From positions 1 through 38,852 of the IMG/VR virus record IMGVR_UViG_3300007734_000669: a stretch of 38,852 nucleotides of DNA, one strand, 5' to 3'. This document shows positions 1 to 38,852 of this stretch, piece after piece; within the stretch, counting starts at the first letter, position 1, and every line of letters starts with the position of its first letter. Source of the DNA: a virus. The position numbers and the translations under genes are program-made. Below the pieces are notes generated by a model. The model searched no databases and was not told the DNA's origin. It worked only from the letters and a program-made list of their open reading frames with translations.

Positions 1-128
1 ATAGAAGGGTAAACCTTCGAGATGTCTCCCTGACGTACCGAAAGGACATCACGCATACGACCATCACGCGCAGCGTATTTGGTCTGTAAGCGGGTTACCT
101 TAGCGGTTACCTCTTTGATTGTTAGCAC
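1..128 (-). CDS. Portal protein, N-terminal 42 residues (cut by window edge)
   Basis: The reading frame starts at GTG (126-128) and stays open to the window edge. A good Shine-Dalgarno AAGGA lies 6 bases before the GTG. The peptide begins MLTIKEVTAKVTRL and continues with a charged helix (RMRDVLSVRQGDIS), which resembles the first helix of actinophage portal proteins. It follows the large terminase in transcription order, where portal genes normally lie. Portals form the 12-subunit ring at the capsid vertex for DNA passage. The matching C-terminal end probably sits at 38795-38852. Identity is inferred from position and N-terminal pattern. Confidence 0.6.
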   Translation of the reverse strand, partial: MLTIKEVTAKVTRLQTKYAARDGRMRDVLSVRQGDISKVYPS

Positions 129-137
129 TAGTAATCC

Positions 138-317
138 TTACTTCTTGTAAAGGCCTGGGTACTTCTTGTCAATTGCTTTTTTGGCATTGACTGCGGCCTG
201 CTTAACTCCTGCTGGAGAAACTTGTTTTTTCAATGCAGCAACTGCGGCAGGACCAACTGGTGCTGCAGGCTTTGTGCTATTTGCTGGAGTAGTAACGTAG
301 TGGTTTGGTTGCGCCAT
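138..317 (-). CDS. Small basic Ala/Pro/Lys-rich protein, unknown function
   Basis: A 59-residue protein starting MAQPNHYVTT and ending KKYPGLYKK. The frame is open further upstream to 362, but that would overlap the previous gene by more than 40 bases. The ATG at 317 lies 2 bases after the upstream stop and has an AGGG 9-10 bases before it. The middle is rich in Ala, Val and Lys with Pro breaks; the tail is strongly basic. It lies between terminase and portal, so it probably belongs to the packaging/head operon. Family not recognised. Confidence 0.6.
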   Translation of the reverse strand: MAQPNHYVTTPANSTKPAAPVGPAAVAALKKQVSPAGVKQAAVNAKKAIDKKYPGLYKK

Positions 318-319
318 AA

Positions 320-508
320 TTACATACCCTGATTTGTCTGGCCGTGAACAGCTGTAGGCCATTCTACAAAGTCAGTTGCATCTGCAATTGCCTTAGCAGC
401 CATATACTTGCGGTCTACTTCTGGATTGACCTGAGGCATCTTTACAGCGCCTTTGTCAATGTATTCTTCTTCGACAGACTCTGTCTGCCAGCTTGGTGTT
501 AGTGCCAT
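320..508 (-). CDS. Small hypothetical protein downstream of terminase
   Basis: 62 residues, starting MALTPSWQTESVEEEYIDKG. The ATG at 508 has a strong AAGGAG 7 bases before it, and the gene starts 11 bases after the terminase stop. The first half is acidic; the second half contains a short helix with the YMAAKAIADATDFVEW pattern. No known domain recognised. The position between terminase and portal suggests a small head or packaging accessory protein, which is an inference. Confidence 0.65.
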   Translation of the reverse strand: MALTPSWQTESVEEEYIDKGAVKMPQVNPEVDRKYMAAKAIADATDFVEWPTAVHGQTNQGM

Positions 509-519
509 TGTCTGTCTCC

Positions 520-2379
520 TTATACGAATGTTTTGTTTTGTGCTGCAATCATTTCATCAATGTTGACAACAACTCTTTTGGATACTTCTGCCCGTGATAG
601 GAACGGGTTCTTCAAGTGGTGCGTAGCGTACTGACCATAGTTGAGCATCTCGCGTGCTCTAATCTCACAGAACCACAAGGCCATCACCATATCGGTCTTA
701 CCCTTAGTGGTAGGTGTCCAAGTAATCAACTGTTCAATTAAAGACTTGACGTTTTCTGTCTGGTCGCTAGGCAAGTGGATTAAGTTATCTCGATGGTGCT
801 TACCATCTACCTGCTTAGTACCAAAGAGCGTAGCCATAGATGCCACACCGAAACCGGTATCCCATTTGTTAGTACCGGTATGGTGCTCGCGTAGGATAAC
901 CCCGCGTGATGCTAAGTGCTGACGGATGCCTTCATCTTGAGTAAGGAAAGCCTGAAAAGCATTCTTCTCAATAATCCATTCGGAGGGACTGTAGAGTGAA
1001 GTCCAGTTAAAAATAATGTCGCGGATCTGCTGGGGGCTGGGACGCGTAATTTTCATTACGTCTACGATGTAGCGCTTACTAGTAGCCCTATCAATTGCGT
1101 AACACACAACTGCTGTATCTCCCACGATTGCTGGGTCCATACCGCAGATATAAGAAAAGCCAGCTAAATCTTTAGGATGACCAGGATGGCCCATCTCTAA
1201 TCTTCCAGACTTACGCATACCGTCAATAGAGCCGCGTACACATACCGGATCAAAGGCCGCGTTTTCAGATACGTCCTGTTGCTGATATACCAAAGCCCAG
1301 GTAGAAGTATCCATAGCCTGGCGTTCGTTAAATAGATTCTTGCCAGACCATCTAGGGTAGAGGCCTTCTTCATCTTGCTCGTTTGCTTCTTGCCCATCAA
1401 AGGGTGCATCTGATTTAGGCCAAAGGGTAACCCACTTGTCGGGGTCTTCATTTGGTTCAAGCAATGCTGGCATAGCCAGATACGTCCAAGGAACCAGACC
1501 AGCCGGATACCGGTCTTCTTGTCTTAGCTCGCGGTACAAGTCTACGGATGCAACGCGGGTTCCAATAATGATTAACTTACCGGTAGGGTTTAAGCGAGAG
1601 CGTACATCCTGGGTAAGCCACTTAATCTGTCGTTCAAAGTCATTGGCGTTAGATAGAGTCACAGCGTCGTCTACAATAATCATATCTGCACGCTTGCCGT
1701 AAATCTGACCGCCGATACCGACTGCTTCTATATTAGGATCCTTCTCAGAGGATTCACGAAGCTCATCACCGAAGGTGACACGGGTAGCCTGCCAAGAGGC
1801 CGTCTTAGAGTTAAACCCTACGCCAGCAGCATAAGCACTTTGGAGGTCTGCATACATTGGATGCGTCAGTCTTTGCTTGATGGCGTAGAGAAAGTCGGCA
1901 GCTAAGCGCTGCGTCTGGGATACAATGAGCACACGGAAGTTGGGATTGCGTGCTACCTGCCAGGTGACGTAGTCAACCGTAATGGTCATCGACTTAGCGT
2001 GGTTAGGCGGGATGTTTACTAGGATGCGGTTATTAGCCACACCCTTTTCAAATTTCATAGCTGGGTGCATCCACCCTGGTTCTCTGCCTTCAATAACATC
2101 TACAATGTTCTTTTGATGGTCAAAGGTTCTACTGTGTAGGAAGCGTTGTCTAAACTCCACGAAATCAATATCGTGAACGTCCCCACCCTGGAACTGCTTG
2201 TCTTTAAGTCCTAGCCTAGTACGATCTATCTTGTCTGCAAAAACCTTATCGGTGCGACGGTAGTACTCGTACGTCTTCATAGATTTGCCTGCGGAAGCAC
2301 AAGCGGCGTCTATGGTCATTCCTTCTGCCACGCATCCCAGTAGGATGCGTTTTGCAATGTCTGCTGAGTTCTCAGCCAC
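520..2379 (-). CDS. terL: Terminase large subunit (DNA packaging ATPase/nuclease)
   Basis: 619 residues. The enzyme powers DNA translocation into the prohead and cuts the concatemer. Numbering from the GTG at 2379: a short HTH-like segment at the N-terminus (EGMTIDAACASAGKS), Walker A-like IPPNHAKSM near 123-131, Walker B DMIIVDD near 232-238, coupling motif IIIGTR near 270-275, and an RNase H-like nuclease domain opening with GMDPAIVGDTAV (Asp near 415). An in-frame TTG at 2412 would add 11 residues, but AGGAGG at 2384-2389 lies 4 bases before the GTG, so I chose GTG. No small terminase gene was recognised; the N-terminal HTH may fill part of that role. Confidence 0.95.
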   Translation of the reverse strand: MAENSADIAKRILLGCVAEGMTIDAACASAGKSMKTYEYYRRTDKVFADKIDRTRLGLKDKQFQGGDVHDIDFVEFRQRFLHSRTFDHQKNIVDVIEGREPGWMHPAMKFEKGVANNRILVNIPPNHAKSMTITVDYVTWQVARNPNFRVLIVSQTQRLAADFLYAIKQRLTHPMYADLQSAYAAGVGFNSKTASWQATRVTFGDELRESSEKDPNIEAVGIGGQIYGKRADMIIVDDAVTLSNANDFERQIKWLTQDVRSRLNPTGKLIIIGTRVASVDLYRELRQEDRYPAGLVPWTYLAMPALLEPNEDPDKWVTLWPKSDAPFDGQEANEQDEEGLYPRWSGKNLFNERQAMDTSTWALVYQQQDVSENAAFDPVCVRGSIDGMRKSGRLEMGHPGHPKDLAGFSYICGMDPAIVGDTAVVCYAIDRATSKRYIVDVMKITRPSPQQIRDIIFNWTSLYSPSEWIIEKNAFQAFLTQDEGIRQHLASRGVILREHHTGTNKWDTGFGVASMATLFGTKQVDGKHHRDNLIHLPSDQTENVKSLIEQLITWTPTTKGKTDMVMALWFCEIRAREMLNYGQYATHHLKNPFLSRAEVSKRVVVNIDEMIAAQNKTFV

Positions 2380-2480
2380 GTATCCTCCTAGTACCGGATG
2401 AACCGGAATCAAATTTCATTTTACCAGGGAAGATGATTACTAGGCGCCAGCTTTTTAATAGACCCGTCCCCACTAAAAGA

Positions 2481-2613
2481 TTACCAGGCAGTTCGGGCTT
2501 AGCGCCCGAGGGAGCCTTAAGCGAACTGAGGGGTAAGTCATCGCTCGTCCTAGGGGGCCTCGCTAGAGGCCAGTGAGGGTCGCAAAGCATACCCTTCCCC
2601 GCTTTGCTCCCCT
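2481..2613. other. Three consecutive stem-loops, possible structured RNA or packaging/origin element
   Basis: Three inverted repeats follow each other without a credible gene. (1) 2481-2536: TTACC/GGTAA (2481-2485 with 2532-2536), a 3x3 internal loop, CAGTT/AACTG (2489-2493 with 2524-2528), enclosing the perfect CGGGC/GCCCG hairpin (about 2494-2508). (2) 2556-2571: GGCCTC-GCTA-GAGGCC, perfect 6 bp with a 4-base loop. (3) 2576-2613: AGGG/CCCT, a 2x2 internal loop, then GCAAAGC/GCTTTGC (2582-2588 with 2601-2607). Strand and function are unknown. It could be a small RNA, the 5' leader of the terminase transcript, or a DNA structure used in packaging or replication. Confidence 0.5.
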
Positions 2614-2678
2614 ACTATATATAAGGCAGGAAATTATAGGCATTTCCCGTTTTTAGAAAGTGATACTCGTCACATACA

Positions 2679-2691
2679 ATAATAGTATTAT
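2679..2691. promoter_or_regulatory. AT palindrome ATAATA-G-TATTAT
   Basis: A perfect 6+1+6 palindrome in the AT-rich part of the long non-coding region. A smaller GTGA/TCAC inverted repeat lies just before it (2660-2673). On the minus strand a TATAAT hexamer sits at 2633-2638 without a convincing -35. The cluster could be an operator or DNA-unwinding segment between the divergent terminase and early operons. Function inferred only. Confidence 0.3.
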
Positions 2692-2906
2692 AACCGCAGG
2701 TCAGAGGCGATTAGATCTCACTTTAGGAAAAATATATGTTGTGGGTACATAACACCAGCCCACCTGCAGATTCACTATATGGGGTTCCGTTGCCGAGCCT
2801 CAACCTCTACTAAAGGGTTAGACTTTACCCTCTCTACCCTGTCTCTTCTAGTCTGCAGTGGGAAAGAGTGGGGGAAAGTGGAGAGGGATACTCTCCCTCC
2901 GGCACA

Positions 2907-3100
2907 CCTAACCCTCTCGCCTGTCTTCCCTCTCGCCTAACTAATGAGCAGACTAAGCGCCTAACCTCATCGAGCTATTGACCTAACCGGATCGCTATTG
3001 CCTAACCTCTTACCCTCTAGCCTTACTCAAGACTTAGACACTAGGCGCCTGTACGTCTAGGCATAATCGTTACCTAATCGTTACCTAATAAGCTGCCTAA
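2907..3100 (+). repeat. Iteron-like cluster: eight CCTAA boxes
   Basis: CCTAA (followed by C or T) occurs at 2907, 2936, 2960, 2982, 3001, 3073, 3084 and 3096, all in the same orientation. Chance would give well under one in 194 bases. Two copies lie in an 11-base tandem repeat AATCGTTACCT (from about 3066), and the last three are spaced 11-12 bases, one helical turn. Two others share the longer context GCTATTG-CCTAACC (near 2975 and 2994). The array ends right at the -35 box of the early promoter. It suggests binding sites for a phage initiator or repressor, and hence an origin or control region. Confidence 0.55.
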
Positions 3101-3105
3101 TAGTA

Positions 3106-3134
3106 TTGACAGGGTATAGTCACGCATATATCTT
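3106..3134 (+). promoter_or_regulatory. Early promoter, sigma70/HrdB type
   Basis: Perfect TTGACA at 3106-3111, then a 17-base spacer and TATCTT at 3129-3134 (four of six consensus positions, including the important first, second and last). It points into the plus-strand early operon whose first ATG is at 3184, giving a leader of about 40 bases that contains the hairpin at 3139-3167. The CCTAA array ends 5 bases upstream of the -35 box, so binding there could control this promoter. Confidence 0.65.
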
Positions 3135-3138
3135 TTAA

Positions 3139-3182
3139 CTAGTGGAGCTCACCTACCATTCCACTAGATAAAGGGTTAAGAT
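3139..3182 (+). promoter_or_regulatory. Leader module 1: CTAGTGGA hairpin plus AAAGGGTTA start element
   Basis: A perfect 8-bp inverted repeat CTAGTGGA (3139-3146) / TCCACTAG (3160-3167) with a 13-base loop, followed by AAAGGGTTA (3170-3178) and the ATG at 3184. The same order (hairpin, CACTAG, AAAGGGTTA, ATG) returns before 3952 and 4381. AAGGG probably acts as the ribosome binding site; the constant TTA after it is not explained by Shine-Dalgarno pairing alone. Confidence 0.5.
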
Positions 3183-3183
3183 A

Positions 3184-3543
3184 ATGACACGATCCAAGCA
3201 GGATAAAGCAGACTTTATCGCTAACCTACGCGCTGGCGTAGAAGCATTAAAGGATCAAGGTATCAAGCCACCTAGTAACCTACTAGATAGCTTCTCACCT
3301 AATAACGCATTGATGATTATATTGCAGAAGCCTAGCGCGACACAATGCGCGGGATTCCACGCGTGGCGTGAAGCTGGCAGAAGCGTAAAGAAAGGATCAC
3401 GTGGCGCAGCTATCCTTGTTCCAATAGGCGCAGATGATGACGGAGATTTAAGGTTTACGTGGCGATACGTGTTCGATATTGCAGACACGGAGGAGATTAG
3501 CGAGACATCTCCACGTCTAGCGCGTGAGATGGCGGTAGCGTAA
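3184..3543 (+). CDS. ArdC-like antirestriction protein, N-terminal domain only
   Basis: 119 residues. The pattern FSPNNALMIILQKPSAT, then GFHAWREAGRSVKKGSRG, then ILVP and YVFDI matches the ArdC N-terminal (DUF1738-type) fold, a single-stranded-DNA-binding domain of antirestriction proteins carried by plasmids and phages. The C-terminal peptidase-like domain of full ArdC is absent. It is the first gene after the early promoter, where a protein shielding incoming DNA from host restriction would be expected. Its stop overlaps the next ATG. Family assignment rests on motif pattern; the antirestriction role is inferred. Confidence 0.65.
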   Translation: MTRSKQDKADFIANLRAGVEALKDQGIKPPSNLLDSFSPNNALMIILQKPSATQCAGFHAWREAGRSVKKGSRGAAILVPIGADDDGDLRFTWRYVFDIADTEEISETSPRLAREMAVA

Positions 3544-3692
3544 TGGCTAAGTCTCTTGTTAAGGTTATGAAGCAAGGTGTGGAGATTATTAACGCAGAAT
3601 TGACTATTACGCAGCAGAAAAAGATCCTTGCAGCGTGGAAAGAATTGGAAAAATACGGTATAGGCTTCAATGATGAGAAAGTGAGCGCATAA
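3543..3692 (+). CDS. Small helical early protein, unknown
   Basis: 49 residues, MAKSLVKVMKQGVEII, with a likely helical hairpin (TITQQKKILAAWKELEKYG). The ATG shares its A with the stop of the ArdC-like gene (TAATG), so translation is probably coupled. Charged, no cysteines, no membrane segment. No family recognised. Tiny, tightly packed genes like this are typical of phage early regions acting on host processes; a specific function cannot be given. Confidence 0.6.
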   Translation: MAKSLVKVMKQGVEIINAELTITQQKKILAAWKELEKYGIGFNDEKVSA

Positions 3693-3693
3693 T

Positions 3694-3870
3694 ATGACTA
3701 TGAGCGCAGCTAACCTTATTCAATGCCTAGCTGGAGATCTTATGGCAGATCCTGGCCTATTATTCGAGACTATACGAGAGGAGGAGGATATTCTACGCGT
3801 TATCCGCAGTTATAAACTAGGAGATTTTACCTATGCAGATGTCCTAGACACGGTAAAGGATTACATCTAG
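3694..3870 (+). CDS. Small acidic early protein, unknown
   Basis: 58 residues, MTMSAANLIQCLAGDLMADP, acidic middle (TIREEEDIL) and an aromatic C-terminus (YADVLDTVKDYI). Starts one base after the previous stop; a second ATG two codons on (MSAAN) is an alternative. Codon use resembles its neighbours and the frame is clean from start to TAG. No family recognised. It ends the first sub-block of the early operon; a strong hairpin follows directly. Confidence 0.6.
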   Translation: MTMSAANLIQCLAGDLMADPGLLFETIREEEDILRVIRSYKLGDFTYADVLDTVKDYI

Positions 3871-3875
3871 TGCTT

Positions 3876-3950
3876 TACTATAGGGGAGAGTATGGTATAT
3901 CCTCTCTCCTATGGTAGCTCACTAGGGGCTAACTATAGAAAGGGTTAGAG
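3876..3950 (+). promoter_or_regulatory. Leader module 2: 15-bp hairpin, CACTAG, AAAGGGTTA
   Basis: 3876-3890 pairs with 3902-3916 over 15 consecutive positions (two G-U), closing an 11-base loop. It is followed by CACTAG (from 3920) and AAAGGGTTA (3939-3947), then the ATG at 3952. No U-run follows the stem, so it is unlikely to be a simple rho-independent terminator. It could be an RNase processing or mRNA-stability element, or the site of a small regulator acting on the next gene. Confidence 0.5.
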
Positions 3951-3951
3951 A

Positions 3952-4305
3952 ATGAAGCAGGATAAAGTTATCAATGAGCAAGGCAGAAAGATTACTACTA
4001 CCTACACGCTGGAGAATAACTATCGTGTAAAGGTATCTACCTACCATTCCCCTACTAGTAAAGTCATCTATTCAATTTTATCGGAATGTATAACCGGCAC
4101 TAGTGGGATCTTTACTATGGAAACTTTTATGATGTATCGAGATCTTAACGAGAGAGTAATAAGTGAGCCGGTGGCGCGTTACTCTTTCAAGGTACTACAA
4201 GCTCAACACGAGCGAGCTATTGAACAAGCAGCGCAGAAAGTCGCGCTATTACTAGCGCAAGGAGAAGCAGGCGAGAGAGAGTGCCAGGCGAGAGAAGCTG
4301 CGTAG
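3952..4305 (+). CDS. Early hypothetical protein, 117 residues
   Basis: Starts MKQDKVINEQGRKITTTYTL and is likely beta-rich in its first 80 residues (alternating YTLENNYRVKVSTYHS, KVIYSILSE), ending in a long charged helix (HERAIEQAAQKVALLLAQ). One cysteine near 47 and one in the tail. It begins with the repeated AAAGGGTTA start element and has 75 bases of hairpin-bearing leader on each side, so it is expressed as a discrete unit within the early operon. No family recognised. Confidence 0.7.
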   Translation: MKQDKVINEQGRKITTTYTLENNYRVKVSTYHSPTSKVIYSILSECITGTSGIFTMETFMMYRDLNERVISEPVARYSFKVLQAQHERAIEQAAQKVALLLAQGEAGERECQAREAA

Positions 4306-4311
4306 TGTTTG

Positions 4312-4380
4312 CCTATCGCCTATCCGCTAAGGGTAGGCGGTAGGGAGATACTAGGTCTCCACTAGCGAAAGGGTTAGACA
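4312..4380 (+). promoter_or_regulatory. Leader module 3: 11-bp hairpin, TCCACTAG, AAAGGGTTA
   Basis: 4312-4322 pairs with 4334-4344 over 11 positions (one G-U), again with an 11-base loop. Then come TCCACTAG (4358-4365) and AAAGGGTTA (4368-4376) before the ATG at 4381. Stem sequence differs from module 2 while loop length, order and downstream elements are kept, which argues for a conserved element and against simple duplication. Confidence 0.5.
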
Positions 4381-4731
4381 ATGGAACAAGAATATGGCCG
4401 TCCGTTTGATGAGGATACTCTCATTCAACAAATCGGAATTCGTAACGTCGCAGCTATATCTGGCGGACGTGTAGGCGTGTATAAGCCGCAAGGAGAGTGT
4501 GTAGAAGTCGAGCTGCCAGTATCTGCCGGATATTGGGTAAGGATCACACTAGCCTGGGACGATACCTACACCGTCGAAAGAGTGTTAAAGCGTAGGCCTA
4601 AGGGGAAGAGTGCGAAAGAGATTAAGGTATTAGGTCGCGTTGAAGGTGTTTATTGCGATCAGGTGGGAGAGGTTGCCTACTACGCTTCTTGCTATAAGAA
4701 TGTCAAGTTTGGCCAGGAGGTGAGCGCGTGA
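4381..4731 (+). CDS. Early hypothetical protein, 116 residues
   Basis: Starts MEQEYGRPFDEDTLIQQIG. The middle looks like a small beta domain (VGVYKPQGECVEVELPV, YWVRITLAWDD, TYTVERVLKRRPKGK), with a basic stretch KRRPKGKSAKEIK. Ends KFGQEVSA, overlapping the next GTG. Start chosen by the conserved AAAGGGTTA element 4 bases upstream. No family recognised; the basic patch would allow nucleic-acid binding, which is speculation. Confidence 0.7.
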   Translation: MEQEYGRPFDEDTLIQQIGIRNVAAISGGRVGVYKPQGECVEVELPVSAGYWVRITLAWDDTYTVERVLKRRPKGKSAKEIKVLGRVEGVYCDQVGEVAYYASCYKNVKFGQEVSA

Positions 4732-4853
4732 GCGTAACTATCACAATGCCTAAACAATGGGATAAAGAAACTGCATTAGCTATATTAGACGTTTATATTG
4801 AAGGCTTAGATCGTGGGTACATTCTTACTATGACAGAAGGAGAGGGCAACTAG
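4728..4853 (+). CDS. Very small early protein, 41 residues
   Basis: GTG start at 4728 overlaps the previous stop by 4 bases and has a strong AGGAGG about 7 bases upstream. The product begins MSVTITMPKQWDKETAL and ends TEGEGN. A beta strand plus helix is plausible (ALAILDVYIEGLDRG). Strong ribosome binding site and exact overlap on both sides support it as a real gene in spite of its size. Function unknown. Confidence 0.6.
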   Translation: MSVTITMPKQWDKETALAILDVYIEGLDRGYILTMTEGEGN

Positions 4854-5008
4854 TGGAACACTTAACGCCTAGAGGTTGGTTAGTAGTTGGGATTTTAATT
4901 GGGTTGGCTACTTGGGGACTTTGGGAAGTAGCGAGTCACCTATTATGGACTGGCAATGGTTGGCAGTGGTGCAAGGATCTATTAACGTGCGAGGGAGAGG
5001 GTAAGTAA
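4853..5008 (+). CDS. Small single-pass membrane protein, early
   Basis: 51 residues from GTG at 4853, sharing its first G with the upstream TAG. One hydrophobic Trp-rich segment (WLVVGILIGLATWGLW, about residues 9-24) predicts a transmembrane helix; a short hydrophilic C-terminal part ends CEGEGK. It could be an inner-membrane protein for superinfection exclusion or takeover. It is unlikely to be the lysis holin because it sits in the early operon and a holin candidate is present in the late region. Confidence 0.6.
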   Translation: MEHLTPRGWLVVGILIGLATWGLWEVASHLLWTGNGWQWCKDLLTCEGEGK

Positions 5009-5220
5009 TGAGCGTAGACGTAGTGTTTTGGTATGCGGAAGAGATAGTGAATAAAGCCTATTTTACCGCTGAAAGTAAAGAGCAGGGAGAGTATTTAATG
5101 AAACAGTTACAAGACGGAGAGATTACAATAGAAGACCTCCCTGATTTTTATTCTAAAGTAAAGAATTATGAAACTACGATTGATGAAGCTCAATTTTATT
5201 TAGCGGGAGAGGTAAAGTAA
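5008..5220 (+). CDS. Early hypothetical protein, 70 residues
   Basis: Starts MSVDVVFWYAEEIVNKAYF; acidic (EQGEYLMKQLQDGEIT), ends FYLAGEVK. The ATG overlaps the previous TAA by one base and GGGAGAGG stands 6-8 bases upstream. It has an alpha/beta look with Tyr/Phe-rich strands. Its stop codon shares bases with the next ATG. No family recognised. Confidence 0.65.
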   Translation: MSVDVVFWYAEEIVNKAYFTAESKEQGEYLMKQLQDGEITIEDLPDFYSKVKNYETTIDEAQFYLAGEVK

Positions 5221-5447
5221 TGATCGAATTAAGCGAGAGTATCTATCGCCTAAGTATCCGAGAGTTCGAGGATATGGAGAGCGAAAGTCAGAGAGCGTGG
5301 ATAGTAGATCTATTAGACACTAATGGTAATTGCATAGTAGAGGGAGCTGGCGTAGCCGGTACTTTAATGGCAGCTATGGGAGAGGCGGGTAAGGCTATTA
5401 CCTTACACCTAGCTGATGAATGGCTAATGGCAAGGGGGACACTATGA
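5220..5447 (+). CDS. Early hypothetical protein, 75 residues
   Basis: Starts MIELSESIYRLSIREFEDME; strongly acidic N-terminal half, Gly/Ala-rich middle (VEGAGVAGTLMAAMGEAG) and helical end. It begins at the last base of the previous stop and its TGA overlaps the next ATG (ATGA). GGGAGAGG precedes the start. No family recognised. Confidence 0.65.
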   Translation: MIELSESIYRLSIREFEDMESESQRAWIVDLLDTNGNCIVEGAGVAGTLMAAMGEAGKAITLHLADEWLMARGTL

Positions 5448-5578
5448 GTAAAGTAAAAGAGTGCGTAGAGCCAGATGAGATGATATGGGAAGATTGCGAT
5501 AAGCCAGATCATCATAGTTGCTACGTAATGGTATGTCCTGGGTGTAATACTCGCTTTCCAGATTGCGAGGATAACTAA
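5444..5578 (+). CDS. Small Cys-rich putative zinc-binding protein
   Basis: 44 residues with six cysteines and two histidines: Cys7, Cys18, His23, His24, Cys26, then a CPGC knuckle (31-34) and Cys41. The CPGC turn is typical of zinc ribbons. ATGA overlap with the upstream gene and TAATG overlap with the downstream gene point to coupled translation. The next gene encodes another CxxC protein, so the two may be related or work together. Specific role unknown. Confidence 0.6.
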   Translation: MSKVKECVEPDEMIWEDCDKPDHHSCYVMVCPGCNTRFPDCEDN

Positions 5579-5739
5579 TGAGTTATGAGCCACCATTAAA
5601 TGATCCAGTATTTAATGAGCCGGAATACTGGCGTTGCGCTGGGTGTAATGAGTACTTTCACCCAGAGAAATATGATTGGCACGTGGACGAGGAATGCCCT
5701 GGTCCACTAGGAGCAGGAGAGGGAGAGAGTAATGAATAA
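5578..5739 (+). CDS. Small zinc-finger-like protein, CxxC...H...H...C
   Basis: 53 residues, MSYEPPLNDP. Cys20, Cys23, His28, His35 and Cys40 are spaced like a small zinc finger (CAGCNEYFHP, then WHVDEEC). The tail GAGEGESNE is acidic. Starts at the last base of the previous stop and overlaps the next start by 8 bases. Together with the previous gene it makes a pair of candidate zinc proteins, plausible DNA- or protein-binding factors. Not assigned to a named family. Confidence 0.6.
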   Translation: MSYEPPLNDPVFNEPEYWRCAGCNEYFHPEKYDWHVDEECPGPLGAGEGESNE

Positions 5740-5893
5740 AGAATACCTAGAGGCTAAGGCTAACCTATGCCTTAATCAAGCTGAGAAGGATCTCAAGCAG
5801 GAAGAGATAGCAAAGGCTATCAAAAACTTAGAGCGTGCCAATAGTGCGCTATCACGCCTATTTGGGCTGAGAGAAGAGGACGAAAATGAGTAA
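5732..5893 (+). CDS. Small coiled-coil-like protein
   Basis: 53 residues, MNKEYLEAKANLCLNQ. Almost entirely helical with heptad-like hydrophobic spacing (EIAKAIKNLERANSALSRL) and a very acidic end. GGGAGAGAG stands just before the ATG. Overlaps both neighbours by 8 bases. Probably an oligomeric or partner-binding peptide; function unknown. Confidence 0.6.
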   Translation: MNKEYLEAKANLCLNQAEKDLKQEEIAKAIKNLERANSALSRLFGLREEDENE

Positions 5894-6128
5894 CATCTAT
5901 ACCATACACCCAAAGAAGTCCCCACTTATCCTACTCTATGAGGTAGTGGACGAGAATGGGAACGCTGAATGGGGAGGTAATAACCCTGAACATTGTATGC
6001 AATGGCTGAGCCTTGCTCCTAGCAACTCCCGTGTGCTGGTATCTGGGTGGGAGAGCGATGAAGAGGACGCTCACCTAGTAGGCCAGAGCCTAGACATCAC
6101 CGACATAGTACGGGCAGCTATCTTATGA
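5886..6128 (+). CDS. Early hypothetical protein, 80 residues
   Basis: Starts MSNIYTIHPKKSPLILLYEV and contains DENGNAEWGGNNPEHCMQWL, then a beta strand (SRVLVSGWESDEED). Acidic overall. Its TGA overlaps the next ATG. The composition resembles actinophage early proteins of unknown function; no domain recognised. Confidence 0.65.
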   Translation: MSNIYTIHPKKSPLILLYEVVDENGNAEWGGNNPEHCMQWLSLAPSNSRVLVSGWESDEEDAHLVGQSLDITDIVRAAIL

Positions 6129-6208
6129 GCCTAGCTTTAGGTCTGATACTAGTAATGCTGGTAGCATATGTTCTCATAGTGTGGGAGGACAAGATCAATG
6201 GAGAGTAA
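6125..6208 (+). CDS. Tiny membrane peptide, 27 residues
   Basis: MSLALGLILVMLVAYVLIVW followed by EDKINGE: a single hydrophobic helix with a short charged tail. ATGA overlap with the upstream gene and an 11-base overlap with the downstream gene argue that it is translated. The second tiny membrane protein of the early operon (the other is at 4853-5008). Small, so moderate certainty. Confidence 0.45.
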   Translation: MSLALGLILVMLVAYVLIVWEDKINGE

Positions 6209-6479
6209 GCAAGTAAGCGGGAGACAAGTAGTTCATTACCGCAACTATCGAAGAGCAAGAGACAAGGCGCTAGTGCGCTTAGCTCACCTATATCCGGACA
6301 CGTACAAGCAACTGCTTGATGAACAAAGGAGTTTTGATGAGCAAGAGGGCAAGACTTGGAGTATTACTCCTGATGCTAGGCTTACTGTGGGTATTCACAC
6401 CAGAGCAAATAGCGCACCACCCTTTGGAGATCCCGCAGATGCGGGAGAGGACGAAGGCGACAATGGAGGAGAAGCGTGA
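6198..6479 (+). CDS. Conserved actinophage-type protein (RNYRRARDKALVRLA family)
   Basis: 93 residues. The segment RNYRRARDKALVRLAHLYP followed by YKQLLDEQRSFDEQEGKTW is a pattern I recognise from many actinophage early proteins of unknown function. The basic helix suggests nucleic-acid binding. The C-terminal tail (SAPPFGDPADAGEDEGDNGG) is acidic and disordered. The last 143 bases are also read in another frame by the transglycosylase-like gene starting at 6337. Confidence 0.75.
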   Translation: MESKQVSGRQVVHYRNYRRARDKALVRLAHLYPDTYKQLLDEQRSFDEQEGKTWSITPDARLTVGIHTRANSAPPFGDPADAGEDEGDNGGEA

Positions 6480-6750
6480 GAACAAGGCGCTTATCATTAG
6501 TTACCTCAACGCACTTGGTTACAACAACAGTCAGGTCAAATGTGCTATCACCCTTTGGACCCGTGAGAGCAGGCTTGACCACTTGGCAGCCAACAAACGA
6601 TCAAGTGCTAGAGGAATTGCTCAGCTCCTTAGAGAGAGAAGTAGCGAACCTGCTATCCAAATCCTCCACGCTGTGCGATATGTTGAGCACCGTTACGGCG
6701 GAAGTTTCTGCCGTAGTCTCCAACATAGCAACAGACGAGGCTGGTATTAA
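6337..6750 (+). CDS. Lytic transglycosylase/lysozyme-like protein with N-terminal signal anchor
   Basis: 137 residues. Start at ATG 6337 because AAAGGAG stands 5 bases upstream; the frame is open 21 bases further. Residues 8-20 form a hydrophobic signal or anchor (GVLLLMLGLLWVF). The rest resembles the lysozyme-like transglycosylase fold of actinobacterial phages: NNSQVKCAITLWTRESRLDH with a candidate catalytic Glu77, SSARGIAQLL, YVEHRYGG and a terminal GWY. Expected to cleave peptidoglycan outside the membrane. It is unusual in being early and separate from the late CHAP lysin; it might remodel the wall or act in superinfection exclusion. Confidence 0.75.
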   Translation: MSKRARLGVLLLMLGLLWVFTPEQIAHHPLEIPQMRERTKATMEEKRENKALIISYLNALGYNNSQVKCAITLWTRESRLDHLAANKRSSARGIAQLLRERSSEPAIQILHAVRYVEHRYGGSFCRSLQHSNRRGWY

Positions 6751-7218
6751 ATGAAACTAATACTAGATCCAGCATCTTCAATGAGATCCTTTTACTTTGA
6801 TAAAACAGATGAGCGCGTAGTCTTTGGTGACATACGAGAAGATGAGACACACCTACTCACTAATGGTCAGACAATCAAGATTAAGCCAGATGAAGTTATG
6901 GATTTCAGGGCAATACCCTATCCAGACGAAACCTTTGAGATGGTGGTGTTTGACCCACCACATATGTTAAGGCTTTCCGAGAAGTCCTGGATGCGTAAGA
7001 AGTATGGAGTATTAGACAGCGAAAACTGGCGAGATGATTTGACCAAAGGTTTTGCTGAATGCTTTAGAGTATTAAAAACTAATGGCACTCTGGTATTTAA
7101 GTGGAATGAAGTGTCTATTCCGTTAAAAGAAGTGCTGGCTCTTACCCCCCCCAATACAAGCCAGTTCTTGGACATCCTTCGGGCAAGAGGATGGGTACTC
7201 ATTGGGTATTATTTCTAA
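6751..7218 (+). CDS. DNA methyltransferase (DPPH motif), C-terminus shifted at an 8-C tract
   Basis: 155 residues as read. The DPPH motif (68-71, after FEMVVF) is the D/N-PP-Y/H catalytic motif of N6-adenine/N4-cytosine methyltransferases; RVLKTNGTLVFKW is the usual following strand. After the run of eight C at 7145-7152 the annotated frame gives an unfamiliar tail. The frame reached by a -1 slip (equivalent to nine C) gives QYKPVLGHPSGKRMGTHWVL and ends at 7223, which matches the expected GH-PSGK-THW end of this family. It begins directly after the transglycosylase stop and closes the early operon. Confidence 0.8.
   Translation: MKLILDPASSMRSFYFDKTDERVVFGDIREDETHLLTNGQTIKIKPDEVMDFRAIPYPDETFEMVVFDPPHMLRLSEKSWMRKKYGVLDSENWRDDLTKGFAECFRVLKTNGTLVFKWNEVSIPLKEVLALTPPNTSQFLDILRARGWVLIGYYF
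7145..7152 (+). repeat. Homopolymer C8 at the frameshift point of the methyltransferase
   Basis: Eight consecutive C in the codons LTPP. The family-consistent C-terminus is reached only with nine (or six) C, or by a -1 slip. Three explanations fit: a sequencing or assembly miscount, slipped-strand phase variation, or programmed frameshifting on a C-run. A second run of exactly eight C occurs at 7494-7501 in the next methyltransferase gene. Confidence 0.75.
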
Positions 7219-7226
7219 AGTAAATG

Positions 7227-7253
7227 TGCTAGGTTTCTAACCCTTTCCTAGCA
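7227..7253 (+). promoter_or_regulatory. CTAGG hairpin carrying the inverted AAAGGGTTA motif
   Basis: TGCTAGG (7227-7233) pairs perfectly with CCTAGCA (7247-7253); the 13-base loop contains TAACCCTTT (7238-7246), the reverse complement of the early start element. It lies just after the methyltransferase, at the end of the early operon. The 13-base loop equals that of the hairpin at 3139-3167 at the beginning of the operon. Possible regulatory or recombination relic. Confidence 0.4.
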
Positions 7254-7259
7254 AACAAA

Positions 7260-7287
7260 AAGCCCTCGCCGTAACTGGCGGGGGCTT
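7260..7287 (-). terminator. Rho-independent terminator between convergent operons
   Basis: AAGCCCTCGCC / GGCGGGGGCTT stem with a 6-base loop. On the minus strand it is followed by TTTTTGTTT, a classic terminator for the long replication operon that ends at 7340. On the plus strand it is followed by CTTGC only, so it is weaker for the early operon. A further perfect CAGGCG-GG-CGCCTG inverted repeat (7303-7316) lies in the same gap. Confidence 0.85.
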
Positions 7288-7339
7288 CTTGCTAGCACTC
7301 AACAGGCGGGCGCCTGCCAAGAGTTAAATAATAAACTAT

Positions 7340-7801
7340 CTATCTCATAATTACAAGTGCTGAAGGAAAGGGCGCTGAGTTCTTTTGATTGCCAAACTTT
7401 AAGCGACCACGTATGAATCTAACCTCGTGATGTATGCAGTAATCGTGCCACCAAGAGGTATCGGTGCGAGCTGGTACCAAACATACGACCGTACCCCCCC
7501 CATTAGCAACGGTGTTCGCTTTGCGAACCCAATCTTTGATAGTTCTGCCATAAGGTGGGTTAAGCCAGATAGAACCAGCACTATCTTTAGCCCAGTCTCT
7601 AGTAAAAGCATCACGCCTTGATTGGTCAGTATGATCAGGACCATACCAGTTGTCCGGTACTAAAGTGGAGGATGCAAGTGCAGCTGCATCTAAAGTAAAG
7701 TTAAACTCTCTATTATACTTATCAAAGAAATCCCTGGGTGTAGTCCAAGTATCGTCATTAGATGTCTTGAAGGTATCGGTCTTGTAAAAGCCCTCGGTCA
7801 T
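7340..7801 (-). CDS. Dam-type DNA N6-adenine methyltransferase
   Basis: 153 residues, the full length of the phage Dam family (Phage_N6A_Met type). Motifs: DDTWTTPRDFF (16-26), FTLDAAA (35-41), WLNPPYG with the catalytic NPPY (81-84), and LVPARTDTSWWH. It methylates adenine in DNA, most likely to protect phage DNA from host restriction. ATGA overlap with the upstream SAM methyltransferase. The codons for ANGGGT contain an eight-G run (C8 on the plus strand, 7494-7501); at this length the frame is intact. Last gene of the replication operon, before the terminator at 7260. Confidence 0.9.
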   Translation of the reverse strand: MTEGFYKTDTFKTSNDDTWTTPRDFFDKYNREFNFTLDAAALASSTLVPDNWYGPDHTDQSRRDAFTRDWAKDSAGSIWLNPPYGRTIKDWVRKANTVANGGGTVVCLVPARTDTSWWHDYCIHHEVRFIRGRLKFGNQKNSAPFPSALVIMR

Positions 7802-8358
7802 AGCTTCTGAATCCAGTATTGTAAACCTACTTCAAGGGCAAAGAACTCCCCTTGGTGTCGCTCAATGAATAGGTTGATCCCCAGCTTAGGAGACTTGGAA
7901 GCAGGAAGGTGTGCGCCCCACTCGTAATCATCAAAGGCTAGGATACCGTTAGATTTAAGGCGATACCAAGATAGCTCACCGTCAATCAAAGCAGAGGAAG
8001 CAGTATGGTCTGCATCTACATAGATAAAGTCATAGGTTCTAGTGTTGGTTAATAGATACTCTACCGAAGTAGTCTTTTGCTTGAAGCTACGCTTGTTAAC
8101 CTTCTTATCATAGGCACGTTCAACATCAGAGAAGTCCAGGTTATGATGTACTTCTTCATCAGATCCCTGCCACGTATCTACATCAAAGAGTAGAGAGTTC
8201 TTACCAGTAAGTGTGTTATCAAGTAGCCAAAGGCTAGCATCACCAGTGTATGCACCAAGCTGGAGGAAGTTAAGATTATCTTTACCTGCTAGTGGAGTAA
8301 GGAAGCGTTCGAAGTTAGGCTTAGCATATGCACTAAACCAATCTGGGAACTCAGTCAT
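7798..8358 (-). CDS. Class I SAM-dependent methyltransferase (Methyltransf_24-like)
   Basis: 186 residues from the ATG at 8358 (MTEFPDWFSAYAKPNF). A longer frame to 8514 exists, but that stretch encodes the FmdB-like protein in another frame, so the short start is right. NFLQLGAYTGDASLWLL is the SAM-binding loop, LLFDVDTWQGS the second strand, and YDFIYVDADHTAS the acidic strand; GILAFDDYEWG follows. This subtype often modifies small molecules or sugars. Substrate unknown; it could act on nucleotides, cell-surface sugars or virion glycans. Confidence 0.85.
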   Translation of the reverse strand: MTEFPDWFSAYAKPNFERFLTPLAGKDNLNFLQLGAYTGDASLWLLDNTLTGKNSLLFDVDTWQGSDEEVHHNLDFSDVERAYDKKVNKRSFKQKTTSVEYLLTNTRTYDFIYVDADHTASSALIDGELSWYRLKSNGILAFDDYEWGAHLPASKSPKLGINLFIERHQGEFFALEVGLQYWIQKL

Positions 8359-8521
8359 CTTTACCCCAGCCTGTACCCTTGAAAGAGATAGTGGGTGCAG
8401 ACCACACTCTATCCATACTCTCGTGGCAATCAAAGCACATAGGAGTAGATGCCTCCTCGTGGATGCTACGCTCAACAGATAGGGTTGCGCTGCACTTGGT
8501 ACACTTGTAGTCATAGATCAT
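8351..8521 (-). CDS. FmdB-family zinc ribbon protein
   Basis: 56 residues. MIYDYKCTKC at the start, Cys7-x2-Cys10 and Cys29-x2-Cys32 as the two zinc knuckles, then VWSAPTISFKGTGWG, the hallmark end of the FmdB zinc-ribbon family (putative regulatory proteins). ATGA overlap with the upstream gene at 8518-8521 and an 8-base overlap with the downstream methyltransferase confirm its place. Function of the family is not settled; a regulatory or nucleic-acid-binding role is usually proposed. Confidence 0.88.
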   Translation of the reverse strand: MIYDYKCTKCSATLSVERSIHEEASTPMCFDCHESMDRVWSAPTISFKGTGWGKDD

Positions 8522-8802
8522 AGTTGAACTGCCTTTACAACTTTAACTGTGGTGCGAAATATAATTAAATCAGCTTCAGTTTCATCAGGTACACGCATAA
8601 AACCTTCTCCATTTTTTTTAAGATATTCATATATTGAAATGACTGGCTCTGAAATTGGTGAATACTTTTGTTGTTTAGCCTTGCGAATTATATTATCTTT
8701 GATAATGCTTTCAACAAGTTCTTTATCTGCTTTATTGTAAAACTCAACAGAAATTGTATCTTCTTGCCCAAGCATTTCAATTAGCAATTCATCGTGTGTC
8801 AT
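8518..8802 (-). CDS. Hypothetical protein with MTHDELL start
   Basis: 94 residues, MTHDELLIEMLGQEDTISVE. AT-rich compared with its neighbours and Lys/Ile/Glu-rich (IIKDNIIRKAKQQKY), which suggests a recent origin from another phage. The first 20 bases of the gene are identical to the start of the gene at 9571-9777, giving the same MTHDELL N-terminus. No domain recognised. Overlaps both neighbours by 4 bases. Confidence 0.7.
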   Translation of the reverse strand: MTHDELLIEMLGQEDTISVEFYNKADKELVESIIKDNIIRKAKQQKYSPISEPVISIYEYLKKNGEGFMRVPDETEADLIIFRTTVKVVKAVQL

Positions 8803-9194
8803 TTGGATTCCTCTAAGTATTTCTCAAACTCTTTCATTCGTGGCTTGGTTGCTTCATAGTGACCAAGCGCTCTGTTGCATCTATTGCACAGCAATCCTCT
8901 AACTTTACCTGTGTTATGGTCGTGATCTACGCACAACATACGCTTCTCTTCACTATGATTTTTCCTTGCAGTCTCTTCTTCCCCACATATTTTACATACA
9001 CCAGCCTGTGCTTCAAACAATACCTGATATTCTTCAAGGGTTATGTTAAAACGCCATAGCAACATACCATTTTTGCGTTTGTCTTTATTCTTTTCTCTAT
9101 ACGCTTTATGGTAAGCTCTGTGTTTTTCTGGGTCACGCTTACGATTTTTACGCATACGCTCCCTATTCTTTTTCTTTTGCTCATCAGTTGTCAT
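8799..9194 (-). CDS. HNH endonuclease, recombination endonuclease VII type
   Basis: 131 residues. Zinc pairs Cys67-x2-Cys70 and Cys103-x2-Cys106 frame CVDHDHNTGKVRG (active-site DHDH 90-93), followed by LLCNRCNRALG; this is the endonuclease VII signature of Holliday-junction or free-standing homing nucleases. The N-terminal 45 residues are an extremely basic DNA-binding arm. It could resolve branched DNA before packaging or be a homing element; the AT-rich, Lys-rich composition shared with the gene at 8518 favours recent insertion. Confidence 0.9.
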   Translation of the reverse strand: MTTDEQKKKNRERMRKNRKRDPEKHRAYHKAYREKNKDKRKNGMLLWRFNITLEEYQVLFEAQAGVCKICGEEETARKNHSEEKRMLCVDHDHNTGKVRGLLCNRCNRALGHYEATKPRMKEFEKYLEESK

Positions 9195-9574
9195 AGTTGG
9201 ACAGCTTCTTCTATTGGTAGATAACCTACCAACTTACTTACTTTATAAGAACGTGAAAACTCGGTAGTCGCTGGCATCCAGTGGCTGAGCCACTCTGGTT
9301 CTGGTACATCCATTAGGTCAAAAGAAAAGACACCCATAGGTGTCGAGTTAATATAGAAAGGGATGAGGTCTCGCTCTGCTGCTTGAGTGATGAGCTTGCG
9401 ATACTTCATCTCTTCTATCAGCAACGTGGGATAGTGAGTGTGCCTACACTTAAGTTCAATGTAGTGCCCAGCTTGCATAGAGATACAGTCGAAGGCATCA
9501 TAGATACCAATAGACTTCTCTAAGTCTGGGTACAGGTCGGCTTTAAGATAGTCAAAGAGTTCGGCTTCTTTCAT
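9191..9574 (-). CDS. Putative PD-(D/E)XK-fold nuclease
   Basis: 127 residues. GIYDAFDCISM followed by HYIELKCRHTHYPTLLIE gives an Asp (26 or 29) and an E-x-K pair (Glu40, Lys42), the core of the PD-(D/E)XK fold; PFYINSTPMGVFSFDL supplies the next strand. Similar short proteins occur in phages, but their substrate is unknown. Overlaps both neighbours by 4 bases and lies among recombination genes, which fits a DNA-processing role. Fold assignment is from motif spacing only. Confidence 0.55.
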   Translation of the reverse strand: MKEAELFDYLKADLYPDLEKSIGIYDAFDCISMQAGHYIELKCRHTHYPTLLIEEMKYRKLITQAAERDLIPFYINSTPMGVFSFDLMDVPEPEWLSHWMPATTEFSRSYKVSKLVGYLPIEEAVQL

Positions 9575-9777
9575 TCCAACTCTTTCTTAATCGCTTGGAT
9601 TGTTGGGCACGGATACAAAACATTAGGATTACATTCGTTACATAGTTCCTCTAAATCACAACACATTTTATGCAACTCCACAACATCGCAAAGAATAAGC
9701 CAAGCGTTACGGTCCATTCTTAGTCCTGCTAATTCAGCGTAACCTTTCAACAATGCCAGCAATTCATCGTGTGTCAT
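9571..9777 (-). CDS. Small Cys-rich actinophage protein
   Basis: 68 residues, MTHDELLALLKGYAEL, ending LYPCPTIQAIKKELE. Four cysteines lie in CCDLEELCNEC and a fifth in YPCPT, suggesting metal binding. The YPCPTIQAI ending is one I recognise from many actinophage proteins of unknown function. Overlaps the sigma-like gene upstream by 4 bases. Confidence 0.75.
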   Translation of the reverse strand: MTHDELLALLKGYAELAGLRMDRNAWLILCDVVELHKMCCDLEELCNECNPNVLYPCPTIQAIKKELE

Positions 9778-10406
9778 CGGAAAGGTGACGCTCCCCCCAG
9801 ATTATCAATGAGTTTACGCAGAGAGTTTGCACACCTGCGATCTGCAGTGGATATAGCACATTCTAGTAATTGTGCTATCTGTTGCAAGGTAAAGCTATCG
9901 TGGTGGCGCAGACGCAGTAGCGTCTGGTCTTCTACTTCTAACTTCAAGTAGGCTTGCTTCATATCAATGAGCATTGCTAGCAGGTTGCCACCTTCTGCTG
10001 GTGAGGACTTACCTTTAGGCTGTCCATCTTGTACCATCTGCTGTGCCTGCTCTAATACTGTGCCATCTAACACCGAAGCGATAACAAAGGGAAGCAACTG
10101 ACCTACCGTTGCACTCTCGTAATAGGCTTCATCACTGATCTGATAGCCAGACTTGGAAGCCTTCTCCTTGCGTGCGTATCGCTCTGCTACACGTCTCATC
10201 TGCCACGCTATGCGCTGCTCGTTATGCTTACGCTTATCGGTATCAACCTCTGATAGTTCAAGAGCTAAATACATATTGCGAGTCAGTGCCCAAGCCAGTA
10301 TCTCTTGCTTAATATCATCACGTTCAACGTGTGTTTTATATCTACGATAGATAGTACCGGCCACTGAGTGGGCCAGTTCATAAATAGTCTGGTCTAGTTC
10401 AGTCAC
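9774..10406 (-). CDS. RNA polymerase sigma-70-like factor
   Basis: 210 residues. The N-terminal part resembles sigma region 2 (HVERDDIKQEILAWAL, then IAWQMRRVAERYARK). The C-terminal part resembles region 4: DQTLLRLRHHDSFTLQQIAQ, a turn, then TADRRCANSLRKL, the HTH that contacts the -35 element. The linker is Gly/Ser-rich. Such proteins in actinophages may direct host polymerase to phage promoters. It may equally be a diverged DNA-binding protein that lost polymerase contact. Overlaps neighbours by 4-8 bases. Confidence 0.75.
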   Translation of the reverse strand: MTELDQTIYELAHSVAGTIYRRYKTHVERDDIKQEILAWALTRNMYLALELSEVDTDKRKHNEQRIAWQMRRVAERYARKEKASKSGYQISDEAYYESATVGQLLPFVIASVLDGTVLEQAQQMVQDGQPKGKSSPAEGGNLLAMLIDMKQAYLKLEVEDQTLLRLRHHDSFTLQQIAQLLECAISTADRRCANSLRKLIDNLGGASPFR

Positions 10407-10806
10407 AGTTACCCAACCTGTCTTGTGTTATCTGCGTCAGGTTAAGTAGCTTGATAGCAAGGAAATCTATATAGTTGCTGGCATCTGCCAGCTCTTCAAT
10501 CAACTCTCGGATGGTATCGCTGGCACTAAAAGACTCAAACTTTTGGCCATTAGCAATGGCGTACTGGTCGTGGCCTACCTTCTTAACCCTGCTAGCACGA
10601 AGGGAGGCAAAGGATTCGATGAAAGATACTAGGTCATCAGTAGATACACCTGCTGCACGGTAGCCAGTGACTGCGGGGTGGTCTGCTAGCGGGTTGGTGT
10701 TGGTCTTATCACTACTGTCTCGCTTTGATAGTCCTGCTGCAAGATCTGAAAGCCCATATGCTGCAAAGTCTGTAACATTTTTATCCACTCGCTCTTGCTC
10801 ATACAT
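10399..10806 (-). CDS. Hypothetical protein, possible NTP-pyrophosphohydrolase-like helix
   Basis: 135 residues from the ATG at 10806, which has GGAG 6 bases upstream; a TTG at 10818 is the alternative. The N-terminus is polar; the C-terminal half has KKVGHDQYAIANGQKFE and the helix IRELIEELADASNYIDF. The E-x2-E-x3-D-x2-N-Y spacing recalls MazG/dUTPase-type all-alpha NTP pyrophosphohydrolases, which would fit between primase and sigma genes, but the evidence is one helix only. Confidence 0.65.
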   Translation of the reverse strand: MYEQERVDKNVTDFAAYGLSDLAAGLSKRDSSDKTNTNPLADHPAVTGYRAAGVSTDDLVSFIESFASLRASRVKKVGHDQYAIANGQKFESFSASDTIRELIEELADASNYIDFLAIKLLNLTQITQDRLGNCD

Positions 10807-11452
10807 TAGACTCTCCAATTAGTAGCGCCTTAGTAGCATCAACGCCGTGCGCTAAGTAGTAATCATTGATATCCATACCTGCAGGTAGTGTAACAATAAC
10901 TGAGTTCATCACCTCATTCGCCACGCGCTTAGCAAACTCTGCTCCTGGATTAGAACCATCTTCTTTAATATCGTTATCGCCTACTACAAAGACTGTCTCA
11001 TAACCACTAAAGAGTTTAGGAAAGTGTGGCTTCCAAGCTGCAACACCTGGTACTCCAACAGCTGGGATACCTAGCACGCCACTAGTAATAACAGCATCTA
11101 GTTCACCTTCACATACCACCACTACTGGTGAGTCAATAGTTATATCGCATACGTTATACAGATGTGCCTTCTGCCCAGTAGGGCTACCATACTTAGGCTT
11201 GCCATCATCTAGTCTGCGGAACTTGAACCCCACGCAAGAACCACCAGCAGTAATGTAAGGAATAGAAATCCAACCTTCGTACATCTCGTGACCGTTAATG
11301 GGTTCCGTGATACTACCGATTTGAAAGAGCGCAGCCACTGCATCAGAGATCCCACGTTCTTCTAGCACGTTTAACGCTTCCGGACTTATTGCCTGAGCGT
11401 ATCGCTGCGCCGCTTCCAGCAGCAATTTCGACTGCACGTTTGAGGCCATCAT
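10799..11452 (-). CDS. DNA primase, Toprim catalytic part (split primase)
   Basis: 217 residues. VVVCEGELDA (111-120) with the Toprim glutamate, GVPGVAAWKPHF, and VFVVGDND (Asp159, Asp161) form a DnaG-type Toprim domain; the first 35 residues (RYAQAISPEALNVLEERGI) match the linker normally joined to a CHC2 domain. It synthesises RNA primers. The CHC2 domain is encoded by the next gene upstream in a different frame (overlap 11343-11452). ATGATG at 11447-11452 has GGAG just before it, so the part can be translated independently. Confidence 0.88.
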   Translation of the reverse strand: MMASNVQSKLLLEAAQRYAQAISPEALNVLEERGISDAVAALFQIGSITEPINGHEMYEGWISIPYITAGGSCVGFKFRRLDDGKPKYGSPTGQKAHLYNVCDITIDSPVVVVCEGELDAVITSGVLGIPAVGVPGVAAWKPHFPKLFSGYETVFVVGDNDIKEDGSNPGAEFAKRVANEVMNSVIVTLPAGMDINDYYLAHGVDATKALLIGESNV

Positions 11453-11720
11453 TAAACTCCAAGTTCTCTAGTATGCAGACAAGGTTCACTGCATTGCCAC
11501 CCTTACCGCAGGTGTGGCAGAAATATAAATTGTCATAGGTATTGATGACAGCTGAACGACGCGAGTCGTTATGTAAACAACAACGCACTGAAACATTCTT
11601 ACCCTCGCGTACTTCACCACCATAATTAGCAACGATTGCTCCTATGGGGATTGAGTTTGCATCAACGGAACTTTTGAATCCTTTTCCTTTACCCAACCTT
11701 GCCCAGTCTTGTGTTGGCAA
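11343..11720 (-). CDS. DNA primase, CHC2 zinc-finger part (split primase)
   Basis: 125 residues. VRCCLHND (Cys47-x2-His50) and YFCHTCGKGG (Cys68-x2-Cys71) are the CHC2 zinc finger that binds the template; NAVNLVCILENLEFNDGL follows as in DnaG. After EIAAGSG the frame departs from the primase pattern and runs to a stop at 11343 with a Lys/Arg-rich tail. The start is uncertain (TTG at 11720 or 11696; no strong site), and the 5' end overlaps the upstream gene. Confidence 0.82.
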   Translation of the reverse strand: MPTQDWARLGKGKGFKSSVDANSIPIGAIVANYGGEVREGKNVSVRCCLHNDSRRSAVINTYDNLYFCHTCGKGGNAVNLVCILENLEFNDGLKRAVEIAAGSGAAIRSGNKSGSVKRARRTWDL

Positions 11721-11824
11721 CTGCAGTCCCCCTTATACTCACACTTCTCGTGCCAGTGTGCTGCACGCTTGAGGTGATTGGCTTTGTTCTCTTGTCCTGC
11801 TTTAAGACAGTTCAAGCAAATCAT
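11642..11824 (-). CDS. Small Cys/His-rich protein, putative zinc binder
   Basis: 60 residues from ATG at 11824, which has AAGG 6 bases upstream; an ATG two codons earlier (11830) is possible. MICLNCLKAGQ gives Cys3-x2-Cys6; HWHEKCEYKGDCSCQHKTG adds two His and three Cys before a GQGWVK end. The HEKC...CSCQHKTG pattern is familiar from actinophage small zinc proteins near primase. Overlaps the CHC2 gene by about 79 bases in another frame. Confidence 0.7.
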   Translation of the reverse strand: MICLNCLKAGQENKANHLKRAAHWHEKCEYKGDCSCQHKTGQGWVKEKDSKVPLMQTQSP

Positions 11825-11948
11825 CTTCATCCTTCATTGCTTCATCAAAGTCTGCAATATCTTCTGCTTCTTCTGCATCTGGTACAACTTCTTGTACCGG
11901 TTCTGATGGACCTGTTGATGTACTAATAATTCCCTCTGGTACTGGCAT
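11802..11948 (-). CDS. Small very acidic protein, 48 residues
   Basis: MPVPEGIISTSTGPSEPVQE, then a run of Asp/Glu (PDAEEAEDIADFDEAMKDED) and LLELS. No basic residue except one Lys. The ATG overlaps the HNH stop (TAATG) and the 3' end overlaps the next gene, typical of translational coupling here. It could be an inhibitor mimicking nucleic acid or a flexible adaptor; this is speculation. Confidence 0.55.
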   Translation of the reverse strand: MPVPEGIISTSTGPSEPVQEVVPDAEEAEDIADFDEAMKDEDDLLELS

Positions 11949-12445
11949 TACTTCTTCTCCTCTAACCATTTCCATCGTTCAAAGCGAACGATTTGTCTTA
12001 TTGATCCTGCTGATATATTAAATTGTTGTGCAAGTTCTGGAACATTACTTGGTCGTGACCCATTAATACCTGGCTTGTAGTGCTCCCTAATATAAAGGAC
12101 ATCCTGTTCTTTCAACTTGCAATTACCGTGTCTTTCGCCACGCCAATCCTTATGTCTATTCTTAGCAACCATATCTTTTGAATTATCTTTATGAGTTCCA
12201 ACAGATAAATGGTTTGGGTTTACACACACCTTCACATCGCACTTGTGCATAACTACCATCCCTTGTGGTATTTCACCAAAAGAAATCTGATAGGAATACC
12301 TATGCGACCCAGTGTTTCTATAGTTCCCGTAACCTGATTTAGATATACCACCAGTCCAAAGCCAGCACTCATTCTGCTTATCAACTTTAGACCAGAAAAT
12401 ATCTACCTTTTCAGCTTCGGTTTTTTTCTTCCTTAGCCTTGTCAT
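11948..12445 (-). CDS. HNH homing endonuclease with C-terminal HTH
   Basis: 165 residues. ECWLWTGGISKSGYG and HRYSYQISFGEIPQG lead to the HNH_3-type core VVMHKCDVKVCVNPNHLSVG (His67, Cys69, Cys74, Asn78-His79). The C-terminal part (PELAQQFNISAGSIRQIV, about 140-158) is a helix-turn-helix of the kind that gives such nucleases site specificity. AT-rich, Lys-rich and free-standing between a resolvase and a primase cluster: likely a homing gene inserted in the replication operon. Confidence 0.88.
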   Translation of the reverse strand: MTRLRKKKTEAEKVDIFWSKVDKQNECWLWTGGISKSGYGNYRNTGSHRYSYQISFGEIPQGMVVMHKCDVKVCVNPNHLSVGTHKDNSKDMVAKNRHKDWRGERHGNCKLKEQDVLYIREHYKPGINGSRPSNVPELAQQFNISAGSIRQIVRFERWKWLEEKK

Positions 12446-12792
12446 TGTTTACCCTTCAACCATTGTTCAAGTGATTCAATGACCCAGGCTTGATCTATTG
12501 AAGCGTTGCGACGCTTAACGACTACATAATGCAGCGGGACTTCCCCAAGACCGCGAGCATTAGAGTAGTTAAGCGCCTCAACTTGTGCTTCTCTCCAGAA
12601 CTCGGGCAAGGAAAGGGTTGCCCTGTTCTTGAGTTCAAGGATATATGTTTCTCCCGCAATCACTGCGACCATATCTCCTTCATCCTTGCTGCCAGCTTTA
12701 GTCAAGCGTTCAGCAAGAACTCCCATTGACCGAAGCCACTTCATCACATCGGTTTCAAACTTCGAACCCTTTGCTTTATTGTATTGGCTCAT
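12442..12792 (-). CDS. Holliday junction resolvase-like PD-(D/E)XK nuclease (Hjc type)
   Basis: 116 residues. KGSKFETDVMKWLRSMG (Glu13), GSKDEGDM (Asp40), YILELKNRA (Glu53, Lys55) follow the Hjc/resolvase order E-D-ExK. Length fits the family. It would cut branched recombination or replication intermediates. It is translated between the helicase/WhiB block and the HNH gene with overlapping ends (4 bases at its stop). Confidence 0.8.
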   Translation of the reverse strand: MSQYNKAKGSKFETDVMKWLRSMGVLAERLTKAGSKDEGDMVAVIAGETYILELKNRATLSLPEFWREAQVEALNYSNARGLGEVPLHYVVVKRRNASIDQAWVIESLEQWLKGKQ

Positions 12793-12952
12793 CGGTATCT
12801 AACTTAACTTTGTTTACCACAAAGACTGACTCTCCATCTTCGATGCCTACGTGGACAATGTTGGCTTGAATAAGAAGAGAAGCAAAAGCTGCAAAGTCTG
12901 TCTCAAGTTTCTTGATACGGTTCTTTACATAAGTCATCTCTGTATTAGACAT
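12776..12952 (-). CDS. Small hypothetical protein, 58 residues
   Basis: Start at ATG 12952 (MSNTEMTYVKNRIKKLE) because AAGGAG stands 6 bases upstream; the frame is open to 12973. A helical heptad-like first half (RIKKLETDFAAFASLLIQ) is followed by beta strands (IVHVGIEDGESVFVVNKV). Overlaps both the helicase and the resolvase genes. No family recognised; position suggests a helicase or resolvase partner. Confidence 0.6.
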   Translation of the reverse strand: MSNTEMTYVKNRIKKLETDFAAFASLLIQANIVHVGIEDGESVFVVNKVKLDTDEPIQ

Positions 12953-13793
12953 TGATTGCTCCTTGATACCCACTCATTGCATCTCTCCTTATCATCCAGC
13001 CAAATTCATTTGAGTCACTGATCTGACACGCTGCATAGTTTACCAGTAGCGTTGCATATTTACTGGCATCTGCAGTGTGTGGACCAAAGCGGTTCTTAAC
13101 TGCAGCTATACGTAATGTAGCCTGTCCTGGGTCATAGCCTAATGTAAGTATCAGTGCAGGTAACTGACTGACCTTACCGTGAATAGCTCTGCGATGAGGT
13201 GGCATAGTAGGTGAACCATATTCAGACTGCTCTGATACGTGGTGCAGTACTAGTACACAAGCCTCAGTCTTTCTAGCCATATCGTGTAGCTCCATCATAA
13301 TTGCTCTTAGTCCTGCCCATTCGTTGTCTGTCTCAGCAGTTACGTTCATTAAGTTATCAATGACGATCAACTCAGGTGCGTGTCCATAGAGTTCAACATA
13401 GGCTCTAATCTCTAACTCCAAGTCATCAATACTAGGAGATGAATCAAAGACCCATTTGATGTGACCAAACTTTTGAAAGTGATGGTCGTAATAGTGTGTG
13501 TTAATTGCAAGGTTGGCCTCAACAGTCATCTGTGAGTGACCGGATGTGTGAGCTGCTGCTCGCATCATCACGGTAGTTGTGTCAGTGTCGGCTGAAAAGA
13601 ATAGTGTTGGAACTTCTGCTTTGATTGCATAGATAAGTGCGAACATAGATTTACCAGCGTTAGGTGCAGCAGCAACCATACATACCTGGCCACGTCTGAA
13701 CTTAATCTCGTGTGCTTTTAAGCTGTCCCATACGTCGGGTAATGGTGTTGCTTTGGTAAGCACACCACCCCACGCACGAGATAAATCAAGCAC
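12945..13793 (-). CDS. DnaB/RecA-like replicative helicase ATPase
   Basis: 282 residues. Only the ATPase core: Walker A APNAGKS (43-49), LFFSADTD, Walker B LIVID (142-146), and VLVLHHVSE (180-188), as in DnaB C-terminal and RecA-like phage helicases. The DnaB N-terminal primase-binding domain is missing, so it may be a minimal helicase or a RecA/KaiC-type recombinase. GTG start overlaps the WhiB stop. Grouped with primase and nucleases, it is probably the replication fork helicase. Confidence 0.82.
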   Translation of the reverse strand: MLDLSRAWGGVLTKATPLPDVWDSLKAHEIKFRRGQVCMVAAAPNAGKSMFALIYAIKAEVPTLFFSADTDTTTVMMRAAAHTSGHSQMTVEANLAINTHYYDHHFQKFGHIKWVFDSSPSIDDLELEIRAYVELYGHAPELIVIDNLMNVTAETDNEWAGLRAIMMELHDMARKTEACVLVLHHVSEQSEYGSPTMPPHRRAIHGKVSQLPALILTLGYDPGQATLRIAAVKNRFGPHTADASKYATLLVNYAACQISDSNEFGWMIRRDAMSGYQGAINV

Positions 13794-14055
13794 TCTTCCA
13801 GTCCTTTACTTTTATGTTTCTCTTATTGCGTACTAAGGTACGTTCGTATTCAGTGAGTGCACCCCAGATACCGTAGCGTTCATTCTTAATGCCCCACTCT
13901 GCACACTCAGTTCTATGTATGCAGCTACGACATATAGATTTTGCATAACTTGGATCTAGTAATTTCTTACCATCAGAACTTTCTTTTTCTGGAAACCAAA
14001 AGTCTCCACCGACTTCTGAACATAGCGGGTTCTCGTAGTCACGAGGTTCCCGCAT
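13786..14055 (-). CDS. whiB: WhiB-family transcriptional regulator
   Basis: 89 residues with the four Fe-S cysteines Cys12, Cys42, Cys45 and Cys51 (C-x29-C-x2-C-x5-C) and YGIWGALTEYER, the tryptophan turn of WhiB proteins, followed by a basic DNA-binding tail (RNKRNIKVKDWK). WhiB proteins are confined to actinobacteria and their phages and bind the main sigma factor, so the phage may redirect host transcription or block superinfection with it. Strong host marker. Ribosome binding site weak. Confidence 0.93.
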   Translation of the reverse strand: MREPRDYENPLCSEVGGDFWFPEKESSDGKKLLDPSYAKSICRSCIHRTECAEWGIKNERYGIWGALTEYERTLVRNKRNIKVKDWKSA

Positions 14056-14058
14056 TTG

Positions 14059-14442
14059 TTATCGAACCCAGATAGGCTCGCACTTATCGGTAGCACCTCT
14101 AGGTGCTGGACACATATAACCACGCCAAGCCTTACCTGCTGCGTTAACGCCTTCTTTGTAAGGCATAGTTCCGTGCTTGCAAGCCTTGTTTCCTGGTGCC
14201 TCTACTGGTGCAGGTGCTGCAACTGGTGTTGCATTAAATGCTTGTGCTACTGCTTCAACCGTTGGTGTTGGTGCTTGTGCACCACCTGCTAGTTCACTAC
14301 CAGTTGCTCGAATGTTTAATGCGTTCATTGCAATATCTGCAAGACCTGTTTCTAATTCCGTCACTGATGTTGCATAAAGATTGATTAGTGTTCCATCATT
14401 TAACTTGTAATTAACTTGGAACTTTGTACCTTCTACTGCCAT
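14059..14442 (-). CDS. Actinophage DNA-metabolism protein with C-terminal zinc ribbon
   Basis: 127 residues: beta-rich N-terminal domain (VEGTKFQVNYKLNDGTLINL), an Ala/Pro-rich linker, and a C-terminal CKHGTMPYKEG...GKAWRGYMCP...DKCEPIWVR with three cysteines and a His that can hold zinc. The ending is one I know from actinophage proteins next to Cas4-like exonucleases. A single-stranded-DNA-binding or annealing partner role is plausible but unproved. One base separates its start from the exonuclease stop. Confidence 0.7.
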   Translation of the reverse strand: MAVEGTKFQVNYKLNDGTLINLYATSVTELETGLADIAMNALNIRATGSELAGGAQAPTPTVEAVAQAFNATPVAAPAPVEAPGNKACKHGTMPYKEGVNAAGKAWRGYMCPAPRGATDKCEPIWVR

Positions 14443-14949
14443 TTACTTGCCTCCAGTTTGTTTAACCGATAACCGCTGCGATTCAGCTGCTATCTTCTTG
14501 GGAACGAACCCAAGTAGTTTCTCTACCTCGCTACTGTCAACGCTCTCTCGACCTTTAACAGTTGTCCAACTCACTGAGATACCACTATGAGTAGTACCCA
14601 GTAATCCTTCAAAGCTAGATCGTAATGAATCTTGTTGTTCTTCTAGCTCTTTAATCTGCACTGCTAACTGTAAGTACAACAGTGCATTCTTGTCAACATC
14701 TGGGTCATCAATGATTACATCACTGACTGACGTAAGTTCTTTTTTTATACCAACGCATCCCATCTGCCCACTTGCGTCATAGAACTTGCAGTAGAACTGA
14801 CAGTAGTTTGAATCTTTCTCAGGTGCTGGTGCTTCCTTAGCTTCTTTAACAGCCGCTAGCCAACCGAGTGCTTCTAGTGCGATTGATTCGTCATAGTTCT
14901 CAGTGTGAACTTTAACGTCTCTCTCATCGCCGTCCCTTGCGATAGCCAC
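14443..14949 (-). CDS. Cas4/RecB-like exonuclease, C-terminal fragment
   Basis: 168 residues as read from GTG 14949. The same frame is open back to about 15095, where it encodes GTGDVIDWKTSKIKNLGYFP and QQRWQVQLYGYLL: the D-x-K motif IDWK and the QxxxY helix of RecB/Cas4 nucleases. YCQFYCKF...GQMGC supplies three of the four Fe-S cysteines. It therefore belongs with the fragment at 15042-15383, from which it is separated by a single-base frame change. Exonuclease of phage recombination. Confidence 0.78.
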   Translation of the reverse strand: MAIARDGDERDVKVHTENYDESIALEALGWLAAVKEAKEAPAPEKDSNYCQFYCKFYDASGQMGCVGIKKELTSVSDVIIDDPDVDKNALLYLQLAVQIKELEEQQDSLRSSFEGLLGTTHSGISVSWTTVKGRESVDSSEVEKLLGFVPKKIAAESQRLSVKQTGGK

Positions 14950-15041
14950 TAGTGAGACTCGGTTGACCGCATAGCCGTTTTTCGCCAGGAGGTAGCCGTA
15001 AAGTTGTACTTGCCAACGCTGTTGCGTTGATGGGAAGTACC

Positions 15042-15383
15042 CTAGGTTTTTAATCTTAGAAGTCTTCCAGTCAATGACATCACCTGTACCTGGTACAATG
15101 CGTCAATGTGTGCCTTCATCCCATTGTATTCAACTGCTGTTTCAATCAATACATCTGGGTTGTCAGCTAATGCTCTTTCAATTTCTGCGTGTATAGCAGT
15201 ACCCATAATGGCTGCTAATTTTAATTCATTATCGTTAGTCTCTGGTTGGTTGTTAAGTCGGTACCAAACCTTACGTCGGCAACCGCCTACCTCTGATGGA
15301 CCTATCTGTACTTGTGTGGAACGTGAACGCTTAGCGTCCCCTGCACGTAGTGCATCTAGTAATAATGCTTTTGGGTCAGTCAT
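15042..15383 (-). CDS. Cas4/RecB-like exonuclease, N-terminal fragment (frameshifted)
   Basis: 113 residues. IGPSEVGGCRRKVWYRLNN carries the first Fe-S cysteine, MGTAIHAEIERAL is the histidine-containing motif, and YNGMKAHIDAL the active-site Asp strand. After HIDAL (about 15096) the frame yields an unrelated tail; adding one base there restores HIDAL-V-PGTGDVIDWK and joins the C-terminal fragment into one protein of about 313 residues. So one gene is split by a one-base loss, real or from assembly. The ATG overlaps the 29-residue peptide gene. Confidence 0.8.
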   Translation of the reverse strand: MTDPKALLLDALRAGDAKRSRSTQVQIGPSEVGGCRRKVWYRLNNQPETNDNELKLAAIMGTAIHAEIERALADNPDVLIETAVEYNGMKAHIDALYQVQVMSLTGRLLRLKT

Positions 15384-15465
15384 TTGGATACTTCCAATCT
15401 ACCCATATATCAAATGATCTACCAATAACTATTCCTACTAGTATTCCTAACAACAAACTAATCAT
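15376..15465 (-). CDS. Tiny membrane peptide, 29 residues
   Basis: MISLLLGILVGIVIGRSFDI followed by WVDWKYPND. One transmembrane helix with a Gly-x3-Gly pattern (GILVGIVIG) that favours helix packing. AAAGGA stands 7 bases before the ATG, and the stop overlaps the exonuclease ATG (ATGACTGA), supporting real translation. It lies between the HslV-like gene and the exonuclease. Function unknown. Confidence 0.55.
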   Translation of the reverse strand: MISLLLGILVGIVIGRSFDIWVDWKYPND

Positions 15466-15467
15466 TG

Positions 15468-16025
15468 TTATATCCTTTCCTGGACTACCAACTGTAAAGG
15501 CTTACCAGTATTGGTGTCAAGGACCGAGGCTACATCAACTGCTTTACGAGCGTGTCGTTTAGCATAATCTAATTCCATATCAGGTTTGCGGATTGAATAC
15601 AGATAGCCAAGAGCAAACTGACCACCACTACCGATGCCATAAATGTCGTGAGAGCTTTGGAAAAAAGAGAGGTCACAAGCGACCCTAAAGATATTACCAT
15701 TAAAAGCAATGAGATAATCGAAACCACCATCTTTGTCTGCCTTACTGTAGTCGTAGTTGTTGTCATTGAATCCTGCGATGATACTAGGTATCACCTTCTT
15801 ACCCATAAACTGAACTGCATCTTCGCCGCGATAAAGCGGCGGCTTCCAGTTATAGGAAAGAATATCTCCTGGCCGTGTATCACCAGAGATGGCAAGTAAA
15901 AACTTACCAACCTCGACGATCTTGGGAGTACTAGTCGCTAGCGTCACAAGATTATCTTCAGTAATCTGTGAGTCAGCTACCAGTACTGCGTAATCAATAC
16001 CTTGGATACCAGCGATAGTTGTCAT
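15468..16025 (-). CDS. HslV/20S-proteasome-like Ntn-hydrolase
   Basis: 185 residues. MTTIAGIQG gives the N-terminal threonine (Thr2, freed by Met removal), VADSQIT the active-site Asp18, and TPKIVEV Lys35, matching proteasome Thr1/Asp17/Lys33 spacing almost exactly. ISGD, then YGIGSGGQFALGYLYS (the GSGG-x-A-G core) and KAVDVAS complete the beta-subunit fold. No HslU-type ATPase is present in the window, so it may use host ATPases or act alone, for example on host regulators or capsid proteins. First gene of the replication operon, so probably early. Confidence 0.82.
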   Translation of the reverse strand: MTTIAGIQGIDYAVLVADSQITEDNLVTLATSTPKIVEVGKFLLAISGDTRPGDILSYNWKPPLYRGEDAVQFMGKKVIPSIIAGFNDNNYDYSKADKDGGFDYLIAFNGNIFRVACDLSFFQSSHDIYGIGSGGQFALGYLYSIRKPDMELDYAKRHARKAVDVASVLDTNTGKPLQLVVQERI

Positions 16026-16049
16026 AGGTACATCGTAGCAGTCAACGGC

Positions 16050-16069
16050 GTGTCGTTACCGGTCGACAC
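16050..16069. promoter_or_regulatory. Operator-like inverted repeat GTGTCG-N8-CGACAC
   Basis: Perfect 6-bp half-sites (16050-16055 and 16064-16069) with 8 bases between, 25 bases before the HslV-like start and 25 bases before the plus-strand gene at 16094. A site between divergent genes is typical for a dimeric regulator that controls both. The candidate regulators in the window are WhiB, the FmdB-like and the sigma-like proteins. Confidence 0.5.
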
Positions 16070-16093
16070 CTACTGGTGGCTACAATATGAGCC

Positions 16094-16363
16094 GTGAGGC
16101 GAATTAAACAGGGAGAGCGCCCCCTCACGGGGCGCGATTATAATACCTATACTGTGCGGTTCCGTCTACCAACCCTGCCATCGTTTAGATGGCGTAGGAA
16201 TGCCCTTCCTGAGCCTTTCGGTGCCGATCTAAGGGCTTTAGGCCCCATCCACGTCTGTCCGTGTGGGTCGCAGGTCTTTAATGTCTTAGCCAGCTTTGAA
16301 GATTTTGAACTGGTCTGGTACTTCCTTGATGCTACCTGTGCTACCTGTGGGAATCTAGTGTGA
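16094..16363 (+). CDS. Actinophage zinc-ribbon protein (CPCG...CATCG)
   Basis: 89 residues from GTG 16094; a GTG at 16154 would give 69 residues. The conserved part is PFGADLRALGPIHVCPCGSQ, FEDFELVWYFLDATC and ATCGNLV, two C-x-C / C-x2-C knuckles typical of a small actinophage zinc protein. The only plus-strand gene outside the early operon. A strong GCGCCCC-CTCAC-GGGGCGC hairpin (16117-16135) and a TATAAT (16139-16144) lie inside the 5' part, which could mean the later start is used. Confidence 0.65.
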   Translation: MRRIKQGERPLTGRDYNTYTVRFRLPTLPSFRWRRNALPEPFGADLRALGPIHVCPCGSQVFNVLASFEDFELVWYFLDATCATCGNLV

Positions 16364-16402
16364 GTTCCCTGTCCAGTAGACAGAGAATAGAAATGCGAAA
16401 AA

Positions 16403-16430
16403 GGCCCCCACTCCCGTAGGAGTGAGGGCC
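16403..16430 (-). terminator. Rho-independent terminator of the late operon
   Basis: GGCCCCCACTCC / GGAGTGAGGGCC: 11 paired positions with one C-A mismatch and a CGTA loop. On the minus strand it is followed by TTTTTCGC, so it ends transcription from the lysis genes. It lies between the convergent zinc-ribbon gene (ends 16363) and the holin gene (ends 16451) and may also stop the plus-strand transcript. Confidence 0.85.
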
Positions 16431-16450
16431 GATAGCCTCGCAGTCAAACT

Positions 16451-16657
16451 TTACTTCTTCAAGAAAGTCATTTCATCTTTAGGGTTTGCCCACTTGATGA
16501 TTACTGGGACTAGTGAAATCCATACTGCGTTAACAGTCTGCTTCCAATCGTGTGCATTAAAATCAAGAGGTGACTTACCAATGATTCCAATAGCCATTAC
16601 TGCGCTGTAGACAAGGTACTTGCCCCAGGTTTCAAATATCTTTACATTGATTTTCAT
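16451..16657 (-). CDS. Holin candidate
   Basis: 68 residues. Two hydrophobic segments, about residues 11-27 (WGKYLVYSAVMAIGIIG) and 41-58 (TVNAVWISLVPVIIKW), with charged ends and a Lys-rich tail, the plan of class II holins. It follows the CHAP endolysin by 8 bases and is the last gene before the late terminator. It would make the membrane hole through which the lysin passes. The membrane protein at 17166 is an alternative holin. Confidence 0.75.
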   Translation of the reverse strand: MKINVKIFETWGKYLVYSAVMAIGIIGKSPLDFNAHDWKQTVNAVWISLVPVIIKWANPKDEMTFLKK

Positions 16658-16665
16658 TGCTTCTC

Positions 16666-17166
16666 CTAGTCTTTGAACTTCGGGGTACCGAAGCCAACTA
16701 TGAACACTGGTAACTTCTTCTTGTTATCAGTTTTATACGCACGAACTTTCTGTACTACTTCTCCACCATTGCGCTCTGATGCAGACTTCTTTTTATCTCC
16801 AGATGTATTACCTTCAATAGTGGTAATTGTTCCATCTAGGTTATCTCTGACCACAATACCTATGTGATCTATCGGGGTTCCACCTTCAGCAAAATCAAAG
16901 AAGGCTAGGTCCCCTGGCTTAGGCTTAGCAGTCTCGTGGTTAGACCAAGCACCAGTACCTTGAAATTTTGTAGCACCAGCAGCTGTAGATACCACGTTAG
17001 GAATCTTTAAGCCAACTTCGTTGGCGCACCACATAACAAAGGAGCCACACCAAGGTAGAAAGTTAGCCTTGGTAAAAGCTCCATACTTTGTTTCATTATC
17101 TTTTGGTCCTTCAACTGTGCCAATTTCAGCACGTGCTGCCATTAGAAATTGATTGCGTTGGCCCAT
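16666..17166 (-). CDS. Endolysin with CHAP amidase/peptidase domain
   Basis: 166 residues, a single CHAP domain: LPWCGSFVMWC with the catalytic Cys40, DHIGIV with His101, and IEGNTS with Glu118/Asn120. PGDLAFFDF is the usual strand before the His. No separate wall-binding domain is evident, though the Lys-rich C-terminus (KTDNKKKL) may aid wall contact. Cuts peptide or amide bonds in peptidoglycan at lysis. Overlaps the upstream gene by one base. Confidence 0.92.
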   Translation of the reverse strand: MGQRNQFLMAARAEIGTVEGPKDNETKYGAFTKANFLPWCGSFVMWCANEVGLKIPNVVSTAAGATKFQGTGAWSNHETAKPKPGDLAFFDFAEGGTPIDHIGIVVRDNLDGTITTIEGNTSGDKKKSASERNGGEVVQKVRAYKTDNKKKLPVFIVGFGTPKFKD

Positions 17167-17438
17167 TAGTCTGCCTCCAACTTAGTTTTAATAATTGCTT
17201 GGTTGATACGTAGTTCAATTGAATCTTTCTCAATGCGATCTATCGCATCCTTCATAGATTCCCCGCCATTGTTATACAACTGGTATTTAATCTTTTGTAA
17301 GTCATCGCATATCGGTTCTAAAGCAGCAGTAATAAGACCAGCAATACTGTGTTGAAGTACCTTGCCAACTCCATAAAGAATACCTGTGCCTACGAAGAAG
17401 TAAGCGTAAACAATTCCTGAAATATCTACTGCTCCCAC
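17166..17438 (-). CDS. Small membrane protein of the lysis cassette, coiled-coil tail
   Basis: 90 residues. Hydrophobic segment near residues 9-25 (VYAYFFVGTGILYGVGKVL), a second weaker one (IAGLITAALEPI), then a charged helix with heptad spacing (MKDAIDRIEKDSIELRINQ). It precedes the endolysin and follows the large tail gene with single-base overlaps. Could be a second holin or an antiholin, or a membrane-anchored lysis regulator. Confidence 0.7.
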   Translation of the reverse strand: MGAVDISGIVYAYFFVGTGILYGVGKVLQHSIAGLITAALEPICDDLQKIKYQLYNNGGESMKDAIDRIEKDSIELRINQAIIKTKLEAD

Positions 17439-19609
17439 TATGACGTCCGAATCGTTACTAGTAGTAAACCGCCGTAGCCTGAGTAGCGTTTGTCGGTAGG
17501 GGTACGGTTGATAAAGTCCATCTCTTCGATGAGGCCAAGGTAGGACTCACCGGTACGGAAGTCTTCAACCTTGATTAAGTCTCCAAGGTTTTCAATTGTT
17601 TGCATATTAAGCAAGCGGTCATAGGCAGAGCCTTCATAACCTGAAGGGTTATTAAACTTATCCATTTCGTTATCGTAGAGTTCTACTGGGTACTGGATAA
17701 GTCTTTGACGTGGAATAGAAGGCAAGATTCGTAACTGATATCCAGTAAAGAGTGGCCCAAGAGTTGAATCTGTACTTGAACGAGACATCACAAACTTAAA
17801 CCCAAGATACTGCTGAGGTGTAGCAGGATATGGAATACCAATCTGGGTAACTACTGCACCTTGTTGAAAAGTACCAATCTGATACTCAGCACCAGTTGCA
17901 TCTATTGAATAGATATTAAGGGCACCATTGGTAGCTTCATAGCGAGGCTGTAAGAACTTAAAGATTTTATTCTCTAATGTGTTATAGCGAACATAACCAG
18001 TACGCATAGTACCTGTTGGTGTTAAGCGTGATGCAGTTTCAATATAATTCTTGCCATTAGTTGTACCGTTATTAGCAGTACAAAATGCTAAGCGGTCAGT
18101 GTTACCTACAAACGTACAAGATGTGGTAATAAAGCCAGTTGTATCTGGGTCAAATAGATCCCAAGCATAGGCAAAGACTAAGTTGGTTCCCACCTGTTGA
18201 CCTAGGTTTACACGTGTTATGCCAGGGTTTCCATCTACATTTGTTGTAACCCATAGATACTGGTCATAACCTGCCACGTCATAGACTGGGTTAGTTGTCT
18301 CAAAGATGAGTGGGCCATAGGCAATGGAGCCATCAGTAACTGATGTCTCTGCAATACGAAGACCAAGGCTTGTGCCAATAGCCAAATATCCAAGATAGTA
18401 ATAGATGCGAAAAACAACTTCTCCTACTGGTAGTTCAGCTGCGGTAATAGCAGATGTCAGCGTAGGCATAGCACCTGTAGTAGTTAACGTAAACTTCTGA
18501 ATGGTTGATTGGATACCGTTGTATCCTGCAAGGTAGATAGCAGCACCGCTAGATGTGATGCTTGTATAAACAAAGTTTGGGTTAGGATGTGTGTATACAG
18601 CCGTAGGCAGTGCACTTGCACTTGTAGGAAACTCATATACAGAATCATTGACTACCATTACTAAACGCTCTTTAGTAAACTCAATAACAGCGTTAGTTGC
18701 TACAATGGTTGGATGTGTAAACATAGAAGTATCAGCGGTAGTTGAGTCACCAGTCAATGCTTTTTTGTATACCTGTAATTTACCTGTAGCTGTATTGTTG
18801 GTTACCCAGTAAGCATAAGTTCCATCATCACAGATGGAATATACTGGATAATCCACGCCTGCTGTGTAGTCCACAAAGTGGGTTAACTTGCCGCCTACAT
18901 CAATCTTATCTACATCGTACTGGTCCCATAGAAGAACTGAATCTTGGGTAACATTTCCAGCAGATGCAACCGAAGTGACGTTAGCATTAGTTCTTGCATA
19001 AGAAATAGTTGTAGAAGCTACAGCAGTAAGAACGTAAGTACCGTTAAAGATAGAGTCAATGTTATCCACATTGATAGTAGATCCAACAGTTAATTTGTGA
19101 CTACCGATAGTTAGTGTTGCTACGTTAGATGTTAATGCTTTGTTAGTAACAGTCCAGTTTGGTCTAATAGAACGCATAATCTGGAATGGTCGCTTGTTAG
19201 GTTGTAGGTTACCTGTTGTGTAATGGTAGTTATCTACATCTTTGAGCAGAGTTGCCTGTCCCTTTTCCCAAACATTAAGACCCTTGCTCCAGGTGTACTG
19301 GAAGCGAAGCGACTCATCTTGTGCTGGTTCATAGAACTTAGCGCCTTGACCTAAATGAAAGGTTGACTGAGAGCGAAGCCACCAACCGGTGATTGTCTGC
19401 TCGCCAGGCTCACGGCTCATATCAATTTGTTGCTTGCGATATTGAGCAGTTACTCTGCGATAGGCGTTCTCATCGCTAGTCGTTAGGAAGAAAGGTAGAC
19501 CACCAAAAGCTACATCGTAAGATATACCAGTTGCTGCGTAAGCCTGAGAACCTGCAGGGTTAGATAACGCATAGGGTATTGCATCCGTAATGTCGTCGCC
19601 GTAGGCCAC
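17438..19609 (-). CDS. Large tail/receptor-binding structural protein (723 residues)
   Basis: GTG start with AAGGAG 5 bases upstream. Starts MAYGDDITDAIPYALSNPAG and is rich in beta strands, Thr, Ser and Tyr, with repeating segments resembling beta-propeller blades (DGTYAYWVTN, GYNGIQSTIQKFT, GYDQYLWVTTN). Alpha helices are few. Such proteins form tail spikes or the tail tip of actinophages. Follows a terminator, so it probably has its own promoter or is reached by read-through. Assignment rests on length, composition and place beside the lysis genes. Confidence 0.7.
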   Translation of the reverse strand: MAYGDDITDAIPYALSNPAGSQAYAATGISYDVAFGGLPFFLTTSDENAYRRVTAQYRKQQIDMSREPGEQTITGWWLRSQSTFHLGQGAKFYEPAQDESLRFQYTWSKGLNVWEKGQATLLKDVDNYHYTTGNLQPNKRPFQIMRSIRPNWTVTNKALTSNVATLTIGSHKLTVGSTINVDNIDSIFNGTYVLTAVASTTISYARTNANVTSVASAGNVTQDSVLLWDQYDVDKIDVGGKLTHFVDYTAGVDYPVYSICDDGTYAYWVTNNTATGKLQVYKKALTGDSTTADTSMFTHPTIVATNAVIEFTKERLVMVVNDSVYEFPTSASALPTAVYTHPNPNFVYTSITSSGAAIYLAGYNGIQSTIQKFTLTTTGAMPTLTSAITAAELPVGEVVFRIYYYLGYLAIGTSLGLRIAETSVTDGSIAYGPLIFETTNPVYDVAGYDQYLWVTTNVDGNPGITRVNLGQQVGTNLVFAYAWDLFDPDTTGFITTSCTFVGNTDRLAFCTANNGTTNGKNYIETASRLTPTGTMRTGYVRYNTLENKIFKFLQPRYEATNGALNIYSIDATGAEYQIGTFQQGAVVTQIGIPYPATPQQYLGFKFVMSRSSTDSTLGPLFTGYQLRILPSIPRQRLIQYPVELYDNEMDKFNNPSGYEGSAYDRLLNMQTIENLGDLIKVEDFRTGESYLGLIEEMDFINRTPTDKRYSGYGGLLLVTIRTS

Positions 19610-19634
19610 TATGTCTCCTTAGATTGTTTCCAAT

Positions 19635-19656
19635 AAAAAACCCCGCCGAAGCGGGG
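19635..19656 (-). terminator. Rho-independent terminator within the late region
   Basis: CCCCGC-TTCG-GCGGGG on the minus strand with a stable UUCG-type tetraloop, followed by TTTTTT. It lies between the gene ending at 19676 and the large tail gene starting at 19609. It implies that the tail protein and lysis genes are attenuated relative to, or transcribed separately from, the rest of the structural operon. Confidence 0.88.
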
Positions 19657-19675
19657 CTTAGTTTATTTATATTCT

Positions 19676-20035
19676 TTAGTCTGCTTGAACTGGTGGTAAT
19701 TCCCATAGGCAAGTATCTTCATTCAATACCCATCCATCATCAATAGGGTTATTATCTTCATCATATTCAATTGGCCTTGGTGGTATAAAAGCGTCACGCG
19801 TTGAGTCATAAGTACCACCGATAACTGCATAATTTTTTCTAAACCCAACACCTTCAACTAATTGATTTGTTTCTGGGTGATATCGTTTTCCACCTCTTGA
19901 ATTGTAGGAAGTTTTAACCCAGGTACCACCAAAGTTATCAATTAGCCATTGGTAACCTTCATCAGGTTCATTGTTGTTACCAACAGTTACTCTTACAACA
20001 ATATTATTTTTGTCTATTTCTGCCCAATGTGCCAT
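19676..20035 (-). CDS. Phage structural accessory protein (MAHWAEIDKNNIV type)
   Basis: 119 residues. MAHWAEIDKNNIVVRVTVG, then DNFGGTWVKTSYNSRGGKR and GFRKNYAVIGGTYDSTRDAF, IPPRPI. This pattern recurs in marine and freshwater phages next to tail fibre genes, of unknown function. Beta-rich, no cysteines in the core except near the end (EDTCLWEL). More AT-rich than its neighbours. Confidence 0.7.
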   Translation of the reverse strand: MAHWAEIDKNNIVVRVTVGNNNEPDEGYQWLIDNFGGTWVKTSYNSRGGKRYHPETNQLVEGVGFRKNYAVIGGTYDSTRDAFIPPRPIEYDEDNNPIDDGWVLNEDTCLWELPPVQAD

Positions 20036-20047
20036 ATTTATTCCATT

Positions 20048-21136
20048 CTATTTCAAATAACGAACAATTACTATACCTGAACCACCTTGGCCGCCGTTAT
20101 AGACGCCGCTTCCTGCCGCCGTGTAATTGACGCCACCAGTTCCAGAGCCTGTATTAACTGAGGCATTTGCTGAATTCGTGTTTCTAGTTGCGGCAGTCGC
20201 ACCGCTTCCGCCACCTGCGCCAAGTGTTCCATCACCTGCGCCACCGCCACCGCCAGCCATTGCAACACCAAAATAAGTTACTCCTGCGCCACCTGCGCCA
20301 CCGTTGCCAGTTCCTGAAGCGTTTGATCCTGCGCCACCTGCGCCACCGCCACCGCCAGCTTCGAAAGCTGACCCAGTTGCAGAACCACCATTATTTCCTT
20401 GACCAGCAGTTGCCGTTCCCGGTGGATAAAATGCCCAAGTGCTTGTGTTTGTATTGTATCTAGTTTCACCACCACCAGCCGACCCACCTGTCGCACCTAA
20501 CGCCCCACCGATTGCCGTGTAAAGACTTCCGAAGGTTGAATTGTTTCCGGGTTGCGATGCTCCACCACCTGCACCGATAACGATGGCTTGGTCGGTTGTT
20601 AGATTAACCGAGGCTGTATAAATTAAACCACCTGCTCCTGCGCCTAACGATGCGGCGCGTTTGACAGTTAGTGAAGTGTAGTTCGGTTGGCCACCTGACC
20701 CACCTGCGGCGAGAGTAACGACTGAACAAGTTAATGTTCCACCAGTGACACCCAACGTGCCATTCGCAGTAAATGTTCTGTAATAATAAGTGGCATCAGA
20801 TGTAAGCGTGCCACCTGTGACTGTAGGCCCAGGAGCAACAGGACTAATACTATTAGATGCAGCAGATGTCGCAGTTTCTCCAGTAGTAGATGTTGCTTTA
20901 ACTGTAAATGTGTAAGCAGTTCCGTTAGTTAAACCAGAGACTGTAATAGGAGATGCACCTGTACCAGTAAAGGATCCAGGAGTAGAAGTAGCTGTGTAAG
21001 TAGCAGTACCTTTACCTGTATAAGTAGATGCTGTATAGGCAACAGTTGCTGAAGCATTACCAGCAGTTGCTGTACCGATAGTTGGTGCGGTAGGTGTACC
21101 ACCGTCACGTGATGCAAGGATTCCTAGTATTGGCAT
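20048..21136 (-). CDS. Tail fibre/adhesin with fibronectin type III and glycine-rich domains
   Basis: 362 residues from the ATG at 21136 (MPILGILASRDGG), which overlaps the previous stop (TAATG); a longer frame to 21184 would overlap that gene. Residues about 15-100 form an FN3-like domain (GLTNGTAYTFTVKATSTTGE). Then a TFTANGTL strand and a long Gly-rich part (GNGGAGGAGVTYFG, MAGGGGGAG) like polyglycine helices of phage adhesins, closing GGQGGSGIVIVRYLK. Probably binds the host surface. Confidence 0.8.
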   Translation of the reverse strand: MPILGILASRDGGTPTAPTIGTATAGNASATVAYTASTYTGKGTATYTATSTPGSFTGTGASPITVSGLTNGTAYTFTVKATSTTGETATSAASNSISPVAPGPTVTGGTLTSDATYYYRTFTANGTLGVTGGTLTCSVVTLAAGGSGGQPNYTSLTVKRAASLGAGAGGLIYTASVNLTTDQAIVIGAGGGASQPGNNSTFGSLYTAIGGALGATGGSAGGGETRYNTNTSTWAFYPPGTATAGQGNNGGSATGSAFEAGGGGGAGGAGSNASGTGNGGAGGAGVTYFGVAMAGGGGGAGDGTLGAGGGSGATAATRNTNSANASVNTGSGTGGVNYTAAGSGVYNGGQGGSGIVIVRYLK

Positions 21137-21999
21137 TATGCGCTCAAATCTCCTACAAGGGTAAATGTGTTTGTTCCGGTACAAATTAAAGTTGCACTAC
21201 TGTACTGAGTACGTAGCTTTAGCCCAGGCGTAGAAGTAATTGTAGTAGTTCCATCTGAGGCTATAGTTGTTTGACCTGCACCAATTGATTGCAAGTTTAT
21301 TTGTTGGCCTGAAGTAAAGACACCATTGGGTACCGTTACAGTTACTGCGCTGGCATTAGACAGCGTTACCAGTTTGTTGACATCACTTGAAAGTAAAGTG
21401 TAAGTAGTACCAGTCTGAGCATTAAATGTTAATGCAGGAACAGCTAAAGTAATACTGCCCCAAGAAGCTGTAGTTCCATCTGTAGTTAAGTACTTGCCAG
21501 ATTGTCCTGTTTGAGTAGGCACTCCGGTAACCGATGCTGCCCATTTAAGGCCTTTAGTCTGAGTGCTATCGCTAGTAAGAACGTAGCCATTGGTACCAGC
21601 TTGAAGGTTAGTAACCACACCTGATGCTGTTGCTACATACATATCACCTTTAGCCGTTAATGCTGCTGGTTGGATAGCGGTATTAAAGTAGTTAAGATCA
21701 TCACTTGTTAGTACGTGGCGTACTGCTGCACCTGATGCGTGAGTAATTGCAGTAGAACCTGCACGACCACGAACAATTGTAAAAGTATCAGCAGATACTG
21801 CAGTAATAAAGATAATCTCTTCATTAGTAGTGTCAGGGTCAATCGTTACTGTAAACTGGTCTACGTTGCCAGAGGCAAGAGTAACGCCACCGAGAAGAGT
21901 TGAACCAGTACCAGTAGCCACCACCATAGTAGTTTGCGAGCTGGTAATACCAGCGGATAAAATTGTTTCGACTGAGATCGAAGAATATAAACGTGTCAT
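21136..21999 (-). CDS. Tail fibre/structural protein with shared C-terminal domain
   Basis: 287 residues, Thr/Ser/Gly-rich. N-terminal half is a beta domain (TTNEEIIFITAVSADTFTIV, GRAGSTAITHASGAA) typical of phage base or fibre proteins; the middle has GKYLTTDGTTASWGS. The last 95 residues (VTVPNGVFTSGQQINLQS to the end TFTLVGDLSA) are clearly related to the end of the collagen-like fibre (INILQTSA to [10 protein letters not shown]). Probably a second fibre subunit that shares a trimerisation or binding head. Confidence 0.75.
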   Translation of the reverse strand: MTRLYSSISVETILSAGITSSQTTMVVATGTGSTLLGGVTLASGNVDQFTVTIDPDTTNEEIIFITAVSADTFTIVRGRAGSTAITHASGAAVRHVLTSDDLNYFNTAIQPAALTAKGDMYVATASGVVTNLQAGTNGYVLTSDSTQTKGLKWAASVTGVPTQTGQSGKYLTTDGTTASWGSITLAVPALTFNAQTGTTYTLLSSDVNKLVTLSNASAVTVTVPNGVFTSGQQINLQSIGAGQTTIASDGTTTITSTPGLKLRTQYSSATLICTGTNTFTLVGDLSA

Positions 22000-22009
22000 T
22001 TATGCTGCC

Positions 22010-22423
22010 TTACTTGGTGTAGTGGGATAAGTATTCAATCGCTTTTGCGATAAGTTCTGGGTTATCATTAAATTGTCCTAATCCTGCATTGCATTTGCGA
22101 CATAGCACGCCACGCTTTGTCCCTGTTATGTGGTCGTGATCTGCACAAAAATCTAACTTGCCTGGGTCATCTGTACCACAGATAGCGCAAACCCCATTTT
22201 GTTCTTCTAACTTTGACTTAAAATCTTCTTGAGTAAACCCAGTAAATTTAAGTCGGTTCCATTCTCTTGTCTTACGACGTGCTTCTTTTAATGCTTCTGG
22301 ACTTGGTTTCCATAATTTAGTACAAGGTCTGCATTGGTTATGGTATCCAGTCTTAGAAGATTTATTTTTATTAAAATCTTCAAGCGGTTTTGTTTCTTGG
22401 CAAGTGCTGCATTTTTTTATCAT
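22010..22423 (-). CDS. HNH endonuclease VII with N-terminal zinc ribbon
   Basis: 137 residues. Cys5-x2-Cys8 and Cys31-x2-Cys34 make an N-terminal ribbon (CSTCQE...CRPC); the nuclease follows with Cys79-x2-Cys82, CADHDHITGTKRG (DHDH 95-98) and LCRKCNAGLG. It stands between two structural genes with tight ends, so it is likely a homing insertion in the late operon. The second endonuclease VII-type gene here (the other is at 8799-9194). Confidence 0.9.
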   Translation of the reverse strand: MIKKCSTCQETKPLEDFNKNKSSKTGYHNQCRPCTKLWKPSPEALKEARRKTREWNRLKFTGFTQEDFKSKLEEQNGVCAICGTDDPGKLDFCADHDHITGTKRGVLCRKCNAGLGQFNDNPELIAKAIEYLSHYTK

Positions 22424-23322
22424 TTGGTATAATGCACCCTTATGGGGAAACGATCTTGCAACTTGACTGACTCTTCTGCCAAACGTTGCTGGAAAAGAGC
22501 AAAGACATACTTGGAAGCAGATGCACCAGCAGTTGATGGCAGTTTAGTATCTGCTAAATCTGCTTCAGCACTGGATAAATTAATGCGGCCGGTATCAATG
22601 TAACTGAGGAGTCTGTACGCAGCACCAAGAGTAATGACATCTCTTGACGATTCCGGTAAGCCTGTAACAGTAGCAAAGTCGTCAGCACTGTTAGTGAGGT
22701 TATTTGGGATAACGGAATAGTAGACTTGGACCGTACGACCAGGAATAACTTTGTCATATATGTTTAACGTTTTCGTTGTGTTAAAGGCTGCCACGTTTGC
22801 CATACGGTCAATGCGCCAGCGGTTGGTTGGTAGCCATTCTTTAGAAGGTCCAGGTGTCTGCCAAGAAACATAGAGAACATCTCGTGCATCATCCGGTAAT
22901 GGATAGGCAATCTGTGCTGCATTGTATGGGAATGTAGTTAGAGCCACACCAAATAATTTTGGATATAGAGAGTTGATAGTGTCGTTCAAAGCCTGTTGAA
23001 TCATTGTTACTGGGAATGTCGGAGTCAAAATAACTTGAGCATTAAGTGCGTGTGGACTAGGTGTAGTGCCCATATAGCCACGACCGAAACCTGGTATAAC
23101 TTGTAATGTTAAGTTAGTTCTATCAAAAGAATTAACCCAGATAAGTTCATTATCAATTTGGATAATACCTTTGGCAAGGTTATCTGCTGAACCAATCTTA
23201 ATAGACAAGTCAGTAGCGGAGATGCCACCTGGATTGGTGAGGTTAGTGATGCGATCTTGACGAAGTGTGTAACCTTGAAGGTTACTTTGTACTTCGCTTA
23301 CCAGCTGGCCGAAGTTTGGCAT
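22420..23322 (-). CDS. Virion structural protein, possible head-tail adaptor or tail tube-like
   Basis: 300 residues, MPNFGQLVSEVQSNLQGYTL. Features: IDNELIWVNSFDRTNLTLQV and GRGYMGTTPSPHAL, a beta sandwich common in actinophage structural proteins; then MIQQALNDTINSLYP; YPLPDDARDVLYVSW; and a helical end (DTGRINLSSAEADLADTK). Resembles podovirus adaptor/tail-tubular proteins in layout, but no motif is decisive. Overlaps the glycosyltransferase by 41 bases and the HNH gene by 4. Confidence 0.65.
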   Translation of the reverse strand: MPNFGQLVSEVQSNLQGYTLRQDRITNLTNPGGISATDLSIKIGSADNLAKGIIQIDNELIWVNSFDRTNLTLQVIPGFGRGYMGTTPSPHALNAQVILTPTFPVTMIQQALNDTINSLYPKLFGVALTTFPYNAAQIAYPLPDDARDVLYVSWQTPGPSKEWLPTNRWRIDRMANVAAFNTTKTLNIYDKVIPGRTVQVYYSVIPNNLTNSADDFATVTGLPESSRDVITLGAAYRLLSYIDTGRINLSSAEADLADTKLPSTAGASASKYVFALFQQRLAEESVKLQDRFPIRVHYTK

Positions 23323-24367
23323 CTAGTTTCTCCTTGTAGAACTTGACATTGGTTTGTAATCTTTCATCGTTAGGCGATATCGCTAACGCTTTGAGGCCGT
23401 GCTTGAGTGCTTCTTTATAATTGCTCAGTTGCCACGCACTAACTGCAACTAAATCATCTGCCATATGGCTCCAAGCCCAGCCTTCAGCTAAGAACTCCAT
23501 TGGCTTTACATTAAAGGCCAAGGCTTTCTTTGCTACTAGATTGCACTCTGCCCACTGTTTTTCTAAATAATAAAAGTTAGCTAACGCTAATATGGACTCT
23601 TTACAAGCAAACTCTTCTGTACCTTTGATAAACCATTCTTCAGCGTTGGCTGCATCTACCTTGCCTAGTATGCGACAAGCTGCCGCACGCTCTTGTGGAA
23701 AGATGGATAGTTCTAAATACTTAGTTAGCGACTCTGTCGCTTCTTTATTCTGTTGGTAGTAAGACTGTTCTCGACCTAAGTAGTAAAGGTTTCTAGCATC
23801 TGGCTTTTCTCTTACTGCCATCTCTAGTAAGGGTAAATACTGGCCACGAGATGTTTCTTTATTCTGATGGTGGTGTATCTCAAAGCCTTCTATAAACTCT
23901 TGTACTTCTGGCTCTTCTTGGTACCAGTGTGGTACCTCGTGAATGGGATAGTGCCATCTAATACCAGTTCTGCGGTGTACTTTGAACCCATTAAACTCTG
24001 TTACAGGATTACCTTCTGCATCAAATGCTTCAATGCGCCTGTAGATAGGTCTGTCAATTCCTTTAGCAAAGGCATTCTCTAGCGGCTCACGCCAACCTGG
24101 GGCTAATACCTCATCTGCATCTAATGAAATGCAATAGTCTGCATCAGATGGTATTAGCGCAAGCGATGCGTTTCTTGCGTCATCAAACCTAAAGGGACTG
24201 ATAGTAATTGGCACAACCGTAATGCCAAGACTTCGTGCAACCTTAATGGTTTCATCTGTTGATCCTGTATCTGCAAGGATGTGGTAGTCAGCATCTCTAC
24301 TGGACTCATACCACTTTTCAATGTACTTCTCCTCATTCTTGCAGATTGTGTATACAGCTATCTTCAT
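23282..24367 (-). CDS. Family 2 glycosyltransferase with TPR-like C-terminal part
   Basis: 361 residues from ATG 24367, which overlaps the GT25 stop (ATGA). MKIAVYTICKNEEKYIEKWY and ILADTGSTDETIKVA are the nucleotide-binding part of the GT-A fold; SLDADEVLAPGW holds the metal-binding DAD (83-85). The C-terminal half has TPR-like helices (LYYLGREQSYYQQNKEATES, WQLSNYKEALKHGLKAL). It transfers sugars from nucleotide-sugar donors. In the middle of the structural operon it may decorate the fibre or capsid. Confidence 0.9.
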   Translation of the reverse strand: MKIAVYTICKNEEKYIEKWYESSRDADYHILADTGSTDETIKVARSLGITVVPITISPFRFDDARNASLALIPSDADYCISLDADEVLAPGWREPLENAFAKGIDRPIYRRIEAFDAEGNPVTEFNGFKVHRRTGIRWHYPIHEVPHWYQEEPEVQEFIEGFEIHHHQNKETSRGQYLPLLEMAVREKPDARNLYYLGREQSYYQQNKEATESLTKYLELSIFPQERAAACRILGKVDAANAEEWFIKGTEEFACKESILALANFYYLEKQWAECNLVAKKALAFNVKPMEFLAEGWAWSHMADDLVAVSAWQLSNYKEALKHGLKALAISPNDERLQTNVKFYKEKLDAKLRPAGKRSTK

Positions 24368-24942
24368 TTGTACCAACTTAAGTAATCAACATCTTCTAAC
24401 ATAAGGTCTGAGTAACTTGGGTACTGCTTAGCCAATGATGGCTTAGCAGCGTAAGATTTATATTGGCGATGTAACAATCTATAGGCTACGTCTATATGCT
24501 CTGGATATTCTCTAGCCTGTGCTAGTGCAATATCCTTAAACTCTGGGTTAATACAGTAAGCGTGTAATGAAGATGTATCCATTGCTCTGACCATCATATG
24601 GTTACAAGGCTCACTGTTTAATAGGACAGCTCCTAGATAAAAGATATGCCAATCTTTAGGTAAGAGTTTTATAAACTCAGCAAACCTCTTATTAAAATCT
24701 TCCATAAACAAGACATCATCTTCCAGGATGAGCGTCTTACCTATAGACTGTTCTAGTACTTGAGTATGGCTTTGTCTACACGCTTGTATTGGTTCTATCC
24801 CTAGAGCCTGTGCGTCTACTGCACTGAAGCGTTCGTAGGTTATACCCAACTCTTTAAGTTGGGCATCAACCTTTTCCATACGATCTGTTCGACGGTCTAG
24901 GTTTATCACCACGACCTTGTCAAAGTATTCGTTAACTTTCAT
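24364..24942 (-). CDS. Family 25 glycosyltransferase
   Basis: 192 residues. VVVINLDRRTDRMEKVDAQL, YERFSAVDA, ACRQSHTQVLE and LILEDDVLF (74-76 EDD) are the GT25 pattern (LPS galactosyltransferase and collagen galactosyltransferase family). LGAVLLNSEP and SSLHAYCINPE follow as usual. It stands directly behind the collagen-like fibre gene. Family knowledge includes collagen-glycosylating members, so glycosylation of the fibre is an attractive but unproved role. Confidence 0.9.
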   Translation of the reverse strand: MKVNEYFDKVVVINLDRRTDRMEKVDAQLKELGITYERFSAVDAQALGIEPIQACRQSHTQVLEQSIGKTLILEDDVLFMEDFNKRFAEFIKLLPKDWHIFYLGAVLLNSEPCNHMMVRAMDTSSLHAYCINPEFKDIALAQAREYPEHIDVAYRLLHRQYKSYAAKPSLAKQYPSYSDLMLEDVDYLSWYK

Positions 24943-24951
24943 AAGTTAATC

Positions 24952-26839
<1,888 letters not shown>

Positions 26840-26843
<4 letters not shown>

Positions 26844-27130
26844 GAAGCCACCTCGCGTAGCGCTGCTGCTGGCTCAAGGCCAGTAGTACCAGCAATGTAG
26901 TTACAAACTCCAGCAATGTCTAGCCAATTAGGCCGCCCTGTAATACTAGCGATGACGTTAAGAACGCCTACTAGATCTGTTACCTTACCTAGAGTTTTAC
27001 CCTTAGCAAGTGCCCACTTCTTGGCAGCTGCTGCTTGGTCAAGATAGGCAGAGATAGCAGGGTAGGTGCCCCCGTTTGCAAGACGATTTAATTCGTCGTT
27101 AAGTGTTGAACCTGCTGTACCGTAGGACAC
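26840..27130 (-). CDS. Helical hypothetical protein in the structural operon
   Basis: 96 residues, MSYGTAGSTLNDELNRLANG. Mostly helical and Ala-rich (AYLDQAAAAKKWALAKGKTL, VGVLNVIASITG), ending AALREVAS. Similar short proteins occur near fibre genes in actinophages without a known role. Overlaps the next gene by 4 bases. Confidence 0.7.
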
Positions 27131-27138
27131 CTACTACC

Positions 27139-27321
27139 TCACTTCTTCTTAGTTGACTTCATACCCTTAATCTTTTTTAGATTAGGATTAGCTTTGACTG
27201 CTGCTGGGGAGGCTTTCCTCGCACCCGCAGCAAGAATTGCACCCGCACGTTCCGTTGAGACACCTTGCTTTGCAGCAATCTTTGCCTGCACTGCTTTGAA
27301 TCCTGGATGTGCTTTCTTCAT
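27139..27321 (-). CDS. Small basic conserved phage protein (HPGFKAVQAKIA type)
   Basis: 60 residues, about one quarter Lys. HPGFKAVQAKIAAKQGVS, AGAILAAGARKASPAA and a Lys-rich end (NLKKIKGMKSTKKK) match a short basic family found in many phages of actinobacteria and aquatic bacteria. It may bind DNA or the inner capsid surface. The ATG overlaps the stop of the preceding gene (TAATG). Confidence 0.75.
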   Translation of the reverse strand: MKKAHPGFKAVQAKIAAKQGVSTERAGAILAAGARKASPAAVKANPNLKKIKGMKSTKKK

Positions 27322-27431
27322 TAGGCTTCGCTTTTTTCAGCTGCCTCTGACTGGTATCCCACTTCATTTGCCGGAGCACCCGTCTCAATATCATCGTATG
27401 TTGCATAGCCGCAACCACATACCGCGCACAT
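27321..27431 (-). CDS. Tiny Cys-rich protein, 36 residues
   Basis: MCAVCGCGYATYDDIETGAP followed by a short acidic tail. CAVCGCG is a zinc-knuckle-like cluster of three cysteines. TAATG overlaps on both sides place it firmly in the operon, although ribosome binding is weak, which fits translational coupling. A longer frame on the same strand (27188-27418) is a shadow of this gene and the next one. Confidence 0.6.
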   Translation of the reverse strand: MCAVCGCGYATYDDIETGAPANEVGYQSEAAEKSEA

Positions 27432-27592
27432 TACTTGCTCACGCTTTTCTTACCGCCAGAAAATGTTGCCATACTTCCTTTAGTAGTTTGTGACTGTCCA
27501 CCTGCAGGCATTGAAGGAGTGATGCCACCCTTGCTTACTCTGTCGAATGGAACGAAGTCAGTTGACTGTGACTTATCGCCTTTATCTGCCAT
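27431..27592 (-). CDS. Small hypothetical structural-operon protein, 53 residues
   Basis: MADKGDKSQSTDFVPFDRVS, then KGGITPSMPAGGQSQTTKG and a basic end (GGKKSVSK). A textbook AAGGAG lies 7 bases before the ATG, and the stop overlaps the next start. Looks disordered. No family recognised; its strong ribosome binding site suggests high expression. Confidence 0.65.
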   Translation of the reverse strand: MADKGDKSQSTDFVPFDRVSKGGITPSMPAGGQSQTTKGSMATFSGGKKSVSK

Positions 27593-27606
27593 CTTTTTTC
27601 TCCTTG

Positions 27607-27867
27607 TTATATATTGTTGCCATTGAAGGCAACGCCTGTGTCATTGCTCAATCTCACTGCAGCATTGATATCTTTTTGCTTAGTAGAGACTGGTTCGATT
27701 CCCTGACGTATTGCGCTGTAATAGGAACCTAATTCTTTGTCGTGCTGTTTAGCTGTAGGCACGCCATCGTGCCTTGCTTCACCTACTGATAGTTGAAGTT
27801 CTCCCACCTTGCACCCAAAGCAACCTTCTACTAGTTCTGGGTGTGTTGTTCGTCTGTGCAAACTCAT
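27607..27867 (-). CDS. Hypothetical protein with N-terminal Cys pair
   Basis: 86 residues. MSLHRRTTHPELVEGCFGCK has a His/Cys cluster (Cys16, Cys19) similar to a small conserved N-terminus seen in actinophage head-region proteins (CFGCK-type). The rest is polar. Overlaps the upstream gene by 4 bases. Function unknown. Confidence 0.65.
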   Translation of the reverse strand: MSLHRRTTHPELVEGCFGCKVGELQLSVGEARHDGVPTAKQHDKELGSYYSAIRQGIEPVSTKQKDINAAVRLSNDTGVAFNGNNI

Positions 27868-28190
27868 ACAATTAACTCCACATAATCTGCATAACCTGCT
27901 GCAATAAGAACTGCTGCTTGCTCATCTGTTATTACTTGGTTATGTCCACCAAGGACATACCAGTCTGCATTAAACAAATCATCTTGATATGGGTACAGCG
28001 TTGTTTCAACTGTAGAACCATTAACAATAAAAGTAACACCGCGTGCAATGTCAGTCATATAAGGATTGATAGGACCATCGTAGGTACCACCAGTAATAGG
28101 ACGTCCTGCTAGACGAGAGTACTTATCTGGCCAAGGTAGGCCTGCGCCCCAGGTCTGGTACTCCCAAGGTGTAGTTGCTGTATATGCCAT
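27864..28190 (-). CDS. Hypothetical head-region protein, 108 residues
   Basis: MAYTATTPWEYQTWGAGLPW, aromatic- and Gly-rich, with DKYSRLAGRPITGGTYDGPI and a helical end (DEQAAVLIAAGYADYVELIV). First gene after the major capsid gene; head-completion or decoration proteins often sit there. AAGGAGGA stands just before the ATG. No family recognised. Confidence 0.7.
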   Translation of the reverse strand: MAYTATTPWEYQTWGAGLPWPDKYSRLAGRPITGGTYDGPINPYMTDIARGVTFIVNGSTVETTLYPYQDDLFNADWYVLGGHNQVITDEQAAVLIAAGYADYVELIV

Positions 28191-28215
28191 TAGTCCTCCT
28201 TAGTGAACTTACTCA

Positions 28216-28263
28216 GTGGCAGGAGTTGCCCCCTGCCACCGCGTCAATCAACTAAAGTTGATT
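28216..28263 (-). promoter_or_regulatory. Double hairpin after the capsid gene
   Basis: AATCAACT-AA-AGTTGATT (28246-28263) overlaps the capsid stop codon, and GTGGCAGG / CCTGCCAC (28216-28223 with 28232-28239, 8-base loop) follows. Neither is followed by a U-run. Such stems after a capsid gene can protect the mRNA 3' end or partly terminate, keeping capsid mRNA more abundant than downstream mRNA. Role inferred. Confidence 0.55.
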
Positions 28264-29200
28264 ATCCGTTTGATGCAGATGTTGCGATCTGGTACAAAGC
28301 AGATGTACGAAGTAGGTTGAAGCCACCGAAGTAGTACCAACCGATTGTGTGGTAGCGACGCAAAGCATCAATTTGTGGACCGACAACTGTTGAGATGTCT
28401 TGTCCTTGAGCTTCAGCAAGTGCTTCACGGCCTGCTACAACTGCCTTATAGACGTTGACTGCAGGTGATTGTGTATTTGCTGTGTAAGGCACACGAGGTG
28501 TCTCAACAACGAATGCACCTTCGATTACGCCTACTGCACCAGCCACGAATGGTGTGCGGTCTACGTACTGTGTGAGTGACTGGAATCCACCAGTACCAGT
28601 TTCAGCACGAAGATCGGCTGTCTGGCGTGGGTGTAGGTATGCAGCATATAGTTCGCCAATACGAGGCAAAGCCTTGTTTGTGCGAAGTTCTGTTACAGCC
28701 TGACGGATATCAGTTACTGAGATTGTTGCTGCTGATGTGATTGTGTTGTATGAAGTTGCTGTTGCTCCACCGTAGATAATGTTAGTACCTGAAGTAAGAA
28801 CTGAAGCAACTACAGCATCAATAGAGTCTGCAGCGTTATATGCGATGATGTCAGCAAGTGCTGAATCGACATCGTTGAAAGAAGTCATATTGAGCTTCTT
28901 AGTTGTTGTTACGGCTGAGCCGTATTCTTGTAGTGTTACTGTAATCTGGTTTGGATTACCTAGAGCAATGGATGATACATCTGATGCTTCTGTCAAAGTC
29001 GTAGTCGCCTGGGCGAGGTCAGAATAGATAGAGAATACAACTGATGAACCTGGCATTGCTTGCTGTACTGGCTTAACATCTGCAAGAGCACGCATTACTG
29101 GAATGCTACGTAGTGCCATACGAACATACTGATCGTATGCTGTTTGTACTAAGTTACTTATTGCGGAGGTGCCGGTCAGCGTACCTGTTGGAACTGCCAT
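28262..29200 (-). CDS. Major capsid protein (HK97 fold)
   Basis: 312 residues. MAVPTGTLTGTSAISNLVQT, a long helix (AYDQYVRMALRSIPVMRALA), an E-loop-like region (PGSSVVFSIYSDLAQATTTL), the spine (DVDSALADIIAYNAADSIDA) and an A-domain end (YHTIGWYYFGGFNLLRTSAL). The pattern resembles the N4-gp56-like branch of HK97-fold capsid proteins. It follows the scaffold gene, the usual order. One of the least AT-rich genes of the late region, consistent with high expression. Confidence 0.9.
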   Translation of the reverse strand: MAVPTGTLTGTSAISNLVQTAYDQYVRMALRSIPVMRALADVKPVQQAMPGSSVVFSIYSDLAQATTTLTEASDVSSIALGNPNQITVTLQEYGSAVTTTKKLNMTSFNDVDSALADIIAYNAADSIDAVVASVLTSGTNIIYGGATATSYNTITSAATISVTDIRQAVTELRTNKALPRIGELYAAYLHPRQTADLRAETGTGGFQSLTQYVDRTPFVAGAVGVIEGAFVVETPRVPYTANTQSPAVNVYKAVVAGREALAEAQGQDISTVVGPQIDALRRYHTIGWYYFGGFNLLRTSALYQIATSASNG

Positions 29201-29226
29201 TAGGTTATGCCTTTCGGTTAGTTGGT

Positions 29227-29691
29227 TTAGAGTCCAGACATCCGGATAACGTCGTCAAGCTCTTCTTTCGAATTAGCAGACATAAGTTTACGAAGAATGT
29301 CATCTGAAGCGTCAGGGGTCATACCCTGTTCAGTTGTATTATTCATTCGCCTATAATCTGCAGCTTGCTTTGGGTCAACCGTGTTCTGGTTGGATTCAGT
29401 GACACTGATACCGAAGACATCTCCGTTATCATCTAGCCACTTAGACAAAGACTCCTCAGTTGGGTCAATGTCCGATGGGATAAAAGAAGAAATTTTCTTG
29501 TTTATCCCGCGAGCTTCGAGGACATCTTTAATAGCTCGTTCTCTTTGTGCTTTGGAAAGGTCACCAAACTGTGCTTTAAGCTCAGCTAGTTCTTTTTCCT
29601 TTTGCTTGTTTGCTTTACGCAATTGTTTAACGAGATCATTTGATTCCGTATTGAAATCATCGTCGTCGTCCTCGTACTCGAAATTGGACAT
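29227..29691 (-). CDS. Capsid scaffolding protein
   Basis: 154 residues from the ATG at 29691 (MSNFEYEDDDDDF) with GGAG 7 bases upstream; an ATG at 29709 is possible. Acidic N-terminus, a coiled coil (DLVKQLRKANKQKEKELAEL), a polar middle, and a C-terminal helical segment (DDILRKLMSANSKEELDDVI) that would contact the capsid protein. Size, composition and position directly before the capsid gene fit a scaffold. Confidence 0.82.
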   Translation of the reverse strand: MSNFEYEDDDDDFNTESNDLVKQLRKANKQKEKELAELKAQFGDLSKAQRERAIKDVLEARGINKKISSFIPSDIDPTEESLSKWLDDNGDVFGISVTESNQNTVDPKQAADYRRMNNTTEQGMTPDASDDILRKLMSANSKEELDDVIRMSGL

Positions 29692-29726
29692 AGTCCATCT
29701 CCCATTCATTAAGTTGACGCAGACCT

Positions 29727-29805
29727 CATACGATTTTGGGGGTTATTCGTATGGCTTCTGCTACCGGTAATTGTTATCACTCCACTAGGCCGGTGGTTCT
29801 AGTGG
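29727..29805 (-). promoter_or_regulatory. Two hairpins in the gap before the scaffold gene
   Basis: CATACGA / TCGTATG (29727-29733 with 29747-29753, 13-base loop) and CCACTAG / CTAGTGG (29782-29788 with 29799-29805, 10-base loop). The gap (29692-29815) is among the longest in the late region, so a promoter or processing site for scaffold and capsid mRNA is likely here. The CCACTAG arm is the same heptamer that stands in the early leaders at 3161 and 4359. Confidence 0.5.
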
Positions 29806-29815
29806 CAGGCTTTGT

Positions 29816-31423
29816 TTAGTAGGAACCAGCTCCTGGTTGTCCTAGCATATAGTTTGATACTGCGCGGTCACGGTTAAGAGAACCTACACCTGATGAACCG
29901 CTAAAGGCTGCTGTCTCAAGTCCAGTAAGTTTCTTGCGCTTTGCTGCAGCTGATGCTGCACCTGCAGTATTAAATACTTCTGCTTCTGCTGTGCCTTGTG
30001 TATATGCACCTTGGCCATAGATATCAGATAGTTTTGAAGCAGTAGGTAGCATTCCTGCAATATCGGTATAACCCTGTTGTGCTTGGGCCTTAGTGACACC
30101 AAGACCAGCAAGTGATTCAGCTGTTCCACCTTGTGCTTGTAGTCCTTGTGAAAGGGCTGCTCCACCAATTTCAGCTGCAGTCACCTTGCGGTGAATAGCT
30201 GTTAAAGCATTCTGTGGGTCAAGTGCATAAGCCAAGATATCGGCGTTATTGATATCAGGATAAAATTGTTTTAATGCTTGTAAAACTTCTGGATTAGAGT
30301 TAATAACTCGTTGTTGTGCTGTAGCAATACGATCTTCTAACTCTGCTGCAGATACATCGTTGGCTAAAAACTTATCAAATCCTGATTGTTTACCTGTTGC
30401 ATCTTTAGTATAATAAGATGCTGGTAATCCATAAGTACGCATAATATTCTGGTACTGGTCTTCTAGTCCAATATATTCTGCAGGGTTTAATGCTCTAAGA
30501 CCCGCTTTAATGCGGTCTTGATTAGCAGAAAAACGTGCTTTGTAAGCATCTGTATTTTGAAGAGCAATAGCAAATTGTGAAGGTGATGCGCTTTGGTCCA
30601 TAATAAGACCTTTGATTCCATCTACCAATGAACCTAATCCATATTTAGAAAATTCATTATACAAAGTATCCCAAGCAGATTGACGTGCTTGTTTATTTGC
30701 TGCATCAATAGCAGCTTGATTTTGCTGTGCAACTAAATCTATAGAAGGCAGCGTACTAGTAACGGTTGTCTGTATAGGCAGTGTGCTTGTGGCTGTAGAA
30801 GTCTGTGTAGGTAGTGTACTTGTTGCCGTAGAAGTTTCTGTAAAAAGAGGAGCAGTACCAGTTTGGGTAAATAAAGTAGCTGTATTTGTAACCGTACCTG
30901 TACCTGTTTGTGTAGGACCAGTAGGTCCTGTATCTGTTTCGGCATAAGCACCTATTTGATTTGCTTTGTCAAACGCATCGCCAAATTTACTTGGAGCAGA
31001 AATTGGTGGTGTTGCTATTGTTGCATCCGCTGATGGGGCTGGTAGTGTCGCTGTTGTTCCAGCTGCTGTTGAAGCTGGAGTAACACCGTCTTTAGTATCT
31101 TTATCAGTACCAACAATTGTTGCAGCAGCTGCTAATGCTGCTTTTGCTCCAGCAATTTTGGTTAATTCATCAGTTGCTGTAGTTGTTGGAATGCCTGCAG
31201 CTTTTGCTGCAGCAATAGCGGCAATTTGTTCTGCAATTTTTGTTTTTTCGTCAGGTGTAAATGTTGGGATACCTGCTGATTTTGCAGCGGCAATCGCAGC
31301 TTTAGCTGCTTCTTTTTTAGTTAATTCATCATTTAATCCAGCAAGATAAGTTTCATAACTTATTTGACTATTTTGTGGGATATCAGCTTGGAAGGCTGCC
31401 CATTGTGCTTTTGTAAGTGTCAT
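29816..31423 (-). CDS. Putative internal virion protein (535 residues)
   Basis: N-terminal part has tandem helical repeats (KAAIAAAKSAGIP, IAAIAAAKAAGIP), followed by a low-complexity Thr/Ser/Pro stretch (TSTATSTLPTQ repeated) and a helical C-terminal half (EYIGLEDQYQNIMRTYGLPA). Ends SNYMLGQPGAGSY. Composition and place between a second large protein and the scaffold fit an ejection or internal core protein of a podovirus. No motif proves this. Confidence 0.65.
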   Translation of the reverse strand: MTLTKAQWAAFQADIPQNSQISYETYLAGLNDELTKKEAAKAAIAAAKSAGIPTFTPDEKTKIAEQIAAIAAAKAAGIPTTTATDELTKIAGAKAALAAAATIVGTDKDTKDGVTPASTAAGTTATLPAPSADATIATPPISAPSKFGDAFDKANQIGAYAETDTGPTGPTQTGTGTVTNTATLFTQTGTAPLFTETSTATSTLPTQTSTATSTLPIQTTVTSTLPSIDLVAQQNQAAIDAANKQARQSAWDTLYNEFSKYGLGSLVDGIKGLIMDQSASPSQFAIALQNTDAYKARFSANQDRIKAGLRALNPAEYIGLEDQYQNIMRTYGLPASYYTKDATGKQSGFDKFLANDVSAAELEDRIATAQQRVINSNPEVLQALKQFYPDINNADILAYALDPQNALTAIHRKVTAAEIGGAALSQGLQAQGGTAESLAGLGVTKAQAQQGYTDIAGMLPTASKLSDIYGQGAYTQGTAEAEVFNTAGAASAAAKRKKLTGLETAAFSGSSGVGSLNRDRAVSNYMLGQPGAGSY

Positions 31424-31429
31424 CAGTCT

Positions 31430-32992
31430 TTACCCCATAAATCCGAAGTCTTTGAGGACTTGTTGTGTAGCGTCTGCCACTTCAGCATTAGCCTGTTGTG
31501 TGTACTGCCAGCGCGTATCTTTTCGTAAAGCCTTCTGGTAATCATATATATTTGTATCTCCCTTATCGGAGATAGCCATACGAAGAGACGGATCATTAAG
31601 GTCAATTGTATTTTGGTCTAATCCTAAAGTATCTGCCATAATCTTGCGATATGGTGAATAGACAGCATCTAAATTATAACCTTGATTAAGTAAGTCACGT
31701 ACATATTGTGGCTGGCCTTGAGATGCAAGCAAGCGAGCATTCTGGGTAAGGCGTGTAACATCAATAGTTCCATCTTGTAATCCACCTAATACATCGTTTT
31801 GGATTTGTTCTGATGTCGCAGTTGTTCCAAGACGATTAGGCACAATATTTTCTAATTTAAGTCCATTAGATTTAGCAACATCTTGAAGTGTTTGTAAATC
31901 AGTAAGTGCCTTTCCTGTATATCCAGTTCCAAGGGTCCCACCTAATGCTACTGGACGGATAGAGGTGCTAATGCGCTTTATTAAAGAAGTTGTATCTGAT
32001 TCCATATTATGGATATATAGATCTTGTGCAATTAACTTGGCTTGAGTCTCATCTATAGCAGCGCCTTGTGCTTTAGCACGCGTCATTACGTCACTAGTAA
32101 TTGTAGCAATTTGCTTTTCGTAATCTGAGTTACCGGTAGCCTGACCACTTTTTACAAGTGAATCATAGTTAAATTTTTGTAAGTAGCGTGCCTTGATTTC
32201 TGTAGAGTTCTGACGGTACCAAGTATCGTTGGCTACTTCTTTAACAAAAGTATCAAGATTAATTTCATTATTAACATACTTTTGTAGCAACTTTCCAAGA
32301 CTTGGAACATTGCTGAAAATGATGTCTGGCATACCATAAAGTTCAATTGCTTTAGCAATTGCTGCATCTACACCAGTAGGTGCAGTTGCTGTTCCAGTCC
32401 CAGTTCCAGTAACAGTAGGTCCAGTAGGGCCACTTGCCGTTACTGTCACTGGAGTCTTAGAAGCTACAACTGGAGTCTTTGTTGGTGTTGTCACCTTTGT
32501 TGTAGTCGGAGCAGGTGCTTTAGTAGCAGTAACTGTTTTTCCAAGTAATGTTGCACCTGAAGCTATTGGGCTTCCAGCTGCTGGGGCAGATGTAGCTTTT
32601 GTAGATGTAGGTTTTACAGCCGTTGTAGCGGTAGGACCAGAAGGGCCACGACGTGCTGCTATGAGAATATCATTTGCTTTTTTAATTGCAGCGTCAATTG
32701 TTTTATTAACAGAATTATAATTTGCAAGTAATCTATCAAAATCTTTTTGTTCAATTGTAGATAACTTATCGCCTCTGGCAATTTTATTAGCCCAGATTTT
32801 TAACTCTCCCTCATATGCAGCAAGGGATGGTTTTAAGGTATTTGCATAATCTAATTGTACTTTAGATGCAGCGGTAACTTTAGAATCTGCTTTAGCTTTA
32901 ATAGCTGCTGCTGCAGCTTTATCAGCAGCTGTACGTGCTTTTGCCTGTGCTGCTTTTTGATCTGCAATAAGTTTATTGATATCAAGTGCCAT
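31430..32992 (-). CDS. Putative internal virion protein (520 residues)
   Basis: Starts MALDINKLIADQKAAQAKAR: a strongly helical Ala/Lys-rich N-terminus (AADKAAAAAIKAKADSK), a Thr/Pro-rich linker, and a helical C-terminal half (GMPDIIFSNVPSLGKLLQKY, ITSDVMTRAKAQGAAIDE). The three-part plan matches the protein at 29816, and both have an SGPTGPT-type stretch in the linker, so they may be paralogues. Likely carried in the capsid and ejected with DNA. Confidence 0.65.
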   Translation of the reverse strand: MALDINKLIADQKAAQAKARTAADKAAAAAIKAKADSKVTAASKVQLDYANTLKPSLAAYEGELKIWANKIARGDKLSTIEQKDFDRLLANYNSVNKTIDAAIKKANDILIAARRGPSGPTATTAVKPTSTKATSAPAAGSPIASGATLLGKTVTATKAPAPTTTKVTTPTKTPVVASKTPVTVTASGPTGPTVTGTGTGTATAPTGVDAAIAKAIELYGMPDIIFSNVPSLGKLLQKYVNNEINLDTFVKEVANDTWYRQNSTEIKARYLQKFNYDSLVKSGQATGNSDYEKQIATITSDVMTRAKAQGAAIDETQAKLIAQDLYIHNMESDTTSLIKRISTSIRPVALGGTLGTGYTGKALTDLQTLQDVAKSNGLKLENIVPNRLGTTATSEQIQNDVLGGLQDGTIDVTRLTQNARLLASQGQPQYVRDLLNQGYNLDAVYSPYRKIMADTLGLDQNTIDLNDPSLRMAISDKGDTNIYDYQKALRKDTRWQYTQQANAEVADATQQVLKDFGFMG

Positions 32993-33699
32993 TATCGCAG
33001 TCCTCCAAACATCTTAGTAACTGTGTCATAGGCAGTAAGAACTTTATTGGCTTTAGCCTCATCAGTGCCGGAAATCTTTTGAATAAGGTATTGCTGAGCA
33101 TCTAAGCCACCAGTAGTAGTAGATGTAGTTGTAGTTCCGCTAGGAACTGTGTTGGTTACAACTGCAGATGCTGCCTTGTTTTGCTCTGCTTGAAGCATCG
33201 TTGTATATTTGGCTTTTTCTTGGGCATTTAACTGGCGACCAAGTAAGTCATTAGCAATAGTATCTAAAATGGCTGCTATGTTTGTAGCATTTGAAATATT
33301 CTTTTGAACATATTTAGATGGCTTATTAGAAGCAGCTGCTGCAGGAATATTTTGTTTTAGATAACCAGTTAAATAGTTACTATCAAATGGTTGACCAATA
33401 CTTTGTGCTTGTAATTTAGCAGCCATAGTAACATTTGACCATTGAGTTACTAAAGCATCATTAAATTTACCAGTTTGTGGGACATTGTAACCAGCATTTT
33501 TAAGAGTCTTTGCTATTTGCAGACGCGCAGCATCTGTCATATTGTAAAGTTCTAAAGCAACTGGATTAGTTGCAACACCTGGTACTCCAGAAACTGTGTT
33601 GCCAGAAATAGTCGAGCCAGACTTGATAGTTTGCGCTTGCCAAGCTGCAGTATTCTGCTGGTAAGCCTGTTGATACGCCTGGTCTGCTGTTTGTGCCAC
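32992..33699 (-). CDS. Putative internal virion protein (235 residues)
   Basis: MAQTADQAYQQAYQQNTAAW, Gln/Ala/Thr-rich. A central helical domain (LYNMTDAARLQIAKTLKNAG, TQWSNVTMAAKLQAQSIGQP) resembles the segment in the other internal proteins; the end is Thr-rich (GTTTTSTTTGG) followed by helices. Overlaps neighbours by one base. Probably part of the same ejection complex. Confidence 0.62.
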   Translation of the reverse strand: MAQTADQAYQQAYQQNTAAWQAQTIKSGSTISGNTVSGVPGVATNPVALELYNMTDAARLQIAKTLKNAGYNVPQTGKFNDALVTQWSNVTMAAKLQAQSIGQPFDSNYLTGYLKQNIPAAAASNKPSKYVQKNISNATNIAAILDTIANDLLGRQLNAQEKAKYTTMLQAEQNKAASAVVTNTVPSGTTTTSTTTGGLDAQQYLIQKISGTDEAKANKVLTAYDTVTKMFGGLR

Positions 33700-36600
33700 T
33701 TAGTCTCCGATCAATCTTGAGAAGAGAATGTCATAAGCTGATTGAGCATTAACATCTTTTGATGCTAATTGCTGTAGAGATGCTTTAACATTTGCCTTCA
33801 ACATATCTTTGTAATCCTGTTGCATACCGCTGTTACTTGTAAGGCTATCGCGGTTATACTTGTATTGGTCATATTGGTTCATCATTTGCTTGAGCAAATT
33901 ACGAGTTTCTGGCTGTGCAGTTACTGTACTATCATCTAACATTGTGCGAAGATCTAGCAAAGCACGCTGACGTTCAATAGCGGTTTGTGAACCTTGACCT
34001 AATTGTTCTTGTAGTAACGGTCTAACACCCTTGAACTGGTCTGACCATATTTGCCACTGGTCACGTAATGCACGTTTGGCATCCGTTGAATAAGTTTGAG
34101 CAAGTTGAGCATCAAAAGAATCCTTTTGTGCGTAATAATACTGGACATCTTTAGCAGTAGAGGCTTGACGAACGAAGTCTGTGAGCGTCTTGTTTTGCTT
34201 AAGTCCTGCGCTAAAGAGCAACTTGTATGAATTAAAGTCAAATGAACCAGCTTGTGGGATAAGAAATGCTGCACCTTGTGGGTACTTAGCCAACAAGCCA
34301 GTGTTATCTTTAACCCAGTTGCCTGCTGCTCCTACTGCACGAACCTGAGCAACTGTGTTGCTCTCTGATTCAGATACTGTGTATGGCATCTGGTCTGGAA
34401 ATAACTTAATCCATTCTTGGCTGGCTTTATCAATACTGCCATAGCGTTCTACTAGTTTATTAAACGCTTGCTTATATGAAGTACGTCCGTTATCACGAAC
34501 CCATTGGGCCATATCTGATTTTAAGACTACTGAAGGTGATGCAATTGCTACAAATCCGAAAAGAAAGCGCAAGCTAAGTACAGTTAATGTAGATGCTTGT
34601 AGTTTATCTTGGTATGCAGCAAGTTCTCCAGCAGATGGCGGTATTTCTTGACCTGTTGCTGGGTCAATCTTGATTTGTAGTCCGTGACCTGTTGCCTCAA
34701 GATAAGTTACTGCTTTGCGATAAGCAGATGCGTACTGAGATGAGCGTTCATCCTTGTTCATTGCTTGAAGCAAACGGTTTACGTGTGCTGGAAGTATTGC
34801 TTGAATAATTGGTTGGTCTGCACCGTAGGAACCAGTAAGATATTGTTCAAGATCTTTAACCTGTGGTACAACATTACCAATCATTGCAATTGGAACTGCT
34901 GCTAATGGACCAGCAAAGGTAGGAAAGAGTGAATCTGGGTTCATAGATGGTGTAATCATCTTCAATGATCCACCAAATTGAACAGGCATTGGTACTTGGA
35001 AAGCATCGCCTACGCCAAATAGACGCATAACCTTGTTCATCGCCTTGTATACAGGCTCTAGTCCTGGATAGAAGAAGTACTGGTTACCATTATCGTCTGT
35101 CTGTACGAAACCTGAGTGCGAAATACCTTCATAAGTAAGGCTTGCACGTGTTAATGCTTCTGGGTTATAACGTAATGTGCGTGCTGTACGACGGTAGAAG
35201 TCTTCAGTAGCGCGATAGAAGCGAGCAAAGTTAGATACGCTCATAGCCAACTGGCTGCGAACTGCTGGGTTATCTACAAAAGCGATAACACGGTTCTTTG
35301 CATAGTCTTCTGCAATAGAAAGCAAATGCTTTTCTGCAGAGAATTGTGCCTTAATAAGATCATCGCCTGTTTTACCTGCAGTTAATGCTTCAATGTAATG
35401 CTTTTCAAAACCAGAATCCTGCATTTCTTTCTGAATATTAACAATTGCATCAAGAACCATTGGGTGACGCGATAGGCGAGAGTTAGCTGCGCCCATTTTG
35501 TCCCAACCCCACTCCATAATATCTGAAGCAAAGTTCTGTGTATCCGATACCGGTATCAAGATAGGTCCTGAAATAGATTCAGGGGCAAGGTCTGCCTTCA
35601 TTCTATCTGGCAAGTCGTGGATAGTTAGGCTATTTGTAGAAACTTTAATTTTTCCATCGGCATCAAGTGTACGAACCTTATCAAGAAGGTCATTATTGAG
35701 CTTGCCATTGCGCTTTGAGAAGTAAACCTTTGTATCATCATAGAGCGCTGTAGCGTGTTGCTGTGTATCTCCACCGGCTTTGTATAACTGAAAGCGGTTA
35801 AGGTCTTTAGCAGGTAGTGACTCTAAATATTTACGAATATTTGTAATTGCATCTTGACGTGTAATTCCATCTGAAAGATTTTCAATAGTCTTGCGTCGCA
35901 AGTCAGATGCACCAAACATATTAAGTTTAGTAAACCATCCAGCACGAGACTCTTCAGACATTACTGGGTTGTAGTCAGCAAATGAGGAACCAGTCTTAGT
36001 TTTATATGTCTTGCCATCAATTTCAAGCCCATCAACTTTTCCATACTTGGAAACGTCTTCAGTAACTTTCATATACTGGTCTAAACCACGAAGAGCGTTA
36101 TTACCGCCTTCAGATACTGAATCAAGAAGGTTGTCAATATCACCGTGTCTAATATAACGGGCTAATAAGTCAGCACCGCGTTGGTCTAATTTAGCACCAA
36201 GGCTGTTTTCTGCAACTGCTTTAGCCATAACTCGACGAACATCGTCAATATTGCCCATATTCTTAGCGACAATCATTTCTTCTTTGTACTTTGAAATATC
36301 AGATTTGCGAATTAGTTTGTTGATAAAACCAAGGTCACCTTTAGCCATTGCAAGTTGTAACTTAGTAGTCAGTAAACGACCTTTGACAAGACCCCAAGCT
36401 GAATCACCTACCGCTAAGTGAATCATAAGATCTTCTGCTGCGTTACGTACGGCAAAGCGAGGACCAGCCAAGGTACCAAATACCCAAGCCGATGTCATCT
36501 TATTAGCCCACTTCTTATAGTTAGGCCCAAGCATCTTTGCAAGCAAAGTTTGACGTGATGCTAGTAAATCCATTTCATAAAGTGAAGGTACTGCAATTCC

Positions 36601-38385
36601 AGAGGAAAGTTGAGTATCATCAATAGCCATTGCTTGGCCATTAAAGACTGCAGGGTTTTCTACTTTAACTTCTATCTCTTGGCCAGCTGCATTGAATTGC
36701 TTAACAATTCTGTTGGCTGCATATGATTGAGGAATCTTGCCATTTTGTGCAGTTAGGTAATCTAGTCCTGCTTCACCTTTAGAAATCTGACGAATCTCTG
36801 CAAAGGTATTCCAGACACCTAGAAAGACTTGCTTCTTCTGGCCTTCATCTCCTGCTGCAAATGCTTCTGCAATAATCTTTGAGTGATAACGGGTATTAGT
36901 CATACGCGCTAAACGGTAGACTTGAGTTGCTGCATCTGTTGCGTTGACATCAAAGAATCCATTTTTGAAATATGGAATGGTTTCAAACTTTTTAGCAAAG
37001 CGGTCTAACTTGCCATTGATTTGATTAAGGCTTAGACGGAATGCTCCATCTTGCTTTAACTTGCCAACACCACGTTCTAAAGTTGCTATCTGTTCTGCAT
37101 TGTTAAATAAACCAGTAGCAATATCACCGTATTGAACATCATTTGCTCCATAGGCTGCATCTACAAGTTTGCGTCCTACGTTATCTAGGCTAAGAATTTT
37201 ATTACCTACGGTTAGCGTAGCAATACGTGCTTTACGTGCCGCATCAAGACGTGGAATAAGCGGAGTCTTGCGAGCTGCTTGACCTTGTAAGATAAAACGT
37301 ACGTCTTCTGCGTTGGCAAGATAGTTTTTGGCAGTTGCTGCATCTTTAACACCAGCACGAATAAACTCATCTACTGCTGCAGGACCAAACTCTGGTGCTA
37401 TACGCTTAAGATTTACTACTGCGTCTACGCCTGCTTTAATATCACCTGATTTACGAGCTTGTGCTAAGACATTCAACTGTGCACCATAGGCATCAAAGAG
37501 TGCTGCTACTTTTGGATCTGTAAATACACGCTCTACTTGAGCCGTATCTCCTGCTGTACGCAAGATAGAGCGACCATAAGTTCCTGGAGTTTTACCAAGA
37601 AGAGTAAAGAGTGCAAAGTTGCCAGCATCGTATGCTTTCTTTGCTTTACCTAGTGCAAGTGTTGGGTCTGCAAAGACTCGATAAGCCGCATCACCAATAC
37701 CAGAGATGCCTTTATAGAGAAGACCTGAGCCTTCTAAAGAACCTGGAAGCAATAGGTTTGCTAATTGACGTCCTGGAGAGTACTTAGCGGCTTGTACTGA
37801 ATCTAGTGCATCTTGAAAAAGTGGGTCTTTCCTTTGTGCAGCAGAGGCTGCAATTGCTTTTTCAGCATCTGTACCAGATGCCAAGATTTCATCAAGGCTA
37901 ATACCTTCTGCAACTTTCATAGCAACATTAGTTATATCGTTGCCGTATTTAACTTTAGCGTTAGAGATACGATCTGGGCTAAATACCTTGTTACCGTTAT
38001 CTCCAGCAATTTGAAATGCTTTGGCAAGGTCTACGCCTTGGTCAGCAGCAATGGCTCCAGTACGATACAAGCGAGTCATAAAATCTGAAACTTCGTTAAG
38101 CGCCTTGAAAGGTGCTGCAATAGTTGTCTTTACTGCGTTAGTCATATAGTGCAGTGAATTGCCAAGCCAACCTTGGTTAGTCTTTGTGGCACCACCAAAG
38201 AGTGCAACGTGTGCATTCTGTTGATCTGCAGTAAGTTGAGAAAAAGAAGCCTGCGCTTGAGCAGTAGGCATAGCAAGTAAGTTGCGGTGCGAATCTAATA
38301 GTTTAGATAACCCGTCAACTTGAGTTTGCTCTTGAGCACTAAGTCCTGCTTGCAGGGCTGCTGCTTTTAAGTTTATGTTTGCCAA
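33700..38385 (-). CDS. Giant internal virion/ejection protein (1561 residues)
   Basis: The largest gene, helical and Ala/Lys/Asp-rich. Landmarks: MANINLKAAALQAGLSAQEQ; a conserved-looking block WVFGTLAGPRFAVRNAAEDL near residue 640 of the type seen in very large podovirus/actinophage virion proteins; a later hydrophobic part (LAAVPIAMIGNVVP; TVLSLRFLFGFVAIASP) that could enter membranes; and a Gln-rich helical tail. No peptidase or lysozyme motif was found. Size and place suggest a gp16-like protein that opens a channel through the host envelope. Confidence 0.7.
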   Translation of the reverse strand: MANINLKAAALQAGLSAQEQTQVDGLSKLLDSHRNLLAMPTAQAQASFSQLTADQQNAHVALFGGATKTNQGWLGNSLHYMTNAVKTTIAAPFKALNEVSDFMTRLYRTGAIAADQGVDLAKAFQIAGDNGNKVFSPDRISNAKVKYGNDITNVAMKVAEGISLDEILASGTDAEKAIAASAAQRKDPLFQDALDSVQAAKYSPGRQLANLLLPGSLEGSGLLYKGISGIGDAAYRVFADPTLALGKAKKAYDAGNFALFTLLGKTPGTYGRSILRTAGDTAQVERVFTDPKVAALFDAYGAQLNVLAQARKSGDIKAGVDAVVNLKRIAPEFGPAAVDEFIRAGVKDAATAKNYLANAEDVRFILQGQAARKTPLIPRLDAARKARIATLTVGNKILSLDNVGRKLVDAAYGANDVQYGDIATGLFNNAEQIATLERGVGKLKQDGAFRLSLNQINGKLDRFAKKFETIPYFKNGFFDVNATDAATQVYRLARMTNTRYHSKIIAEAFAAGDEGQKKQVFLGVWNTFAEIRQISKGEAGLDYLTAQNGKIPQSYAANRIVKQFNAAGQEIEVKVENPAVFNGQAMAIDDTQLSSGIAVPSLYEMDLLASRQTLLAKMLGPNYKKWANKMTSAWVFGTLAGPRFAVRNAAEDLMIHLAVGDSAWGLVKGRLLTTKLQLAMAKGDLGFINKLIRKSDISKYKEEMIVAKNMGNIDDVRRVMAKAVAENSLGAKLDQRGADLLARYIRHGDIDNLLDSVSEGGNNALRGLDQYMKVTEDVSKYGKVDGLEIDGKTYKTKTGSSFADYNPVMSEESRAGWFTKLNMFGASDLRRKTIENLSDGITRQDAITNIRKYLESLPAKDLNRFQLYKAGGDTQQHATALYDDTKVYFSKRNGKLNNDLLDKVRTLDADGKIKVSTNSLTIHDLPDRMKADLAPESISGPILIPVSDTQNFASDIMEWGWDKMGAANSRLSRHPMVLDAIVNIQKEMQDSGFEKHYIEALTAGKTGDDLIKAQFSAEKHLLSIAEDYAKNRVIAFVDNPAVRSQLAMSVSNFARFYRATEDFYRRTARTLRYNPEALTRASLTYEGISHSGFVQTDDNGNQYFFYPGLEPVYKAMNKVMRLFGVGDAFQVPMPVQFGGSLKMITPSMNPDSLFPTFAGPLAAVPIAMIGNVVPQVKDLEQYLTGSYGADQPIIQAILPAHVNRLLQAMNKDERSSQYASAYRKAVTYLEATGHGLQIKIDPATGQEIPPSAGELAAYQDKLQASTLTVLSLRFLFGFVAIASPSVVLKSDMAQWVRDNGRTSYKQAFNKLVERYGSIDKASQEWIKLFPDQMPYTVSESESNTVAQVRAVGAAGNWVKDNTGLLAKYPQGAAFLIPQAGSFDFNSYKLLFSAGLKQNKTLTDFVRQASTAKDVQYYYAQKDSFDAQLAQTYSTDAKRALRDQWQIWSDQFKGVRPLLQEQLGQGSQTAIERQRALLDLRTMLDDSTVTAQPETRNLLKQMMNQYDQYKYNRDSLTSNSGMQQDYKDMLKANVKASLQQLASKDVNAQSAYDILFSRLIGD

Positions 38386-38805
38386 TTACATACCCCGCGA
38401 TATTGCCTGCTGGTAAAGGATTCCTATTTCTCCAGTAGTATCGTAAGGAAGCATCTTTTCAAGTGAATCTGAAATCTTTGCTGTAGCAAATTTTGATTGC
38501 ATCATTAGTGCATTTGAACCGCCGCCTGGGCCTACATCTATTCCGTGAGTAATTGGTTCATTAGGTCGCTGAGTTGGGTCATAAAGACCAGTACCTGCGC
38601 CCATCGCACCACCAGAACGAACTGTTGGAGCTTGTGAAAGCATTGGAGATTTAGGTGCTGTTGCTAGTGGAGCACCGGCTTTTTGTTGCGCCATAGCTAC
38701 ACCTGCACCATATTGATCTGGTTGATATTGTAAATCTGTACGCTTTGCGTAAGGTCCAGGACCTGATACACCCTGCATTGGGTTAGTAGCGTCTTCAAGC
38801 GCCAT
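38386..38805 (-). CDS. Small virion-associated protein after the portal (139 residues)
   Basis: MALEDATNPMQGVSGPGPYA, disordered Gly/Ala/Pro-rich first two thirds (YQPDQYGAGVAMAQQKAGAP, GIDVGPGGGSNALMM) and a helical end (ISDSLEKMLPYDTTGE). AGGAGG stands just before the ATG. The MALEDATNPMQG-type start next to the portal is familiar from actinophage head regions. Role unknown. Confidence 0.7.
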   Translation of the reverse strand: MALEDATNPMQGVSGPGPYAKRTDLQYQPDQYGAGVAMAQQKAGAPLATAPKSPMLSQAPTVRSGGAMGAGTGLYDPTQRPNEPITHGIDVGPGGGSNALMMQSKFATAKISDSLEKMLPYDTTGEIGILYQQAISRGM

Positions 38806-38852
38806 TTGTATCCTCCTGTATTGTTTCTAAATCTTGCGAAAATTCATTCCAG
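38795..38852 (-). CDS. C-terminal end of the upstream gene, probably the portal (cut by window edge)
   Basis: On the minus strand the frame WNEFSQDLETIQEDTNGA enters from the window edge and ends at TGA 38795-38797, overlapping the next ATG at 38805. It lies exactly where the portal gene starting at 128 should end if the molecule is circular or permuted. Only 18 complete codons are visible, so this is a positional inference. Confidence 0.45.
   Translation of the reverse strand, partial: WNEFSQDLETIQEDTNGA

Follow-up and report, generated by a model that had tools for sequence, protein, structure and literature searches.

A recurrent structured RNA between early phage genes with predicted pairing to the upstream stop-codon region

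The window, by which we mean the whole stretch of DNA that was analysed, is an IMG/VR virus record of 38,852 bases. By terminase, its nearest named phages are an unannotated Caudovirales record and Streptomyces phages, and no relative of this terminase was found in the genome contigs searched. The first gene of the early operon, gene A (3184-3543, plus strand), encodes a 119-amino acid protein resembling the N-terminal domain of ArdC (Pfam PF08401, E 2.6e-5). It consists of this domain alone, without the metallopeptidase part, and 40 related viral loci have it. Further downstream lie a 58-amino acid open reading frame (3694-3870) ending in a UAG stop at 3868-3870, gene D (3952-4305, plus strand; 117 amino acids, from the open reading frame list) and gene E (4381-4731, plus strand; 116 amino acids). 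Gene E matches PHROG 9437, a family of unknown function (E 3e-6), and a Pfam search with the gene D protein returned no match. The early region is mosaic, with genes A and E present in only 2 of 45 other upstream regions searched. Neighbouring genes of the operon mostly overlap or nearly abut. Two gaps, of 75 and 81 nt, interrupt this arrangement, and both are occupied by the RNA element described here. Elsewhere in the window, the non-coding region ahead of the operon (2590-3130) contains CCTAAC five times on the plus strand and never on the minus strand, with about 0.13 copies expected from the base count; these copies are possible iterons or operator sites. Between converging operons at 7227-7290, a hairpin TGCTAGG/CCTAGCA is followed by a second G+C-rich hairpin, and the pair is probably a terminator region. 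A protein encoded at 9774-10406 on the minus strand resembles sigma factors of phages in PHROG (best E 4.5e-13) and might read phage promoters.

The original prediction held that the genes starting at 3184, 3952 and 4381 are preceded by one common leader architecture. We fetched homologues of genes A, D and E for leader comparison and found two kinds of leader: those of D and E combine two helices, P1 and P2, with a pseudoknot pairing, whereas leader A is a single hairpin near a promoter-like sequence. The promoter-like sequence (3106-3134, plus strand; TTGACA, 17 nt, TATCTT) agreed with the consensus at 10 of 12 positions and was the best site of the scan in a region where such sites are no more numerous than in shuffled sequences; a similar spacing can be read from the sequences of relatives. 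The predicted transcription start, near 3140-3142, falls where the hairpin of leader A has its base (3139-3167, plus strand; CTAGTGGA/TCCACTAG, 8 bp and a 13-nt loop as read from the sequence), which would put this hairpin at or near the 5' end of the transcript. Its folding energy is unremarkable against shuffles (z -1.3), and it covaries weakly, with compensatory changes in two of eight pairs among 12 distinct sequences; the stem becomes CTAGTGAG/CTCACTAG in the related contig L246, and L240 is similar. Leader A is not a member of the family to which the D and E leaders belong. That the first gene of the operon lacks the element is as expected if the element acts between genes.

A second part of the original prediction concerned AAAGGGTTA, which was taken for a constant box ahead of all three genes. 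This sequence has five copies in the window where 0.41 are expected, and the spacing is as described, with copies ending 5, 4 and 4 bases before the start codons at 3184, 3952 and 4381. The box is not constant, since in homologues of the A, D and E leaders its place is taken by AAAGGGTACGAG, AAAGAGAGAG, AAAGAGGGCAAG and similar purine-rich sequences, and this is the place where a Shine-Dalgarno sequence belongs. By position, the copy in leader A (3170-3178, plus strand) is the Shine-Dalgarno sequence of the open reading frame at 3184, with AAAGAGAGA-type sequences in its stead in homologues. The corresponding sequences of genes D and E, TAGAAAGGGTTA (3936-3947, plus strand) and GAAAGGGTTA (4367-4376, plus strand), include the copies at 3939-3947 and 4368-4376; both were assigned by position and vary in homologues. 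AAAGGGTTA is therefore best read as a Shine-Dalgarno sequence, and its variation rules out a conserved protein-binding or regulatory box. We take TAGAAAGG to be complementary to the common actinobacterial 16S tail, which may not be the tail of the host. Additional copies do exist at 2812 and 7238, the latter being the inverted copy that can be read in the 7227-7253 hairpin, as had been stated; they have no counterpart in L016, the closest relative of the cassette, whose single TAACCCTTT is located elsewhere, and both look like chance occurrences. Over the 17 nt before non-homologous starts, likeness was 0.639 within genomes and 0.569 between them (permuted 0.570, sd 0.015), and homogenised ribosome-binding sites follow the elements within genomes such as L217, L250, L251, L326 and L264.

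Upstream of genes D and E, strong hairpins stand out against shuffled sequences (z -3.1 and -6.4, respectively). When the window was searched with all filters off using R1, a covariance model built from 12 sequences, two elements were returned on the sense strand, and the next match was the antisense of the element at 4302-4362. Copy 1, in leader D, spans 3867-3933 (plus strand; 22.3 bits, E 7e-5 in the window), and copy 2, in leader E, spans 4302-4362 (plus strand; 54.9 bits, E 4.2e-14, recovered again in another search), a match obtained partly by construction because the E-leader family is in the R1 seed. The D-leader family is absent from that seed. We are confident that the two leaders are copies of one structured intercistronic RNA. 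In copy 1, the 5' strand of a third helix, P3, is CTAGTG (3867-3872, plus strand), which includes the UAG stop at 3868-3870 and is complementary to CACTAG at 3920-3925. The P1 hairpin follows at 3875-3917 (plus strand; 16 bp in the minimum-energy fold, in agreement with family covariation), and the P2 hairpin at 3915-3931 (plus strand) reads TAGCTC-ACTAG-GGGCTA, providing the 3' strand of P3. In copy 2, TAGTGTTT (4303-4310, plus strand) begins with the UAG stop of gene D at 4303-4305 and pairs with AGATACTA at 4346-4353 in the minimum-energy fold. Here P1 occupies 4312-4344 (plus strand; 14 bp, 5-nt loop, with a near-invariant U-G wobble at 4316-4340) and P2 occupies 4344-4360 (plus strand; GGAGAT-ACTAG-GTCTCC). 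The loop lengths of 13, 11 and 11 given earlier do not hold with a P1 loop of 5 nt in leader E, and the supposed CACTAG box dissolves into three different things: a hairpin 3' arm in A, the P2 loop in D and a linker after P2 in E.

In the family as a whole, the architecture runs in the order upstream stop codon, P1 (13-16 bp), P2 (5-7 bp), a short purine-rich Shine-Dalgarno stretch and start codon. The element is about 65-85 nt long and fills the space from the upstream stop codon to the Shine-Dalgarno sequence of the next gene. In folded leaders, P1 directly adjoins P2 with no gap, and the stems differ entirely among relatives. The P2 loop usually consists of one or two nucleotides followed by CUAG, which touches the P2 3' arm, and P3 joins this loop to a segment just upstream of P1 that usually holds the upstream stop codon. 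As a control, a scan looked for modules combining P2, its loop carrying one of 24 tetramers, with a stable hairpin upstream and a Shine-Dalgarno sequence and start downstream; it yielded 49 full modules (of 70 with P1) for CTAG and 0-15 for each of the 23 other tetramers. With R1, roughly 80 copies were found across about 50 related viral contigs, between unrelated genes. We compiled 82 sense-strand matches, some of which have E > 0.01 in their search and are supported by position and P3 no less than by score; examples from outside the seed are L010 (62 bits), L042 (49), L028 (48) and L073 (47). A match was present in 12 of 15 whole virus records, and the upstream genes belong to 31 unrelated protein families. 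By comparison, about 190 other viral contigs, selected by pattern, gave about ten sense matches, which indicates that the element is characteristic of this phage group and not general. It was absent from the stretches read of two named isolates, Streptomyces phage Stella and Caudovirales sp. ct2KA10, and 257 Gb of bacterial genomes contained a single pattern match, unsupported by the covariance model. Rfam release 15 at curated score had no match in the window, a permissive Rfam search of 2400-7300 gave sub-threshold hits only, and in 11 relatives Rfam found one tRNA and nothing else. A variant class with CCTA/TAGG lengthening P2 and with a weak or shifted P3 was seen on the minus strand at L073:6245-6312, L011:963-1034, L049:5404-5480 and L017:4319-4390. 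In many relatives the element adjoins an early protein of about 200 amino acids (minus strand; L007:5875-6480, L010:5498-6109, L049:5758-6354). In L010 this protein is similar to the beta clamp of DNA polymerase III in its central domain (PF02767, E 1e-7); for the L007 copy the match fell below the cut-off, and the L049 copy had none.

That selection acts on RNA structure, as originally proposed, is strongly supported for D and E by covariation, and the suggested check by covariance model bore it out. In an alignment of 54 elements, standard pairs filled 96.4% of cells, against 66.2% in shuffled and at most 57% in slid alignments, and covariation was 0.803 against 0.225 in shuffles, with none of 500 shuffles reaching the observed value and both sides changed in 17 of the 19 pairs of P1 and P2; these values are inflated because the alignment was fitted to the model, and the sets include related, non-independent sequences. 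The pairing is borne out by both controls, slid and shuffled, and by the raw leaders, and RNAalifold predicted the same helices from the alignment. Counted from the base of P1, the fourth pair is U-G in 51 of the 54 members and is followed by C-G in 47. Conservation of this wobble in a fixed orientation implies that the fold forms in the sense RNA strand, and its near-invariance suggests that the fold is recognised by a protein, ribosomal or phage-encoded, or through a tertiary contact. The element could be a translational operator, on which a host ribosomal or phage RNA-binding protein would bind the pseudoknot and control the downstream genes jointly. The most specific protein hypothesis of this kind is mimicry of the uS15 operator (PMC8470358, PMC10931766), which likewise has two-hairpin or pseudoknot alternatives and, in mycobacterial rpsO, a pseudoknot upstream of the start codon. 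Copy 1 of the window, however, has U-A at the U-G position, and an operator leaves the pairing with the stop codon unexplained, so that we consider it improbable. The base-step polarity in P1 may also differ from that of 16S helix 22.

The spread of the element over unrelated upstream families in a mosaic early region might instead mark conserved linkers that aid cassette exchange by recombination and have no RNA function, comparable to the boundary sequences of mosaic phages or to integron attC. What is conserved, however, is the pairing and not the sequence, the orientation of the wobble points to the sense RNA strand, and the position between stop codon and Shine-Dalgarno sequence is fixed. 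We therefore give this explanation very little weight. An attC-like core, GTTRRRY, was judged by eye and is not conserved.

The main feature of the element, which the original prediction overlooked, is that the loop of P2 pairs with the upstream gene's stop-codon region. P3 has a mean duplex energy of -5.76, compared with -4.47 (sd 0.22) when partners are permuted, with 0 of 300 permutations as good and an earlier scoring in agreement; in the subset without CTAG it is -5.17 against -4.11 (sd 0.29), with 0 of 500. Compensated variants include CTAGACG/CGTCTAG, CTAGGTA/TACCTAG, CTAAGCG/TGCTTAG and CTAAT/ATTAG, as well as ATTAGTG/TACTAAT, CTGG/CCAG and CGGTGC/GCACCG, alongside the CTAGTG/CACTAG and TAGTGTTT/AGATACTA pairs of the window. 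P3 is poor or absent in L049 (at 5404 and 6379) and in L307 (at 5744). Geometrically, a loop-linear pseudoknot would need CTAG to touch the 3' arm of P2, P1 and P2 to adjoin each other, and P3 and P1 to be joined by a short linker, and the element has all three. P1+P3 and P1+P2 differ little in energy (mean difference -2.3 kcal/mol, sd 3.1), which makes a two-state switch equally possible; P3 can form together with P2, giving a pseudoknot, or take its place.

For most elements, the upstream open reading frame has its in-frame stop codon at the P3 strand or shortly before it. Of the genes that immediately precede an element, 30 of 38 (79%) stop with UAG, as opposed to 55 of 417 (13%) for other genes on the same strand (Fisher 2e-17, a P value that, like others for stop codons here, is indicative because the counts include related sequences). 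UAG is the majority stop in 26 of the 31 unrelated upstream families. It lies at the element start or P3 strand (offset 0 or 1) in 47 of 60 cases, while UAA does so in 3 of 18 and mostly lies upstream of the element; in two of those three, L049 (5699) and L067, UAA falls within the P3 strand and the loop reads UUA. Stop-codon pairing itself is not universal, because the subset with P3 CGGTGC/GCACCG has its stop codon 8-13 nt upstream of the element start.

A UAG codon followed by a spacer and structured RNA is also the layout of a readthrough signal, as in murine leukaemia virus gag-pol, where a pseudoknot serves to make fusion proteins, and both gaps in the window are multiples of 3. Over 78 elements, however, gap lengths modulo 3 are distributed 28/28/22, and only 3 of the 78 are in frame and open into the downstream gene, which largely refutes this explanation and leaves it scarcely credible. 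Processing or stabilisation of the RNA is another alternative. The element is intercistronic in an early operon, with a long hairpin immediately behind the stop codon and purine-rich sequence after P2, and in the minimum-energy folds of D and E, P1 and P3 form a single stacked hairpin of about 20-24 bp. Such a hairpin (P1 with P3 stacked, about 20 bp) might be cut or act as a barrier between genes, so that the message upstream would gain a protective 3' hairpin and the one downstream a 5' hairpin together with its purine-rich Shine-Dalgarno sequence, in the manner of the T7 RNase III sites or the SP82 5' stabilizers. Yet this would leave unexplained the conserved P2 loop, its covariation with the stop-codon strand and the UAG bias, and P1 abuts P2, so that there is no single-stranded RNase E site between them. 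We regard processing as unlikely, though less so than the operator. As for an intrinsic terminator, which would have a G+C-rich hairpin with a run of U behind it, no terminator-like site was present at D or E, and P2 comes straight after P1.

Our preferred reading is that the element serves to couple or insulate the translation of adjacent genes, P3 being opened by a ribosome as it terminates, and we put its probability at about 0.4. With no ribosome on the upstream stop codon, P3 would form and create a compact leader fold directly ahead of the Shine-Dalgarno sequence, which might alter loading of the 30S subunit on the downstream gene. A ribosome terminating at UAG would cover P3 and the base of P1 and open the fold, allowing downstream initiation in proportion to upstream translation. 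Since a terminating ribosome would have to open P3, the fold would report upstream translation, and the anatomy of the element fits a coupling element. The gaps of 66-138 nt, on the other hand, are long for reinitiation. The folds of D and E hinted at the P2 3' arm as an anti-Shine-Dalgarno strand, but its pairing with the Shine-Dalgarno region is in general no better than with permuted partners (-3.09 against -3.04). The Shine-Dalgarno sequence is thus not generally masked by P2, which leaves the classic RNA-unfolding model without direct support. Somewhat more tentative than coupling as such is the fuller proposal of a phage-specific module, reused between dozens of unrelated gene pairs, with the stop codon as one strand of its pseudoknot and the other strand shortly before the ribosome-binding site of the next gene, acting as a termination sensor that would set expression of the next gene and constrain the choice of stop codon.

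If these proposals are correct, the element would be a structured RNA family beyond the Rfam models in the sequences scanned, and the identity of a stop codon would be selected as part of an RNA fold and not for termination efficiency. It would offer a compact, portable module for tuning the expression of adjacent genes in actinobacterial hosts, and a testable case of how viruses with dense early operons set protein ratios across their few long gaps. The results point towards a novel means of coupling adjacent phage genes in their expression.

We found no published description of the element in the literature searched (open papers), and we class it as a new family of structured RNA, a variant of the cis-regulatory RNAs that lie between cistrons. 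In phage T7, too, hairpins recur between early genes, at RNase III sites, where cleavage falls in a double helix of roughly two turns, and 5' stabilizers are known from Bacillus phage SP82; to our knowledge, pairing of a P2 loop with a stop codon has not been described for the T7 sites. MS2-type operators resemble the element in having a short hairpin with a conserved loop and a variable stem near a start site. They are single hairpins recognised by coat protein, for which neither a pseudoknot nor a P1 has been described.

The closest parallel among phages is the start-associated sequences of cluster K mycobacteriophages (SAS and ESAS; Pope 2011, PMC3203893). Like the element, they recur in actinobacterial phages where the ribosome binds ahead of some non-structural genes, these genes belong to unrelated families, and an inverted repeat often precedes the motif. 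SAS, however, is one conserved 13-bp sequence, GGGATAGGAGCCC or its equivalent, whereas the ribosome-binding sequence of the element varies between homologues and genomes. The arm sequence of ESAS is conserved, and its authors noted that departures from the consensus do not favour RNA pairing (PMC3203893); the arms of the element, in contrast, vary freely with compensation and involve a stop-codon strand. In E. coli and mycobacteria, the uS15 operators of rpsO mRNA form two hairpins or a pseudoknot, and a U-G/C-G step in them is important (PMC8470358). They resemble the element in having two alternative folds at a translation start, and the U-G and then C-G near the base of P1 in most members may correspond to this step, but they autoregulate one ribosomal gene from a 5' leader, with no part played by an upstream stop codon. 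In rpmI-rplT of E. coli, translation is coupled across a +52-nt gap that carries a pseudoknot, the operator of bL20 (PMC10931766, PMC12548453). There too, a long-range pseudoknot controls how a downstream gene, coupled to the one before it, is translated; it does so at a single host locus with a known protein ligand, whereas the element is a module repeated between unrelated genes.
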